Shown piece by piece: positions 1 through 64,000 of a stretch of 64,000 bases of DNA. Origin of the DNA: Polyangiaceae bacterium (GTDB lineage Bacteria > Myxococcota_A > Polyangia > Polyangiales > Polyangiaceae); the NCBI GenBank assembly GCA_015075635.1, contig JABTUA010000001.1:868001-932000 (forward strand), written 5' to 3'. Positions within the stretch are counted from its first letter, which is position 1; each line of letters begins with the position of its first letter. The translations under genes were made by a program, and so were the position numbers. The notes below the pieces were generated by a model. It saw nothing but the letters and a program-made list of their open reading frames with translations, was not told the origin of the DNA and did no database searches.

Positions 1-818
1 GCGACGAAGGCGTCCACGAGCTCGCGCTTGCCCGCCTGGAGCAGGCGCGCGCGCTCCAGCAGGCGATCGGCGCGGGTGACCGCGCGCTCGCCCCAGGCCC
101 AGGTCACCGGCGGCGCCAAACCTTGGGTGAAGCGCTCCACGCGCGAGGCGGGCTCGACCAGCGCCTCCGGCAAGAGCAACCAGCCCGCGCGGGTCCAGCC
201 GGCGCCCCAGCATTTGGTGGCGCTCGAGCAGCTGACGATGTTCGGCCCGAGCCGCCGCGCGGTCGTGCGCGGCGCGGCGAGCTCCAGGTAGGCCTCGTCG
301 ATCAAGAGCGCGATGTTCCTGGGCTCGAGCGCGCTCGCTAGCGCGGTGAGCTCGGCTTCGCTGGCGACGGCGCCGGTCGGGTTGTGGGGGTTGGTGATGG
401 CGACGACGCGCGTCTCCGGGCGACAGGCCGCGAGCACCGCGTCGGGGTCGAGGGCGAAGCCGGCATCGAAGCGGCGCTCGAAGCGATCGACGCCGATCCC
501 GAGCGCCTCCGCGCCACGCCAGAGCGGCTCGTAGCTCGGATTCTCGACCAAGAGCCGCTCGCCGCGCTCGAGCAGCGTGGCGTGCGCGACGAACAGCGCG
601 CCGCTCGCCCCGAGCGTGGTGACGACCTCCCGGGCCGGGACGCGGTAGCGCGCCGCGACCGCCTCGCGGAACCGCTCGCGGGCCCCCATGTCGGCGACCG
701 GCGCGCCGGCGCCCAGCGACTCCTCGGCGATCGGGGTGACCCCGCTCGAGGCCAGGTCGTAGCTCACCTGCCCGTACCAGCGACCTGCGAAATCCAGGTA
801 GGCAATCGACGGCAGCAC
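1..818 (-). CDS. Class I/II pyridoxal-phosphate aminotransferase (partial)
   Basis: The minus-strand frame is open from a GTG at 818 and runs off the left edge, so about 272 N-terminal residues are visible and the C-terminus is missing. It reads as a fold-type I PLP aminotransferase. It has an ITNPHNPTG segment (the substrate/PLP-contacting NPHNPTG motif), a LLIDEAYLE segment (the Asp that contacts the pyridine nitrogen), and SSATKCWGAGWTRAGW carrying the PLP-binding lysine. A glycine-poor GASGAL segment lies where the phosphate-binding loop is expected. Histidinol-phosphate aminotransferase, threonine-phosphate decarboxylase and general aspartate-type enzymes all fit, so the substrate is not assigned. 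It is divergent from the UbiA-family gene, with about 66 bases between the starts. The start is uncertain because no strong ribosome binding site is seen. Confidence 0.8.
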   Translation of the reverse strand, partial: MLPSIAYLDFAGRWYGQVSYDLASSGVTPIAEESLGAGAPVADMGARERFREAVAARYRVPAREVVTTLGASGALFVAHATLLERGERLLVENPSYEPLWRGAEALGIGVDRFERRFDAGFALDPDAVLAACRPETRVVAITNPHNPTGAVASEAELTALASALEPRNIALLIDEAYLELAAPRTTARRLGPNIVSCSSATKCWGAGWTRAGWLLLPEALVEPASRVERFTQGLAPPVTWAWGERAVTRADRLLERARLLQAGKRELVDAFV

Positions 819-884
819 GGCCCCGGAGACTAGCCCGGAACCTCGCGCGATTGGGCTCCGTTTGCGCTAAGGTCCCGGCGTCGA

Positions 885-1886
885 ATGGCGGACGCGCCGC
901 GTGAAAACCAGACCGACGAGCCGGACTTCGGGCCCGAGGAGCAGCCCGAGGTCAGCATCGCTCTGGCGGAGGTCCCGCGCAGCGAAGGAGACCTCTTCTG
1001 GCGCCTGCGCGGCGTGATCAAGACCATCCGCCCCCACCAGTGGGTCAAGAACGTCTTCGTGCTGGCGCCGGTGGTGTTCGCCAAAGAGATCTTCGACCCG
1101 CTCTTGCTCTGGCGGGCCGCGGCGGCGTTCTTCGCGTTCTGCCTGCTCGCCGGCGCCGTCTACACCATGAACGACCTGGCGGACGTCGAGGCGGACCGCC
1201 AGCACCCCGTGAAGCGCTTCCGTCCCATCGCCTCGGGTCGCGTCCCCATCCCCGCCGCGCGGGCGCTGGCCGTGGCGCTGGTCATCGGCGCGCTCGCCGG
1301 CTCGGCGTTCCGCTCCTGGCAGTTCTTCGCGGCCGCCGCGGCCTACTTCGGACTGAACGTCGCCTACTCGTTCAAGCTCAAGCACATCGCCTACCTCGAC
1401 GTCGGCTGCATCGCCGCGGGCTTCGTGCTGCGCGTGATGGGCGGCGGCTTCGCCACGCAGATCTCGGTGTCGTGGTACCTCCTGGTGTGTACCGCGCTCT
1501 TGGCGCTGTTCCTGGGCTTCGGCAAGCGCCGCCACGAGCTGGCGCTGGCTGCCACCGGCGGCAGCGGCAAGACCCGCGCGGCGCTCGAGTCCTACAGCTC
1601 GCGGGGGCTCGACGTCGCACTGACTGTCACGGCCCTTCTGACCACCGTGACCTACGTCGCGTACACGCTCGATCCGCACACCCAGGAGTTCTTCAAGACC
1701 AAGTGGCTCTGGCCCAGCACGCTGTTCGTGGTGCTCGGCGTCTGGCGCTTCCTGCACCTGGTCCGGAGCCGCCCCCGGGCCGAGAGCCCTACCCAGGAAA
1801 TGCTGAAAGATGGCCCGTTCGTCGCCATCGTGATGGGCTGGGTCATGCTGGTGGGCTGGGTCGTCTACCACCTCAGGCCGAGCTGA
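885..1886 (+). CDS. UbiA-family prenyltransferase, decaprenyl-phosphate phosphoribosyltransferase-like
   Basis: A 333-residue integral membrane protein of the UbiA superfamily. A hydrophilic N-tail of about 42 residues precedes an IRPHQWVKNVFV segment and several hydrophobic helices. The first metal/diphosphate motif is N96-D97-x2-D100-x3-D104, followed by KRFRPIASGRVP. A second conserved block, LDVGCIAAGFVLRVMGGG, follows around residue 170. This NDxxDxxxD plus RPIASG pattern is that of 5-phosphoribosyl-1-diphosphate:decaprenyl-phosphate transferases (the mycobacterial Rv3806c type), which make the lipid-linked ribose precursor of D-arabinose donors. The partner epimerases DprE1/DprE2 are not in the window, so the specific reaction is inferred. 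The next gene begins one base after this stop, which implies co-transcription. Confidence 0.8.
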   Translation: MADAPRENQTDEPDFGPEEQPEVSIALAEVPRSEGDLFWRLRGVIKTIRPHQWVKNVFVLAPVVFAKEIFDPLLLWRAAAAFFAFCLLAGAVYTMNDLADVEADRQHPVKRFRPIASGRVPIPAARALAVALVIGALAGSAFRSWQFFAAAAAYFGLNVAYSFKLKHIAYLDVGCIAAGFVLRVMGGGFATQISVSWYLLVCTALLALFLGFGKRRHELALAATGGSGKTRAALESYSSRGLDVALTVTALLTTVTYVAYTLDPHTQEFFKTKWLWPSTLFVVLGVWRFLHLVRSRPRAESPTQEMLKDGPFVAIVMGWVMLVGWVVYHLRPS

Positions 1887-1887
1887 C

Positions 1888-2613
1888 ATGGCGGAACCGG
1901 AGAAGCCCGCGGAGCAGAAGGCCGGCTTCTTCGCCAAGGCGAGCGACGCCTGGTCGGACCTCGTGCTCACGCTGCCGATCTTCGTCCTCTACCACCTGGG
2001 CGTGGTCTTCCTGCCGGTGCGCAACGCGGCCGACGTCGTGACCAGCGAGCTGATCGCGCTGGCCAACAACAACATGGTCGCCTACGCCGGGCTGACCCTG
2101 CTCATCGGCGGCGTGTTCGTCGGCGTGCTCCTGGTGCTGGGGCGCGGACACGCCCTCGAGTGGGAGCGCTTCGCCTTCCTGGCGGTGGAGGCCACCCTGT
2201 ACGCGGTGGCCATGCGCTTCATCGCCGGCTGGGTCGTGGGAAAGCTGACCTTGGCAGGTGCGCCCCTCGGCGGCGGCTTCACCGGCGCGGTGATGAGCGC
2301 TGGCGCCGGGTTGTACGAGGAGATCGCCTTCCGGGTGATCCTCTACGGCCTGGGCCTGCGCGTGCTGCTCTTGATGTTCCCGATGGTCGATCCCTTGCGG
2401 CCGCGCCTCCTGGGCGTGGCCTGGGCGCTGATCGCCGCCGCGGTGTTCAGCGGCTGGCACTACGTGGGCGCCTACGGCGATCCGTTCGAGCTGCGCTCGT
2501 TCGTGTTCCGCTGGACCTGCGGGGTGGTGTTCACCGTCATCTACCGCTTCCGAGGTTTCGCTCCGGCGGTGTGGACGCACACGCTGTACGACGTCTGGGT
2601 GCTGGTGCTGTAG
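1888..2613 (+). CDS. CPBP-family intramembrane metalloprotease
   Basis: A 241-residue polytopic membrane protein with the CPBP/CAAX-protease (Abi) signature. E144-E145-x3-R149 lies in a hydrophobic helix (GLYEEIAFRVILYG), H191 lies in FSGWHYVGAY, and a further histidine, H231, lies in AVWTHTLYD near the C-terminus. These are the expected glutamate and histidine residues of the glutamic/metallo intramembrane peptidase family, although the usual HxxxN second motif is not clear. The start lies immediately after the UbiA-family stop (TGACATG), so the two are very likely one operon. The substrate is unknown. In bacteria this family includes bacteriocin self-immunity and regulatory proteases as well as prenyl-protein proteases. 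Confidence 0.8.
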   Translation: MAEPEKPAEQKAGFFAKASDAWSDLVLTLPIFVLYHLGVVFLPVRNAADVVTSELIALANNNMVAYAGLTLLIGGVFVGVLLVLGRGHALEWERFAFLAVEATLYAVAMRFIAGWVVGKLTLAGAPLGGGFTGAVMSAGAGLYEEIAFRVILYGLGLRVLLLMFPMVDPLRPRLLGVAWALIAAAVFSGWHYVGAYGDPFELRSFVFRWTCGVVFTVIYRFRGFAPAVWTHTLYDVWVLVL

Positions 2614-2614
2614 C

Positions 2615-2652
2615 GGCGATCGCCGGTGGCGAAGTGGCGATTCGCCAGCGGC
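2615..2652. repeat. Palindromic intergenic element, copy 1
   Basis: It begins one base after the TAG of the CPBP protease gene. It starts with the self-complementary GGCGATCGCC and then contains a 7-bp perfect inverted repeat, TGGCGAA/TTCGCCA, around a 7-base loop. A closely similar element lies at 6659-6690, also just after a stop codon. There is no T-run, so it is not a classical Rho-independent terminator. It may be a REP-like element or an mRNA 3'-end stabiliser. Confidence 0.55.
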
Positions 2653-2745
2653 TTCAGCCACGGAACCCGGGCGTTTCCTGCTGGTTCACGTCGCCTGCAA
2701 ACCCTCCTCGGGCAGCGTCCGCGGATCGAGCACGGTACACTGGCC

Positions 2746-3447
2746 ATGGTGAGCGAAGCGCGAATCATCGAGCTCCACTATCGGCTCGAGCCCGAGCTCG
2801 AGACCTGGGTGCTGCCCGAGGTCTCCGTGCCCGAGTCGCGTCCCCACGATCTCACCATCGAGTACCTGCGAGCGCTGCTTGCGGCCTGGGTCGCTCGCAG
2901 CGGCAGGCCGGCGATCGTGGCGCGCAACCTGGCCCTGCGCTGGGTCGCGCGGCACCCGCAAGTCGGGATCGACCCGGATCTGTGCCTGATCGAGCCGGCG
3001 CCGCCGGACCCCGACCGCCTGTCGAGCCTGTGCCTCTGGAAGCCCGGTCACGTCGCGCCGCGCCTGGCCATCGAGGTGGTGAGCGAGAGCCACCCGTACA
3101 AGGACTACGCCGACGTGCACGAGAAGTACGCGGCGTGCGGCGTCCCGGAGCTGTGGGTGCTCGACCCGCTGCGCATCGGACCCAAGCGTTTCGGCGGGCC
3201 ATTCGAGATCCAGATCTGGCAGGGGGACGCCGGCGCGCGATTCGAGCGGGTGTACCAGGGCGCCGGCCCCGTGCGGTCGGTCGCGCTCCAGGCTTGGCTG
3301 CGGAGCGGGGGCGGGAAGGTCTCGATCGCGGACGACGAAGCTGGCGCCCAGCTCTGGGTGACCACGGAGGAGGCCGCGCGTGGGGAGACGAGCGAGCTCA
3401 GAGAGCGCGTCCGCGAGCTGGAAGCCGAGCTCGCCGGGCGGCGCTGA
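2746..3447 (+). CDS. Uma2-family (DUF820) PD-(D/E)XK nuclease-like protein
   Basis: A 233-residue protein from the ATG at 2746. The frame is open further upstream to an ATG at 2626, but that extension is low-complexity and overlaps the palindromic element, so I chose the later start. The core reads like Uma2: VGIDPDLCLIEPAPP, then PRLAIEVVSESHPYKDYADVHEKYAACGVPELWVLDP. This gives the acidic residue, the E-V/I-x-S strand, the D...K...Y helix and the GVPE-W-V-D strand of the restriction-endonuclease-like fold. The last 25 or so residues (TEEAARGETSELRERVREL) look like a short coiled coil. Uma2 proteins are abundant in cyanobacteria and myxobacteria and their biological role is unsettled. Confidence 0.8.
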   Translation: MVSEARIIELHYRLEPELETWVLPEVSVPESRPHDLTIEYLRALLAAWVARSGRPAIVARNLALRWVARHPQVGIDPDLCLIEPAPPDPDRLSSLCLWKPGHVAPRLAIEVVSESHPYKDYADVHEKYAACGVPELWVLDPLRIGPKRFGGPFEIQIWQGDAGARFERVYQGAGPVRSVALQAWLRSGGGKVSIADDEAGAQLWVTTEEAARGETSELRERVRELEAELAGRR

Positions 3448-4182
3448 CTACGCGAGGCGCGTCGCGAGCACGAAGCGCTCCACGTTGCCCTTCGGCCCGG
3501 CGACTCTGGAGTCGCACTCGGAGAGCACGTCGAAGCCCGCGGCCTCGATCGCGGCGCGGGCCTCGGCGATGGCGGCGCTCCGCACCTCGGGGTCGCGGAT
3601 CACGCCGCGCGCGCGGCGGGCGGCGTCGCGGCCGGCCTCGAACTGCGGCTTGACCAGCGCGAGCAGCCGCCCTGCACGCGGCAAGATCGCAGAGATGGCC
3701 GGCATCAGCTTCTCGATGCCGATGAACGAAGCGTCCACCACCACGAGCCCGATCGGCTCCGGGAACGAAGCCGCGCTCAGGTGTCGGGCGTTGGTGCGCT
3801 CCATCACCACGACGCGCGGGTCAGCGCGGAGTTTCTGCGCGAGCTGACCGTGGCCCACATCGACGGCGTAGACCCTGCTGGCGCCGTGCTGGAGCACGCA
3901 GTCGGTGAATCCGCCGGTGGAGGCGCCGATGTCCAGCACGACCTGATCCGCGACGTCCACGGCGAGCTCGGTCAGGGCACCCTCCAGCTTGTCGCCGCCC
4001 CGCGACACGAAGCGCGGCGCGCCGCGCACCTGGAGCTCCGCGTCGTCCGCCAGGAGCTCGCCGGCCTTCTCCACCCGCCGCTCTCCTGAAAAGACACGGC
4101 CGGCCAGGATCAGTGCCTGCGCCTGCGTGCGCGACGCGGCGAGGGCGCGCTCCACCAGCGCCACGTCTGCGCGGAGCTTCAC
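3448..4182 (-). CDS. tlyA: TlyA-family rRNA 2'-O-methyltransferase
   Basis: A 244-residue protein with the two-domain TlyA layout. An N-terminal S4 RNA-binding domain (MKLRADVALVERALAASRTQA, roughly residues 1-60) is followed by RFVSRGGDKLEGAL and an FtsJ-like SAM methyltransferase domain. The latter has the SAM-binding strand VVLDIGASTGGFTD, the acidic VYAVDVGHGQL, and later VVVDASFIG and LALVKPQFE. TlyA methylates cytidine 2'-hydroxyls in 16S and 23S rRNA and determines capreomycin sensitivity in mycobacteria. The start codon overlaps the stop of the upstream binding-protein gene by four bases (ATGA), so the two are translationally coupled. Length is normal for the family. Confidence 0.92.
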   Translation of the reverse strand: MKLRADVALVERALAASRTQAQALILAGRVFSGERRVEKAGELLADDAELQVRGAPRFVSRGGDKLEGALTELAVDVADQVVLDIGASTGGFTDCVLQHGASRVYAVDVGHGQLAQKLRADPRVVVMERTNARHLSAASFPEPIGLVVVDASFIGIEKLMPAISAILPRAGRLLALVKPQFEAGRDAARRARGVIRDPEVRSAAIAEARAAIEAAGFDVLSECDSRVAGPKGNVERFVLATRLA

Positions 4183-5030
4183 GGCAACCGAGCTCCCGGG
4201 TGCAGCGCGCGAGCCAAGATCGAGAGGCCTTGACCCACGCGGGGCCCAGGCCTGAGCACGCGGTCGTCGGAGACCACGATCAGGTGGCCTTCGCGCACGG
4301 CGCGCACCTCGCTCCAGCCCGGAAGCTCCTTGCTGATGTTGATGCCTTCGCGCATGGCGCCGCCCGTCGAGTCGATGATCACGTCGGGATCCAGCGCGAG
4401 CACGCGCTCGATGCCCAGGGTCGGGAAGCGGTTCCGCTCGCCGGTGATCACGTTGTCCGCGCCGGACAGGCGCAGCATCTCGTCCGGGAAGCTCCCGGGC
4501 CCCGCGACCACCACCGGCCGCAGGCCGAACACGTACAGCGCGCGGGGGCGCGCGCGCCCGGCGAGCGCCTGCTCGATCGCGGCGCGCTCGCGCTCGATGT
4601 TCGCCTTCTGCTCGAGCCCTCGGGCCTCGTCGCCGAGCAAGCGCGCGAGACCGACCAGCATGGCGCCGATCTCGATCAGGCTCTGCGTCGGCGGGAAGAA
4701 CGTGGCGATGCCGCGCGCGTCGAGCCGCTCGGCGAAGTCCCGGAGCCCCGGGCCTTGCACGCCGACCACGAGATCGGGCTTCACCCCCAGGATGGCCTCC
4801 AGGCTCGGATCGACGAAGCCGCCCACGGGACGGACCGCCTTCACCTCCGGCGGGAAGTCGCAGTAGCGGGAGCGGCCGACCAGGCGAGGGCCGTGACCCA
4901 GCGCAAACACAGCCTCGGTGGTGGCTGGGGAGAGCGAGACGACCCGACCCGCAGGCCCCGAGCGCGCTTTTGCCCGGCTACAGCCGATCAGCGGCAAAAC
5001 CGAGATAAATGCGCGGCGCCCGAGCCTCAC
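4179..5030 (-). CDS. BtuF-like periplasmic substrate-binding lipoprotein
   Basis: A class III (helical-backbone) ABC substrate-binding protein of the cobalamin/siderophore/haem family. VVSLSPATTEAVFALG opens the mature part, then PPEVKAVRPVGGFVDPSLEAI and LKPDLVV-type strands, a long central helix, and DPDVIIDSTG in the second lobe. The frame is open upstream to 5156. I chose the GTG at 5030 because it places a plausible signal sequence, LGRRAFISVLPLIGCS, at the N-terminus, with a twin-arginine-like RRxFI and a lipobox ending in Cys. This gives 283 residues. No permease or ATPase gene is adjacent. The gene is coupled to tlyA by a 4-base overlap. The ligand cannot be told from sequence. Confidence 0.82.
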   Translation of the reverse strand: MRLGRRAFISVLPLIGCSRAKARSGPAGRVVSLSPATTEAVFALGHGPRLVGRSRYCDFPPEVKAVRPVGGFVDPSLEAILGVKPDLVVGVQGPGLRDFAERLDARGIATFFPPTQSLIEIGAMLVGLARLLGDEARGLEQKANIERERAAIEQALAGRARPRALYVFGLRPVVVAGPGSFPDEMLRLSGADNVITGERNRFPTLGIERVLALDPDVIIDSTGGAMREGINISKELPGWSEVRAVREGHLIVVSDDRVLRPGPRVGQGLSILARALHPGARLP

Positions 5031-5229
5031 GGGGGCTGTTCTAGCGCCGGGTGGGGAAGATGGGCACCGGCAAGGTCGTAGGAGGAGCCCGAGCGGGGTT
5101 TCCCCGCGTTCTCCCCGTGGTCCGGGGTTGTTGACGTCGTCCGTGCCCTCGGGCAAGCATGCGCCCGCCCGAGGCAGGGCACCTTGTAGTTTCCGGGCCG
5201 AAGACCGGCCTTCATCGGAGGATCAGTAG

Positions 5230-6021
5230 ATGCGGATCTCGAAGCTCAGTGTTGGAGCGGCGGTGGTAGTAGCGGCGGTCTCGTTCGCGGGAAGCGCTCT
5301 GGCTTAGGACGCGGAGGCGAGCGGTGAGGTCGGCATGACGCTCCCGGGCGCCGGTGGCGGACCCAAGGCACAAGGCACCGCGGGCGAATCGGACCACGAG
5401 GCCATGATTGGCCACTTCGCGGTCGGGTACATGGGACGGTTCCAGATCCCGCTCGCTGGCGGCGGCCCTCCCGGTCCGCCCCCAATCCAGTACGTCTCCG
5501 CTCCCGCCGTGGGCATGCGCTACTGGCTCGATCAGGGCATGGGCATCGACATCGGCCTGGGCCTGCTCTCCACCGGAGGCAGCGACTCGTACAACAACGG
5601 CAACCAGACCGTCACCAACGACGAGGCGGGCATCAACGCCGGGCTCCTCCACGCCGGCCTGCCCCTGGCGCTCGCGTCGAGCAAGCACTTCACGTTCCTG
5701 CTCGTGCCGGAGGCCAACGTGGGCTTCGCTCAGCGGACGCAGGAGGCCGGTGGGACCAAGCTCGAGCAGAGCGGCCTCGGCATCGATCTGGGCGCGCGCG
5801 CCGGTGCGGAGATCCACTTCGGCTTCATGGGCATCCCGCAGCTCTCGCTCCAGGGTGGCATCGGCGTGCTGTTCCGCATGGATTCCGTCAAGTACACCTA
5901 CACGCAGCCGAACTCCCCCGAGCAGACTGGCGAGACCAAGCACAACGAGTTCACCACCACGGTGAACGGGAATCCTTGGGACATTTTCCAAGGTAACATT
6001 GCCGCGCTATACTACTTCTGA
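5230..6021 (+). CDS. Secreted barrel-like protein interrupted by an in-frame TAG after the signal peptide
   Basis: GGAGG at 5217-5221 is well placed for the ATG at 5230. Codons 1-25 encode a textbook signal peptide: MRISK, a hydrophobic core, then an AGSALA cleavage site. Codon 26 (5305-5307) is TAG. The frame then continues open for 237 codons to the TGA at 6019-6021, with a mature sequence beginning DAEASGEV. Gln (CAG) at codon 26 would give the common ALA-QD junction, so one C-to-T change explains the stop. The mature part, rich in Gly and short strand-like stretches (MRYWLDQGMGIDIGLGL, FGFMGIPQLSLQGGIG) and ending in YYF, looks like a small outer-membrane beta-barrel. Without readthrough, only reinitiation at the ATG at 5335 could make it, and that form lacks a signal. 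Confidence 0.75.
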
Positions 6022-6054
6022 TTCTTGGGACGCCCTCGGGCGGAAAGGCACGCC

Positions 6055-6657
6055 ATGGCTAGCCGGCAACTGTCTGTGATCTTTTCCTCGGCGCTGATCG
6101 CGATCGCTTGCGGCGGTAGCGGTCAGACCACCGGTTCGAGCAGCGGAGCGACCTCGAACGGAGTGCCCGGCAACCCTGGCGCGCCTCCCGGCTCGAACCC
6201 CGGCGCGCTTCCGGGTGGTCCGGGCGGTGGCGGCAAGGGCGGCGGCGGCGGTCAGGGTGGCGGCGGCGGTTCGGGCGGCGGCGGCGGCGACTGCTTGAGC
6301 GTCTGCCAGGCGCTCGCATCGGAGTGTCAGCAAGATCCGTCCATCTGCGCCCTCGCCTGCGCCGATCCGCCCCCCGGCGCCGTCGAGTGCATGCAGGACG
6401 CGACCTGCGAGACCGCTCAGTCGTGCTTCGGCGGCTCCGGCGGCTCCGGCGGCGGCTCCGGTGGAGCGCCGCTTGGCGGCGCTGGCGGGCTCGGCGGTGA
6501 CGGCGGCTCGCCGCCCATCGGCGGCGCCGGCGGCCTCGGCGGTGGTGGCGGGGACTGCACCTACCCGAACTGCGGCGGCTGTACGGACACGTGTCTCGCG
6601 TGTCTGTGCGCGACGCAGAACGACGAGGTTGCCTGCTCGTCGTACTGCGGGGTCTGA
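6055..6657 (+). CDS. Glycine-rich, cysteine-rich lipoprotein
   Basis: A 200-residue predicted lipoprotein. The start at 6055 follows a GGAAAGG ribosome binding site, and the signal ends in a lipobox (ALIAIACGG). The mature chain has a Gly/Pro/Ser-rich stalk of about 70 residues, a first cysteine module (DCLSVCQALASEC through to ETAQSCF), a second Gly-rich spacer, and a terminal cysteine module (DCTYPNCGGCTDTCLACLC through to ACSSYCGV). The domain order resembles the lipoproteins at 27918-28391 and 53795-54763. It lies 33 bases after the barrel-like gene, so the two may be co-transcribed. Function is unknown. Tethering a disulfide-bonded head to the cell surface or periplasm is my inference. 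Confidence 0.8.
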   Translation: MASRQLSVIFSSALIAIACGGSGQTTGSSSGATSNGVPGNPGAPPGSNPGALPGGPGGGGKGGGGGQGGGGGSGGGGGDCLSVCQALASECQQDPSICALACADPPPGAVECMQDATCETAQSCFGGSGGSGGGSGGAPLGGAGGLGGDGGSPPIGGAGGLGGGGGDCTYPNCGGCTDTCLACLCATQNDEVACSSYCGV

Positions 6658-6658
6658 T

Positions 6659-6690
6659 GGCGATCGCCAGCGGCGAGCGGCGCTTCGCCA
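6659..6690. repeat. Palindromic intergenic element, copy 2
   Basis: It begins one base after the TGA of the preceding lipoprotein gene. It starts with GGCGATCGCC and ends with TTCGCCA, as copy 1 at 2615-2652 does. The two align with a few substitutions and a one-base gap. Internal complementarity is GGCGA/TCGCC around an 8-base loop. Confidence 0.5.
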
Positions 6691-6741
6691 CTCGCCCGTG
6701 ATGACTCGGCGCCCGGAATTCCCGGGCGCCGCAGTCGTTTT

Positions 6742-9120
6742 GTGGCTGGCCCGGGGTTTGCTGAAGCCGCCGGCGTGAGGCGCGATGCCCTCCTGATCTC
6801 GGCCCTGGCTCTGGCGGCGGGGCCGCTCGCGGCGGTGGCGGCCTGGTCGGCCGCGCTCACCTTTGCGCTCGCCATCGGCGTCGCGCTCGGGCGCGTACGC
6901 GCCTCGGTCATCGTGATCGCCGTGCTGGCGTTCTCCGGGAGCGCGGTCGGCGCGCGCTTCTCGCTCGACTCGTGGCAGCGCGCGTGGCTCCGCGCTCGCG
7001 CAGAGCTGCCCGAGCCCAAGCGCTGCGCCGCCAGCGCGCGCGTGGCGAGCTCACCCACGCGGCTCGGCGGGAGCATGTCGTTTCTGGCGGAGCTCCGCGA
7101 CATCGACTGCGAGGGCCGCTCCCTCGCGCCGCTGAAGGCGCGCCTGCACGGCGGGCCCGCAGATCTTCGCCGCGGTGATCAGCTGGACATCGTGGCGCAG
7201 CTCGCGCCCGTGCAGCTCTTCAGGAACCGCGAGCTGCCGGATCCGACCCCCGGCGCTGCGCGGCGCGAAGCGACCGCGAGCGGCATGCTGCTGTCCGCGG
7301 ACCCCGTGACACGCGGCGGGTCGTTGTTCGCGTGGGTCGATCGTGCGCGTCAGCGCGCGCGTCTCGCCATCGATCGCTCCTTCGTGCCCGCGGCGGCGCC
7401 GCTGGCCCGGGCGCTGGTGCTGGGTGAGAGCGATCTCGACCCTGAAGACGACCGCGCCTTCCGCGCGAGCGGGCTCTCGCACCTCCTGGCGGTGAGCGGC
7501 ACGCACCTGGTCTTCGCAGTGGCGGCGCTGGTGCGCGCGCTCGGCGCGCTCCTCTGCCGCATCGAGAGCCTGGCTGCGCGGCTGGACTCCGGACGCATCG
7601 CGGCCGCCTTGGGCGTGCCCATCGCGCTGGGCTACGCCGACTTCGCCGGCGGGAGCGGCTCGGCCTGGCGCGCCGCCTGGATGCTGGCCGCGGCCTACCT
7701 AATCCGGGCCGCGGGACGCCATCCGCGCGCCGAGCGCACGCTGGGGCTGTCGCTCTTCGTCGGCGTGTGCGTCGATCCTCTGCTGCCCTTCGACGTGTCG
7801 TTCCTGCTTTCGGCGGGCGCCACGGTGGGGCTCGTGGTGCTGGGCCAGCCGCTGACGCGGCTCACCGAACGCCTCCCCTTCGCACCGCTCCGCTTCGTCC
7901 TAGGCTCGTTCGCCACCACGCTCGCCGCGATGCTCCCTTGCGCACCGCTGCTCGCGCTCCTGTCGCCGGAGCAGACTCTCGCTGGCATCCTCGCCAACAC
8001 GCTGGCGGCCCCCATCGGCGAAGCGGTGGCGTTGCCGCTCTGTCTGCTGCACCCGCTCGTGAGCGGGGTGCCGGGGCTCGATCAGGGGGTCGCGCTGGTC
8101 GGCTCCGGCGCGCTGCTCTGGGTGCGCGGCGTCGCGCACCTGGGAGCTTCCGCGCGCTTTCTGACGTTCCCGATCCCTGCGCCCAGCGAGTGGCACTACG
8201 CGGTGCTCGCCCTGGCGGTTCTCGGGGCCTGGCTGCGCCCGCCGCGGCTGAGCTGGGCGCTCCTCGGCGCGGTCCTGCTCGGTGCCGTCGAGCTCGCCGC
8301 TTGGCGCGCGGGTCACCCGCGGGGCGAGCTTCGGGTCACGCTGCTCGACATCGGACAGGGCGACGCCATCCTGGTCGATCTGCCCGACGGCGCGCTGATG
8401 CTGGTGGACGGTGGCGGCTCGGTGGGCAGCCCGGTGGATCCGGGCGCGCGGGTCGTCGCGCCGGTGCTGCGCGCGCGGCGCCGCAGTCGGGTGGACGTCG
8501 TCGTGCTCTCGCACCCTCACCCGGATCACTTCGGCGGCCTGGCGGGAGCCCTCGCTCGGGTCGAGGTCGGGGAGCTTTGGGACAGCGGCCAAGGTGAGCG
8601 CGAGGGTGCGGGCCCGGAGTACCGCGCGCTGCTCGACGGGCTACGCGCGCGCGGCGTACGAGTACGGCGCCCCGGCGAGCTATGCAGGGGCTCGCGCGCT
8701 TTCGTCCGCGTGCTCGCGCCTTGTCCCGATTTCGTGCCGGACCGGGACGCGAACGACAACTCCTTGGTGCTGGCGCTCGGCCTCGGCGAGCGCCGCGCGC
8801 TCCTGCTCGGGGACGCCGAGCGCGAGGAGGAAGCGGAGCTCGTGCAGCAGCATGGCAGCGAGCTTCGCGCCGACTTCGTCAAGCTCGGCCACCACGGCAG
8901 CCGGACCTCCAGCAGCAGCGACCTGCTCCTCGCGGCGCGCCCGACCTTTGCCGGGATTTCCTGCGGGGTCCGCAACCGATTCGGCCACCCGCACCCGGAG
9001 ACACTCGCCGCGCTCGGCCGTCGAGGTATCCACACCTTACGCACAGATCTCCACGGGGCGGTGTTCTGGAGGACCGACGGCGACGCCGTTCGCGTCGGAA
9101 TCAGCGTGACCAGCGATTGA
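6742..9120 (+). CDS. comEC: ComEC/Rec2-family DNA internalization protein
   Basis: A 792-residue protein with the full ComEC architecture: N-terminal hydrophobic segments and an OB-like DUF4131 region, a central Competence domain of many membrane helices (including [18 protein letters not shown] near residue 250), and a C-terminal metallo-beta-lactamase domain. The last has [17 protein letters not shown], the zinc ligands H591-x-H593-x-D595-H596 ([11 protein letters not shown]), the family NDNSLVL motif, LLGDAE and LGHHGS. ComEC forms the inner-membrane channel for single-stranded DNA in natural transformation. The start at 6742 is GTG, and a second GTG at 6775 is equally possible. No other competence gene is adjacent. 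The metal ligands are intact, suggesting a functional protein. Confidence 0.93.
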
Positions 9121-9151
9121 CCGCGGAGGCTCGCATCGGTACCCGCTCCTC

Positions 9152-9700
9152 ATGCCCAACGCCTGGTACCGAGAGAAGATCAAGACGCTGTACTCGCCGG
9201 AGCAGATCCAGGCGCGGGTGCGCGAGCTGGGCGCGGAGATCACCCGCGACTACCGCGGCAAGCCGCTGGTGCTCCTGTGCGTGCTCAAGGGCAGCTTCAT
9301 GTTCGCGGCGGATCTGGCGCGCTGCATCGACTTGCCCTTGCGGGTCGAGTTCCTGGGCGTGCAGAGCTACGGCGACGACACCATGTCGAGCGGTGTCGTC
9401 CAGATCACCTTGGATCTCGCCCGACCCGTGGACGGCGAGGAGGTGCTCATCGTCGAGGACATCGTCGACACCGGCCTGACCCTCGACTACCTGGTGCACC
9501 AGGTGCAGACGCGCGGCCCCGCCAGCGTGAAGGTGTGCGCGCTCCTGCACAAGCCGGCGCGCACCAAGAAGAAGGTCAGCATCGACTACCTGGGCTTCAC
9601 CATCGACGACGTGTTCGTGGTGGGATACGGCCTGGATTGGGCGCAGAAGTACCGCAACATGCCGGAGATCGGCGTGGTCGTAGCGCCGAACGACGGCTGA
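9152..9700 (+). CDS. hpt: Hypoxanthine phosphoribosyltransferase
   Basis: A 182-residue type I phosphoribosyltransferase. [29 protein letters not shown] (the flexible loop) and the PRPP-binding [19 protein letters not shown] are all present, with [16 protein letters not shown]-like and IGVV segments near the C-terminus as in bacterial Hpt. The enzyme salvages hypoxanthine and guanine to IMP and GMP in the cytoplasm. It follows comEC by 31 bases on the same strand and stops directly against the convergent rarA gene with no intergenic space. Length is normal. Confidence 0.95.
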
Positions 9701-11041
9701 TCACTTCTTGTCGCGCAAGCGCTCCAGGCGCTCGCGGATCTGCTTCTCGAGTCCCTCGTTCGAGGGCGAGTAGAGACGACGCCCGAGCAGCTCGTCGGGT
9801 AGGTAGGTCTCCCCGGGCGCGTAGCTGCCCTCGAAATCGTGCGCGTAGCGGTAGCCCTCGCCGTAGCCCTCGGCGCGCATCAGCCCGGTCACCGCGTTGC
9901 GGAGCTTCATTGGCACGGGCAGCGCGCCTTTCTCCGCGATCGAGGCGCGCGTGGCCTCGATCGCGCGCTTGACCGCGTTCGACTTGGGGCAGCTGGCCAG
10001 GTACAGGCAGGCGTGAGCCAGCGGGTAGACGCCCTCCGGCAGGCCCACGCGGCGGAAGGCCTCGTCGGCGGCCATCGCCACCTGGAGCGCGCGCGGATCG
10101 GCGTTTCCGACGTCCTCGCTGGCGAAGATGATCAGGCGTCGCGACAAGAACAGCGGGTCGTCGCCCGCGTCGAGCATGCGCAGAAACCAGTAGATGGCAG
10201 CGTCGGGATCGCTGCCGCGCATCGATTTGATCAGCGCGCTTGAGACGTTGTAGTGCTCCTCGCCGGACTTGTCGTAGAGCAGCGTGCGCTCCTCGGCAGC
10301 GCGCTTCACGTCCTCCAGCGAGAGCTCGGCTCGGCCCTCGGGCAAGAGCGCGACGGCGGTCTCGAGCAGACCCAGCGCGCGGCGCGCGTCCCCGCTGCTG
10401 TTCGCCGCGATCATGCCCAAGGCGTCCGCGTCGGCGCAGAGCTCGCGTCCGCCCAGCCCGCGCTCGCGATCGGAGAGCGCGCGTCCGAGCAGCGCGATCA
10501 GATCGCGCTCGTCCAGCGCGTGCAGGCGCAGCACCTTGCAGCGCGAGAGCACCGCGGCGTTGACGGAGAACGAGGGGTTCTCCGTGGTGGCGCCGATCAG
10601 GGTGATGGTGCCGGCCTCGACGTGGGGCAAGAAGGCGTCTTGCTGGCTTTTGTTGAAGCGGTGAATCTCGTCCACGAAGAGCGTGGTGCGCCGGCCCTGG
10701 TAGGCGAGGCGCTCCCGAGCTGCCGCGATGATCTCGCGAAGCTCGGCCACGCCGCCGAGCACTGCCGAGAAGGCCACGAACTCCGAGCGGGTCGAGCCGG
10801 CGATGACGTGCGCCAGCGTCGTCTTGCCGGAGCCCGGTGGACCCCAGAGCACGAGCGAAGGCACGCGGTCCTGGCGGATGGCGTCGGCGAGCCACTTCCC
10901 TGCGTCGATCAGGTGGCGCTGCCCCAGCACTTCGTCGAGCGTCCGCGGGCGCATGCGATCGGCGAGCGGCGCCGTGCCACGGCGCGCGACCGCACCGAGG
11001 AGCGTCGGTTGAGCCGGTGCCTCGCGCTTCTTCTGCGCCAT
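9701..11041 (-). CDS. rarA: Replication-associated recombination protein A (RarA/MgsA AAA+ ATPase)
   Basis: A 446-residue AAA+ ATPase of the clamp-loader clade. LADRMRPRTLDEVLGQRHL precedes a Walker A at residues 67-74 (GPPGSGKT) and a Walker B with DEIHRFNK at about 124-131. Sensor 1 is GATTENPSF, and the C-terminal tetramerisation region includes YWFLRMLDAGDDPLFLSRRL and ASEDVGNADPRAL. RarA acts at stalled replication forks and at gaps behind them. Its ATG overlaps the stop of yggS (TGATG), so it is the third gene of a translationally coupled glycosyltransferase-yggS-rarA operon. It ends flush against hpt. Confidence 0.95.
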   Translation of the reverse strand: MAQKKREAPAQPTLLGAVARRGTAPLADRMRPRTLDEVLGQRHLIDAGKWLADAIRQDRVPSLVLWGPPGSGKTTLAHVIAGSTRSEFVAFSAVLGGVAELREIIAAARERLAYQGRRTTLFVDEIHRFNKSQQDAFLPHVEAGTITLIGATTENPSFSVNAAVLSRCKVLRLHALDERDLIALLGRALSDRERGLGGRELCADADALGMIAANSSGDARRALGLLETAVALLPEGRAELSLEDVKRAAEERTLLYDKSGEEHYNVSSALIKSMRGSDPDAAIYWFLRMLDAGDDPLFLSRRLIIFASEDVGNADPRALQVAMAADEAFRRVGLPEGVYPLAHACLYLASCPKSNAVKRAIEATRASIAEKGALPVPMKLRNAVTGLMRAEGYGEGYRYAHDFEGSYAPGETYLPDELLGRRLYSPSNEGLEKQIRERLERLRDKK

Positions 11042-11730
11042 CAGGCGCGCTCCCCGAAGATGGCCGTGCCGATCCGCACCCAGGTCGCGCCAGCGCCGAT
11101 GGCCTGCTCCAGATCGTGGGTCATGCCCATGGAGAGCTCCGGCAGCCGCGCCACGCCGCCGTGCGCGTCCCTGAGCGCGACCAGTCGATCGAAGAAGGGC
11201 CTCGCGCCCGCCGGATCGTCCGTGTGCGGCGGCACCGTCATCAGGCCCGACAAGCCGAGCGCCGGCGCCCGCTCGATCGCCGCGATCACCGAGCCGAGCT
11301 CCGCCGGGGCGCAGCCGCTCTTCTGCACCTCACCACCCACGTTGACCTCGACCAAGACCGAGAGCCGATCGCGGGCGGCCTCCGCCGCACGCTTGCCGAG
11401 CTCTTCGGCCAGGCGCACCGAGTCCACGGTGTGGATGGCGCTCACCAGCTTCACGACCTGCTTGGCCTTGTTGCGCTGCAGGTGCCCGATCATGTGCCAG
11501 CGAAGGTCGGGCAAGTCCGTCAGGGCGGCGGCCTTCTCGGCCAGCTCCTGCACGTAGTTCTCGCCGAAGTCCCGCTGTCCCGCCGCGTAGGCCGCGCGGA
11601 TCGCCGCTTCCGGCTTGGTCTTGCTCACCGCCAAGAGGCGCACCGAGCTCGGATCGCGCCCTGCCGCGCGCGCCGCGCGTTCGATGCGCGCGTGCACCGC
11701 CGCCAGGCGCGCGGCGATGTCGTCGCTCAA
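11041..11730 (-). CDS. yggS: YggS-family PLP homeostasis protein
   Basis: A 229-residue fold-type III PLP-binding protein. The start is a TTG at 11730: a GGAGG sits about five bases upstream, and the TTG overlaps the stop of the glycosyltransferase gene as TTGA. The frame extends further upstream but only as a shadow of that gene. The PLP lysine is K37 in LLAVSKTKP, followed by DFGENYVQE, RWHMIGHLQRNKAK, VEVNVGG and LSMGMTHDLEQAI. The C-terminus is the typical ATWVRIGTAIFGER. YggS/PLPBP proteins buffer free pyridoxal phosphate in the cytosol and have no known enzymatic turnover. It is co-transcribed with rarA downstream, which its start shares via TGATG. Confidence 0.95.
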   Translation of the reverse strand: MSDDIAARLAAVHARIERAARAAGRDPSSVRLLAVSKTKPEAAIRAAYAAGQRDFGENYVQELAEKAAALTDLPDLRWHMIGHLQRNKAKQVVKLVSAIHTVDSVRLAEELGKRAAEAARDRLSVLVEVNVGGEVQKSGCAPAELGSVIAAIERAPALGLSGLMTVPPHTDDPAGARPFFDRLVALRDAHGGVARLPELSMGMTHDLEQAIGAGATWVRIGTAIFGERA

Positions 11731-12926
11731 CTGCCCCTCCGCGCCTTGGCGATCACCTCGCGATACACGTCGAGGGTCCGCTCCGCCATGCGCTCCACCC
11801 CAAAGCGCCGCGCTCGCGCCGTGCCCCGAGCGCTCAGCCGCTCGCGCTCCGCCGGCTGATCGAACAGCGTGTGGATGCCGTCGGCGATGGCGTCGTCGTC
11901 CTCCGGATCCACCTGGATCGCGGCGTCGCCGGCGATCTCCGCCAGGCTCGAGCGGTCGCTGGTGATGACCGGGCAACCGCACGCCATCGCCTCCACCACC
12001 GGGTAGCCGAAGCCCTCCGCCCGCGAGGGGAAGAGCTGAGCGACCGCGCCGCGATACAGCGCCGCGAGCTCGCCGTCGGAGACGTAGCCCACGAGCGCGA
12101 GCGCCCCGGACACGCCGTGCTCGAGCGCGGCTCGGCGAAGCTCGAGCTGCGCACCCAGGTCGAGGCGCGCCGCCCAGACCATCTTCACGTCCGCGTCGGG
12201 CGAGCGCCGCCGCACCTTGGCCAGTGCGGCCAACATGCGCCCGGAGTTCTTGCGGAAGTCTGCTGCGCCCACGCAGAGCACGTAGGGCGACTCGTCCAGG
12301 CCGAAGCGCGCGCGCACCGCGCCATCTTCAGCGCCCGGCTCGCTGGACCAGCGCTCCAGATCCACGCCGTTGTGGACCACGCTGATCTTCTTCGGCGAGA
12401 CGCCGAGCAAGGTCACCAGATCGTTGGCGGTGGTCTCACTGACCGCGATCACGTGGCTGGCGGAGTGGTAGCGCCGGTGATCCATGCGCTCGCGGCTGGC
12501 CCGGCTCCCGTCGCGCCAGCCCACGTACTTCTCGGGGAAGCGCAGCGGGATCAGATCGTGACAGGTGGTGACGCGCGGGCAGCCCAGCTCGCCGAGCGGC
12601 GTCGCGTTCGGATGCCCGGTGTGCAGGAGGTCCGCCGAGAGCGCGCGCGTCGCCGCACCCATCGCGACGCGCACGCGGTACGCCCAGGACAGGTGCGGCT
12701 GTGCGGGTTCGTCACGGGAGGTCAGTCGCTCGACGGCGCCGGCGAGATCCTCGGTGACGATGGCGCCGCCCGCCCAGCCCAGGCGCTCGATGCCCATGAC
12801 CCGCAGGTCGATGGTGACGCGCGACGCGCGCGCCATGCCGAGCGCCAGGTCGGACACGTAGCGCCCGATCCCCCGGGTGCGAGCGTTCGTCGCAAGCACC
12901 GTCAGATCGAGCAGCGCCGTGGTCAC
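11727..12926 (-). CDS. GT4-family glycosyltransferase
   Basis: A 399-residue GT-B fold glycosyltransferase with a GTG start. The N-lobe has GIGRYVSDLALGMA (donor-side glycine loop) and ADLLHTGHPN. The C-lobe has HNGVDLERW, YVLCVGAADFRKN and LVGYVSDGELAALYRGA. The retaining GT4 E-x7-E signature is EGFGYPVVEAMACGCPVI. The product is probably a cell-surface polysaccharide or glycolipid sugar, but acceptor and donor cannot be read from the sequence. No other polysaccharide gene is adjacent. It overlaps yggS by four bases and heads the yggS-rarA operon. Confidence 0.9.
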   Translation of the reverse strand: MTTALLDLTVLATNARTRGIGRYVSDLALGMARASRVTIDLRVMGIERLGWAGGAIVTEDLAGAVERLTSRDEPAQPHLSWAYRVRVAMGAATRALSADLLHTGHPNATPLGELGCPRVTTCHDLIPLRFPEKYVGWRDGSRASRERMDHRRYHSASHVIAVSETTANDLVTLLGVSPKKISVVHNGVDLERWSSEPGAEDGAVRARFGLDESPYVLCVGAADFRKNSGRMLAALAKVRRRSPDADVKMVWAARLDLGAQLELRRAALEHGVSGALALVGYVSDGELAALYRGAVAQLFPSRAEGFGYPVVEAMACGCPVITSDRSSLAEIAGDAAIQVDPEDDDAIADGIHTLFDQPAERERLSARGTARARRFGVERMAERTLDVYREVIAKARRGS

Positions 12927-12949
12927 CCGGGCGATCTAGCACGATCGCG

Positions 12950-13495
12950 TCAGTCCGCGGCGTCCGCCTCGCCACGGCTGACGCTGATCAGCGCGTCGCG
13001 CACCGTCTTGCTGTCGCCGGTCGAGGCCTGGAGCCGACCCTTCATCAGGCTGCCTTCGCGCGTCAGGATGGTGAAGCCGCCGAACGCGCGGTCGCCCGGC
13101 TGCTTGGGCGCGAAGCGGACGCGGAAGGTCTCGCCGTCCACCTCGCCGACCAGGTTGTGCTCGCCGAGCGCGCCCGCTGCGCTGCCGCGGATCTCGCCGC
13201 TCTCGGCCACCACCAGGCTGACGCTGCCGCTGCCGGCGTGCGCGCCGCCGTCGTCTCCGGCCCACTCCCGCGCGCCTTCTCCCTTCGGCGCCTCGATCTG
13301 GTAGTGCTGGGCTTGGTAGCTCCCGCTCCACTTGCCGGCCGTGGCGCTCCGCTCCGCGGGCGCGGCGCTGGGCATCGGCGGCGCTGGCGCCGACGCGACG
13401 GGCGCTGCGGACGCGCTCGCTGCCGGTGGCGGCGGCGCCGGCTTGTCGCAGCCGAGCACCAGGAGCAGCGCCAGGCTCCCGAGCCAGAGCTTCAC
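12950..13495 (-). CDS. Small lipoprotein of unknown function
   Basis: A 181-residue protein from a GTG at 13495 that overlaps the stop of the SpoA-domain gene as GTGA. The signal KLWLGSLALLLVLGCDKP has a clear lipobox. A linker rich in Ala, Pro and Ser follows, then a globular part with GKWSGSYQAQHYQIE, LVVAESGEIRGSAAGALGEHNLVGEVDG and FGGFTILTREGSLMKGRLQAS. These alternating-strand stretches look like a small beta-sandwich or lipocalin-like domain. No family was recognised. Its coupling to an SctQ/FliM-type protein could mean a secretion-related envelope role, but that is inference. Confidence 0.75.
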   Translation of the reverse strand: MKLWLGSLALLLVLGCDKPAPPPPAASASAAPVASAPAPPMPSAAPAERSATAGKWSGSYQAQHYQIEAPKGEGAREWAGDDGGAHAGSGSVSLVVAESGEIRGSAAGALGEHNLVGEVDGETFRVRFAPKQPGDRAFGGFTILTREGSLMKGRLQASTGDSKTVRDALISVSRGEADAAD

Positions 13496-14547
13496 GGAAC
13501 GACCTCGCGAATACGCACGCCGAGCTCGCCTTCGATCTCGACCAGCTCGCCGCGGGCCACTTCGCGCCCCGCCACGCGCAAGACCACCGGATCGTTGACG
13601 CGGCGCCCGCTCTCGATCACGTCTCCGGGCCGTAGCGCCGCCCACTCCCGCGCGCTCATCGACACCGCGCCGACCTCGATCCGCACCACCACCGGAGCGT
13701 CCAGCACCGCCTCCGCGAGCGCCCCACCCATGTCGTCTTTCGCCGAGCTCATCGCGCCTTCCACGTCGAGCAGAAGCTCGACGACGCTGTCCCCTACCAC
13801 GACCTCGCCGGCGGGCGCCAAGCTCACCGCGATCCCGCGCTCGCTCCGCGGCGCCGCCAGGGCCGCGCGCCCGGCGCCGCTCGCGTCGAGCCAGAAGCCG
13901 GCGCCGGCCAGCCAGGCGTCACCGGGGCCCAGCGTCGCGAGCTCGCCGGGATCCGCGAGCGAGAGCCCGGCGACCAGACGCAGCGCGACCGGAAGGTCGC
14001 CCAGCTCGGCGAGACCGAGCGGCGGTTCCGGGCCCTGGCTCGGGAGCACCCAGCAGCGCGCGGCGTAGGGCTTGCCGTCGAAGACCACGGTGCCCGTGAT
14101 CCGCACCGCGCTCGCGCCCGACGGGATCGCACGCGTCGCGCAGGCCAGCGGCTCGGGCGCTCCGCTCCGGCGCGCAATCTCGATCAGGGTCGCGGCGAGC
14201 GCGCCGCCGAGCGTCGCGTCCAGGGGCGCGCCCGGCGCCGTGAGCCCCACCGGGCGGCCGAGCACGCGCCCGAGCAGGGCCGAGACCAGCGCCGCCTCCA
14301 GGGACACCAGCAAGAGCGAGCCGTCCGAGAGCTCGAGCGCGACGGCGTCGCTCCCCGAAGGGAGAGCGTCCACGCCGACGTCGCCGAGCACCAAGTGCGT
14401 CTCCGAGGAGGTGAGCGCGCTCCACGCCTGGGCCAGGCGCTCGACCTGGAGCGCTCGGGCCACCGCGCGCCGCGCCGCCCGCGCTTCGCGCCACGCCCGG
14501 CGGGGCAGGCGCTCCAGCGAGGCCCAGGGGTAGGCGGTGACACGCAT
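13492..14547 (-). CDS. SpoA (FliM/FliN C-terminal) domain protein, type III secretion SctQ-like
   Basis: A 351-residue protein from the ATG at 14547; an in-frame TTG three codons earlier is possible. The C-terminal 65 or so residues match the SpoA fold shared by FliM, FliN and SctQ: VLDAPVVVRIEVGAVSMS, REWAALRPGDVIESG, then DPVVLRVAGREVARGELV and a final VRI. A second partial SpoA-like stretch lies near residue 200. SctQ builds the cytoplasmic sorting ring of type III injectisomes. No other type III or flagellar gene is in the window, so this is an orphan copy here. It is translationally coupled to the small lipoprotein downstream and divergent from a TPR protein. Confidence 0.7.
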   Translation of the reverse strand: MRVTAYPWASLERLPRRAWREARAARRAVARALQVERLAQAWSALTSSETHLVLGDVGVDALPSGSDAVALELSDGSLLLVSLEAALVSALLGRVLGRPVGLTAPGAPLDATLGGALAATLIEIARRSGAPEPLACATRAIPSGASAVRITGTVVFDGKPYAARCWVLPSQGPEPPLGLAELGDLPVALRLVAGLSLADPGELATLGPGDAWLAGAGFWLDASGAGRAALAAPRSERGIAVSLAPAGEVVVGDSVVELLLDVEGAMSSAKDDMGGALAEAVLDAPVVVRIEVGAVSMSAREWAALRPGDVIESGRRVNDPVVLRVAGREVARGELVEIEGELGVRIREVVP

Positions 14548-14623
14548 CCCCGACAACTAGCGAAATTTCAGGGCTTTGTCCCCTTCTCGCAACACCCGCG
14601 GGGCCCGTGTTAGCGTTTCGAGC

Positions 14624-15259
14624 ATGAAGAGCCGGTTCTGGGTTCTGCCTCTCGTGTCGCTGGCGCTCGCGCTGCCGGCGGCCGCACAGGACAAGGGGAA
14701 GACCGACAAGCCCGCAGCCGCGGCTGCTGGTCCGCGCAAGGACCCACAAGGGATCAAGGGCATCAGCCCGTTCTGGGAGCAGCTCAAGAAGGGCGACGAC
14801 CTGTACGTCGCGCGCGACTTCGACGGTGCCATCGCTGCCTACAAGGAGGCGATCACCAAGGAGCCCCAGAATCCCATGGGCCACTACCGCATCGGCGAGG
14901 CGCACCTCGCCAAGAACGACACCCAGGAGGCCGAGACGGCCTGGGTCGCGGCGCTGCGCTTCGTCGGCGGCGATCACCCGCTGAAGGCGAAGATCCTGTT
15001 CGTGCTGGCCGACCTGCGCGAGCGCCAGAAGTCCTACGACGACGCCACGGATCGCTGGAACGCCTATGCGCAGTTCGCACAGCAGCAGCCGGCGGCGAAG
15101 GCCTTCCCCAAGAGCGCCGAGGACCGCAAGGGCAAGATCGCGACCTGGACCAAGCTGGTTTCGGACTACGCCGCGGTGAAGAAGCGCATCGCCACCCGGC
15201 TGCAGGAAGCCGACGCGAAGGCCAAAGACGACGCGATCAAGGCCAAGAAAGACAAGTGA
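14624..15259 (+). CDS. Secreted tetratricopeptide-repeat protein
   Basis: A 211-residue exported protein. The start at 14624 gives a signal peptide (MKSRFWVLPLVSLALALP, cleavage after AAA, mature QDKGKTDKP). A Lys/Ala/Pro-rich linker precedes TPR-like helix pairs: LKKGDDLYVARDFDGAIAAYKEAITKEPQNP, HYRIGEAHLAKNDTQEAETAW and AKILFVLADLRERQKSYDDAT. The C-terminus is a charged helix ending in repeated Lys/Asp/Ala. TPR arrays mediate protein-protein contacts; the partner is unknown. The gene is divergent from the SctQ-like gene with about 76 bases between starts. Confidence 0.8.
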   Translation: MKSRFWVLPLVSLALALPAAAQDKGKTDKPAAAAAGPRKDPQGIKGISPFWEQLKKGDDLYVARDFDGAIAAYKEAITKEPQNPMGHYRIGEAHLAKNDTQEAETAWVAALRFVGGDHPLKAKILFVLADLRERQKSYDDATDRWNAYAQFAQQQPAAKAFPKSAEDRKGKIATWTKLVSDYAAVKKRIATRLQEADAKAKDDAIKAKKDK

Positions 15260-15312
15260 CCGCCCTCGATTTGGGCAGTCCTGGCATGATCAGATCACGA
15301 TCGTCAGGAGTA

Positions 15313-15393
15313 GCGACCCACGAAAGCTGCCGGCGGGGCCGGCGGAGGCCTCCTCGTCCCGTGGGATGAGTCGCGACTTCCTCGTGGGTTCGC
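15313..15393. other. Long inverted repeat between convergent genes
   Basis: GCGACCCACGA at 15313-15323 pairs with TCGTGGGTTCGC at 15382-15393, apart from one bulged base. The region lies in the 208-base gap between the convergent TPR and transglutaminase-like genes, where both transcripts must end. The loop of about 58 bases contains further GC-rich complementarity (GCCGGC blocks). There is no T-run. A structured 3' end for either transcript is possible; nothing else is seen in this gap. Confidence 0.3.
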
Positions 15394-15467
15394 TTGACGG
15401 GTGACCTCGACGAAGAGCTCCCGCAGCGGGTGTTCCGAGGCGCGAGCGCGCGCGAGTCGAGCCTAAC

Positions 15468-18400
15468 TCAGCGCGTGACGCGCAGGCGCACGTCACGACC
15501 GAGGGCCGAGTCGGCGCGCCGGGCGAACTCCAGGAAGGACGGGTAGTCTTCGGGCTTCACGCGACCTGCGGGGATGTCGAGGACGCGCTCGAGGACCAGC
15601 GTCTTGCCCTCCAGCCGATCGCTGATCTTCACCGAACGGTCGCCGTCTTTCAGCGTGCTCCCCGCCAGGACGTCGCGCAGCGCCGCGCCCTTCGGTAGCT
15701 CGATCTCGAGGCGCACCTCCTGGTGCGTGGCCTCGCCGATCAAGAGCGGAGTCTGGCGCACCGGCAGGGTGGCCAGCTGCGCCACGCGCGGGGAGAAAGG
15801 CGGAGAGATGGCCAGGTCCGCGCCGCTCTGCTGGGCGAACCCCGGCATCTCCGCCTTCATCTTCAGGAGCAGCGGCTGATCCAGATCGTCGAGGTGAGCG
15901 AGCTCGTGCTTCACCAATCGCGCGCCGCGCAGCGCGCGCCCCAGGAGCTTCGACTCCACCACGTCGCGGAGCTGCGCCTCCGGCAGCTGCATGAAGGCGC
16001 TGCGCACGGCCATGGCGTACTTGCCGGTGAAGCGCTGCACCAGATCGAGCTTCGCGGAGCCGTCCGTCGCCAGCTCGACCTTGCCCTCGTAGGTCACGCT
16101 GTCTTCGGTGCCGCCCACCGGCGTCACCACCTGCTTGGGCCCGTTCCCGGTCAGGACGAAGGCCGGGACACCCCGGATCTCCGCTGGAACGTAGCCGAAC
16201 GGCGCGAACTTGCTGGCCACCGTCAGCCACAACTCGCCCTGTTTGGTGGAGACGCGGACCAGCGGCTCCGCGAACTGCGTGGCGCGGCTGATCTTGCCGG
16301 TCGGCTCAGGCGCCAACCGGTTCTTGGCCACGGCGTAGGTCGTCCGAAGGCCCAGCGAACGACACAGCGTCATGAACGCGCGCCAGCGGTTGCCTCGCTT
16401 GCTCACCACGACGCGGCGACCGTCGGCCTCCTGCCCCTCCTCCACGTTGGCGAGCACCCAGCGATACAGCCGTCGCGCGCGCTCGACCTCCGCGCTCGAC
16501 GGGAGCGGCTCGACGATCTTCCGCGCGATGCGCGCCACGCGCGGATCGATCGGCGCCACGTCCGCCAGCGAGTCACCCAAGGCCGCCACGCGCTCCTCGA
16601 GCTCCACGCCCCAGCCCAGGCGCACGCTCGGCAAGAACTCCGTGATCGGCGGGCTGCCCGGCTCGATCTCGGCGGCCGGGCTCCGATCCACCCGCCAGCG
16701 CCGCACCACGATGCCGTCTTTCTTCTCGATGCTCGGCGCCGGCACGCCGCCGTGGGTCTCGATCTCCGGCTGCTTTCCGTCCGGCAGGATCACCACGAAC
16801 TCGCTGCGAGCGTAGGCGATGTTCTCCTCGCGGAAGAACCAGTGTGGGCTCACGTATTGGTTGCCGCGGCCGTCCCCGGGTCGGGTGACCACGTGCTCGG
16901 TCTCGATGTAGTCGCCCACCTCCAGGTGCGGGAAGGTCATGGTCGGCTTGCCCGGCACCTCTTCCGGCTCGAGCACACGTCCGTCCTTCTTGATCACCCG
17001 CGCGTGCAGCACCACGCCGTCGAGTTTCGGGTGCTCGGCCAGCTTGCCGATGGCCTCCGCGCTCTGGATGCGGATCACCTCGTGCTCGAGCATGCGGCTC
17101 GAGCCGTCGGCGTGGACCCAGATGGCCGCGTAGTCGAGCACGCGCGCCGCGGTTCCCTGGAGCTCGAGGCCGCTCTTCTCGTAGTCGCGGATGATCGCGC
17201 GCGCGTCCAGCCGGTAGTGCTCGAGCTCGGTGGTGCCCTCGACCAGGTCCAGCGCCCCTTCCAGCGCGCTGGTGTTCGCGCCGTTGGCGAGCGCGTCGAC
17301 GAGCGCCTTCCTGAGCGCGTCGCGCTCGCCTCTGCCGAAGCGCGCGTCGGCCAGGGCCAGGCGCGCGCCGCCGTCGAGCGGGGCCTTGGCGATGGCCGAC
17401 TCGAGCTTCTTCCAGGTCTCGGAGGTGTTGCCGGCCCGCACCATCACGTCGTGGATGCGCTCGGCGACGTCCTTGCGCTCCGGGTGGCGCGCGCCGATGC
17501 GGCGCAGCTCCGCCAGCGCGGTGGCGTAGTCGTCTCTAGCCAGCGCGCGCGTGAGCTCGATCTCGCTGTCCGGGTCGAGCTTCTTGATGCGAGCCACCAG
17601 CGCGTCGGCCTTCGCCTTGTTTCCTTGGGACTCGTACACGGCGAGAGCCGCCGTCAGCGCCTCGACGTCGTCGGGGAAGCGCTCAGCGAGCTTCTTGGCC
17701 GAGTCCGAGTATTCCGCGACCCAACCGAGCTCCCCGTACAGGCGCGCGAGCGCGAGGAGCAGTCCCGAGACCTCGGGGTACTGGTCGGTCAGCTTCTTCA
17801 GCCGTCGCACCGCCTCGGTGGGTCCGGCGCGCTCGCCCTCCCAGAGCGCCAGGGCCAGGTCCGATTGCCAGAGGCGGGGGTCCTTCTTCAGCGCACGCTC
17901 GTGGAGCTCCCGAGCGAGATCGCGCACGCTGGTCTGGTCGAAGAGCGGATCGCGATCCGCGAACGTGGCCGAGGCGCCGAGCACCAGCCCGGTGGCCCTG
18001 GAGTTGTCCTTGAGCAGCGGCTCGGTGAGCACTGCGGCCACGTCGCCCTGGCCCTCGGAGTAGGCCAGGTAGGCCAGCACGAAGCGCGAGACGTCGTCGC
18101 CGGGATCGACGACGTCGCCGCGCTGCACGTAGCGGCTCACGACGTTCGGCTCACCGGCCACGCGGGGTGGCACCACGCTGTACGGCGCGGCGGCATCGGC
18201 GGAGGTTCTCGCGTCCGCCGGCCTCCCGTCGGCGAACATCACCCGCACGCTGGTCTGAGGATCCGCCAAGCGTACCAGCACGCGGTGTCGTCCTGCCGGC
18301 AGCCAGACCTGAACGCCGAACCTGGGCCAGACGCCCCAGATGCGCGGGTCGCGATCCAGGACCTTCTCGTCGTTGACGAACATCGCCAGCGCGCCTTGGG

Positions 18401-19217
18401 CTGCGAGGATCAGCTCGGCGGGCGCGTCGAGCTCCAGGAACGTCTCCGCGTAGAACACGCCGCCGCTGACCGGCTCGTCCACGCGCACGAAGCAGCCCTC
18501 TTGTTTGGTGCCGAGCACCCGCGGCGCCACGAACGCGCCGCGGCTCGGCGCCCAGCGCGCGGGCCACGGGCCCGGCCGCTCCGCCGCGAAGCTCCGATAC
18601 GAGTCCGGCGCCACGCCCCGGCCGAAGGGTCCCGCGATGCGCACGTCGTCCACGCAGCCGTACTCCGCCGCCGACAGCTGCTCGACGTTCTTGGCGGCGC
18701 CTGCGTAGGCCTCGTCCGCCCACCACTCCACCAGCTCCGCGCGTGCGCGCCAGCCCATGTAGAGCGGCTCCTTCATCGCCTCGCTCACGAAGCCCTTCCA
18801 GCGCGGCCAGAGATCCTTGCCGTGGCTGCGCAGCGCGACGGCCCGGTTGGCCGCGAACCACGCGATGACGGGCGCCCGCGGATCGCTGGAGGTGCGCGCC
18901 GCGCGCGTCGCCTGGAGGTAGTGATCCGGCGCGTGCAGCATGCGCCCGTGGATGGCGTCGTCGAGGCCGCGGGCCAGGTGCGCCAGCATGCCGCCCCCGC
19001 CCAGCTCGTCGAGCCGTGCGCGGGCCTTGTCCGCCGTGCGCGCATCGCCACCGGGGGAGACCAGCTCGTGAAGGAGCCACTCGCCGCAGAGCTCGGCGTT
19101 GGTCGTGGTCGGTCCCACGCGGCGCAGCTCGCCGAGCGGCGTCGGCGCGTGCTCCGCGCCGCGCCCGCCGCAGGCGGCGAGGACCACCAGGCACAAGAGC
19201 CAGATGAAGCGCCTCAC
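15468..19217 (-). CDS. DUF3857/transglutaminase-like TPR lipoprotein with degenerate active site
   Basis: A 1249-residue predicted lipoprotein from a GTG at 19217 that overlaps the upstream stop as GTGA. The open frame runs on to 21767 only as a shadow of the upstream gene. The lipobox is LVVLAACGG. A long N-terminal TPR-like region (ALYERALKKDPRLWQSDLALALWEGE, LLLALARLYGELGWVAEYS) precedes a DUF3857 domain (LDYAAIWVHADGSSRMLEHEVIRIQ, LEVGDYIETEHVV) and a transglutaminase-fold region. There, the place of the catalytic GDC motif reads GNRWRAFMTLCRSLG. The expected His and Asp are also replaced when aligned with the neighbour at 19214-22909. It is probably a catalytically inactive paralogue, perhaps a binding or scaffold protein in the periplasm. 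Confidence 0.85.
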   Translation of the reverse strand: MRRFIWLLCLVVLAACGGRGAEHAPTPLGELRRVGPTTTNAELCGEWLLHELVSPGGDARTADKARARLDELGGGGMLAHLARGLDDAIHGRMLHAPDHYLQATRAARTSSDPRAPVIAWFAANRAVALRSHGKDLWPRWKGFVSEAMKEPLYMGWRARAELVEWWADEAYAGAAKNVEQLSAAEYGCVDDVRIAGPFGRGVAPDSYRSFAAERPGPWPARWAPSRGAFVAPRVLGTKQEGCFVRVDEPVSGGVFYAETFLELDAPAELILAAQGALAMFVNDEKVLDRDPRIWGVWPRFGVQVWLPAGRHRVLVRLADPQTSVRVMFADGRPADARTSADAAAPYSVVPPRVAGEPNVVSRYVQRGDVVDPGDDVSRFVLAYLAYSEGQGDVAAVLTEPLLKDNSRATGLVLGASATFADRDPLFDQTSVRDLARELHERALKKDPRLWQSDLALALWEGERAGPTEAVRRLKKLTDQYPEVSGLLLALARLYGELGWVAEYSDSAKKLAERFPDDVEALTAALAVYESQGNKAKADALVARIKKLDPDSEIELTRALARDDYATALAELRRIGARHPERKDVAERIHDVMVRAGNTSETWKKLESAIAKAPLDGGARLALADARFGRGERDALRKALVDALANGANTSALEGALDLVEGTTELEHYRLDARAIIRDYEKSGLELQGTAARVLDYAAIWVHADGSSRMLEHEVIRIQSAEAIGKLAEHPKLDGVVLHARVIKKDGRVLEPEEVPGKPTMTFPHLEVGDYIETEHVVTRPGDGRGNQYVSPHWFFREENIAYARSEFVVILPDGKQPEIETHGGVPAPSIEKKDGIVVRRWRVDRSPAAEIEPGSPPITEFLPSVRLGWGVELEERVAALGDSLADVAPIDPRVARIARKIVEPLPSSAEVERARRLYRWVLANVEEGQEADGRRVVVSKRGNRWRAFMTLCRSLGLRTTYAVAKNRLAPEPTGKISRATQFAEPLVRVSTKQGELWLTVASKFAPFGYVPAEIRGVPAFVLTGNGPKQVVTPVGGTEDSVTYEGKVELATDGSAKLDLVQRFTGKYAMAVRSAFMQLPEAQLRDVVESKLLGRALRGARLVKHELAHLDDLDQPLLLKMKAEMPGFAQQSGADLAISPPFSPRVAQLATLPVRQTPLLIGEATHQEVRLEIELPKGAALRDVLAGSTLKDGDRSVKISDRLEGKTLVLERVLDIPAGRVKPEDYPSFLEFARRADSALGRDVRLRVTR

Positions 19218-22200
19218 GGCTGCACCACCAGTCGCGCGCTGAGCACGCGGTCCACGTCCTCGCAGAACTGCTTGAACGCAGGGTATTGCTTGGGCGTGAC
19301 TCGCGTCGCGCTCACCTCCACTCGGCTCTTGACCGTGACCTGTCCGGCGGCGACGCCGACCTCGATCTCGTAGGAGCCGAAAGGCGAGCTGCCCTTCACG
19401 CTGTGTGGCGCGCTCTTCACCTTCGCTCCGGGCGGCAGCTTCACCACGAAGGTGTCCTCCATGCTGGAGAACGACGGGATGCGGACGTCCTGCTTGCGCT
19501 GTGAGAGCGAGGCGTAGTTCGTGGTCAAGCGCACGCTGGGCGTGACGCTCATGCTCAAGGAGTCGCCCTCCTTGCGGGCGAAGGCGCGGGCGGTGCCCCG
19601 GACCTTGAGCTTCGCGGGGATCTCCAGGTTCTCCAGGTCGCCGGCCACGACGCCGGCGTTGCCTGCCTGGATCTCGAAGCCCGGGAACTCGCGACCCAGA
19701 TCGGCGTTCACCCGTGCGCGGCGCGTGGCCTCCGCGTGGTAGCGCCGGCGCCAGTCCGCCGCCTCCGAGCCGCGGGTCTCGTAGTCCATCTCGAGCTTGG
19801 CATCGCCGCTGTCGCCGACCGTCGCGCTCACGCTGCGGATCTGGAGGTTCTTCTTCGAGTCGCGCTCCGGCACGCGCACGAGCTTCGAGTCGCCCTCGTT
19901 CACGAGCAGCGCCAGCGCGCCGGCGTCCATGTCCGGCAGCTCGGTCGAGCCGGTGTACTCGGCGGTGCCGTCCAGATACAGGTCGAGCGAAGGGACGTAC
20001 ACGATGGCGTGATCGAAGGCTGCCAAGCTCGGGATGCTCGAGCGGAAGTCGCCCCGCATCTGCGTGCGCAAGATCACGATGGTGGACGGCACGCCCAGCT
20101 CCTTCAGCAGGGTCACGATCACCGTCGCCTTGTCCTTGCAGTCGCCCCAACCGCGCGTGACCGTCTGCACGCAGCGCCGCGGCTTGTAGCCGTAGATGCC
20201 GAACTCGAGCGCCACGTAGCGCGTGTTCTTGACGACCCAGTTGTAGACGGCTTTGACCTTCTCCTGGTCCGTCTTCGCGCCTTTGGCGACCTCCCGTGCC
20301 AGCTTGCGCGTCTCGTCGTCCAGGTCGAACTGCTCCTTGACCAGGCCCCAGTACCAGCGCCCCAGGTCTTTCCAGTCCTTGTAGGTGGAGACGTGGACGA
20401 AGCCCAACACCTCGGACCACGGCGGCATGGCGCTCTCCGGCACGATGGGCGGCACATTGTCGGCGACGAAGCGGTAGATGCGCTGCTCGCCGCGATCGCG
20501 CGTCTCGCGCTTGAGCCCCGGCACCTTCTCGTCGATGTAGAAGGTGCGCTTCTTCGGCGTGATCAGCACGTACTCCGCGTTCTGAAGCGGCTCGTTCGAC
20601 TGCAAGAACACGACCTCGCCGAAGTAGTCGGCGTATTCGTTGCGCGGCGTGACCTCGTCCACCCGGTAGCGCAGCTCGACCACGTCGCCGGGGTCGAGCC
20701 TGGGGAACTGCACGTAGAAGTTCCGCGCCGAGGTGTACATGCTGATCGAAGGGTCGTCGGCGGCGCCTTCGCCGTACTCCACCGCTTCGTCCGTGCGCCC
20801 GTCGCCGCGGTAGACCCGCGCGCCGCGCAGCTGCACCACCTCGCGGTCCGACTCGTACTGGAAGGCGTACTGCCGGGCCATGGCCGCGCCGGCGTCGTTC
20901 AGCGGCTGGAACACCACCTGGCGGAACTTGCTGCTGAGACCGTTCTCGAAGACCGTGGTCACGGTCAGATCGCGCAGCGTGCGGCGATTCTGCCCCGCGG
21001 CAGACGCGTGGCGCAGCTTCAGGAACTTCTCGCTCTGCCAGGCCCAAGCCTCGTCCGCCCGGGGTTTCTGCGGCTCGATGTGCTCGACGTATTCGCGCAC
21101 GTCCTTGTCCTGCGGGCGGATCTTCAAGATGGCCTGCAAGAGCTTCAGCTGCTCGTCGCGCCGTCCGAGCTCGCCTTGGAGATCGGCGAGCGCGCGCAGC
21201 GTGCCGACGTCCTCTGGCGCCAGCGCCAGGGCGCGCTGATACGTCGCGATGCCGCGCTCCGCCTGCCCGAGCGCGCGATAGCTCCGCGCCGCGACGCCGT
21301 GGGCCCACTGGCTGTCGGGATCCGTCTCGAGCAGCCGCTCGATCCAGCGCTCCGTCGCCGCCCGATCGCGCCGCGCCAGAGCGAGATCGATCTGCCCGCT
21401 CAGGAAGGCCTGATCGTCGAAACGCAGCGCGGCGTAGCGCGACTCCGCCTCGCTGGCCTCCGTCGAGCGCCCCAGCGCCCGGAGCTGGGAGGCGTGCATG
21501 TTCAGGAGCAGTAGCGCGCTCGGGTTGCGCTCGAGCGCCTTCTCCAGCGTGCTCAGCGCGGTGCGCTTGAGCCCCGCCATGTTGTAGGTGATGACGCGTC
21601 CGGCGATGGCGTCCACCTGATCCGGATCGAGCGCGAGCACCTGGTCGAGGTAGCGCGACGCCGTCTGCCAGCTCAGGCCCGAGCGCGCCAGATCTGCCCG
21701 AGCCAAGAGCACGTCGACGTGCGGCTTTCCGCCCTTCTTCGCCAACGCCTCTGCTTTGTCCACCCACTCCCGGCGCTGGTTCCTGTCCTCGCTGAGCTCG
21801 CCGGCCAAGAGCAGCCGCTCCACGCTCGGCTCGAGCTCGGCGGCGCGCCGCGCCAGGTCGCGCGCCTCGTGCTTGGTCTTGTCGTCACCGCCGGTCGCGT
21901 CCAGGTAGCGCGCGTAGGCTTCCAGATCGGCGGGTCGCGGCGCCTTGCCTGCCGTGAGCGCCTGGAACGCGGGCACCGGACCGAGGGTCGCACGGGCCGC
22001 CGCCGGCTTCTCGCTCTTGTCGGCCTTGGTCGGGGCGAGCTTGGCGGCCTCAGCGCTGGCGCCGAGGTCGTTCGTGATCTCGAGCGCGGCGTCCGGCGCG
22101 CCCTTCGCGTCGCCGAGCCGCACCGAGACCACCGGCGGCGCGTCGTCGCTGCAGACCTTGACGGTGAGGTTGTTGTAGCCCGGGCTCAGGGTCAGCGTGG

Positions 22201-22909
22201 TGCCGAAGCGATCGGCGTCGTGCCCGCGATAAGCCGCGTCTTTCAGCACCATCCGCCCGTTCCAGTACAAGGCGAAGCTGCCACTCGCGCCGACCCAAGC
22301 GCTCACCGTGCGCGGCGCCTTCGAGCCCGCCTTGGCGCGGACGAAGCTGGTGGCGAAGCCGCACACCTTGCGCTCCGGCCTGAGCAGCGCGCCGAAATCC
22401 AGATACCCGAACGGAAAAGCCTCCGGCGCAGCACGCCAGCGCACCGGTCGCTCCTTGCCGGAGTAAGCCCGGCCCGGGACGATGGCCTGCCCGAAGTCCG
22501 CCTCGGGCCCGTGCTCCATGTCGAGCCCGTTCTTGCCCTCGTTGTCGAAGGGTCCCACCACGAGCCAGGTCCGAACGAAGCCCAGCGAGTCGATCTTCTT
22601 GCGCGCCGCCGCGACGTCGCCTCGCCGCATGCGCGTGTAGGCTGCCAGGAGCCCCGCGTAGGCGCGCACCGGCGCGTCGAGCTTCGGGTTCCGCTCGGCG
22701 GCGAGCAGCGCCTCCTCCACCTGGGTCGGATCGGCGCGGTCCCAGGTGTTCCAGACCTCGCGCAGGGCTCCGTAGGCGTGCGGACCCCGGGCCGCGTCCA
22801 GGCGACTCAGCGCTCCCCCGAGCGCCAGGTGAAATCGCCCAACGTCCGCGCTCGCATGGGGCACGAGGCACATCGAGAGCGCGAAAAGGTAGAGGGCGAA
22901 GCGTCTCAC
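19214..22909 (-). CDS. DUF3857/transglutaminase-like TPR protein with intact triad
   Basis: A 1231-residue exported protein from a GTG at 22909, with a signal peptide (RRFALYLFALSMCLVPHASA). It has a jelly-roll-like N-terminal part, then TPR repeats (EALAKKGGKPHVDVLLARADLARSG, GVAARSYRALGQAERGIATYQRAL). These are followed by a DUF3857 domain (YQYESDREVVQLRGARVYRGDG, LDPGDVVELRYRVD) and a transglutaminase-like domain. C924 (GWGDCKDKA), H967 (FDHAIVY) and D980 (LYLDGTAEY) form a complete cysteine-protease-like triad. A DUF3858-like beta domain closes the chain. Proteins of this architecture are common in Bacteroidota and Myxococcota and are presumed periplasmic peptidases or amidases. It is translationally coupled to a degenerate paralogue downstream. 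Confidence 0.87.
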   Translation of the reverse strand: MRRFALYLFALSMCLVPHASADVGRFHLALGGALSRLDAARGPHAYGALREVWNTWDRADPTQVEEALLAAERNPKLDAPVRAYAGLLAAYTRMRRGDVAAARKKIDSLGFVRTWLVVGPFDNEGKNGLDMEHGPEADFGQAIVPGRAYSGKERPVRWRAAPEAFPFGYLDFGALLRPERKVCGFATSFVRAKAGSKAPRTVSAWVGASGSFALYWNGRMVLKDAAYRGHDADRFGTTLTLSPGYNNLTVKVCSDDAPPVVSVRLGDAKGAPDAALEITNDLGASAEAAKLAPTKADKSEKPAAARATLGPVPAFQALTAGKAPRPADLEAYARYLDATGGDDKTKHEARDLARRAAELEPSVERLLLAGELSEDRNQRREWVDKAEALAKKGGKPHVDVLLARADLARSGLSWQTASRYLDQVLALDPDQVDAIAGRVITYNMAGLKRTALSTLEKALERNPSALLLLNMHASQLRALGRSTEASEAESRYAALRFDDQAFLSGQIDLALARRDRAATERWIERLLETDPDSQWAHGVAARSYRALGQAERGIATYQRALALAPEDVGTLRALADLQGELGRRDEQLKLLQAILKIRPQDKDVREYVEHIEPQKPRADEAWAWQSEKFLKLRHASAAGQNRRTLRDLTVTTVFENGLSSKFRQVVFQPLNDAGAAMARQYAFQYESDREVVQLRGARVYRGDGRTDEAVEYGEGAADDPSISMYTSARNFYVQFPRLDPGDVVELRYRVDEVTPRNEYADYFGEVVFLQSNEPLQNAEYVLITPKKRTFYIDEKVPGLKRETRDRGEQRIYRFVADNVPPIVPESAMPPWSEVLGFVHVSTYKDWKDLGRWYWGLVKEQFDLDDETRKLAREVAKGAKTDQEKVKAVYNWVVKNTRYVALEFGIYGYKPRRCVQTVTRGWGDCKDKATVIVTLLKELGVPSTIVILRTQMRGDFRSSIPSLAAFDHAIVYVPSLDLYLDGTAEYTGSTELPDMDAGALALLVNEGDSKLVRVPERDSKKNLQIRSVSATVGDSGDAKLEMDYETRGSEAADWRRRYHAEATRRARVNADLGREFPGFEIQAGNAGVVAGDLENLEIPAKLKVRGTARAFARKEGDSLSMSVTPSVRLTTNYASLSQRKQDVRIPSFSSMEDTFVVKLPPGAKVKSAPHSVKGSSPFGSYEIEVGVAAGQVTVKSRVEVSATRVTPKQYPAFKQFCEDVDRVLSARLVVQP

Positions 22910-23178
22910 GGCCGGACCATAAGCACCGGTCCGCGGGACCTGCAAACCCTCCGGATTCACGCCTGGGTGCTCCCGCGCCCACCGCTGAAATCCGCGCGTT
23001 TCTCGCGCCGAAGGCCCTCCGGCGATGCCATGCTTGCTGGCCCGTAGGGGGTTCGGTAGAAGGGTGGAACGCTATCAGGCTCGAACCTCCATTCTCTGGC
23101 GATTTTCGCTGAAGAATCGGAGGGGACACGCGTGGGCGGCGCTCGTGAAGAGAACGCGGGCGGCTTGCGGAGGTTCGG

Positions 23179-23661
23179 ATGGTTAACCCGCAGATGGTGA
23201 TGTACGAAGAGGAGTTCAACCAGATCCAGACGGTCGTGGACCGCCTGGTGAAGGAAGCGAACGCCAGGGTCGTCTTCATCGTCGACAAGAACGGTCAGCT
23301 CATCGCAGCAGCTGGCGACGTCGACAACTTGGACACGACGTCGCTTGCCTCGCTGACGGCGGGCAACATCGCCGCTACGGGCGGCATCGCCAAGCTCCTG
23401 CGTGAGAACGAGTTCGCAGCTCAGTTCCACGAGGGGGAGAAGGCGAACATCCACATTCAGCTCGTAGGGAACCGCGTCATCTTGGTGGTGATCTTCGACG
23501 CGAAATCGAGCCTGGGTCTCGTGCGCCTTCGGGTGCGCAAGGCCACGGACGAGCTCAACCGGATCTTCGAGGCGCTGCTCTCGAAGGTGGCGGCGCCGGG
23601 GGCCGACTCGCCATTCGCCGAAATCACCGATGAAGACATCGACAACCTCTTCAACGACTGA
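23179..23661 (+). CDS. mglB: MglB, Roadblock/LC7-domain GAP of MglA
   Basis: A 160-residue Roadblock/LC7 protein starting at 23179 behind a GGAGG. It begins MVNPQMVMYEEEFNQIQ and shows the Roadblock pattern: VVFIVDKNGQLIAAAGDVD, then SLTAGNIAATGGIAKLL, IHIQLVGNRVILVVIFDAKSSLGLVRLRV. It is the same length and order as MglB of Myxococcus xanthus, the GTPase-activating protein that sits at the lagging pole and drives MglA-GTP off it, setting front-rear polarity for gliding and type IV pilus motility. mglA follows after 15 bases. The 269-base gap upstream (22910-23178) must hold the promoter, but I could not identify one securely. Confidence 0.95.
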   Translation: MVNPQMVMYEEEFNQIQTVVDRLVKEANARVVFIVDKNGQLIAAAGDVDNLDTTSLASLTAGNIAATGGIAKLLRENEFAAQFHEGEKANIHIQLVGNRVILVVIFDAKSSLGLVRLRVRKATDELNRIFEALLSKVAAPGADSPFAEITDEDIDNLFND

Positions 23662-23676
23662 GGAGAGGCCCCGCCG

Positions 23677-24264
<588 letters not shown>

Positions 24265-24691
24265 GTCGCCGCCCGGCGCGGCGAGGGTGCTCCGGCGCGG
24301 GGCTGCTCCGGCCGCGTGGCGAACGGCGTTCACCTGTGAACGCCGAGCGTCAAGCCGTCAGTAGGCAAGGCGCAACAGCGGCGGGTGCAAGGTGAGTAGT
24401 GCAGGTCGCTCGGCGTCGAGGGGGCGGTTCATCGATTGGACGTGCCAGCGGCGCCGGCGCTGCCAAGCACGTCGTAGTTGAAGTAGAAGGATGCGTCCGC
24501 TGGACCCGAGCACCGTTCGGCTTGGTGCACGACGCTGGCGTCGGTCGCGGGGGCGCCATCGAGCCAGGCTTCGCGCATGGCGCAGTCACACCCCGACGAG
24601 TCGTTGCGGCGCGCGCTGGCGCTTCCTCCCAGCACCAATTCTAGGGCTGCCCCTTGGGGCGGACCGCCCTCCCGCAAGTCCGCCGCGTTGG
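24265..24691. other. 427-base intergenic region between convergent mglA and pntB
   Basis: The region lies between two convergent gene ends. It holds the perfect inverted repeat at 24324-24345. A minus-strand open frame at 24429-24677 (82 codons, ending YFNYDVLGSAGAAG) is not supported by a ribosome binding site or a known family. It could be a decayed remnant. No RNA gene was recognised. Confidence 0.4.
24324..24345. repeat. Perfect 10-bp inverted repeat downstream of mglA
   Basis: CGGCGTTCAC, a CT spacer, then GTGAACGCCG form a perfect palindrome starting 60 bases after the mglA stop. The central spacer is too short for an open loop, so as RNA it would fold with a larger loop (stem CGGCGTT/AACGCCG). 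As DNA it could be a dimeric protein-binding site. There is no T-run on either side. Confidence 0.5.
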
Positions 24692-26113
24692 CTACGCCGC
24701 CTTCGCGCCGGTGGCGGTGCGGAGATCACCTAGGATCGCGTCCACCGTCTTCTTGGCGTCGCCGAAGAGCATGCGCGTGTTCTCCTTGAAGAAGAGGGGG
24801 TTCTCCACGCCGGCGTAGCCGCTCGCCATGCTGCGCTTCATCACCACGCAGGTCTTGGCCTTCCAGACCTCGAGCACCGGCATGCCGTAGATGGGGCTGG
24901 AGGTGTCGTCGAGGGCGCCGGGGTTGACGATGTCGTTGGCGCCGATGACCAGGACCGCGTCCGTCTGGGGGAAGTCCTCGTTGATCTCGTCCATCTCCAG
25001 CACGATGTCGTAGGGGACCTTGGCCTCGGCCAGGAGCACGTTCATGTGCCCGGGCAGGCGACCGGCGACCGGGTGGATGGCGAAGCGCACGTTCACGCCG
25101 CGATCGCGCAGCAGCTTGGCGACCTCCCAGAGTGGGTACTGGGCTTGGGCGACCGCCATGCCGTAGCCGGGCACGACGACCACGCTCTTGGCGGCGGCAA
25201 GGAGCTCAGCCGTCTCGGTGGCGGTGACGCTGACGACCTCGCCCTGGGGCTCGCCGGCGCGCTTGGCCGGGGCCGCGCCTTCCTCGGCGCCGAAGCCGCC
25301 GAAGATGACGCTGACGATCGAGCGGTTCATCGCCTTGCACATGATGTAGCTCAAGATGGCGCCGCTCGAGCCGACCAGGGCGCCCGTGATGATGAGCAGG
25401 TCGTTGGCGAGCATGAAGCCTGCCGCCGCGGCGGCCCAGCCCGAGTAGCTGTTGAGCATGGACACGACGACCGGCATGTCCGCGCCGCCGATGGCCATCA
25501 CCAGGTGGATGCCCAGGACGCAGGCGATGGCGGTCATGATCAACAGGGGCTGGAGCGCGCCTTGCTCGGGCGCAGCGAGGAACTGCGCGCCGAGCCAGAG
25601 CGAGGCGGCGAGCATGGCCAGGTTGGCCCAGTGCCGGCCCGGCAGGAGCAGCGGCTTACTGCGGATGAAGCCCTGGAGCTTGCCGAACGCGACCACGGAG
25701 CCGGTGAAGGTGATGGCGCCGATGAACACGCCCAGGAACACCTCGACCTCGTGGATGACGGCCTCCGCGCCGGTGAGATCGTCGGGCGGATCCAGGAAGC
25801 TGGCAACGCCCACCAGGACGGCGGCGGCGCCGACGAAGCTGTGCAGGATGGCCACCAGCTGCGGCATGCTGGTCATGGCGACGCGGGCCGCGAGCACCGC
25901 GCCGATGACGGCGCCGATGCCGATGGCGCCGGCGAGCACGCCGTAGCCGGTCACGCTGGGGCTGGCGGCGGTGGCGATCAGGGCGATGAGCATGCCCACG
26001 ATGCCGAAGACGTTGCCGCGCCGCGCGGACTCCTGCTTCGAAAGCCCCCCCAGGCTCAGGATGAAGAGCACGCCAGCGACGAGATAGGCGATGTTCTGAA
26101 GGCTCTGGGGCAT
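24692..26113 (-). CDS. pntB: NAD(P) transhydrogenase beta subunit
   Basis: A 473-residue membrane protein with about nine N-terminal hydrophobic helices ([18 protein letters not shown] through [17 protein letters not shown]). It ends in the NADP(H)-binding domain [52 protein letters not shown], and [16 protein letters not shown] with the usual [13 protein letters not shown]-like end. It forms the proton-translocating transhydrogenase with PntA, exchanging hydride between NADH and NADP+ at the inner membrane. It lies six bases after pntA in the same operon. Length agrees with E. coli PntB (462 residues). Confidence 0.96.
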
Positions 26114-26119
26114 GGCGCG

Positions 26120-27703
26120 CTACCGCTGGAACATCCGCAGCATGCGCTGCGTGACCAGGAATCCTCCGGAGATGTTGATGGTGGCAATCAATACGGCGAT
26201 GGCTCCGACCAGCGTGACCGGCGCCGCGATGGGCCCGGACACGTGCAGCATGCCGCCGATCAGGATGATGCCGCTGATGGCGTTGGTGACGCTCATCAGC
26301 GGAGTGTGCAGGGCGGGTGTGACGTTCCAGACCACCTGCCAGCCGATGAAGCAGGCCAGCACGAACACGGTGAAGTGAGCGAGGAAGCTCGCAGGAGCCA
26401 CCAGACCCAGGGCCGCGAGCGCCGCGCCGATGCACAGGAGCGCGATGGCGGAGCGGGTCCCGGATTTCTTGGGCTCGGGCTTCTTCTGCGCGGCCTCGAG
26501 CTTCTTCGCCTCCGGCGGCGGGATGGTGCTCGGCGGGTTCTTGGGTTTGCTCTTGAGCTCGGGCTCGGGCTTCTTCGGTGGCGGCCACATCAGCTCGCCT
26601 TCCAGCAAGACCAGCGAGCCGCGGATGACCTCGTCGTCGAGATCGACGTGCCAACTCTTGGCGCCGCCCATGTCCGCGAGCAGGTGCGTGAGGTTGGTGC
26701 CGTAGAGTTGGCTGGCCGTGGGCGCGAGCCGGCTGGGAAGATCCACGTAACCGATGACCGTGACCCCTTGGTGCACGATGACCTCGCCGGGGTGGGTCAC
26801 GGCGCAATTTCCGCCGGATTCCGCCGCCAGATCCACGATCACCGAGCCGGAGCGCATGCTGTTCACCATCGCCTCGGTGATCAGCACGGGGGCGGGCTTG
26901 CCGGGCACGAGCGCGGTGGTGACGATGATGTCCACCTCACGCGCTTGCTCGGCGAAGAGCTTCATCTCCGCCGCGATGAACTCGGCGCTCATCTCCTTCG
27001 CGTAGCCGCCTTCGCCGGTGCCGTCTTCGACCAGGCTCACCTCGATGAACTCGGCGCCCATGCTCTTGACCTGCTCCTTGACCGCCGGGCGCGTGTCGAA
27101 GGCGCGCACGATGGCGCCGAGCCCGCGCGCGGCGCCGATGGCGGCCAGGCCCGCGACGCCGGCGCCGATGACCAGCACCTTGGCCGGGGGGACCTTGCCG
27201 GCCGCGGTCATCTGACCGGTGAAGAAGCGACCGTAGAAGCTGGCCGCCTCGATCACCGCGCGGTATCCGGCGATGTTCGCCATCGACGAGAGCGCGTCCA
27301 TCTTCTGCGCGCGCGTCACGCGCGGCACCTGGTCGATGGCCATCAGCGTGACCTTGCGCGCGGCCAGGCGCTCGATCAGCTCCTTGTTCTTCGCCGGCCA
27401 GACGAAGCTGACGAGGGTCTGCTTCTCGCGCAGGAGCTCGACCTCGTGCCGCTTCAGCTCCGGGTGCTCCTCCGGGGGTTGCACCTTCAGCACGATGTCG
27501 GCGCTCGACCAGAGCTCTTCCACGTCGGTCACCACGCGGGCGCCGGCTTTTTCGTAGTCCTGGTCGGCGAAGGAGGCCTTTTCCCCGGCGCCGCTCTGGA
27601 TGGCGACGTCGAAGCCGAGCTTCCTCAGGCGAGCGGTGGTCTCGGGGGTGGCGGCCACGCGGCGTTCGCCGGGGCGCACCTCTCTAGGGATGGCGACTAG
27701 CAT
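26120..27703 (-). CDS. pntA: NAD(P) transhydrogenase alpha subunit
   Basis: A 527-residue single-chain alpha subunit. The NAD(H)-binding domain I shows [43 protein letters not shown] and [16 protein letters not shown], followed by [13 protein letters not shown] Lys/Pro-rich linker ([15 protein letters not shown]) of about 70 residues leads to four C-terminal transmembrane helices ([32 protein letters not shown]). Keeping the membrane part fused to domain I is the E. coli-like arrangement; many alphaproteobacteria split it into PntAA/PntAB. The long charged linker is unusual. It starts 214 bases from the divergent lipoprotein gene and precedes pntB by six bases. Confidence 0.96.
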
Positions 27704-27917
27704 CAGGGCTCCACGCGCACGAGGCGCGGCCGGCGACGGATCGGCTCACCGGCAAACGCGGCGAGGGGGTCGTCCGACCCGCCTTCCATAGCGCAAACGG
27801 CGGCTCTTGATCGGAAGATCTTGAGAGACTGTCGAGCGCGCGCGAAAATTCCGCGGGTTATCGGAAATGCTAGGATGCTCCTCGGCTCGCGCTCGGGCCG
27901 CTTCAGGGAGAAACGAG

Positions 27918-28391
27918 ATGTTCAGGCGCGCTTGGGTGCTGGCGGTGTTCGCGGCAGGGGCCGTCATGTCGTGCGGCGACGACGATGACGGCGGCGGTTC
28001 GTCCACGGGTGGGACTGGTGGAACGGGCGGCGCAGCGGGCTCGGCCACCGGCGGCGCGGCTGGGACGACCGGCGGCGCGGCCGGCAGCGGCGGCGTGGCC
28101 GGTAGCGGCGGCAGCGCCGGCGGCGACGCCGCGAGCTGCGGCGATCTGGGGCAGACCGCCGACTGCAAGGCCTGCCTCGCGCAGAAGTGCTGCAAGGCGG
28201 TCGGCGACTGCGCGGGCTCCAAGGACTGCAGCGACTTCGTGACCTGCGCGCGCGCTTGCCCGGATCAGACCGACATCAACAGCACCTGCATGCAGGCCTG
28301 CATCGCGGCGCACAACGCCGGCGGTTCCAACTACAACGGCGCTGTCTTGTGCCTGCTGAACGAGTGCGACACGCCCTGCGACTACCTCTGA
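27918..28391 (+). CDS. Glycine-rich stalk, cysteine-rich lipoprotein
   Basis: A 157-residue predicted lipoprotein starting at 27918 after a GGGAGAAACGAG ribosome binding site. The signal MFRRAWVLAVFAAGAVMSC ends in a lipobox. An Asp cluster (DDDD) and a stalk of Gly/Thr/Ala/Ser repeats (GGTGGTGGAAGSATGGAAG) of about 50 residues follow. The C-terminal module contains about a dozen cysteines (SCGDLGQTADCKACLAQKCC, CSDFVTCARACPD, CMQACIAAH, CLLNECDTPC). It shares its order with the lipoproteins at 6055 and 53795. It stops one base from the convergent lipoprotein gene. Function is unknown. Confidence 0.82.
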   Translation: MFRRAWVLAVFAAGAVMSCGDDDDGGGSSTGGTGGTGGAAGSATGGAAGTTGGAAGSGGVAGSGGSAGGDAASCGDLGQTADCKACLAQKCCKAVGDCAGSKDCSDFVTCARACPDQTDINSTCMQACIAAHNAGGSNYNGAVLCLLNECDTPCDYL

Positions 28392-28392
28392 G

Positions 28393-29124
28393 TCACAGTA
28401 CGTTCATGCCGCGCGGGGGGGAGGCGTTCACCAAGACGCCAGCGCGGCACTTGAACTTCACGTCGCCGAGGGCGGCGCCGGACTTGTGGCCGCTCCACAC
28501 GTATTCGCCCGGGGGGACGTTGGTGAAGAGCACGCCGCCGTCTTCGCTCGTCTCGGTCAGGCTCTTGTCCGGGATGACGCTGGCGTTGAAGTAGACCGGG
28601 CCGCGCTCCTTCGGCAGCTCCGGCGCCAGGCTGACGGTCACGCCAGCCTCGCCGTGCGCTCCGGGAGCGAGGATGGTCCCGCCCTTGCGCGTGACGGTCG
28701 TCACCATCTGACACGTGGTGGGGTCCGGCGTGATCTGCACGATGGCGGCGAGCGCGTCGTAGATCGGCTTGGTCGGTACCTGGAAGGTCAGGTCTTCGAT
28801 CCCCTCCTCGGGTACCAGGTGCGTGCCGGTCTGCGTGGTGGGCCAGCTCGGGTGCTCCAGCACCAGCGTGACCTCTTCGCCGGAGTAGATGCCGTCGAAC
28901 GAGAACAGCCCGTCGGCGCCGGTCGTCATCTTCATGTCCGGGTGCTCGAGCACACCGATCGTAGCCCCATCGATGCGACCCGTGACGGCGTCGTTGAACG
29001 GCGCGGCCGTGCCGCTCACTGGCGCCAGCACTGGCTTTGCCCTAGCTTTCGTCTCGTCTTCGTCGGAGCAGCCCGCGGAAGAGAGACACAGAAGGCAGAG
29101 CGCGGACCAAGTGGGAAATTCCAT
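28393..29124 (-). CDS. Lipoprotein with repeated beta-sandwich (carboxypeptidase-regulatory-like) segments
   Basis: A 243-residue protein from the ATG at 29124. The signal MEFPTWSALCLLCLSSAGCS gives a lipobox Cys at about residue 19. The mature part has two segments resembling carboxypeptidase-regulatory/SdrD-B-like folds: AVTGRIDGATIGVLEHPDMKMTTGADGLFSFDGIYSGEEVTLVLEH, and later SEDGGVLFTNVPPGEYVWSGHK. Both show the typical TGADGLFSF / PPGEY turn. Such domains occur in extracellular or cell-envelope proteins. The start codon overlaps that of the divergent gene within a single CATG (29122-29125). Confidence 0.75.
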   Translation of the reverse strand: MEFPTWSALCLLCLSSAGCSDEDETKARAKPVLAPVSGTAAPFNDAVTGRIDGATIGVLEHPDMKMTTGADGLFSFDGIYSGEEVTLVLEHPSWPTTQTGTHLVPEEGIEDLTFQVPTKPIYDALAAIVQITPDPTTCQMVTTVTRKGGTILAPGAHGEAGVTVSLAPELPKERGPVYFNASVIPDKSLTETSEDGGVLFTNVPPGEYVWSGHKSGAALGDVKFKCRAGVLVNASPPRGMNVL

Positions 29125-30064
29125 GGGCGGCAGTTGGCTCGGTTCGGCGCCGGGGGCAAGCGCTCTCGCGTTCGGGCTCGCGGCGCTGGTCTGGAGCGGG
29201 AGCGCCCAGGCGCTGCGCGAGGACACGCGCGGGCTCCTGGCCGACGTCGAGCGCATCGTCAGCGTCGAGCAGAGCCTCGGCTGGTTCGTGGATCGGCGCG
29301 CCTACGAGGAGGTGCTGCCCGCGACGCTCCAGTCGGTGTGTCGCGCCGATCCGGCGGCGCGCATCGAGGCGCGGACCGAGCTGGAGCGCCGCGCTCGTGA
29401 GCTCGGCGATTCGCGCGCGCTGTTCGCACGCGCCGGTCGCGAGCTGGACGGCGACACGAAAGAGGCGCTCTTCGTCGAACGACAGCTCGGCGCTCTGAAC
29501 CACGCGATGGACCGCGCCAGCGTCGATTGCCCGTTCTACGTCGAGCCGGAGCCGGACTTCATCGGGCGGCAGACGGATCGCAATCGCTTCACGCTGAGCC
29601 TGGAGACTGGCGGCATGCTGCAGCTGCGCCGGACGGAGGGCGACTGGACCTTCGGTGGTGGCGGCACCGCGCGCCTTTTGCCGGGTTGGGGCTTCGGTGG
29701 CGCGGTCACGTTGCTCGCGGGCGCGGAATTCGGGGGCGGCGCGATGATCCGCCCGAACGTGCGACCGACCCAGCTCGCCATCAACTACTTCCCGGCCATC
29801 CCTTTCGTCGTGCGTTTCCACGACGTCTCCTGGCACTACGACGCGGAGGTCGCGCCGGTCGCGCTCTTCCAGGCAGATGATCAGGACTTCAGCTATGGCG
29901 TTCGCGTGGGAGGCACCATCGGCGTGGCGGCGCTGCGCACCCGGGGCTTCTTGCCTTGGGCGGGCCTGGCCGTGGCGTACGAGCGCTACTTCGAGAGCGG
30001 CGGTCGCGCGCCGGCGTCTTTCCTGCGCGGCGGTCTGCGCGTGGGCTTCATGCTCGACCCGTGA
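29123..30064 (+). CDS. Secreted protein of unknown function, possible barrel-like C-terminal part
   Basis: A 313-residue protein starting at the ATG at 29123, or at the in-frame GTG at 29111 which would add four residues. A signal peptide (SALAFGLAALVWSGSAQA) precedes an alpha-helical region of about 120 residues rich in Arg/Glu (DVERIVSVEQSLGWFVDRRAYEE). The C-terminal half has strand-rich aromatic stretches: RFTLSLETGGMLQLRRTEGDWTFGGGGTARLLPGWGFGGAVTLLAG, YFPAIPFVVRFHDVSW and GVRVGGTIGVAALRTRGFLPWAGLAVAYERYF. These could be an outer-membrane barrel or lectin-like sheet. No family was recognised. Confidence 0.7.
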   Translation: MGGSWLGSAPGASALAFGLAALVWSGSAQALREDTRGLLADVERIVSVEQSLGWFVDRRAYEEVLPATLQSVCRADPAARIEARTELERRARELGDSRALFARAGRELDGDTKEALFVERQLGALNHAMDRASVDCPFYVEPEPDFIGRQTDRNRFTLSLETGGMLQLRRTEGDWTFGGGGTARLLPGWGFGGAVTLLAGAEFGGGAMIRPNVRPTQLAINYFPAIPFVVRFHDVSWHYDAEVAPVALFQADDQDFSYGVRVGGTIGVAALRTRGFLPWAGLAVAYERYFESGGRAPASFLRGGLRVGFMLDP

Positions 30065-30511
30065 TTACTGTTCGAGCGGCTCGATCAGCAGGTTGACCGT
30101 GCCGGTGGCGATGGGTCGCTCGCGGTCTTCCTGCCACACCTCGACCCAGACGCTGGCCACGCGGCGACCGTGTTTGGTCATGTGCGCCTGCGCGAAGGTG
30201 TCCACGGGCTTGCCGGAGCGCAGGTAAGCGACCGTCAGGTTGATGGTCTTGGGGATGACCACCGTCTCCGCCTCCCAAAACAGGCGGAAGATGGCCGTGG
30301 ACTCGATCAGCGCGCCGATGGTCCCGCCGTGCAGCGCCGGGAGCACGGGGTTGCCGATCAGTGGGTCGGTGAACACGAGCTTACCGAGCAGCTCGCCGTC
30401 CACGACCTCGGCGTCGATGCCCAGCCAGCGCGCGTACGGGATCATGTCCAAGAGCACGCGGTAGTCGCCGCTGGCCTTGGCGTCCCCGATGCGCCGGACC
30501 AGCTCGCTCAC
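30065..30511 (-). CDS. PaaI-family hotdog-fold thioesterase
   Basis: A 148-residue protein from a GTG at 30511 that overlaps the upstream stop as GTGA. It has the 4HBT/PaaI pattern LVFTDPLIGNPVLPALHGGTIGALIESTAIFRLF, with the His-Gly-Gly of the active-site helix, followed by TINLTVAYLRSGKPVDTFAQA and RRVASVWVEVWQED. These enzymes hydrolyse acyl-CoA thioesters. It is the second of two tandem hotdog genes transcribed leftwards and probably arose by duplication. Substrate is unknown. Confidence 0.88.
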   Translation of the reverse strand: MSELVRRIGDAKASGDYRVLLDMIPYARWLGIDAEVVDGELLGKLVFTDPLIGNPVLPALHGGTIGALIESTAIFRLFWEAETVVIPKTINLTVAYLRSGKPVDTFAQAHMTKHGRRVASVWVEVWQEDRERPIATGTVNLLIEPLEQ

Positions 30512-30981
30512 GCGCGCTCCTTGCCCACGATGGGGCGGCCGCGCCCCTGGATGATGAAGCTGCCGGAGGCCGCGGCGATCGGGTCGTCCTCGCTGTCGTG
30601 GTAGGCCAGGCCGCGTACGAAGGCGACGTGGCGCGTGACCTTGTAGCAGGTGCACTTGCAGGTCACGTCGCGCCTCGGCTCGCCGCGCTTCAGGTAGTCG
30701 ATGCGCAGGTCCAGCGTGGCGATGGGCATCGGCTCGCCCAGCTTCATGAACACCGCGGCGCCGCAGGTCGCGTCGAGCAGCGAGGTGATGGCGCCGCCGT
30801 GCAAGACGCCCGTCTCCGGGTTGCCCACCAAGTGCGGCGCCCAGGGCAGGAGGATGGTGGCCTCGCCGTCGGCGAAGTCCACGAAGCGCAAGCCGAGCGC
30901 GCGGTTGTGCGGGACCGCCTGCGTGAACCCCTGGTCGAGTCGCGCGATCTGCTCCTGCTTTTCGGGGTTCGCGGCGCTCAT
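30508..30981 (-). CDS. PaaI-family hotdog-fold thioesterase
   Basis: A 157-residue protein starting at an ATG at 30981. The active-site helix is HLVGNPETGVLHGGAITSLLDATCGAAVF, where the His-Gly-Gly and following Asp are the usual catalytic or CoA-contacting positions. TLDLRIDYLKRGEPRRDVTCKCTCYKVTRHVAFVRG forms the following strands. It is a paralogue of the adjacent gene, with which it overlaps by four bases, and the two may form a heteromeric hotdog enzyme. It is divergent from a Spy-like gene. Confidence 0.88.
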   Translation of the reverse strand: MSAANPEKQEQIARLDQGFTQAVPHNRALGLRFVDFADGEATILLPWAPHLVGNPETGVLHGGAITSLLDATCGAAVFMKLGEPMPIATLDLRIDYLKRGEPRRDVTCKCTCYKVTRHVAFVRGLAYHDSEDDPIAAASGSFIIQGRGRPIVGKERA

Positions 30982-31082
30982 CCGCTGCCACTGTAGTGGA
31001 AAGGACCTTAACGGGCACTCCCGGCCCGGCATGTGCGGTTCGAGACCTCGACACGAACCGGGTCCGACAGGAGAAAAACCAG

Positions 31083-31598
31083 ATGCGTCCCCTCAAAGTC
31101 CTCGCCACCGCCCTCGCCCTGAGCTTGCTCGCCGCGCCCGCCTTCGCCGAAGCGCGCCCCGCGAAGCCTCCGGCCGCCGCCAAGGCCGGCAAGAAGGCGC
31201 AGTCCAAGCCCGACGCCGCCAAGCGCGAAGCGCGGATCCTGGAGGCGCTGAAGAAGGAAGGCGTGGACGAAGCGCGCGCCAAGCGGGTGATCGCGGTGAT
31301 GAAGAAGTACCGGACCGAACGCGAGCCGGTGCAGGCGGAGATGAAGAAGCACCGCGAGGCGCTGCAGAAGTTGAACCAGTCGAACAGCACCGACGAGAAC
31401 GCCTACAAGGCCGCGATCGACGGTATGGACGCGCAGAGGACCAAGCTCGCGGAGATCCAGAAGCGTCAGGTCACGGAGATCCGCGGCATCTTGAAGCCCA
31501 GCGAGCAGGCGAAGGTGCTGCGCCTGATGAACAAGGCGAAGCACGGCAAGGGCGCGAAGAAGAACAGCGCGAAGAAGACTTCGCACGGCGCTGCGTGA
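31083..31598 (+). CDS. Spy/CpxP-like periplasmic helical protein
   Basis: A 171-residue exported protein behind an AGGAG ribosome binding site. The signal is MRPLKVLATALALSLLAAPAFA (cleavage after AFA). The mature chain is Lys/Ala-rich and helical: LKKEGVDEARAKRVIAVMKKYRTER, AEMKKHREALQKLNQS and AEIQKRQVTEIRGILKPSEQAKVL. The last resembles the LTxxQ motif of the Spy/CpxP/CnrR family of periplasmic chaperones and sensors. The tail is polybasic (KAKHGKGAKKNSAKK). A strong Rho-independent terminator follows 40 bases after the stop, so it is a single-gene transcript. Confidence 0.72.
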   Translation: MRPLKVLATALALSLLAAPAFAEARPAKPPAAAKAGKKAQSKPDAAKREARILEALKKEGVDEARAKRVIAVMKKYRTEREPVQAEMKKHREALQKLNQSNSTDENAYKAAIDGMDAQRTKLAEIQKRQVTEIRGILKPSEQAKVLRLMNKAKHGKGAKKNSAKKTSHGAA

Positions 31599-31637
31599 CG
31601 CGCGGCGCAACGGTCGCGAATTGACGCAGAGCACCGT

Positions 31638-31669
31638 GGGCACCCGAGACGATCTCGGGTGCCCTTTTT
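31638..31669 (+). terminator. Rho-independent terminator
   Basis: A perfect 12-bp GC-rich stem (GGGCACCCGAGA / TCTCGGGTGCCC) with a CGA loop, immediately followed by TTTTTC. It ends the plus-strand transcript of the Spy-like gene, 28 bases before the next plus-strand start. The opposite strand has no T-run, so it acts one way only. It is the only classical terminator I saw in the window. Confidence 0.88.
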
Positions 31670-31696
31670 CATTTCGCGGTCTAGCTTCCCGCTCGC

Positions 31697-32656
31697 ATGA
31701 CCGATTACTCCGTGACCCTCGAGAGCATCCGCGCTGCGCGCGAGACCATCGCGAGCCACGCGCACCAGACGCCGATCTTCACCTCTTCGACCTTGAACCG
31801 TCTGGCTGGGCGCAAGCTGTTCTTCAAGTGCGAGAACCTGCAACGCGTGGGCGCCTTCAAGATCCGCGGCGCCATGAACGCGGTGATGCGCTTGCCGGAC
31901 GAGGTCGCGCGAAAGGGTGTGGTCACGCACTCCAGCGGCAATCACGCGCAGGCGCTGGCGCTGGCCGCGAAGCTCCGCGGCATCCCCGCCCACGTGGTGA
32001 TGCCGACCTCGGCCCCGGCGGTGAAGCGCGAAGCGGTGATCGGGTACGGCGCGCGCGTCGTTCCCTGCGAGCCCACGCTCGCCGCGCGCGAGCGCACGGC
32101 CCGGGAGGTCTGCGAAGACACCGGCGCCACGCTGATCCCGCCCTACGACCACCCGGACGTGATCTCCGGCCAGGGCACCGTCGCGCTCGAGTTGTTCGAG
32201 CAAGTGCCGGAGCTCGAAGCCGTCGTCGCCCCCATCGGCGGCGGCGGTCTGGTGAGCGGCATCGCCGTCGCGGTCAAGGCGCTCTGGCCCGGTGTCGCCG
32301 TGCTCGGCGCGGAGCCCGCGGGCGCCGACGACGCCGCGCGCAGCAAGGCGAAGGGTGAGCTCGTCCCGCAGGTTGCTCCGCACACCATCGCCGACGGGCT
32401 CCACGCCGGGCTCGGGCGCTACACCTGGCCCATCATTCGCGATCAGGTCGATCGCATCGTCACCGTCAGCGACGACGAGATCGTCAGCGCCATGCGCTTG
32501 GTCATGGAGCGCATGAAGCTGGTGGTCGAGCCGAGCGGGGTGGTCTCGGTGGCGGCCGCGCTCTCCGACGTGTTCCGCTCCATGCCGGGCCTCGGCCGGG
32601 TCGGCGTGGTCATCTCCGGAGGAAACGTCGATCTCTCCGCGCTGCCGTTCGGCTAA
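31697..32656 (+). CDS. Threonine dehydratase / serine racemase-family PLP enzyme
   Basis: A 319-residue fold-type II PLP enzyme with no ACT regulatory domain. The PLP lysine lies in NLQRVGAFKIRGAMNAV, followed by SSGNHAQALALAAKLRGIPAHVVMPTSAP and the phosphate-binding GGGGLVSG loop. The end SGGNVDLSALPFG is normal. At this length it matches catabolic TdcB-type threonine dehydratases and eukaryote-like serine racemases rather than IlvA. The HTIADGLHAGLGRYTWPII stretch resembles serine racemase. It could produce D-serine or break down Thr/Ser to 2-oxo acids. No pathway genes are adjacent. Confidence 0.9.
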   Translation: MTDYSVTLESIRAARETIASHAHQTPIFTSSTLNRLAGRKLFFKCENLQRVGAFKIRGAMNAVMRLPDEVARKGVVTHSSGNHAQALALAAKLRGIPAHVVMPTSAPAVKREAVIGYGARVVPCEPTLAARERTAREVCEDTGATLIPPYDHPDVISGQGTVALELFEQVPELEAVVAPIGGGGLVSGIAVAVKALWPGVAVLGAEPAGADDAARSKAKGELVPQVAPHTIADGLHAGLGRYTWPIIRDQVDRIVTVSDDEIVSAMRLVMERMKLVVEPSGVVSVAAALSDVFRSMPGLGRVGVVISGGNVDLSALPFG

Positions 32657-32863
32657 CTCGGGGTTCGCTCTTTCGTGCTCCGCGAGTGCTGCTGCGCGGC
32701 GCCTCTCCTGGGGGTTCCCGTCGAGAGCCGACCAGGGGCGCCGGGCGAGTACTCCCACCCGGCAGCGGGGGCGCGCCGGCCTCGCCGGTAATCTCGTGGG
32801 GATTGGCCTCAGTGGCAGGCCGAGATCTGCTCGTGCCAAGTCAGCGGAAGTCGAGCCTGAGCC

Positions 32864-34048
32864 TCACTCCGGGATCGCCGCGACCACGATCGTGTTGTTG
32901 TGATAGCCGTCCAGGCGGCTCTTCGTGCGCGCCACCTCGCCGTAGCTGGAGAAGCCAGCGATGGGAACATCCGGGAACACGGCCCGGATGGCGGCGATCT
33001 CCTCGGCGTAACGCGGGCCCAGCACCATGCCGCGGCACACGCAGCTGAAGAGCAGGATGCCGGCGGGTTGCACGCTGCCCAGGGCGTCCTTCGCGTCCTC
33101 GGCAGCGCTCTGGGCGGCGGCGATGACGTCATCCTGCGAGCCTCGCACCAGGCACACGGTCGAGCCCTCCGGGACCTCGCCTGCGACGAAGAGCGCCCCT
33201 TCCGGCAGCACGCGGAGCGGCGCGCGCACTCGAACCACGTCCTCGAAGAGCAGCACGCCCAGCTCGTTCTCGACCAGGAACTGCGGCAGGTCGAGGCGAT
33301 CGAAGTCGAGGTCCTGGGCCTTGGCGTAGTCGCGGTACACGTCGAGCGCCGGGCGCTCGTCGATCTCCAGCACGACGTTGCCCTTTGCCTTCGTCACCGT
33401 CATGCGCGCCGATGTCGGCGTCAGGCCGTGAGCTACGCCGACTCCCCACGGGTGAGCGGACGTGATCTGCACCGAGGCCATGCCGCCGCGGAAGACCTGC
33501 TGGTTCACGGCGACCGCGGTGCTGACGAAGCGTCCGTCATCGCCGGCGCCGCCCCCGACGATGGGGTGGCGGTGGCGCGGCGACTTGCGCAACTCGAGCA
33601 CGAGCTTCTCGAAGGCTGGGGACAAGCCGTCCCCGAGCAGCACGCAGGCGGCGTACTTGGCGCGCTCCGGGCTGTGCTCCAGAAAGCGCCCGCCCAGGGC
33701 CTGGGCCAGCGCTGGGATGTCGTCGTGAGGGGCGCCGCGCCCCGCCGCGAGGTGTGCGGCCTCGCCCCACCCGACGAGCATCACGGAGACTCCGCCGCGG
33801 GTCAGGCCGCGCTCGGTGATCTCCCCGGCGGTCGTGCAGGCCACCACATCCACCCGCGGCAGTCGCCGCTTCGCCTCGCCCAAGGCCTCGGCCAGGGCGT
33901 GGCGCGGCGACGCGAACACGAAGGCTAGGTCGGCGTTTTTTCCGCCGAGCTGAGCCTTCGCTTGGGTGATGGCTTCGTTGATCGCCGCGATGGCTCCAGG
34001 CTCGCTGCTCGCACCGCTGCCACAAATGGTTCTTGCACGGTCCCTCAT
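32864..34048 (-). CDS. FIST-domain sensory protein
   Basis: A 394-residue cytoplasmic protein. I chose the ATG at 34048, which has GGGAGGACG upstream; the frame is open to 34129 but that part looks non-coding. It has the FIST_N/FIST_C layout: AKAQLGGKNADLAFVFASPRHALAEALGEAKRRLP, VVACTTAGEITERGL, then AHPWGVGVAHGLTPTS and the C-domain end ILLFSCVCRGMVLGPRYAEEIAAI...PIAGFSSYGEVA. FIST proteins are small-molecule (often amino-acid-derivative) sensors that usually feed histidine kinases or GGDEF proteins. No partner gene is adjacent. A 207-base gap (32657-32863) after it contains nothing recognisable. Confidence 0.9.
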   Translation of the reverse strand: MRDRARTICGSGASSEPGAIAAINEAITQAKAQLGGKNADLAFVFASPRHALAEALGEAKRRLPRVDVVACTTAGEITERGLTRGGVSVMLVGWGEAAHLAAGRGAPHDDIPALAQALGGRFLEHSPERAKYAACVLLGDGLSPAFEKLVLELRKSPRHRHPIVGGGAGDDGRFVSTAVAVNQQVFRGGMASVQITSAHPWGVGVAHGLTPTSARMTVTKAKGNVVLEIDERPALDVYRDYAKAQDLDFDRLDLPQFLVENELGVLLFEDVVRVRAPLRVLPEGALFVAGEVPEGSTVCLVRGSQDDVIAAAQSAAEDAKDALGSVQPAGILLFSCVCRGMVLGPRYAEEIAAIRAVFPDVPIAGFSSYGEVARTKSRLDGYHNNTIVVAAIPE

Positions 34049-34174
34049 GACCGCATCGTCCTCCCTCGGATCCGCTGAAAACGGACCCCCTGGACCGTCC
34101 CAGCATATCCCTCGGCCCGGCGAGCACAAGCTGAACTCTTGACGGGCGACAAGGGCGGCGCTGTCGTCTTCCGC

Positions 34175-35596
34175 ATGCGCACTTGGTCGCTGCTACTCGC
34201 GCTCTCCGCCCTCTCTTGCACCGGAGCGGCACCATCGGCCAGCGGGCCTTTGCCCGCGCGGCCCGGTAACGAGCCCACTCTTGCCGAGGGCGCTCCTGCA
34301 CCCGCGCCCACGATCGTGGAAGTGCCGCCGGCGACCCCCGAGCCCGAGGCGAAGGAGCCCGAGCCGACCATCGCGGTGGACGTCTCGAGCGCCAGCGGCT
34401 GGGCGACTTTTCACGGCGACAACGCCCGCAGTGGCGCCACGAACGCGCCGGAGATCCGCCAGCCGCGCATCTTGTGGAAGGCCGAGGTGGGCGTGATGTC
34501 GTGGCTCAATTCGCCGATCGTGCTCGGCAAGGCGCTGGTGATCGCGCCGAGCTCGGGGACGGCTCACAACAAGCCCGATCCGAAGGACGGCGTGTACGCC
34601 TTCGACTTTGCGAAGGGCAAGCGGGTCTGGTTCGCGCACTTCGCGCAGGACGCCAACGGCGTCGCGGCCACCAAGACGCACGTGTTCGCCTCCTCGGACG
34701 ACGAGCACCTGTACGCGCTCGACATCAAGACCGGCAAGGTCGCGTGGAAGGCCCGAGGCATGGGCAAGATGTACACGCACCCGCTGATCGTCGGCGACCG
34801 CGTGGTGGTGGGCGACGCCGGCGGCTGGGTGCGCGCCTTCGCTGCCCCGGACGGCAAGGAGCTGTGGAAGCTCCAGCTCACCGGCGCGATCCGCGGCGGC
34901 GCCTCCAGCGACGGACGCCAGATCTTCGTCGCCTCGCAGGGCGGCGACGTCGCCGCGCTCGGCCTCGACGGCAAGCCGGCGTGGAAGAAGCAGGTGAAGC
35001 GCGCCGCCTGGAACAACCAGGGTCCGGAGGAGGCGATCGAGGTGTACTCGCCGCCGGTGGTCGGCAAGGATCTGGTCTACGTGCCCTTCGGGCGGGACAC
35101 CTATTACGAGGATCTGCCCGCGGTCTACGCCCTGGACAAGAAGACCGGCGCGGTGAAGTGGAAGGCCAAAGGACCCGGCCAGTGGGGGAATCTGCGCTCC
35201 ACGCCGGTGCTGGTCGCCGATCGGCTGATCTACGGGGAGCCCTACTCCGGCGACGTGGCCGCGCTCGACGCGAAAACCGGGCGCTCGTCGTACCGCGAGG
35301 AGATCGGGCGCTGCTTCTTCCCGCAATGGTCGTCGCCGGCGGTCGCGGGTGATCTGGTCTACCTGCCGCGCTTCGACGGCTCGGTGTACGCGCTCCGCGC
35401 CGGGAGCGGCAAGGTCGCCTGGGAGCTCTTCCTGGGTGACTCGAAGCGCGCGGGCGGCTCGGGACCGAGCTCGGGCGGGAAGAACTGCGGCTGGGAGAAC
35501 CCGGACGGCGCCATCTACGCTCCGGCGGCGATCGCCGAAGACGGACGGCTGTTCGTCGGGACCGGCGAAGGCGTGCTCTACGCCATCGGCGGTTGA
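34175..35596 (+). CDS. PQQ-repeat beta-propeller lipoprotein
   Basis: A 473-residue lipoprotein starting at 34175 (MRTWSLLLALSALSC, lipobox Cys at about residue 15). A Pro/Glu-rich linker of about 50 residues precedes several WD40-like PQQ repeats of the type YAFDFAKGKRVWFAHF, LYALDIKTGKVAWKAR, VRAFAAPDGKELWKLQL and VYALDKKTGAVKWKAKG. The propeller is not followed by a catalytic domain. Related bacterial proteins include BamB and many unknown periplasmic ones, but the BamB N-terminal signature is not present. It ends directly against the convergent gene at 35597. Confidence 0.87.
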   Translation: MRTWSLLLALSALSCTGAAPSASGPLPARPGNEPTLAEGAPAPAPTIVEVPPATPEPEAKEPEPTIAVDVSSASGWATFHGDNARSGATNAPEIRQPRILWKAEVGVMSWLNSPIVLGKALVIAPSSGTAHNKPDPKDGVYAFDFAKGKRVWFAHFAQDANGVAATKTHVFASSDDEHLYALDIKTGKVAWKARGMGKMYTHPLIVGDRVVVGDAGGWVRAFAAPDGKELWKLQLTGAIRGGASSDGRQIFVASQGGDVAALGLDGKPAWKKQVKRAAWNNQGPEEAIEVYSPPVVGKDLVYVPFGRDTYYEDLPAVYALDKKTGAVKWKAKGPGQWGNLRSTPVLVADRLIYGEPYSGDVAALDAKTGRSSYREEIGRCFFPQWSSPAVAGDLVYLPRFDGSVYALRAGSGKVAWELFLGDSKRAGGSGPSSGGKNCGWENPDGAIYAPAAIAEDGRLFVGTGEGVLYAIGG

Positions 35597-36907
35597 TCAC
35601 TCCTCGAGCGCGGGGCGCTCGAGCTCAGGTGCCTCTGGCTTGGGTGGCGAAGGTACCTCGTTCTCGCGGGGAGTCGCCGGCTCCTCAGCTGGCGCCGATC
35701 GTGGCAAGAGCTCGACCCGTTCGGGCTCGACGCCGAGCGCGGCGGCGAGCGGGCTACCCGCTGCCGCGGGCGCCTCGACGCTCGGCTCGCTGCCGCCGTC
35801 CGGCAGCCCGAGCACCGGCGCGGGAGTGAAGGGCACGCTGCGATCCATGGCCGGCGTTTGCCAGGTGTCCTCGAGCAGGTGCAGCACGCGCTCGATGTGC
35901 GGGATGTGGCTGCAGTGCGCGTGCTCGTTGGCGCCCCGGAAGCCCCAGACGTGGAAGCCCCTCTGGTCCGCCGTGGAGGTCTGGCCGAAGCGCTCTTCCC
36001 CCGGGGAAATTGCGGTCCGAGCCACTCCGAGCTCGGCGAGCAAGAGGTCCGCGGTCTGGCGCGTGGAGGGATAGGTCTCGGGCACGACCTCCGAGTGCGT
36101 GAAGACGAACAGCTTCTCGCCGCTCGCAGCGCGCTTTGCGTAACGGAACGTCGGTCCCAGCGGCAAGCTGCTGAGCGACGAGAGGCCCTCGTCGTGGGAG
36201 CGAGCCGCCGGGTTCCAGGCGGCGTGCAGCCCGTCGAGGAGCACGACCGCGTCGATGCGGTCGTCACCGTATTTGAGGATCTCGTTCACGGCGCCGTAGC
36301 CAGCGCTCCAAGCCGAGAGCGCCAGGTGGCGGATGTGCGCGCGCGAGTCCCCGCTGTGCTTCTTCAGCGCGGCCTCGATGGACTTGAGCAACGCCGGGAA
36401 GACGTCCGGTTTGCCGAAGGCGTCGGAGTAGGGACCGCTGCCGAGCCCGCGGTCGATGCCGACGTAGACCGTGCCGCGGGAGACCTGCACGAAGGTCTTC
36501 CGCACCGGGCTGTGGCCGTGAAACTGGATCAGCACGTCGTAGCCCATCCCGGACGTATGCCCGCCGACCTGGGGGATCGCGATGCGGCCCATGCTCACGT
36601 TCTTGAACGGCGTGTACGGTCCGAGGCCGATCGGATCGTGGGGGAAGCACTCGTGGAAGCCCTTCTTGCGCAGCTCGTCGCTGATGCGCTCGGCGACCAG
36701 GTGCTCGCGCTCCGGCGCCGCCGCGGCTGGTGCGGCGGCGGCCTGCGGGGTGGCGAAGCGGCGGAAGAAGGAGGTCGCCTTGGCGACCGGTCCCGCGCGC
36801 AGCCCGGTCGCTAGCGCCACGGCGGCGACGCCGACGAGCCCAATCGCGACCCCGCGGCGGTACAGCTCGCCGTCAGTGGGTCCCGGTCTTTTCGCGGGCT
36901 TACGCAC
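35597..36907 (-). CDS. Membrane-anchored alpha/beta-hydrolase-like protein
   Basis: A 436-residue protein with an N-terminal anchor (AIGLVGVAAVALATGLRAG). The middle reads like an alpha/beta-hydrolase core: YDVLIQFHGHSP, GIDRGLGSGPYSDAF, and IRHLALSAWSAGYGAVNEIL, with a possible nucleophile elbow S-A-W-S-A-G. VVLLDGLHAAW is the next strand. A His in AHCSHIPHIERVLHLLED could complete a triad. The last 100 residues are Pro/Glu/Ala-rich and disordered. Function is unknown. It is divergent from the AarF kinase operon with 124 bases between them. Confidence 0.7.
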   Translation of the reverse strand: MRKPAKRPGPTDGELYRRGVAIGLVGVAAVALATGLRAGPVAKATSFFRRFATPQAAAAPAAAAPEREHLVAERISDELRKKGFHECFPHDPIGLGPYTPFKNVSMGRIAIPQVGGHTSGMGYDVLIQFHGHSPVRKTFVQVSRGTVYVGIDRGLGSGPYSDAFGKPDVFPALLKSIEAALKKHSGDSRAHIRHLALSAWSAGYGAVNEILKYGDDRIDAVVLLDGLHAAWNPAARSHDEGLSSLSSLPLGPTFRYAKRAASGEKLFVFTHSEVVPETYPSTRQTADLLLAELGVARTAISPGEERFGQTSTADQRGFHVWGFRGANEHAHCSHIPHIERVLHLLEDTWQTPAMDRSVPFTPAPVLGLPDGGSEPSVEAPAAAGSPLAAALGVEPERVELLPRSAPAEEPATPRENEVPSPPKPEAPELERPALEE

Positions 36908-36942
36908 GGGGGCCCAGTCTATTGAAAATATCGGGAATGGAA

Positions 36943-36966
36943 ATACCCTCTTGACTACGGGGGTAT
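36943..36966. promoter_or_regulatory. Possible operator/promoter element between divergent genes
   Basis: ATACCC at 36943-36948 pairs with GGGTAT at 36961-36966, and a TTGACT resembling a -35 box lies between them (36951-36956). The element is in the 124-base divergent gap before the AarF/UbiB kinase gene. No matching -10 at the right distance is clear, so the assignment is weak. Confidence 0.3.
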
Positions 36967-37031
36967 CTCACCGCCGCCCGGAGAAACGGCTCGATCCGCG
37001 GATCGCTGCGTTTTCGTATGGAAATTTGGCT

Positions 37032-38441
37032 ATGGAACGCCGCGGCATGGACGGGCCCACCGAGCGGCCCAAAACGGTGCTGTACCCTCCATCCTCCGTG
37101 CTGCGCTCCTTCCGTGCCCTGCTCATGTTCTGGACGATCTTCGCGTCCTACGGGCTGCACTGGCTCGCCTCGAAGATCTTCGGCGGCAAGGCAGTGGCGT
37201 CACGCTGGGAGCACGTGCACCGAAACAACGCGCGCCGGCTGGTGAACGGCTTCACGCGACTGCGCGGCGTGTTCATCAAGGTAGGGCAGGTGCTCAGCGT
37301 GATCGGAACCTTCTTGCCGCGCGCCTACGGTGAGGCGCTGGAGAAGCTGCAAGACAAGGTGCCGCCCCAACCGTTCCACGGCATCGAGGAGCGCTTGCGC
37401 GAAGCGCTGGGCGAGGACCCGCTGTCGAAGTTCGCGGAGTTCGATCGCGTGCCGCTGGCCGCGGCGTCGCTGGCACAGGTCCATCGCGCCGTCACCAAAG
37501 AAGGAGTGCCGGTCGCGGTCAAGGTCTTGTATCCGGGCATCGAGACGCTGATCCGTCGGGACCTCGGCGTGCTGCGCTCGATCATGCCGGTGGTGGGCCG
37601 AATCTTCCCCATCACCCGCTTCGAGCGGGTGCTCGACCAGCTGTCCGCCATGCTCGCGCGGGAGACCAACTACGCGAACGAGCGCAAGAACATGGAGCGG
37701 ATGCGGAAGATCTTCGCGGGCCGCGCGGACGTGGTGGTGCCCACGGTGGTGGAAGAGCTCACCAACGCCGGCGTGCTCACCATGACCTTCGAGGAGGGCA
37801 CGAAGATCACCGACTTCGAGACGCTGAAGAAGCTCGACATCGACACCGAGGCGGTCGCGAAGCTCCTGACCGAGTGCTACTTCTCGATGCTGCTGGAGCA
37901 CCAGGTGTTCCACGCCGATCCGCACCCCGGGAACTTCCTGGTGCGCCCGGGACCCACGCTGGTGATCTTGGACTACGGCGCCGTGGAGGAGGTGACGCCG
38001 AGCCTCGCGGACGGCATGCGCATGGTCGTGCTCGGCGCCATCACCCGCAGCGACGACCAGGTGCTGGCCGGGCTCGAGCGCATGGGCTTCGTCGCCGAGG
38101 GCGGCGATCGCGAGCTGTTGGCGCGAGTCGGGCGCGAGTACCTGAGGATGCTCGCCAGCGTGAAGATCACGGATTTCGCCCAGCTCGATCGCGAGACGGT
38201 CGAGAAGCTGACCGTGGAGGGCTACCAGCAGGTGCGCGGCCAGCTGCGCGAGATCATGAAGAGCGTCGAGTACCCCGACGGCTACTTCTACGTGGAGCGC
38301 ACGCTGGTCTTGCTCTTCGGCCTGGTGGGCCAGCTCGCGCCGAAGATCGGCCTGCCCGGTCTGGTCCTGCCGTACGCGTCGCTGGCCTTCGCCAAGGGCC
38401 TGGTGGCCCAGCAGAACGCCGCAACCGAGGCCACCGCGTGA
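37032..38441 (+). CDS. AarF/UbiB-family atypical kinase (ABC1)
   Basis: A 469-residue ABC1 kinase starting at 37032; an ATG at 37047 is also possible. It shows the family marks: LRGVFIKVGQVLSVIGTFLP (the KxGQ extension), PLAAASLAQVHRAV (alanine-rich nucleotide loop), VAVKVLYPGI (VAVK lysine), FHADPHPGNFLV (catalytic HxDxHPxN) and LDYGAVEEV (DFG equivalent). The C-terminus has a hydrophobic helix (LVLLFGLVGQLAPKIGLPGLVLP). UbiB-type proteins assist ubiquinone/menaquinone biosynthesis through an ATPase rather than protein-kinase activity. Here no ubi/men genes are adjacent. Its TGA overlaps the next start as GTGA, so it is coupled to a metallopeptidase lipoprotein. Confidence 0.93.
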   Translation: MERRGMDGPTERPKTVLYPPSSVLRSFRALLMFWTIFASYGLHWLASKIFGGKAVASRWEHVHRNNARRLVNGFTRLRGVFIKVGQVLSVIGTFLPRAYGEALEKLQDKVPPQPFHGIEERLREALGEDPLSKFAEFDRVPLAAASLAQVHRAVTKEGVPVAVKVLYPGIETLIRRDLGVLRSIMPVVGRIFPITRFERVLDQLSAMLARETNYANERKNMERMRKIFAGRADVVVPTVVEELTNAGVLTMTFEEGTKITDFETLKKLDIDTEAVAKLLTECYFSMLLEHQVFHADPHPGNFLVRPGPTLVILDYGAVEEVTPSLADGMRMVVLGAITRSDDQVLAGLERMGFVAEGGDRELLARVGREYLRMLASVKITDFAQLDRETVEKLTVEGYQQVRGQLREIMKSVEYPDGYFYVERTLVLLFGLVGQLAPKIGLPGLVLPYASLAFAKGLVAQQNAATEATA

Positions 38442-39850
38442 GGCTCGGGAGGGCGGCCGCGGCGGCGTTGCTCTCCCTGGCCTGCGCGCGCGCGCCCGAG
38501 ACGGCGACGCGGATCGAGCCCACCGCCTGTGATGCCCGCGTGCGCGTCGCGAGCGAACGTCCGCTCCTGCTCGACGTGGACGTGGCGTGCAGTGGCCAGG
38601 AGATCGCTGCGTTCCGCGCGGCGGAGGCGGCGAGCGTTCAGCACCTGTCTCGACTCCCTGCCGGAGTGACCCGGCACGGTCCGCGCTTCGTGCTCGCGGC
38701 TCCGTCGCGACAGGCGCGCCTGTCGTATCGGGTGAACCTGGACGCGCTGGCGTCCAGCGCCCAGAGCTTCGACATCGCGCTCCGCTCCGGCTCGACGCTG
38801 GTGGCGCCAGTCTCGAGCTGGCTCGTCCACCCCGATCCACTCGCGACCGACGTGCCGGTGCGCGTGCGCGTCGAGACTCCGCCGGGCTTCTCGTTCGAGA
38901 CCGGGCTGACACGCTCCGACCGGGCCTACACGCTGGAGGCGCACGAGATCCCGGTGGGCACTTACGCGCTGTTCGGGCGCTTCGAGTCGCGCACGCTCGA
39001 CGTGGACGACTCGAGGCTGCGCGTGGCCTTCGCCGACGGCAGGCTCGACGCCGGCAAGGACGAGCTCGCGGGCTGGATCGAGGCCTCGGCGCGCGCGGTC
39101 GGGGATTTCTGGCGGAAGTTCCCGGTACCGCACGTGTTGGTCACGGTCATCCCGGTGCCCGGTCGCGACGGCGTCTTGTTCGGCAAGGTGCTGCCGGAGA
39201 GCGCACCGGGCGTGGTGCTCCTGGTCGGGGAGCACACCGGACGCGCGCGGCTCTACCAGGACTGGATCCTGGTCCACGAGCTGTTTCACCTGGGCGTGCC
39301 CAGCTTCTCCGGCGAGGGCAAGTGGTTCGACGAAGGCCTCGCCACCTACTTCGAGCCCATCATCCGTGCGCGCGCGGGCTGGCGCACGGAGGAGAGCGTG
39401 TGGGCGGAGTTCCGACGCGCCATGCCGCTGGGGCTCGAGGCCGTGAGCAAGAAGGGCCTGGAGCGAGCCGAGGACTTCGGCGAGGTGTACTGGGGCGGGG
39501 CCATCGTGGTGATGCTGGCCGACGTGGAGATCCGTCGTCGCACCGGCGGCGCGCGCGGGCTCGAAGACGGGCTGCGCGCCGTGCTCGCCGCCGGAGGGCA
39601 CGCCAGCGAGGTGTGGCCGCTCGATCGCACGCTCTCGCTCTCCGACGAGAGCTGCGGCGTGCCCGCGCTCGAGCCGCTGGCGCGCGCTCACGCACGCTCG
39701 GCGAGCCGCGTGGATCTCGACGCGCTCTGGCGAGAGCTCGGCGTCGAGGAAGGGCGGCTGAACGCCAGCGCGCCTCTGGCCGAGGTGCGGCGGGCCATCC
39801 TGCGCGGCGGGCCTCACTCCACGTCGGCGAAGCTGGGCAGGTTGCGCTAG
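38438..39850 (+). CDS. Lipoprotein metallopeptidase, Peptidase-MA-like
   Basis: A 470-residue lipoprotein from a GTG at 38438, with lipobox LLSLACA. A beta-rich N-terminal half (residues about 20-200) is followed by a zincin domain: ILVHELFHLG supplies H280-E281-x2-H284, and KWFDEGLATYFE supplies a candidate third ligand, E299. That is 15 residues after H284, within the range of Peptidase-MA/M61-like enzymes and shorter than in M1. Its order resembles M61 glycyl aminopeptidases, with an N-terminal sheet and then HExxH. It is coupled by a 4-base overlap to the AarF kinase, and the next gene follows after nine bases. Substrate is unknown; the site is likely the periplasm or outer membrane. Confidence 0.82.
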   Translation: MRLGRAAAAALLSLACARAPETATRIEPTACDARVRVASERPLLLDVDVACSGQEIAAFRAAEAASVQHLSRLPAGVTRHGPRFVLAAPSRQARLSYRVNLDALASSAQSFDIALRSGSTLVAPVSSWLVHPDPLATDVPVRVRVETPPGFSFETGLTRSDRAYTLEAHEIPVGTYALFGRFESRTLDVDDSRLRVAFADGRLDAGKDELAGWIEASARAVGDFWRKFPVPHVLVTVIPVPGRDGVLFGKVLPESAPGVVLLVGEHTGRARLYQDWILVHELFHLGVPSFSGEGKWFDEGLATYFEPIIRARAGWRTEESVWAEFRRAMPLGLEAVSKKGLERAEDFGEVYWGGAIVVMLADVEIRRRTGGARGLEDGLRAVLAAGGHASEVWPLDRTLSLSDESCGVPALEPLARAHARSASRVDLDALWRELGVEEGRLNASAPLAEVRRAILRGGPHSTSAKLGRLR

Positions 39851-39859
39851 CGTCCGCGC

Positions 39860-40846
39860 ATGGTTCTGTCGCTGTGGGCCGAGTCGATGCCGGACGCGGC
39901 GGTCGAGGCCGCGCTGCCGTCCTTGTCCGCCAGCGGCCTGGGCATCGGTCTGTCGCTGCCCAGCGAGCGGCTCGGCGATCGGGCCTTCGCCAAGCTGACC
40001 CGCAAGGCGGCGCAGGCGGGCGTGTCGGTGCGTGTCTGGCCGCTCTTGCCGCGCGAACGAGGCTACTGGATCGGCGAGGCGAACGTGGAGGAGACGCGAG
40101 AGCTCTTGCTCGCGCTGCTCGACTGGCGCGCGAAGCGCGGCGGGCCCGTGTTCGAGTGGGTGTCGTTCGACCTCGAGCCCGACTATGCGTACTCCGAGTC
40201 GCTCCGGCGCGCGGCACGGCGGCGCCCCGACAAGGTGCTCGGCATGCTCTCCGAGCACGTGCGACCCACGCGCTTCGCCAAGGCGCGGGCGAGCCTGGCG
40301 CGCAGCGTGCAGACGCTGCGCCGCGCCGGCGTCTCGGCGCACGCGGTGACCTACCCGCTCGTGCTCGACCAGCGCGAAGGCGACACCACCCTCGAAGACG
40401 CGCTCTCGATCCCGGTGAGCGGCATCGACTGGGACGAGGTCAGCTTCATGGTCTACCAGACGCCGTTCGCGCAGCTCATCGGCACCTGGCTCGGACCCGC
40501 GCTCGTGTCGTCGTACGCGAAGACCGCGGTCGCGCGCTTCGGCGCGCGCGCCGGCATCGACGTGGGCATCGTCGGCGACCACGGCGTCGGCATCGATCCG
40601 GGGAGTCGCTACCCGAACGCATCGGCTCTGCGCGTCGATCTCGCGGCGTCCCTCGCGGCAGGCATCCCCCTCGAGCGCACGCGGGTCTACGGCCTCGCCG
40701 GGGTGCTCGACTCGGGCGGCGTCGCGGCTTGGCTGAGCGAAGCGCCGCGCGCCGCAGCTCCAAACGAGAGCCGCATGGTCGAGGGCTTCCGGAACGCCGT
40801 CCGTGGCATCGCGACGGGGCTCTGCGCCATGGCGCGGCAGGCGTAG
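39860..40846 (+). CDS. Unknown protein, possibly TIM-barrel-like
   Basis: A 328-residue protein with no signal peptide or membrane segment. Successive strand-helix units resemble a (beta/alpha)8 barrel: GIGLSLPSE, VSVRVWPLLPRERGYWIGEAN, FEWVSFDLEPDYAY, VSAHAVTYPLVLDQ, EVSFMVYQTPFAQL, GIDVGIVGDHGVGIDPGSRYP and LERTRVYGLAGVLDSGG. Acidic residues at strand ends (FDLEPD, DWDEV) could be catalytic, as in glycoside hydrolase-like enzymes. I did not recognise a named family. It is the third gene of the AarF kinase-metallopeptidase operon. Confidence 0.7.
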   Translation: MVLSLWAESMPDAAVEAALPSLSASGLGIGLSLPSERLGDRAFAKLTRKAAQAGVSVRVWPLLPRERGYWIGEANVEETRELLLALLDWRAKRGGPVFEWVSFDLEPDYAYSESLRRAARRRPDKVLGMLSEHVRPTRFAKARASLARSVQTLRRAGVSAHAVTYPLVLDQREGDTTLEDALSIPVSGIDWDEVSFMVYQTPFAQLIGTWLGPALVSSYAKTAVARFGARAGIDVGIVGDHGVGIDPGSRYPNASALRVDLAASLAAGIPLERTRVYGLAGVLDSGGVAAWLSEAPRAAAPNESRMVEGFRNAVRGIATGLCAMARQA

Positions 40847-40933
40847 GCGTGCTCGGAGCGGGTTGCGGTGCGCGGAACGTCCGCGTGGCGGGCATCGCCT
40901 GCGCTGATGGGCGTGCGGTGCGCGGGAGGTCGG

Positions 40934-41860
40934 CTAGAGCCCGAAACGCGCGCGGTTCTCCACCAGGAACTGCACGTAGAACTCGGCCTCTTGCTGGCCC
41001 GGGATCTCGCCGGCTTCGACGGCGGCCTCGAGCGCGCGCTTGAGGTCGCCGAGCTGGCGCGAGGGCGGGATGCCGAACGCGGCCATGATGGCGGTGCCCA
41101 CGCCGGACGGCAGCGGCGGGAGCTTGGCGTCCTCGGCGGCCAGGGCGGTGATGCGCCCAGCCAGCTCGTCGATGTAGCCGATGCCGCGCCGCTTCTTCTC
41201 CGGGCGCTTGGTGGTGATGTCGGCCCGGGAGAGGCAGAGCAGATCCTCGAGGTGCGGGCCGATCTCGCGGGCGAAGCGCCGCACGGCGCTGTCCGTCCAG
41301 CTGCCGTCGTACTGGCTGGCGCGTAGGTGGTGCAGCACGAGAAAACGGATGGACGCGCGCAGCGCCTCCTCCGAGCTGAAGAAGTGCTGGCGCCGCTCCA
41401 GCTTGTCGAACATACGCGCGCCCACCTCGGCGTGGCCGAAGAAGTGCACCTCCCCGCGCTCGTCGATGCTGCGGGTCTTGACCTTGCCGATGTCGTGGAA
41501 CAGCGCGGCCCAGCGCACCTCGAGGCGCGGCACGCTCTGGCAGACGACCTGTTTGGTGTGCTTCCACACGTCCTTGTGCCGCCACTCGCCGTCGCCGAAG
41601 CCGACCATGGCCTTCACCTCCGGGAGCACCGTGTCGAGCACGCCCGTCACCAGCAGCGAGTCGAGGCCCTCGTCCGCGTGCTGGCCCATCATCACGCGGT
41701 CGAGCAGCGGCCGGACATCCGGCGGCGTCAGGGCTCCCAGATCCGCCGGCGAAATCAGCGACACCGGCCGCGCGCTGACGCCGCGCTCGGCCAGCTCCGC
41801 TGCGCGCTCCAGCGCTTCCATGGCGCGCGTCTTGTCCGCGATGCTCGGCGTCTCGGTCAT
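40934..41860 (-). CDS. HD-domain protein related to the C-terminal half of CCA/poly(A) polymerases
   Basis: A 308-residue protein from the ATG at 41860. The frame is open to 42025, but I prefer the later start because the extra part overlaps the divergent promoter region. The core is an HD phosphohydrolase: WRHKDVWKHTKQVV, VRWAALFHDIGKVKTRSIDERGEVHFFGHAEVGARMF and FLVLHHLRASQYDGSW. This order is the one seen after the nucleotidyltransferase domain in CCA-adding enzymes, but the polymerase domain is missing. Freestanding HD proteins of this type act as 2',3'-cyclic phosphodiesterases or phosphatases in some systems. The specific role is unknown. Confidence 0.82.
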   Translation of the reverse strand: MTETPSIADKTRAMEALERAAELAERGVSARPVSLISPADLGALTPPDVRPLLDRVMMGQHADEGLDSLLVTGVLDTVLPEVKAMVGFGDGEWRHKDVWKHTKQVVCQSVPRLEVRWAALFHDIGKVKTRSIDERGEVHFFGHAEVGARMFDKLERRQHFFSSEEALRASIRFLVLHHLRASQYDGSWTDSAVRRFAREIGPHLEDLLCLSRADITTKRPEKKRRGIGYIDELAGRITALAAEDAKLPPLPSGVGTAIMAAFGIPPSRQLGDLKRALEAAVEAGEIPGQQEAEFYVQFLVENRARFGL

Positions 41861-41927
41861 TCGGCGGGGCCGGCCGTTTAGCACAGTCCCGGCGGAAATG
41901 ACCTTACCGCGCGGGCCGTCCTGCGCC

Positions 41928-42914
41928 ATGCTCCGGCGGATGCGCCGAATCGCCGCGCTGCTCGTCCCCTTCGCCCTGGCCCTGGCCGCGGTGGGTTGCC
42001 CCGGCACGGAGCAGGACTTCTCCACGCCGACCCAGGACGCCGAGCCGGGGCCGCCGGACGCGGCGGTCGAGGCCGAAGCCGGCCCGCCCCAGCCGGTCCG
42101 GGTGATGAACTGGAACGTGAAGAACCTCTACAACGACAAGCGCGACAGCCTGGAGATCGCGGAGGCGGACGAGACCATCGTGCCGACGGCCGAGTACCAG
42201 GCCAAGCTCGACGCCATCTCGGGCGTCATCTCAGGCGAGAAACCCCAGGTCGTGATCCTCCAGGAAGTCGAGAACCAGGCGGTGGTGGACGACCTGGGCC
42301 AGAAGCTCGGCGGGTATCCGCACCGCGCCATCACGCAGGGCAACGATCCGCGCGGGATCGACATCGCGGTGCTGTCGGAGCTGGCGTTCCAGCTCGGGCC
42401 CTCGCACAAGGACGAGTTCTTCAAGGCCTCCACCGATCCGACCCAGACCTTCAAGTTCGCGCGCGACGTGCTCGAAGTCCACCTGAACGTGAACACTCGG
42501 CACCTGGCCCTCCTGGGCATCCATTTCAAGGCCGAGGACGGCGATCCGAAGAGCGCCGTGAAGCGCATCGCCGAGGCCGAGCAGACCCGCAAGATCGCCA
42601 CCGGCATCCGCCTCGCGGATCAGTACGCGGCCATCGTGGTGCTCGGCGACTTCAACTGCACGCCGGGCTCGGATCCGATGAACGCCCTGGCGGGCTCGGC
42701 GCCGCTGCTCTTTTCGAGCGCCACCGAGACCATGCCGGCCGCCGAACGTTACAGCGTGACCTTCGGCGGAAACCCGCAGCTCTACGACGACCAGATCGTG
42801 GACCCGACGGCGAAGAGCCTGCTCGACCCCGGGTCGGTGACCATCCTGCACGCCGGCGCCGTGAACACCGCGAGCGACCACGACCCGGTGGTCGCGACGT
42901 ACCAGCTCCACTGA
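41928..42914 (+). CDS. Endonuclease/exonuclease/phosphatase-family lipoprotein
   Basis: A 328-residue lipoprotein starting at 41928. Signal RIAALLVPFALALAAVGC ends in a lipobox, and an acidic Pro/Ala linker follows. The EEP fold is clear: VRVMNWNVKNLYND, VVILQEVENQAVVDDL, GIDIAVLSE, LLGIHFKAEDGD, AAIVVLGDFNCTPGSDP and a terminal TASDHDPVVATY. These supply the Asn, Glu, Asp-x-Asn and Asp-His of the catalytic site. The enzyme could be an extracellular DNase or phosphodiesterase, and the lipid anchor puts it in the periplasm or on the surface. It is divergent from the HD-domain gene, with about 68 bases between the starts. Confidence 0.87.
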   Translation: MLRRMRRIAALLVPFALALAAVGCPGTEQDFSTPTQDAEPGPPDAAVEAEAGPPQPVRVMNWNVKNLYNDKRDSLEIAEADETIVPTAEYQAKLDAISGVISGEKPQVVILQEVENQAVVDDLGQKLGGYPHRAITQGNDPRGIDIAVLSELAFQLGPSHKDEFFKASTDPTQTFKFARDVLEVHLNVNTRHLALLGIHFKAEDGDPKSAVKRIAEAEQTRKIATGIRLADQYAAIVVLGDFNCTPGSDPMNALAGSAPLLFSSATETMPAAERYSVTFGGNPQLYDDQIVDPTAKSLLDPGSVTILHAGAVNTASDHDPVVATYQLH

Positions 42915-43024
42915 GCGGGCGACCGGCTCGCCTTTCGCGTCAGGTTTTCGGCCTCAAGTAGCCGGAATCACACGCCGAAAAGCCGATAATTTGCCGCGCG
43001 CGTTACGCTCTACGTCTAACCCGT

Positions 43025-46000
43025 ATGGCCTCCGCACGGCGCCCAATCGATTTCGGCCGCCTGTTGGCGAGGCTTTTGTGCGCCGTCTTCGCGCTGATCG
43101 GCGCCGTCCCCCTCGCGCTCGCGGTGGCCGTGCGCTCGCGTCCGGTGCTCGATTGGGCGTCGCGGGAGACCGCCAGGGTGCTCCAGCAGGAGCTCGGGGT
43201 CACGGCGAGCTACCGCGTCGAGATGCAGCTTCTACCGCTCAGGGTCGCGTTGAAGGACCTGGTGGTGCCCGCTTCCGACGGCGGCGCGCCGTTCCTCGTC
43301 GCGGAGAGCGCCTCGGTGCGTCCCAAGTTCTTCTCACTCCTGGCGGGCCGGCTCGACGTGGGGGACGTCGAGATCCAACGGCCGCGCACTCGGCTGGTCC
43401 TGCGTGACGGCAAGCTCGCGAACCTCAGCTACCGCTTGCCGGAGACGAAGGCTCCGTCCAAGAAGATGGAGCGCGCGCCCTTCGCCTCGCTCGGCGTCAC
43501 CGAGGCGGAGCTCGATCTCGACATTGACGGCTTCCGCGTGAAGACCGGCCCCATCGACCTGGACGTCTTCGCCGACAAGGGCCCATCCTTCGAGGTCGGC
43601 CTGCGCGCAGCCGAGACCAGCATCGTGTCGCCGCGCAAGGTGACGCTGAAGGCGGCGGAGACCGCGCCGAACCGCCGCGGCGAGCTCGACGCCGGCAGTC
43701 AGCGCGAGTTCACCTACACGGCGTACGACGAAGACGTGGTGTGCCAGCTCGACGTGCGGTTGCGCGTCGAGGGCGACAAGCTGCTGGTGCGGCGGCTGGC
43801 CCTGCTCGGCGTGGCCGATCAGGATCCGGCGGAGAACACCCTGCCCAAGTGTCTCGCGGAGGACGACGAGAGCGCCGCACGGGTGGCGCTCCGCTTGTCG
43901 CAGCTCCGGGTCGAGCCACGCGCCGGGCAGACCCCGCTGGTGGACGGGCACGTGGTGGCCCGCGCGCCGGCCGCCATCACCAACCGCTACGTGAACATGG
44001 CGCCGCTGGCGGGCTGGGCGGCCTTCGCCGGCGACGTGCGCTGGGACGGCCGCACCAAGCTGCCGGAGATCCGCGGCCGCCTGCGCGGCGGCGATCTCCA
44101 GCTCGACGTGTACCGGTTGGCGAAGAAGCTCGACGCCAGCGTCGAGCTCGAGAACGACCGCATCGACATCTCGCGCTTCGAGACCCACTTCGCCGAGGGC
44201 GTCCTGGTGGTCAGCGACGCGCGCATCGAGCCTCTGGCGAAGGGCGCGCCCATCACCGCGGCGCGGGTGGACGGGACCAACCAGTCGTTCTCCGCGCTGA
44301 TGCGCGACCTGGGCGTGACGCCGGACACCATCGTGACCTGGGATCTCGACAAGACCCGCGTCACCAAGATCAAAGGCACGCTCTCGCCGCTGCGCATCGA
44401 CGCGGACCTCGCGGCCGAGACCTCGGACTTCGAGGTGTACAACCGCGCGTACCACGACCCCGCGAGGAAGCACATGATCGGCGTACACGCCGCCAGCATC
44501 CGCGGGCGCGTCGCCGTGCGGCCGAATGCCCTCGAGTTCGTCGACACCAAGGCGACGTTCGGCAAGAGCACGGTGCTGGCTTCGCTGGTGTCGATCGGCT
44601 TCCACAACGACATCGAGCTGAAGATCGGCAAAGGCTCGAAGATCGACCTCTCGGACGTGAGCCCGCTGGTGGACATACCCTGGGCCGGCACCGCCGACCT
44701 GGCCGTGCAGATGGCTGGAAAATCGGGCGATCCGTTGCTGACCGGCGATCTCGCCATCTCGAAGTTCGAGTTCGGCGGCTTCCCGGTCGGGGACATCAAG
44801 AGCAGCAAGGTCAAGTTCCGCCCGCTGGTCGTGGACCTGACCGACGTGCGCGGGCAGAAGGGCAAGAGCGACTTCGTGGTACCGACCGCGCGCCTCGACT
44901 TCGACAGCGGCTCCACGGTGCTCCTGGACGCCAACCTGCAGTCCGAGCGCTTCGACCTTCGGGACTTCTTGGCGATGTTCCTGTTCGACCAGGACCCGCG
45001 CTTCGATCCCATCTTCGGCGCCGGCAAGGTGGACGCGCGCGTTCACTACGACCTCGGCGGCAAGAAGGACCGCTGCGGGGGCGGCTACCTGAGCGTGCTC
45101 GGGCGCGTGGACATGAAGAACCTCGATCTCTTCGAGGAGAAATACGACGCCGGCCGCGCCGATTTCGAGTTCCGCTGGCTCGACCGCGACGCCAGCTACC
45201 TCGGCATCGAGATGGACGTGCCGAGCATGACTCTGTCCAAGGGCACCGGCACTCTGCTGGGCTCGCTGAGCATGCGGAAGGGTGGCGTGGTGCGCGGCAA
45301 CCTGGTGGGCACCTCCGTGCCGCTCTCGAAGATCGACAGTATGGGCACGCTGGGCGCGCTGGTGGAGGCCCGCGGCAGCGGCATCGCCGAGGTCAGCGGC
45401 AGCGTGGACGAGCTGGCCTTCACCAGCCACGTGCGGGTCTCGCCGATGCGAGTGGGCAGCCAGACGCTGCCCAGCTCCGAGCTGGGGATCACGCTGAAAC
45501 CCGTGAAACGCCCGCTCAAGGTGGTAGGCCGCACACGCTGCGGTGGAGCGGTGACGGCACCCTTCGATCGCGCGGAGTGGGAGTCGGATCCAACCGCCGG
45601 CACCTTCCACGTGGACGGCAAGATGTTCGGCGGCCAGGTCGCCTTCAAGGACCTGCGCGTGACCCGCCAGCGCAAGAAGAACGTGAAGGGAAGGCTGGAC
45701 TTCCAGGACCTGGACCTGGGCGCCTTCGCCGAGCTCGCGCCTTCCGGGGCGAGCGGCAAGACCACCGGCAAGCTGAGCGGCAAGATGCAGATCGACGACC
45801 TCTTGCTCGATCGCCCGAGCGCGGCCAAGGGCACGTTCGTCATCGAGCGCCTGGCGGTCGCGCGCGGCGGGCTGGGGGCGGAGGTGTTGCCCGGCTCGAA
45901 GCCCATCGCGCTCGCCGACGGCAAGCTCAGCATGCCGGCGCTGGCGCTGGCGCTGCGTACCCCGGGCGGGCAGGAGAGCATCTTCGACGTGAAAGGCACG

Positions 46001-47455
46001 GTCGGCGATCTGGGCAAGAGCTCGACCGTGGACGCCTCGCTAGCGCTCAGGCCAATGGACCTCGAGAAGCTCTCCGGAGCGTTCCCGCGCGTTCAGAGCG
46101 TGAAGGGCAAGCTCGCCGGTGGGCTCAAGGTGACTGGTCCGGTAGCGGCGCTACGCTACCAGGGCGGTTTCGACCTCGACGGCGGTGAGGTGCTGCTCCG
46201 CGGCTTCGCGCCCATCACCCAGGTGAAGGTCTCGCTCAACGTGGACAACGACGAGCTCAGGCTGACGCGGGGCTCCGCGCGCATCGGCTCCGGGTCGCTG
46301 AAGATCGCCGGCAGCGCGCCGCTCAAGGGCTTCCAGCTCGGCAGCGCCACCGGCACCATCACCGCCCGCGACATCGCGCTGCCGCTGGCCGAGGGCGTGA
46401 AGGGCAGCGTGGACGCCGATCTTCAGGCCAAGTGGGAGCCCCCCGCCGACGGCGAGAGCGAGCGCAAGCTGCCGAGCGTCACCGGCAACGTGCTGCTCAA
46501 GTCCTTCGAGTACACGCGGCCCGTGGTCATGACCGCGGACATCGCGACCCTGGCCCAGCGCGGCAAGCGCACCGCGTTCGAGGCCTACGATCCGGCGGAC
46601 GACTTCATCGACTTCGACGTGACGCTGAAGAGCGATCGCGCGCTCAAGCTGCGCAACAACCTGATCGAGGCCGAGCTCCAGCTCGATCCAGAGGGGCTCA
46701 CCCTGGCGGGCACCAACCAGCGCTTCGGCATGCGCGGCGAGGTGAAGCTCAAGCAAGGTGGGACCATCAAGCTCCGGCGCAACGAGTTCGAGATCCGCCA
46801 GGGCGTGGTGCGCTTCGACGACCTGACGCGCATCGCGCCGCAGGTGGACGTGACCGCCGTCACCGAGTACCGCCGCTATAGCGAGTCGAGCCAGGCCGAG
46901 AAGGGCGCGCAGTCCACGTCGAGCTCCGGCGGGAGCCAGGCCGGCGCCGCCCAGGGCGGCCGCTGGCGCATCTCGATGCGCGCCCACGGCGACGCGGACA
47001 AGCTCAACATCGACCTGACCAGCGATCCGGCGCTGGCGCAGGACGACATCTTCCTGCTCCTCACCGTGGGCCTGACGCGCGCGGAGCTGGATCAGGCCCA
47101 GAGCGCCAGCGTGGGTGAGAGCGTGGCGCTCGAGGCCCTGGGCACCTTGAGCGGCGCCGACCGTGCGGTGACCGAGGCGCTGCCGGTGATCGACGAGTTC
47201 CGCTTCGGCAGCGCGTATTCGTCGCGCACCGGGCGCACCGAGCCCACCGTGACCATCGGCAAGCGCCTGGCCGAGCGCATCCGCGCCAACGTGACCAGCG
47301 GCCTGGCCGAGTCCCGCGAGATCCGCTCGAACCTGGAGTGGCGCCTGAACAACCGCGTCAGCCTGGAGGGCTCCTACGACAACGTGAACGACATCTCGAG
47401 CTCGTCACTCGGCAACTTGGGCGCCGACATCCGCTGGCGGCTGGAGTTCGAGTAG
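43025..47455 (+). CDS. tamB: TamB-family translocation/assembly protein
   Basis: A 1476-residue protein with an N-terminal membrane anchor (LLARLLCAVFALIGAVPLALAVAV). A very long beta-taco/AsmA-like region follows, in which short alternating strands repeat without catalytic motifs. The C-terminal 250 residues match the TamB (DUF490) domain: LTLAGTNQRFGMRGEVKLKQGGTIKLRRNEFEIRQGVVRFDD, IAPQVDVTAVTEYRRYS, and the end DIFLLLTVGLTRAEL...EWRLNNRVSLEGSYDNVND. TamB-like proteins span the periplasm and carry phospholipids to, or assemble proteins in, the outer membrane. No tamA/bamA gene is adjacent. A linker of Ser/Gly/Ala near residue 1290 interrupts the domain. Confidence 0.92.
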   Translation: MASARRPIDFGRLLARLLCAVFALIGAVPLALAVAVRSRPVLDWASRETARVLQQELGVTASYRVEMQLLPLRVALKDLVVPASDGGAPFLVAESASVRPKFFSLLAGRLDVGDVEIQRPRTRLVLRDGKLANLSYRLPETKAPSKKMERAPFASLGVTEAELDLDIDGFRVKTGPIDLDVFADKGPSFEVGLRAAETSIVSPRKVTLKAAETAPNRRGELDAGSQREFTYTAYDEDVVCQLDVRLRVEGDKLLVRRLALLGVADQDPAENTLPKCLAEDDESAARVALRLSQLRVEPRAGQTPLVDGHVVARAPAAITNRYVNMAPLAGWAAFAGDVRWDGRTKLPEIRGRLRGGDLQLDVYRLAKKLDASVELENDRIDISRFETHFAEGVLVVSDARIEPLAKGAPITAARVDGTNQSFSALMRDLGVTPDTIVTWDLDKTRVTKIKGTLSPLRIDADLAAETSDFEVYNRAYHDPARKHMIGVHAASIRGRVAVRPNALEFVDTKATFGKSTVLASLVSIGFHNDIELKIGKGSKIDLSDVSPLVDIPWAGTADLAVQMAGKSGDPLLTGDLAISKFEFGGFPVGDIKSSKVKFRPLVVDLTDVRGQKGKSDFVVPTARLDFDSGSTVLLDANLQSERFDLRDFLAMFLFDQDPRFDPIFGAGKVDARVHYDLGGKKDRCGGGYLSVLGRVDMKNLDLFEEKYDAGRADFEFRWLDRDASYLGIEMDVPSMTLSKGTGTLLGSLSMRKGGVVRGNLVGTSVPLSKIDSMGTLGALVEARGSGIAEVSGSVDELAFTSHVRVSPMRVGSQTLPSSELGITLKPVKRPLKVVGRTRCGGAVTAPFDRAEWESDPTAGTFHVDGKMFGGQVAFKDLRVTRQRKKNVKGRLDFQDLDLGAFAELAPSGASGKTTGKLSGKMQIDDLLLDRPSAAKGTFVIERLAVARGGLGAEVLPGSKPIALADGKLSMPALALALRTPGGQESIFDVKGTVGDLGKSSTVDASLALRPMDLEKLSGAFPRVQSVKGKLAGGLKVTGPVAALRYQGGFDLDGGEVLLRGFAPITQVKVSLNVDNDELRLTRGSARIGSGSLKIAGSAPLKGFQLGSATGTITARDIALPLAEGVKGSVDADLQAKWEPPADGESERKLPSVTGNVLLKSFEYTRPVVMTADIATLAQRGKRTAFEAYDPADDFIDFDVTLKSDRALKLRNNLIEAELQLDPEGLTLAGTNQRFGMRGEVKLKQGGTIKLRRNEFEIRQGVVRFDDLTRIAPQVDVTAVTEYRRYSESSQAEKGAQSTSSSGGSQAGAAQGGRWRISMRAHGDADKLNIDLTSDPALAQDDIFLLLTVGLTRAELDQAQSASVGESVALEALGTLSGADRAVTEALPVIDEFRFGSAYSSRTGRTEPTVTIGKRLAERIRANVTSGLAESREIRSNLEWRLNNRVSLEGSYDNVNDISSSSLGNLGADIRWRLEFE

Positions 47456-47458
47456 ACG

Positions 47459-49426
47459 TCACCTCGCGAGCACGAGCCCGAACGCGCGCGCGCCGTCGTC
47501 CTTGACCTCGACCCGGCCCGTCGCGAAGTCTGCGTCGAGCGCGGGGTCCTTGTCCGCGGTCGAGGTCTTCTGGTCGTGCAGGCGCGCGAGCTTGCCGTCG
47601 GCGCCGAGCGTGCAGGGCAGCGCGAAGCCCGGGCGCATGCTGTCGTAGACGACCTTCGCGCCGCAGGCGAGCTTGGCGCGACACGAGGTCTGCCCTGCGC
47701 TCACCACGAAGGGCCGGGCTTCGAGCCGGCAGCGCGCGCCGCTGCGTGCCGGAGCCGCGCCGGTCGCTTCCTTCACGGTGAGCTCGAGCCCGAGCGGCTC
47801 CCAGACCACGGGCGTGGTCGGCGCCAGAATGGGCTCGCCGCTCCGCGGCTCGCTGTGGGGATCGAGCGCGAGCGTGACCACCCACTCCGGCAGCTCGGTG
47901 TTCTCGACCTTGCCCAGGCGCGGCCCGCTGTCGAGCTGGAGCTGCGGTCGCCCCGAGCGTTGGCCGATGTCCGAGTACTTGGTGAAGTAGACCCAGCCCG
48001 CGTCGGTGCGCCCCTCGGCGAAGCCCCAGCTGCGATTGGACACGCCGTTCATCGGGCGCGAGTCGTCGTAAAGCACCTGGTCTCCGCACGAGAGCTTCGC
48101 GGTGCGGATGGCGTGGCCGTCCGTCTCCACGTCGAATCGGCACGGGCTGCCCGGCTTCAGGGCGAGGCCCTGGGCCTTCTGCACCTTGCCGCGGAAGATC
48201 AGCGCGACCAGCGGCTTCGGCGCGACGGCGGTCGCGGCGGGCGTGGGTTCGGTCGCCGTGACGGCGCGGGCCGCGCCAGCGTTGCTCTGCTTCTTGGGGA
48301 GGAACAGCAGCGCGGGGACCACCACCGCCACCACGATCGCACCCGTGATGGCGAGAGCGAGCGCAGGGCTCGGCCGCTTGTCGCGCGGCGCGCGCTGCTG
48401 GAGCGCCCGGGGCGCGAGGGCCGGGGCTCTCGCCGCGGCGAGCTCCCGCGCGGCGCGCTCCTCGGCGAGGGCGCGCAGGCGAGCGCGGGCGTGGCTCGGG
48501 CCCTGGAACAGCATCCACCAGAGCAGGCGCTTCGGCGCGTGGTGGCCCAGGCCTCGGAGCGCGGCCGGCGGCAGCCGGCTCACGGCGTTGCAGAAGCGGC
48601 AGGTGACCACCGTGCTCGAGCCGGTGACCGCGAGCGGAGCGGAGCAGTTCGGGCAGCGGAGGAGCACGGCGCCACCGGCGTCGTTCTGGACGTCAACCGG
48701 CAGATTCGCCCGCTCGTGCTCCTCGGCGACGACGCCGCGCAAGGCCGGGTAGCGCCGGGCAACGCTCGGCGGGCGGTCGTAGCTGTGGCTCTTCTGGCAG
48801 CTCGGGCAGCGCGTGACGAGGCTCGCTTCCGTGAGCTCCGTCAAGGCCAGGGGAGTGCGGCACCCCTCGCACAGCGGATGCCCCAGCATCGCGCACAAGG
48901 TCATCGCGTGCCCCTCGTCGTCGTCGCCTTGCTGCTGCTCGGCGAAGGTGCGCTCGACGCCGACGTTCGCGACCTCGTTGTCGAGCGCCACGGAGACGGA
49001 CTGCGGGAACCTCCCCTCGGGGCTGCCGGCGAGATCGCCGACGGCGTGGGCGAAGTCCACGGACTTCCACCACTGCTCCGGATCGAAGCGTTGATCGACG
49101 CCGCAACGCAGACACATCACCGAGCCGTCCACGTCCAGGTGATTCAGCGGCGAGACGTGGCCGCAGGCGCGGCACTGGAAGCTCGCCATCACCCCGACCC
49201 AGTACGGGTCTTGGCCGAGCCCCGGCAGCGCCACGCGCCCGCCGTCGAGCGAGCTCTGGCACACCTCGCAGACCGAGAGTCCCTTCGGCGCGAGCGCGCC
49301 GCAGCCGGAGCAGGCGCCCTCCACGGCGGTGGTGGCGGTGCGTTCCGGGGCCGAAGCGCCGCACGCACCGCAGAAGCGCGCACCGGCTTCGAGCGGCGAT
49401 CGGCAGCGGACGCAGGACAGCGCCAT
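47459..49426 (-). CDS. Multi-zinc-ribbon, single-membrane-span protein of unknown function
   Basis: A 655-residue protein from the ATG at 49426. The N-terminal 290 residues hold five or six CxxC zinc-knuckle pairs: CVRCRSP...FCGACG, CSGCGALAPKGLSVCEVC, CRACGHVSPLNHL...MCLRCG, CEGCRTPLAL...RCPSCQ and LRCPNCSAPLAVTGSSTVVTCRFC. A helix with GPSHARARLRALAEERAARELAAA leads to one transmembrane segment (LALAITGAIVVAVVVPALLF). The C-terminal 260 residues are a repeated beta domain containing CRFDVETDGHAIRTAKLSCGDQVLYDDSRPMNG and CRLEARPFVVSAGQTSCRAKLACGAKVVYDSMRPGF, which are clearly two copies of one module. The zinc ribbons face the cytoplasm and the repeats the periplasm if the topology is N-in. 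No family was recognised. Confidence 0.78.
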   Translation of the reverse strand: MALSCVRCRSPLEAGARFCGACGASAPERTATTAVEGACSGCGALAPKGLSVCEVCQSSLDGGRVALPGLGQDPYWVGVMASFQCRACGHVSPLNHLDVDGSVMCLRCGVDQRFDPEQWWKSVDFAHAVGDLAGSPEGRFPQSVSVALDNEVANVGVERTFAEQQQGDDDEGHAMTLCAMLGHPLCEGCRTPLALTELTEASLVTRCPSCQKSHSYDRPPSVARRYPALRGVVAEEHERANLPVDVQNDAGGAVLLRCPNCSAPLAVTGSSTVVTCRFCNAVSRLPPAALRGLGHHAPKRLLWWMLFQGPSHARARLRALAEERAARELAAARAPALAPRALQQRAPRDKRPSPALALAITGAIVVAVVVPALLFLPKKQSNAGAARAVTATEPTPAATAVAPKPLVALIFRGKVQKAQGLALKPGSPCRFDVETDGHAIRTAKLSCGDQVLYDDSRPMNGVSNRSWGFAEGRTDAGWVYFTKYSDIGQRSGRPQLQLDSGPRLGKVENTELPEWVVTLALDPHSEPRSGEPILAPTTPVVWEPLGLELTVKEATGAAPARSGARCRLEARPFVVSAGQTSCRAKLACGAKVVYDSMRPGFALPCTLGADGKLARLHDQKTSTADKDPALDADFATGRVEVKDDGARAFGLVLAR

Positions 49427-49448
49427 GGCGCCAGCATACAATCACGGG

Positions 49449-51425
49449 ATGCGTCGCGCGGGGTGTCTGCTCGGTCTGCTTGGGCTCGTGGGCTGTAGCG
49501 GCGAAGACGAGCCGGCGGTCGACACCGCGTCGGTGGTGGTGCTTTACGGTGCGCCCGCGGAGACCGAGCTCACGCTCTTTCCTTCCGACCGCTACACGGT
49601 CGCCGACCCGAGCACGCCCTCCGGGCTGCGGGTGCACATCGGCAGCGACAACACCGTCGATCAGCTGGTGACGGCGTACCCGACGACCCTGGCGCAGCTG
49701 AACGAGCTCGACGGCTTCTCCACCACGGGGGGCGTCGGCGTGCGCCTGTCTGGGCCCATCGACCCGCGCGGGCTGGTGAAGCTGCCGACGGCGGATCCGC
49801 CGGTCCTCGATCCGGTGAAGGACGCGAGCGACTACACGAAGAGCGGCACGCCGTTGTTCCTGGTCGAGCTCGACAGCGGCAAGGCCATCGGCATCGTGCC
49901 GCGCTACTTCGAGCAGCTGAAGGACGTGGACTTCCCCAGCGACGACTTCACGCTCCTGGCGGAGCCGGCGACGCCGCTCCTGCCCGGCAAGCGCTACGTG
50001 CTCGGCGTCACCGACGAGCTCTGGGCCTTGGACGGCACCCGGGTCGGTCGGTCGAGCGCGATGCAGAGGGCGCTCGGCAGCTCCAAGGACGACTACGACG
50101 TGGCGCTCCGCGCGGCCCTCGACCAGGCGGCGCCCGTGGTGGGCACGACGCGCGCGCACGTGGTGGCCGGCACGCTGTTCACGACGGCGAGCGTGCAGCA
50201 CGCGATGATCGCGGCGGCCAAGGCGCGCCGAGCGGCGCCGGTGCCGCCGCTCGTGGGCAGCTGGAGCGTCGAGCAAGCGCCCGTCGCGTCGGACGCGCGC
50301 GCGCGGTTCAAGGCCAGCTTCCCGGCGCCGGAGTTCCGAAAAGGCAAGCCCGACGGCAAGTGGCAGCTCGGCGCCGGCGGTGCGCCGGTCGAGCAGAAGT
50401 CGGTGGACATGGAGACGTTCCTCGCGTTCTCCGACGCCAGCGTCAGCGGGCCGCGACCGGTCGTGATCTTCCAGCACGGGCTGGGCGGCGACAAGGACGG
50501 CAACTGGGGCACCGCCGAGCGCCTGGCCGCGCTGGATCCGAACGGGGTCGCCGTGTTCGCGATCGACTCGCCGGAGCACGGCTCGCGCGGCAGCGGCGGC
50601 GGCTCGGTGGTGTCGAGCGCGTTCAGCTTCTTCGGCGTGGAGCAAGGCTCCATGGAGTTCGACATCGGCCGCGCGCGGGACAACTTCCGCCAGATGGCGC
50701 TCGACCAGCTGGAGCTGGTGCGCTTCATCCAGACGCTCGGCACGCTCGATTTGTTGCCGCTGGACGCGAGCGGCAACCCGGCGCCGGACGGCAAGCCCGA
50801 TCTCGACGTGTCGCGCATCCTCTACATCGGGCACTCTTTTGGCAGCGTGCAGGGGGCCAGCGTGTTCGCGCTCGCACCGGAGATCACCCAGGCCACCTGG
50901 AACGTGGGCGGAGCGGGGTTGATGATGCTGCTCCGGGACTCGAACCTGTTCAGCATCGGGGTCATCAAGTCGCTGACGCCGCCCGGCACGCCCTTCGGCG
51001 CGGTGGCGCGGTTCATGGCCTTCTCCCAGGCCATCGTCGATCCGGGCGACCCGCTGAACTACGCGCGGCACGCGGCGCTCGAGCCCCTCGACGGCGTCCC
51101 GAGCTGGAAGCCGCGCGACGTCTTGATCCAAGAGGTCGTGAACGACGCCATCGTGCCGAACTCGACCAGCGAGGCGCTGGCCCGCGCGACCGGCGCCGGG
51201 CTCATGCACCGCGCCTCCGAGGCCTCCGGGTTCGCCGAGGTCGGCTCGCCGACCACCGGCAACGTGGGCGGGGCGACCGCGGTCTTGTGTCAGTTCGACA
51301 AGGTCGGCGGCAAGGTGGCCGACCACGGCGGCCTGATCTTCACCGACGAGGCCATCGGCCAGTACGTCGAGTTCTTCACGACGGGCCTCCAGAACGGCCA
51401 CGGCAGCGTGAAGTCGCCGTACTGA
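49449..51425 (+). CDS. Lipase-like alpha/beta-hydrolase lipoprotein
   Basis: A 658-residue lipoprotein starting at 49449 (RRAGCLLGLLGLVGC, lipobox). The N-terminal half has strand-rich repeats (SGLRVHIGSDNTVDQL, LLPGKRYVLGVTDELWALDG). The C-terminal half is an alpha/beta-hydrolase: PVVIFQHGLGGDKDG (oxyanion-type HG), then LDVSRILYIGHSFGSVQGASVFAL with the nucleophile elbow G-H-S-F-G, and a later DHG that may supply the catalytic His. It belongs with the large bacterial secreted lipases/esterases. It is divergent from the zinc-ribbon gene, with only 22 bases between the starts, and is followed 17 bases downstream by the AGPS-like gene, a possible operon acting on lipids. Confidence 0.82.
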   Translation: MRRAGCLLGLLGLVGCSGEDEPAVDTASVVVLYGAPAETELTLFPSDRYTVADPSTPSGLRVHIGSDNTVDQLVTAYPTTLAQLNELDGFSTTGGVGVRLSGPIDPRGLVKLPTADPPVLDPVKDASDYTKSGTPLFLVELDSGKAIGIVPRYFEQLKDVDFPSDDFTLLAEPATPLLPGKRYVLGVTDELWALDGTRVGRSSAMQRALGSSKDDYDVALRAALDQAAPVVGTTRAHVVAGTLFTTASVQHAMIAAAKARRAAPVPPLVGSWSVEQAPVASDARARFKASFPAPEFRKGKPDGKWQLGAGGAPVEQKSVDMETFLAFSDASVSGPRPVVIFQHGLGGDKDGNWGTAERLAALDPNGVAVFAIDSPEHGSRGSGGGSVVSSAFSFFGVEQGSMEFDIGRARDNFRQMALDQLELVRFIQTLGTLDLLPLDASGNPAPDGKPDLDVSRILYIGHSFGSVQGASVFALAPEITQATWNVGGAGLMMLLRDSNLFSIGVIKSLTPPGTPFGAVARFMAFSQAIVDPGDPLNYARHAALEPLDGVPSWKPRDVLIQEVVNDAIVPNSTSEALARATGAGLMHRASEASGFAEVGSPTTGNVGGATAVLCQFDKVGGKVADHGGLIFTDEAIGQYVEFFTTGLQNGHGSVKSPY

Positions 51426-51442
51426 TCGACTAACCTCCCGGC

Positions 51443-53041
51443 ATGTCCGAGCGAAGCTTCTGGGGCTGGGGCAACCGAGACGTGGGGCCAGATCCAGCCG
51501 CGCTGGTCGCGGTGGAGGCCGCGCTGCCCTCGCTGCTCGGGATGCCGGCGCTCGTGGCTCGCCCCGCGCCGCGGCTCGAGGACATCACGCTGCGCCCTCC
51601 GCGTCTGTCGCCGACCCCGGCCATCGCGGGGCTCCTGTCGGGCGATCCCTTCGAGCGCGCGCTGCACAGCTACGGCCGGGGTTATCGCGATCTGGTGCGC
51701 AGCTTCGCCGGGCAGTTCGACAACCCGCCGGACTTCGTCGCCTTCCCGGAGAACGAGGCGGACGTGGCGGCGCTCCTGGACTTCTGCGGCTCTCGGCAGA
51801 TCGCCGCCATTCCCTTCGGCGGCGGCTCCAGCGTGTGCGGCGGTGTCGAGCCCACGCGAAGCCAGCGTTACCGCGGCGTCATCAGCGTCGATCTGCGGCG
51901 CATGAACAAGGTGCTCGAGATCGATCACCTGTCGCGTGCAGCGCGCATCCAGGCCGGAGCGTTCGGCCCGGAGCTCGAGGCGGAGCTCCGCGCGCGCGGG
52001 CTCACGTTGCGCCACTACCCGCAGTCGTTCGAATTCTCCACGCTGGGCGGCTGGATCGCCACGCGCTCCGGCGGGCATTTCGCCACCGGACCGACGCACA
52101 TCGACGAGCTGGTCGAGTCGCTGCGGGTGGTCACCCCGCGCGGCCTGGTGGAGACGCGCCGCCTGCCCGGCGACGGGGCCGGTCCGAGCCCGGAGCGGCT
52201 CTTCATCGGCTCGGAGGGCGCGTTCGGCGTGATCACCGAGGCCTGGATGCGCGTGTTCGAGCGCCCGCGCTTCCGCGCCAAAGCCAGCGTGCGCTTCCCC
52301 GACTTCGCGAGCGGGCTGCGCGCGGTGCGCGGTCTCGCGCAGTCAGGCCTCATGCCAGCGAACTGCCGCCTGCTCGATCCGCTGGAGGCCATGATGAACG
52401 GCGCGGCGGGCGGCGACGTCGCCGTGCTGATGCTCGGGTTCGAGTCGAGCGACCACGAGCTCGACGCCTGGGCGGAGCGCGCCGCCGAGATCTGCCGCGA
52501 CCACGGCGGCAGCGTGCCGGACAAGGCGCTGCACACCCGCCACGAAGACTCGGGCACGCGCGACGCGGCGGAGGGCGCCTGGCGCGAGGCCTTCCTGCGC
52601 GCGCCCTACCTGCGCGACGCGCTGGTCGCTCGCGGCGTGTTCGTCGAGACCTTCGAGACCGCCGTCACCTGGGACAAGCTCGAGGCCCTCGACGCGAGCG
52701 TGTTGGAGGCCGCGCGCATCGCCGCGGGCGAGAAGGCGCTGGTCAGCTGCCGCATTACGCATGCGTATCCGGACGGCGCGGCGCCCTACTTCACCGTGAT
52801 CACCCCGGCGCGGATCGGCTCGGAGCTCGCGCAATGGCAGGAGCTCAAGACCGCCATCACCGACGCGATGCTCGCGGCGGGTGGCACCACGACCCATCAC
52901 CACGCGGTGGGGCGCGACTTTCGCCCCTGGTACGAGCGCCAGAGCTCGCCGCTCGTGCTGGCGAGCCTCGGGGCGGTCAAGCGCGAGCTCGATCCCTCGA
53001 ACGTGCTCAACCCTGGCGTGCTCTTGCCAGAACGGAGCTGA
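51443..53041 (+). CDS. Alkylglycerone-phosphate synthase-like FAD enzyme
   Basis: A 532-residue FAD-linked oxidase with VAO-type PCMH domains. It opens FWGWGNRDVGP, resembling the WGWG motif of alkyl-DHAP synthases. The FAD pyrophosphate loop is FGGGSSVCGGVEP, then YPQSFEFSTLGGWIATRSGGHFATGPTHIDELVESLRVVTPRG. The C-terminus carries GGTTTHHHAVGRDFRPWYERQ, the HHH motif around the active-site base of this family. AGPS makes the ether bond of ether phospholipids. M. xanthus makes ether lipids that trigger fruiting-body development, so a similar role is plausible here. The gene follows the lipase-like lipoprotein by 17 bases. Substrate assignment is by family resemblance only. Confidence 0.85.
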   Translation: MSERSFWGWGNRDVGPDPAALVAVEAALPSLLGMPALVARPAPRLEDITLRPPRLSPTPAIAGLLSGDPFERALHSYGRGYRDLVRSFAGQFDNPPDFVAFPENEADVAALLDFCGSRQIAAIPFGGGSSVCGGVEPTRSQRYRGVISVDLRRMNKVLEIDHLSRAARIQAGAFGPELEAELRARGLTLRHYPQSFEFSTLGGWIATRSGGHFATGPTHIDELVESLRVVTPRGLVETRRLPGDGAGPSPERLFIGSEGAFGVITEAWMRVFERPRFRAKASVRFPDFASGLRAVRGLAQSGLMPANCRLLDPLEAMMNGAAGGDVAVLMLGFESSDHELDAWAERAAEICRDHGGSVPDKALHTRHEDSGTRDAAEGAWREAFLRAPYLRDALVARGVFVETFETAVTWDKLEALDASVLEAARIAAGEKALVSCRITHAYPDGAAPYFTVITPARIGSELAQWQELKTAITDAMLAAGGTTTHHHAVGRDFRPWYERQSSPLVLASLGAVKRELDPSNVLNPGVLLPERS

Positions 53042-53060
53042 CGACTAAGCTCCGCCTGCC

Positions 53061-53423
53061 GTGAAAGTCCGCCTGGTCCGGGAGTACCGCTTCGAAGCCG
53101 CCCACCGCCTGCCGAACGTGCCGGAGGGTCACAAGTGCCAGCGCCTGCACGGGCACAGCTTCAAGATCGAGATCAGCATCGCCGGACCGGTGAACGACCA
53201 GACCGGCTGGTTCATCGACTTCGGGGATCTCGACGCCATCTGGGCGCCCATCTACGACGCGCTCGACCACCGCTACCTGAACGACGTGCCGGGGCTCGAG
53301 AACCCCACCAGCGAGCTCCTGTCGCGCTGGCTGTGGCAGCGCATCAAGCCTCAGCTGCCCGAGCTCGCGCGCATCACGGTCCACGAGACCTGCGACGCGC
53401 GCTGCGAGTACGAGGGAGACTAG
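53061..53423 (+). CDS. queD: 6-carboxytetrahydropterin synthase (QueD/PTPS family)
   Basis: A 120-residue T-fold enzyme with a GTG start. YRFEAAHRLPNVPEGHKCQRLHGHSFKIEI carries the zinc histidines (H in FEAAHRL and the HGH pair) and the catalytic Cys (C in GHKC). HRYLNDVPGLENPTSE and ITVHETCDARCEYEG complete the family pattern, with the Glu and His of the second catalytic set. QueD makes 6-carboxy-tetrahydropterin for queuosine; eukaryote-like PTPS and folate variants are alternatives. The other queuosine genes are not in the window. It shares its stop with the convergent BFD gene within the palindrome CTAG. Confidence 0.92.
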   Translation: MKVRLVREYRFEAAHRLPNVPEGHKCQRLHGHSFKIEISIAGPVNDQTGWFIDFGDLDAIWAPIYDALDHRYLNDVPGLENPTSELLSRWLWQRIKPQLPELARITVHETCDARCEYEGD

Positions 53424-53698
53424 TCCGACTCCTCGTAGCCCCACTCCGGATCGAGCCCCGCCAGATCCGCGAGCTTGGCTGGGTGGTAAGGTGGCCGCGG
53501 CGTGAAGCCTCGTCCGGGATCTCCCCCACGCTCGGCGAGCAGCTTGCCGGTGAGGCCCATGCACCACTTGCCCTGGCACCAACCCGTGCCGAAGCCGGTG
53601 TAGCGCTTGACCGACTCGATGTCGCGATGGCCCAGCGACATCGCGTGCTCCAGCTCGTGCAGCGTCACGTCCTCGCAGCGGCAAATCAGGGTCTTCAC
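53420..53698 (-). CDS. Standalone BFD-like [2Fe-2S]-binding protein
   Basis: A 92-residue protein with a GTG start. The BFD-type [2Fe-2S] domain is clear: ICRCEDVTLHELEHAMSLG has the C-x-C pair, and YTGFGTGWCQGKWCMG has the C-x4-C pair. The C-terminal 30 residues are proline-rich. Such domains are found in bacterioferritin-associated ferredoxin and fused to amine and opine dehydrogenases, where they mediate electron transfer. A partner dehydrogenase is not adjacent. It ends on the same CTAG as queD. Confidence 0.85.
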   Translation of the reverse strand: MKTLICRCEDVTLHELEHAMSLGHRDIESVKRYTGFGTGWCQGKWCMGLTGKLLAERGGDPGRGFTPRPPYHPAKLADLAGLDPEWGYEESD

Positions 53699-53794
53699 GC
53701 GAGCGAGGCTAGCCCGAGGGGGCGGTCGCGGCTATCCTCTGGGTCGCACGCCGGCTGAGTCCCCCGCGGCCCGCGCGCCACGAAGGAGAACCCG

Positions 53795-54763
53795 ATGCGC
53801 TCCCGATCGCCTTTCCTTTCTTTGTTTGCAGCCGGTCTGCTCGCTGTCGCGTGCGGCGGCGAGAGTGACACCGGTCTCTACGGTGGCAAGGGCGGTAGCG
53901 GCAACGCCAGCGGCAGCGGCGGTAGCTCGAGCGGGGGAGCGAGCACGGGTGGCAGCGGCAACTCGGGGGGCGTCGCAGGCGCAGGCAACTCGGGGGGCGT
54001 GGCAGGCGCAGGCAATGCCGCGGGTGACGGCGGCAGCGGCAACACGAGCGGCAGCGGCGGCAGCGGCAACACGGGCGGCAGCGGCGGCACCGGCAACACG
54101 GGCGGTAGCGGCGGCAGCGGGGCGATGGGCGGAGGTAACACCGGCGGCAGCGGCGCGATGGGCGGAGGCAACACCGGCGGCACGGGCAACACCGGCGGTA
54201 GCGGCGCCACGGGTGGAGGCAACACCGGTGGCACCGGGAACACGGGCAACACTGGCGGCGTCGGCGCGACGGGTGGAGGCAACACCGGCGGCAGCGGCAA
54301 CACCGGCGGCGGGCCCATCGGTGGCATGGGTGGCATGGGTGGCGTCGGTGGTATCGGCGGTATCGGTGGTGCCGGTGGTACCGGTGGCAGCGGCGGTACG
54401 GGCGGAGTCGTCGGCGCCGGGACCACGACCTGCGGCACCTCGACGTGCACGAACTCGACCAGCTATTGCTGCCAGAACTGGAGCAGCGGCAGCTACAAAG
54501 CGACCTGCCAGCAAGACTGGCAGACCTGCTACGGCACCAACGTCAACTGCGACGGTCCGGAAGACTGCGGCAGCGGCCAGAGCTGCTGCGGCACCTTGGT
54601 GCAGTCGCGCCAGGGCAACTACTACACCGACTTCACCTGCAAGACCTACTGCGGCTACAGCGGCGCGCGCGTGGTGTGCGGCAAGTCGCCGGGCGTGTGC
54701 CCGACCGGCACGACCTGCAAGCCGAGCGGGATCCTGCCCGAGTACAACATCTGCGGGAGCTGA
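53795..54763 (+). CDS. Large glycine-rich stalk, cysteine-rich-head lipoprotein
   Basis: A 322-residue lipoprotein starting at 53795 behind AAGGAGAA. The signal is FLSLFAAGLLAVAC with a lipobox. Residues about 30-208 are a stalk of short Gly-Ser-Asn-Thr repeats (GSGNTGGSGGTGNTGGSGGS, GATGGGNTGGTGNTGG). The C-terminal head of about 110 residues contains over a dozen cysteines: TTCGTSTCTNSTSYCCQNW, KATCQQDWQTCYG, DGPEDCGSGQSCCG, KTYCGYSG and VCPTGTTCKPSG. The cysteine spacing is compatible with a disulfide-knot head. It is the largest of three such proteins in the window. Confidence 0.85.
   Translation: MRSRSPFLSLFAAGLLAVACGGESDTGLYGGKGGSGNASGSGGSSSGGASTGGSGNSGGVAGAGNSGGVAGAGNAAGDGGSGNTSGSGGSGNTGGSGGTGNTGGSGGSGAMGGGNTGGSGAMGGGNTGGTGNTGGSGATGGGNTGGTGNTGNTGGVGATGGGNTGGSGNTGGGPIGGMGGMGGVGGIGGIGGAGGTGGSGGTGGVVGAGTTTCGTSTCTNSTSYCCQNWSSGSYKATCQQDWQTCYGTNVNCDGPEDCGSGQSCCGTLVQSRQGNYYTDFTCKTYCGYSGARVVCGKSPGVCPTGTTCKPSGILPEYNICGS
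53881..54415 (+). repeat. Low-complexity Gly/Ser/Thr/Asn repeat tract inside the lipoprotein gene
   Basis: Imperfect tandem units such as GGCAGCGGCAACACGGGC and GGCGCGATGGGCGGAGG alternate over about 530 bases. They stay in frame, giving G-S-G-N-T-G type units. Unit length varies in multiples of three, as expected for coding minisatellites that change length by slippage. Confidence 0.7.
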
Positions 54764-54767
54764 GCGC

Positions 54768-55430
54768 TCACTCTACCGAGGCGACTTCGCTGCACAGCCC
54801 GGCGTTCTCGCCCACGGCGCGGCCGCGCTGGAACGCGATGCTGCAGGCGTAGGGATCCTTCAAGCTCTCGGCGAAGCCCACCGGGATCGAGCCGTCCCAG
54901 GTGCGCGCGCCGTCCACACGCGCGCGGATCACGCCTTTGGGATCGATGAACCAGGTCTCAGGGTAGAGCTTGGTCCCGAACTTGTCCCCGACGATCTTCG
55001 CGTCCTCGTCGATGAGCACCTCGAACGGAGGCTTGTCGGTACCGAGAACGCTCTGCAGCGTGCCGCGCACGTCGTCCACGCCGTCGTCCGTCGAAATGGT
55101 GACGAGCACGATGTTGTCGTGGGTCTTGACCACCTGCCCGAGCTCCGCGAGGGAGGGCATCTCTTCCAGGCAAGGGCGGCAGGTCTTGGTCCAGAAGTTC
55201 AGGATCACCACCTTGCCGCGGTAGCTCGAGAAGCGGACCTTCTCGCCGCTCAGCGACGGCAGCTCGAAGTCCGGAGCCATGCGGTTCCGTCCCGCATAGG
55301 TCGGTCCGAGCGCGCACAGCGAGGTGCAGACTCTGCGCGCCTCTCCGTCCCGCGCGGTGCGCGCGAACGAATACACGCCGAACGCGGCGATGGCGACCAC
55401 GACGAGCTGGGCGAGCTGGGCCGGCTTCAC
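54768..55430 (-). CDS. TlpA/ResA-like thioredoxin-fold protein
   Basis: A 220-residue membrane-anchored protein from a GTG at 55430. The anchor is LAQLVVVAIAAFGVYSFA. A Cys pair follows (RRVCTSLCALG). The thioredoxin fold shows MAPDFELPSLSGEKVRFSSYRGKVVILNFW, then TKTCRPCLEEMPSL with the redox-active C-R-P-C, and PETWFIDPKGVIRARVDG. These proteins reduce disulfides on extracytoplasmic proteins or haemoproteins. Its closeness to the Cys-rich lipoprotein at 53795 (4 bases, convergent) is suggestive but not an operon. The upstream gap to the kinase gene is about 55 bases. Confidence 0.88.
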   Translation of the reverse strand: MKPAQLAQLVVVAIAAFGVYSFARTARDGEARRVCTSLCALGPTYAGRNRMAPDFELPSLSGEKVRFSSYRGKVVILNFWTKTCRPCLEEMPSLAELGQVVKTHDNIVLVTISTDDGVDDVRGTLQSVLGTDKPPFEVLIDEDAKIVGDKFGTKLYPETWFIDPKGVIRARVDGARTWDGSIPVGFAESLKDPYACSIAFQRGRAVGENAGLCSEVASVE

Positions 55431-55485
55431 CCTCGCCTACTTAGATCAACGCCGCCCGAAGCGCAAAAGGGCTAGAATCTCGGGC

Positions 55486-57345
55486 GTGGTGCGAAGAGCT
55501 GCGGGCGGACTCCCCAGAGGGCTCGGCCCCGCACTGCTCGCCGCGGCCGATCAGGCCCAGGTGGGCGTGGTGGCCACGCCGCGCGGGAGCGTCCAGAGCC
55601 ACGCCCTCGTGAGCCCCGGCGCTGCGCGCCTGCTCGGCTACGAGCCCGCTGAGCTCGAGCGTCTGAGCCCCGGCCACTACCTGTCGCCGGAGCTGCTCGC
55701 CGCTTTGGGCGGCGACCACTCGCGGGTCCGAGACGCTCTGCTCCGAAAGAAGGACGGTGGAGAGCTCCGAGCGAGCGTCGCGAAGGAAGCCGACCCTGGC
55801 TCGCACTTCGACGTCTACGTGTTCCGCGAGGAGCGGGCGGGCGCGCTGGAACGCGCGCGCGCCGACTTTCAGCGCCTGCTCGACGCGGCACCGGACGGGG
55901 TGGCCGTGATCGGGCAGAGCGGGCTGCTCTACGCGAACCCGGTGCTCTTGCGCTGGATCGGCTCGCCGGACGTGGCAGCGCTGGCGAAGCTGCGCGTCAC
56001 CGAGGTGATCCACACCCACGACGTCGAGAAGGCGACCCAGGCGATCAGCGCGTTGCTCGCGGAGCCGGGCAGCCGCGGCGTGTTGCGCATCCGCGTCCGC
56101 CGCGCCGGCGGCGGTCTGTTCGACGTGGAGTGCCTGGGGCTCGGCGCGGAGTGGGACGGCCAGCCCGCCTGCGTGGTGGTCGCCCGCGATCTCTCCCAGC
56201 GCCGCCACGACCAGTCCCGGCTGATCGTCGCCGACCGCAGCGCGAGCGTCGGGACCATGTCGGCGGGCGTGGCCCACGAGATCAACAACCCGCTGGCCTA
56301 CCTGCTCCTCAACCTTGAGTACCTGCTCCGTGAGCTGCCGGAGGCGTGCGCGGATCCTGCTCGCATGGCGCACCTGGCGGAGCGCCTGGCCGAGTCGCGG
56401 CACGGCGCCGAGCGGGTCGGACAGATCCTGAAGGAGCTGGGCTCGCTCTCGTCGCGGCGTCGGACGCGTCGCCACGGCGTGGACCTCGGCGAGGTCCTGC
56501 GCCGCGCGCTGCGCACCGTCGAACGTGAAGTCTCCGACCGTGCCGAGCTCCGCGTCGAGGACGAGGGCGTGCCCTCCGTGGACGCCGATCCGAACAGCCT
56601 GGAGCAGCTCTTCATCAACATCCTCGCCAACGCTGCCCAGGCCTTCCCGACCCCTCGCGCCGATCACAGCGTGATCGTCGTCAGGCTCTCGACGGGCGAG
56701 GACGGCTCGGCACTGGTCGAGGTGAAGGACAGCGGCAAGGGCATCGCGCCCGAGCACCTGAATCGGATCTTCGATCCGTTCTTCACCACCAAGCCGTCCG
56801 GGACCGGGCTGGGGCTGCCGATCTCGCACGCCATCGTGCGTTCCTTCGGCGGGCAGATCTCGGTGGACAGTGAGCTCGGCAAGGGCACCACCTTCCGCGT
56901 CGTGCTCCCGCCCGGAACCCGGCCGGCCGCGGAGCTCGCTCGCTCCTCGAGCGTCCCGGTCCCGGCTGGCCGGCGGGCGCGGGTGCTTGTGGTGGACGAC
57001 GACGCGGTGGTGGCCGAGACCCTGCGCCGCGTGCTGGCCGAGCGCTACGAGGTCCAGGTCTCGACCAGCGCAGAGCAAGCGCTGGCAGTCCTGGGGGCGG
57101 ATCCGGGCTTCGACGTGGTGCTGTGCGACCTGCTCATGCCGGACATGTCGGGCATGGATCTGCACGAGGCCTTGGCCCAGACCCGCCCGGGCCTGGAGGA
57201 GCGCCTGGTGTTCATGACCGGCGGCGCGTTCACCGCTCGGGCCCGGGATTTCCTGCGCCGCGTGGGCAACCCGCGCCTGGAGAAGCCCTTCGAGTTCGAG
57301 CAACTCCACGCCATCGTGGGTGAGCGGCTGGCGCAGAACTGCTGA
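55486..57345 (+). CDS. PAS-containing hybrid sensor histidine kinase
   Basis: A 619-residue soluble kinase; the start is uncertain (GTG at 55486 or 55489). Two PAS-like stretches come first: VSPGAARLLGYEPAELERL and LDAAPDGVAVIGQSGLLYANPVLL. The HisKA phosphorylation site is H264 in GVAHEINNPLAYLLLNLEYL. The HATPase_c domain has LFINILANAAQAF, KDSGKGIAPEHLNRIFDPFFTTK and GTGLGLPISHAIVRSFGG. A C-terminal receiver domain carries the phospho-acceptor D548 in VVLCDLLMPDMSG, with VVDDDAVVAETLRRVLAERYEV before it. There are no membrane segments, so it senses a cytoplasmic signal. No output gene is adjacent; the nearest is an ExbD/TolR gene 51 bases downstream. Confidence 0.9.
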   Translation: MVRRAAGGLPRGLGPALLAAADQAQVGVVATPRGSVQSHALVSPGAARLLGYEPAELERLSPGHYLSPELLAALGGDHSRVRDALLRKKDGGELRASVAKEADPGSHFDVYVFREERAGALERARADFQRLLDAAPDGVAVIGQSGLLYANPVLLRWIGSPDVAALAKLRVTEVIHTHDVEKATQAISALLAEPGSRGVLRIRVRRAGGGLFDVECLGLGAEWDGQPACVVVARDLSQRRHDQSRLIVADRSASVGTMSAGVAHEINNPLAYLLLNLEYLLRELPEACADPARMAHLAERLAESRHGAERVGQILKELGSLSSRRRTRRHGVDLGEVLRRALRTVEREVSDRAELRVEDEGVPSVDADPNSLEQLFINILANAAQAFPTPRADHSVIVVRLSTGEDGSALVEVKDSGKGIAPEHLNRIFDPFFTTKPSGTGLGLPISHAIVRSFGGQISVDSELGKGTTFRVVLPPGTRPAAELARSSSVPVPAGRRARVLVVDDDAVVAETLRRVLAERYEVQVSTSAEQALAVLGADPGFDVVLCDLLMPDMSGMDLHEALAQTRPGLEERLVFMTGGAFTARARDFLRRVGNPRLEKPFEFEQLHAIVGERLAQNC

Positions 57346-57396
57346 GCAGCCAAGGAACGGCGAGCGCCGTTTGTCCGACCTCCTCGGAGGCGAGAA

Positions 57397-57954
57397 ATGG
57401 CTCAGATCGACACGGGTTCCCACGCATCATCCCGCCGCGAGACCAACCGCGAGCTGCCACTGGTTCCGTTCATCGACTTCCTGCTCTGTCTGGTGTCGTT
57501 CCTGCTGATCACCGCCGTCTGGTCTCAGATGGCCCGGGTCGAGGCCTCGGCGAACGTGCCTGGCAAGCAGTGCGAGGACGGGCCCTGCAAGGACGAGAAG
57601 CCCAAGCGCCTGCACGTGGACATGAAAGAGAAGAAGTTCTCCCTCGCCTGGAAGCAAGGGGACACGGTCGTGGCGACGGCCGAAGTCGAGCGCAAGCCCG
57701 TGAAGACGGAGGCCGGCGACGTGCGCTTCCCGGAGCTGGAGAAGCGCCTGGCCGAGGAGTGGCGCACGCAAGGCGTGCACAAGGCCGCCACCGACGACAA
57801 GACCGACCAGGCCGTGCTGCACACGCTGAACGACACCGAGTTCGGCGAGCTGGTCGCCGTGATGGACGCCTTGCACGCCCAGCGCAAGGAGAGGAAGCTC
57901 GGCGGTGCGACGGCGCAGGTGCCGGCCTTCGCGGTCACGTTCGCGGCGAACTGA
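57397..57954 (+). CDS. ExbD/TolR-family protein
   Basis: A 185-residue protein with a GGAGG ribosome binding site. It shows the family pattern: a charged N-tail, then ELPLVPFIDFLLCLVSFLLI as the single membrane helix, with an Asp in the N-part of the helix (FIDFLLC) that carries protons in this family. The periplasmic domain contains a CEDGPC pair and LNDTEFGELVAVMDAL. ExbD/TolR works with ExbB/TolQ to energise outer-membrane transport, but no exbB/tolQ is adjacent. The last 20 bases overlap the convergent hydrolase gene. It could be the orphan partner of a system elsewhere. Confidence 0.85.
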   Translation: MAQIDTGSHASSRRETNRELPLVPFIDFLLCLVSFLLITAVWSQMARVEASANVPGKQCEDGPCKDEKPKRLHVDMKEKKFSLAWKQGDTVVATAEVERKPVKTEAGDVRFPELEKRLAEEWRTQGVHKAATDDKTDQAVLHTLNDTEFGELVAVMDALHAQRKERKLGGATAQVPAFAVTFAAN

Positions 57955-58855
57955 GGAACGGCTCGACCACCGCGAGCAAGCGCTCCGGGCTGTCGACTTG
58001 GGCGAAGTGCGAGGTGTCCTCGAGCCAGTGGAGCTCGGCCCCCGGCAGGAGCGCGGCGAGCTCGTCCCCAACGCGCGGTGGCACCATCGGGTCCTGCCGC
58101 GCGTAGACCAGCTGGAGCGGGATCGGGAAAGGTCCTCGCCCGACCGCGCGCACGAAGTCGCGCATGGCGCGCGGGTCCAGCGTTTCGCCCAGGTAGCGCA
58201 CGAAGGCGCGGGAGCCCTCGGGGCTCGCGACGACGGCGCCATACTCTCGGGCCTCTTCCAAGGACTTCAGGCTCTCGTCGAAGTAGTGGACGTTCCGGTG
58301 GACCCAGCGCTGCGGGTCTCTGCGAACGAAGCGCGCGAGCGCGGCCCGCACGCCCGGTACGGCGAGCGCTGCGTGGAGCGCCCAGAGCCGCGCGTCTGGT
58401 GTGCCCGGCGAGTGGATGTTCACCAGGCGCGTGAAGACCTGTGGGTCCTCCAGCACGGCGCGCATGCACAGGTAACCTCCGAGCGAGTTGCCGATGGTGC
58501 GGCAGCCGCGGATGCCAAGGGCGTCGGTGAGCTCGATGATCCAGCGCGCCATCGCGGCCGCCGTGTAAGGGACGTCGGGTTTGGCGCTCCGGCCGGCGCC
58601 GGGTAGATCCGGGGCGATGACTCGAAAAGAGCGCGAGAGCGGCTCGAGCACGTAGCGCCAGGAGTAGCTCGAGGTCATCAGGCCGTGGATCAGCAAGAGC
58701 GGCGGCCCTTCGCCCAGCTCTCGCAGGTGAACCGCGTGGCGCCCGAAGGCGCGCGAGTCGAGCTCCAGCGTGCGGGGCTGGGACTTCGCGTAGGCGTGGG
58801 CGACGCGGGGTGTCTCGGGTAGCTCCGCGAAGGCGCCGCGGGTGAAGGGCTTCAT
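57935..58855 (-). CDS. Alpha/beta-fold hydrolase
   Basis: A 306-residue cytoplasmic alpha/beta hydrolase. The HG oxyanion segment is LLLIHGLMTSSYSWR, followed by RVIAPDLPGAGRS. The nucleophile elbow is TIGNSLGGYLCMRA (G-N-S-L-G). A later Asp in LVYARQDPMVPP and His in TSHFAQVDSPERL complete the catalytic triad. Substrate cannot be inferred; esterase, lactonase and haloalkane-type activities are all possible. It overlaps the convergent ExbD gene by 20 bases and lies 27 bases from the divergent ttcA start. Confidence 0.88.
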   Translation of the reverse strand: MKPFTRGAFAELPETPRVAHAYAKSQPRTLELDSRAFGRHAVHLRELGEGPPLLLIHGLMTSSYSWRYVLEPLSRSFRVIAPDLPGAGRSAKPDVPYTAAAMARWIIELTDALGIRGCRTIGNSLGGYLCMRAVLEDPQVFTRLVNIHSPGTPDARLWALHAALAVPGVRAALARFVRRDPQRWVHRNVHYFDESLKSLEEAREYGAVVASPEGSRAFVRYLGETLDPRAMRDFVRAVGRGPFPIPLQLVYARQDPMVPPRVGDELAALLPGAELHWLEDTSHFAQVDSPERLLAVVEPFLSSPRT

Positions 58856-58882
58856 CCGCCCGGCATGCTAGCTTCCGCGCCG

Positions 58883-59734
58883 ATGACCCGCCTGGAAAAG
58901 CGCCTGCTCGGCCTGGTCGCGAGGGCCAGCTCGGACTTCGGGCTGCTCGAGCCGAACGACCGGGTCTTGGTCGCGGTCAGCGGCGGCAAGGACTCGCACG
59001 CCTTGCTCTACCTCTTGCGCGAGGTGCAGCGCCGAGCGCCGTTCCCGTTCTCGCTGGTGGCGGTGAACCTGGATCAGGGCCAGCCGGGCTTTCCGTCGCA
59101 GGTGTTGCCCGAATACTTCGCGAAGGAAGGCTACGAGCACCGCATCGTCGTCGAGGACACCTACAGCATCGTCAAGGACAAGGTGCCCGAGGGGAAGACG
59201 TACTGCTCGCTCTGCTCCCGTCTCCGGCGCGGCATCCTGTACAACGTGGCGGAGGAGCTCGGCGCCACCAAGATCGCCCTCGGGCACCACCGCGACGACG
59301 TGATCGAGACCTTGGTCCTGAACCTGTTCTACTCGGGACAGCTGAAGGCGATGCCGCCGCGGCTGCGCTCGGACGACGGACGCAACGTGGTGATCCGCCC
59401 GCTGGTCTACTGCTCGGAGGCGGATCTCGCGGCCTTCGCCGCCGAGCGCGAGTTCCCCATCGTGCCGTGCAACCTGTGCGGATCGCAGGACAACCTTCAG
59501 CGCAAGCGCGTCAAAGAGCTGCTCACGCGCCTCGACGCCGAGAACCCCAAGGTCCGCGCCAACGTGTTCGCGGCGCTCGGCAACGTGCGGCCGACGCACA
59601 TCTACGATCTCGAGGTGCGCCGCCGCTTCGGCGTCGAGGAGGCGCACGGGCCGGACGAGTTCCTGGAGCCGAGCGCGCACGACACCCTTGGCGCCGGGCT
59701 CGTCTCGTTGTCGTTCGCGAAGAGCGCGGAGTGA
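58883..59734 (+). CDS. ttcA: tRNA 2-thiocytidine(32) synthetase, TtcA-like
   Basis: A 283-residue PP-loop ATPase; I chose the ATG at 58883 over one six codons upstream. The PP-loop is VLVAVSGGKDSHALLYLL. A conserved C-x2-C pair follows (TYCSLCSRLRRG), and a second pair, C-N-L-C, lies in IVPCNLCGSQ. LGHHRDDVIETLVLNLFYSG is the family helix. TtcA thiolates C32 in tRNA using a [4Fe-4S] cluster held by these cysteines; the Cys pattern argues against the TilS/MesJ lysidine branch. It shares a small divergent promoter region with the hydrolase gene. Confidence 0.92.
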   Translation: MTRLEKRLLGLVARASSDFGLLEPNDRVLVAVSGGKDSHALLYLLREVQRRAPFPFSLVAVNLDQGQPGFPSQVLPEYFAKEGYEHRIVVEDTYSIVKDKVPEGKTYCSLCSRLRRGILYNVAEELGATKIALGHHRDDVIETLVLNLFYSGQLKAMPPRLRSDDGRNVVIRPLVYCSEADLAAFAAEREFPIVPCNLCGSQDNLQRKRVKELLTRLDAENPKVRANVFAALGNVRPTHIYDLEVRRRFGVEEAHGPDEFLEPSAHDTLGAGLVSLSFAKSAE

Positions 59735-59764
59735 GGGGCTGCTCACACGAAGTGAGGCCCAGAC

Positions 59765-61303
59765 CTACCCCGTCGAGAGCGCGAGCCGTCGCTTACGCTC
59801 CCGGTCGGGTTTCAGCGGCGGGCGCGCCTCGGCGTAGCCGTGCCCGTCGGGCCGGTGGCCGAGCGCGGCGAAGGCGCGCTTCATGCTGGCGAAGCTGCCG
59901 CCGGCGCGCACGGCGCCGGCCATCGCGAGCCCCTCCGCCTCGCCGCCCTGAGAGAGCACGTGCTCGACCCAGGCCCACTTGGCGCTCACGGCGCGCACGT
60001 CCGCGCGCCCCCGGAGCCCGCGGCGCAGGCGCTCGAGCCGCCGTCCGACCAGATCCACGCCGGCGTACGGCATGCCGTCCAGCGGGGTGTTCTTCTTGCT
60101 GCAGAAGGGCGAGATGCCCAGGGCCACCGGCACGATTTTCGAGAGCTCGCCGACGAAGCGCGCGCACTCGTCGATGTCGGCGTCGGTCTCGCCGGGCAGG
60201 CCGATCATCAGGTAGAGCTTCAAGCGCTCGATGCCGTGAGCGCGGGCGGCCCGCGCGGCGCCCAGGTAGTGTTGCTCCTGACCACGCCGCTCGATCACGT
60301 CGCGCATGCGCTGGCTGGGACCGTCGAGGGCGGTGGTCAACGTCCTGTGGCCGGCCGCCGCGAGCGCCGCCACGAAATCGTCCTTGAGGCGGTCCGGGCG
60401 CAGGCTGGAGAGGCCGACCTGGGTGCCGCGCTCGGCCAGGCTGCGCACGATCTCGGTGATGCGCGGGTGGTCGCTGACCGCCGCGCCCACCAGCCCGACC
60501 TTGCGCTCTTGCCGCGGGATGGCCTCGAGCACCACCTCCATGGGCACGATGCGCATGCCGCCGTTGGTGGTGCGCCGCATCACGCAATACGTGCAGCCGC
60601 GCGAGCAGCCGCGCTCCGTCTCGAGCAAGAGCATGTCGGACAGCTCGGCGTGCGGCGTGCGGATGCAGCTCACCGCGGGCAAGAGCGCGTCGTCGCAGGC
60701 CGCGATGGGCGGCAATCGGGCGCCGTGGTGCGCCGGCACGAATACGTGGGGGTGCGCCGCCAGCTTCGTCAGGGCGCTCGACTTGCTCTCGGCTCCGAGG
60801 ATGGTCTCGAGGGCGAAGGCGACGATCTCCTCGGCCTCGCCCAGGATCACCGCGTCGGCGTAGCCCGCCAGGGTGAGCGGGTTGCTGAAGGTCAGCGGCC
60901 CGCCCATCAGCACGAACGGCGCGCGTTCGTCGCGCAACGCGCGCTCGGGCGCGATGCCCGCCGCGTCCAGCATGCGGACGAGGCCGGCGAGCTGCAGCTC
61001 GTAGGCCACGCTGAAGGCCAGCACCGGGAACTCGCCCAGGCTCCGCGTGCCTTCGTAGCTGACGGGGCTCTCGACACGGGCGCCGGCGTCCTCCCCGCCG
61101 TCGTCCAAGAACACCCGCTCGCAGCCGAGGCCCGGCAGCGCCTGGATTGCGCGATAGATGCGCTGGTACCCGAGCGAGCTCATGCCCACCGAGTACGGAG
61201 ACGGGTACACCAGCGCGACGCGGCGGGGGGCGTCTTTCTCGATGCGACCCACTTCGTCGGTCAGACGCTGACGGATCAGTCGGCGCGTGGCGTCGGAAGG
61301 CAT
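59765..61303 (-). CDS. B12-binding-domain radical SAM enzyme
   Basis: A 512-residue protein from the ATG at 61303; an in-frame ATG at 61327 is less likely. The N-terminal 190 residues resemble a B12-binding Rossmann fold: VALVYPSPYSVGMSSLGYQRIYRAIQ, VLAFSVAYELQLAGLVRMLDAAG and FVLMGGPLTFSNPLTLAGYADAVILGEAEE. The radical SAM domain then carries the cluster motif ERGCSRGCTYCVMRR (C-x3-C-x2-C), with GIERLKLYLMIGLPGETDADI later. It belongs to the group related to the TIGR03960-type enzymes of unknown reaction. The cobalamin-binding DxHxxG motif is not seen, so it may not bind B12. It is divergent from the LeuA-like gene. Confidence 0.82.
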   Translation of the reverse strand: MPSDATRRLIRQRLTDEVGRIEKDAPRRVALVYPSPYSVGMSSLGYQRIYRAIQALPGLGCERVFLDDGGEDAGARVESPVSYEGTRSLGEFPVLAFSVAYELQLAGLVRMLDAAGIAPERALRDERAPFVLMGGPLTFSNPLTLAGYADAVILGEAEEIVAFALETILGAESKSSALTKLAAHPHVFVPAHHGARLPPIAACDDALLPAVSCIRTPHAELSDMLLLETERGCSRGCTYCVMRRTTNGGMRIVPMEVVLEAIPRQERKVGLVGAAVSDHPRITEIVRSLAERGTQVGLSSLRPDRLKDDFVAALAAAGHRTLTTALDGPSQRMRDVIERRGQEQHYLGAARAARAHGIERLKLYLMIGLPGETDADIDECARFVGELSKIVPVALGISPFCSKKNTPLDGMPYAGVDLVGRRLERLRRGLRGRADVRAVSAKWAWVEHVLSQGGEAEGLAMAGAVRAGGSFASMKRAFAALGHRPDGHGYAEARPPLKPDRERKRRLALSTG

Positions 61304-61395
61304 CGGGGAAGGAGTACAACGCCGCAACGCAGCGCGCCATGTTCCCGGTCGAGTCGGGGTTGCGAGCTGCCGGATCGCTGGGCCATATTCCCGGC

Positions 61396-62646
<1,251 letters not shown>

Positions 62647-63055
62647 GGCTGGTCGGGGCGAGCGCGCTCACGCGCCATGTCGCGGCTCACCGCACGGGGC
62701 GCGGATGCGGCGGGCGTGCGGTTGGGCGTGCGGTTGGGCGTGCGGTTGGGCGTGCGGTTGGGCGGTCGAGCGGGGAATGGGGTGCGCGGCGCGGCCGAAG
62801 TGTGCGGTTGGGCGTGCGGTTGGGCGTGCGGGAGCGGGGAATGGGGTGCGCGCCGCGGCCGAAGTGTGCGGTTGGGCGTGCGGTTGGGCGTGCGGTTGGG
62901 TGTGCGGTTGGGCGTGCGGTTGGGCGTGCGGTTGGGCGTGCGGCTGGGCGTCGCGAGGCCTCCTCGCGCGGCCCGCGCCCATGGGGCACGCGGGGGGAGC
63001 GGGGGCGCACCTCGGCGAAGAGCACGCGCGGGTACCTCGCCGCCGGAGCGGTGCC
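62647..63055. other. 409-base intergenic region with minisatellite
   Basis: It lies between the LeuA-like gene and a small convergent lipoprotein gene. It is dominated by the 12-bp tandem array (62716-62949). All frames stay open through the array because 12 is a multiple of three, so open frames here are not evidence of coding. No ribosome binding site, RNA gene or terminator was recognised. Confidence 0.6.
62716..62949. repeat. 12-bp minisatellite with higher-order structure
   Basis: The unit GTGCGGTTGGGC occurs in three blocks: four perfect copies (62716-62763), two and a part (62802-62832), and seven with two single-base variants (62866-62949). The blocks are separated by two near-identical 35-base spacers starting GAGCGGGGAATGGGG and ending GGCCGAAGT, 64 bases apart. 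So a roughly 64-bp unit containing both spacer and 12-mers has itself been duplicated. Confidence 0.85.
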
Positions 63056-63460
63056 CTACTGTTTGGACTGTTTGAGCTCCGCCGCCAGCTCCTCCAGCAT
63101 GATGCGGCACCTGGGGTCGGAGCAGTGGCGCACCACTGCGAAGGGCACCCGCCGGGTCTTCTCGTCCTTGCCGGTGACGACGAACACCGTGTCGGCGTCG
63201 CGGGTCGCGAGCACCGTCGCCGGGGAGACTTGCTCGGCCTTCCAGCCCGCCTTTTCCAGCGCGCTCGCGTAGGCCCCGGCCAGCTCCTCCCGCTTTCGGT
63301 CGGGGTACTCGACCGTCACGACCAGGTTGTCCTCCTTGCAAACGCGTCCGCCGTCGAGCACCACGCCCAGACGTCTGGCGGTCGGGCTCTCTGCGATCGG
63401 ATCGCACGGCTTCTGGCAACCCGCGGCGGCCACGACGACGGCGAGGAGCCACGTTCTCAC
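63056..63460 (-). CDS. Small lipoprotein of unknown function
   Basis: A 134-residue predicted lipoprotein from the GTG at 63460; the frame is open further upstream but lacks support. The signal is [14 protein letters not shown] with a lipobox. The mature part has [32 protein letters not shown], a strand-helix pair, and [20 protein letters not shown] at the end, with four cysteines in total. No family was recognised. It is divergent from the glutamate dehydrogenase gene, with 70 bases between the starts. Confidence 0.7.
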
Positions 63461-63530
63461 GTCGAGGAGCGTACCCCTTTCCGCCCGCGCGCCCATCGCG
63501 ATACTCTCCCCGTCTCCGAGGGAGGCGCCC

Positions 63531-64000
63531 ATGAGCATGAACGCGACCGAGACCACCAATCACTACCTGACTCGAGCGTTCGACCTGCTCAAGCTCTCCC
63601 CGCGTTACAAGACTTTGCTGCTCACGCCGAGCCGAGAGCTCCGGGTGGAGGTCGCGATCGAGCTCGACGACGGCAACATCGGCAACTTCATCGGCTACCG
63701 CATCCAGCACGACAACTCCCGCGGGCCGTACAAAGGCGGGCTCCGCTATCACCCGGACGTGGACCTCGACGAGGTGCGCTCGCTCGCGAGCCTGATGACC
63801 TGGAAGACCGCGGTGGTGAACGTGCCGTTCGGCGGGGCCAAGGGCGGCATCCAGGTCGACCCGAGCAAGCTCTCGCGGCGTGAGCTCGAGCGCCTGAGCC
63901 GGCGCTTCATCGACCAGATCGCCGAGCTGATCGGCCCGGACGCGGACATCCCCGCGCCGGACATGAACACCAACGCCTCGGTCATGGCGTGGATGTTCGA
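63531..64000 (+). CDS. Glu/Leu/Phe/Val dehydrogenase (partial, 5' end)
   Basis: About 156 N-terminal residues of a glutamate dehydrogenase-family enzyme that runs off the right edge. The start at 63531 follows GGGAGG; an ATG at 63537 is also possible. [32 protein letters not shown] contains the substrate-binding GP-x-KGGLR-Y/F-H motif, and [19 protein letters not shown] the catalytic lysine region. [16 protein letters not shown] leads into the nucleotide-binding domain, which is cut off. The NAD versus NADP preference is not visible. Confidence 0.92.

Follow-up and report, generated by a model that had tools for sequence, protein, structure and literature searches.

A gene for a secreted protein of a Polyangiaceae bacterium has an in-frame amber codon where its mature product begins, and this gene is probably a very recent nonsense allele of a dispensable, single-copy gene for an outer-membrane beta-barrel. 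In such an allele, one nonsense substitution would have hit the Gln codon that opens the mature part of a conserved secreted barrel; ribosomes would initiate as usual, translate the 25 residues of the signal peptide and halt at the TAG with RF1. The product of rare misreading at the TAG would be scarce, and that from the downstream ATG at 5335 would have no signal peptide and so would not reach the membrane; the allele would thus be effectively null, and too young for the rest of the gene to look unselected. It is our inference that the organism truly carries this substitution and that its allele is null. The window, that is, the whole stretch of DNA that was analysed, spans 64,000 nucleotides, and the relevant features are the following:

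5217..5221, + strand: Shine-Dalgarno sequence GGAGG, ending 8 nt ahead of the ATG at 5230
5230..5304, + strand: start codon and 25-codon signal peptide, with SALA at its end, conserved with the congeners
5305..5307, + strand: in-frame TAG in place of the codon for the first mature residue, which is Gln in relatives
5308..6021, + strand: remaining part of the predicted outer-membrane beta-barrel gene, 237 open codons and a TGA, supported by homologues, near-invariant positions and a structural model
5335..5337, + strand: internal ATG, corresponding in the congeners to an interior Met in VGMTLPG, with GAGG at 5326-5329

The interrupted gene and its relatives

The ribosome binding site, the ATG at 5230, the signal peptide and the TAG lying exactly at its junction, all described in the first-pass annotation, were found in the sequence, as was the frame open for 237 codons past the TAG, up to the TGA at 6019-6021. 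The signal peptide encoded from the ATG at 5230 is MRISKLSVGAAVVVAAVSFAGSALA, with the TAG as the next codon. Sequence comparison gave the same letters in both congeners for the stretch at the Shine-Dalgarno sequence, GGAGGATCAGTAGATG, and an identity of about 85% over the DNA of leader and signal peptide. A simple base-composition model puts the chance of such a 237-codon open run at about 0.005, but the real evidence for a gene is homology. An antisense ORF at 5212-5991 was rejected as a shadow, the homologues belonging to the sense frame.

The read-through protein, searched against 59 genomes (its own and those of relatives), matched in 42 of them, its own included, and in 33 of the 46 genomes of good quality; the named relatives matched are Polyangiaceae and Myxococcales metagenome genomes. 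None of the matches outside the own genome contained a stop. In the two congeners (G001 and G002) the match covers query positions 1-263, spanning the stop, with an E-value of about 1e-86 in each, and identity to G002 in the barrel frame is 88% before the stop and 50% over the 60 columns after it. The order UbiA-CPBP-TlyA-BtuF-barrel-ComEC-HPRT is kept in relatives, with RarA next in most; among these names the BtuF-like one was checked against Pfam (Peripla_BP_2), and the others are our reading of the sequences. With no match in 13 of the 46 good-quality genomes, the gene looks dispensable, and a search of the own genome (9.47 Mb in 5 contigs) revealed no clear paralogue of it, which suggests a dispensable gene present in a single copy.

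The mature barrel is about 54% identical to those of the congeners, no nearer than to some from other genera (52-56%), and far below the 71-88% identity of most neighbouring genes to the congeners. Such low values would be expected if the surface evolves fast or if the mature part has been exchanged.

The description of the product as a secreted barrel held in kind and was weaker at the level of the family. Against the Pfam model PF13505 (OMP_b-brl) the protein scored 16 bits, below the curated cut-off of 28.7, which two homologues approach (27.6 and 27.8 bits); no Pfam or NCBIfam model reached its cut-off for the barrel family in the proteins scanned, and neither NCBIfam nor a PDB sequence search returned any match to the window protein. 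An AlphaFold model (seven input sequences; pLDDT 75, pTM 0.70) shows a nearly all-beta fold with about nine long strands, which follow a first stretch of 27 residues modelled at low confidence. The PDB structures that match it best come mostly from outer-membrane barrels such as OmpA, Ail and FadL, but no match reaches E <= 0.001. The protein shares with OMP_b-brl proteins the signal peptide, the alternating beta strands and a terminal aromatic (YYF), and it differs from the members of that family in its sub-threshold score; we read it as a weak predicted relative of OMP_b-brl, right in kind for an outer-membrane beta-barrel.

The codon at the junction and the state of the gene

When signal peptides were parsed automatically in 34 homologous loci, Gln came directly after an AxA-type site in 27 (15 CAG and 12 CAA). 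Three of the parsed loci, from a contig search that matched six relatives and no further strain, are apparently the same contigs as others, having equal lengths, and among the 32 distinct loci, one of them unparsed, Gln follows AxA in 25 (14 CAG, 11 CAA) and was recognized by eye in two more, where the parser had slipped. Both congeners read GGALAQEGEA at the junction, with CAA as the Gln codon. The TAG therefore replaces the usual first mature residue of the family. The proposal of a C-to-T change from CAG agrees with the Gln codons (CAG or CAA) that relatives have at exactly this position, and one step from CAG to TAG would be the simplest path; a CAG precursor is what we infer by parsimony and no more, because the nearest relatives have CAA. 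Since about 16 codons of the gene, counting that at the junction, are one transition away from a stop, a chance hit on the junction codon would have a frequency of about 1 in 16, and its position is mutationally not very special.

Past the stop, the first-pass annotation had seen no decay, and the comparison with relatives bears this out. The protein keeps 50 of the 51 positions that are near-invariant among 14 relatives, as do the intact relatives, and its own branch is not longer than that of the congeners (0.45 vs. 0.46 to the congener pair with IQ-TREE; 0.49 vs. 0.49 for the congener pair with FastTree), so that no acceleration is apparent in it. GC3 in the barrel gene is 0.88, similar to its neighbours. 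The lesion must therefore be very recent, harmless to function, or not real. Together, the Gln of relatives and the undecayed gene strongly support what had been suspected from the sequence, a very recent nonsense mutation or an error at a Gln codon.

Accuracy of the assembly

The second of these two options is the main rival of a nonsense allele, and we consider it rather unlikely. In that case the organism would have an intact gene, and the TAG would stem from a single wrong base, a sequencing or a consensus error in the assembly. A single base difference is enough for this, the deposited record is a single assembly of one strain of the species, and the total lack of decay in the rest of the gene, which a nonsense allele explains by its youth, is equally compatible with an error. 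However, the assembly looks accurate, being made of 5 contigs, and the matches listed among its 151 kinase and 79 ABC domains, about 230 conserved domains, include none with an internal stop. Furthermore, about 84 kb (808-892 kb of contig C1) were compared with the contigs of the congeners. Stops were present in 7 of the 53 aligned syntenic frames, and six of these frames were judged by eye, on composition and position, to be off-frame shadows or upstream extensions. The barrel is thus the only genuine interrupted gene found in this region, which argues against a generally poor assembly; a rare wrong base could still occur somewhere in 9.5 Mb. By itself, the locus has little significance, and it is a clean example of one of two things, a nonsense allele still free of decay or a rare error of assembly.

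A codon-usage scan for interrupted genes over 344 kb gave no candidates with strict settings, which missed the barrel too, and 39 with loose ones. These scans, whose training signal averaged 0.18 bit per codon, were discarded because the training ORFs seem to be contaminated by antisense shadow ORFs of this GC-rich genome.

Possible decoding of the amber codon

The codon would be neither an error nor a null lesion if it were usefully decoded. Signal peptidase tolerates most residues at position +1, and a TAG placed there could lower expression rather than abolish it, whichever amino acid was inserted; the sequence constraint that apparently continues past the stop counts in favour of such functional readthrough. 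Nevertheless, we regard it as very improbable. ARAGORN, applied to the loci where the own genome gave its 58 tRNA matches, found no CUA anticodon, and no PylS was found above the cut-off, the one sub-threshold match being of a kind found in 13 of 14 control genomes. RF1 is present, and the listed kinase and ABC domain matches, being free of internal stops, give no sign that TAG has been reassigned; among 87 long training ORFs, some of which are probably shadow ORFs, 19 end in TAG. According to the homologues and the domain survey, the in-frame TAG is neither conserved among orthologues nor recurrent in the genome. Regulated readthrough, one of the options raised at first reading, is therefore left unsupported, with no suppressor tRNA found and no homologue, congener or other, that has the stop.

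Two observations concern the tRNA complement itself. A low-scoring tRNA-like match at C2:201543-201613, above the Rfam cut-off and not called by ARAGORN, has no CTA anticodon when read by eye and is possibly a degenerate tRNA. Seventeen tRNA genes, many with low tRNA scores, are clustered within about 8 kb (C2:2493925-2502044) in an arrangement that resembles the tRNA arrays of mobile elements, and none of them has a CUA anticodon.

A more elaborate form of useful decoding, to which we give even less credit, would make of the amber codon a reversible expression dial: since the first mature residue is free to vary, any tRNA misreading the codon would restore the normal exported protein, and the TAG would mark a low-expression, surface-silent and revertible state of the population.

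Least credible of all is reinitiation at the ATG at 5335, or a true start there, giving a functional protein without a signal peptide: the GAGG lies 5 nt before this ATG and the TAG 9 codons upstream of it, so that some initiation is conceivable, but the congeners, in which the Met is interior, share a strongly conserved ribosome binding site and signal peptide with this gene, an upstream signal peptide is encoded by nearly all homologues whose 5' end is intact, and a beta-barrel lacking it would not be exported. The homologues thus lend no support to this start, which had also been proposed; none was found that begins at 5335 without a signal, and the anomaly stands. Automatic annotation would probably place the start of the barrel gene at 5335 and so lose its signal peptide.

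A nonsense allele, the reading that we prefer, has parallels elsewhere. A large survey of in-frame stops in bacterial genes, which includes a TAG/CAG case in Paenibacillus, argues that such stops often occur in genes still under purifying selection, proposes readthrough, and concludes that most of them last no longer than polymorphisms do (Belinky et al., 2021; PMC7918605); this short persistence also weighs against functional readthrough here. Like those alleles, the window gene has a TAG at a Gln position, constraint elsewhere, a sense codon in relatives and an apparently short life; unlike them, its stop was seen in a single genome, and it falls on the residue with which a mature secreted protein begins. 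As a single-genome event it fits that pattern, and would be an ordinary broken allele. With amber recoding by pyrrolysine or a suppressor tRNA it has in common the in-frame TAG and the conserved continuation, whereas PylS, a CUA tRNA and conservation of the TAG in homologues, as detailed above, were not found. The locus could nonetheless serve as a test case for the extent of readthrough at natural amber codons in bacteria.

Just downstream of the barrel, positions 6052-6657 of the window hold a Gly-rich, Cys-containing, secreted or lipoprotein-like gene, poorly conserved (37% identity to a congener), which might share a transcript with the barrel and hence be open to polarity.
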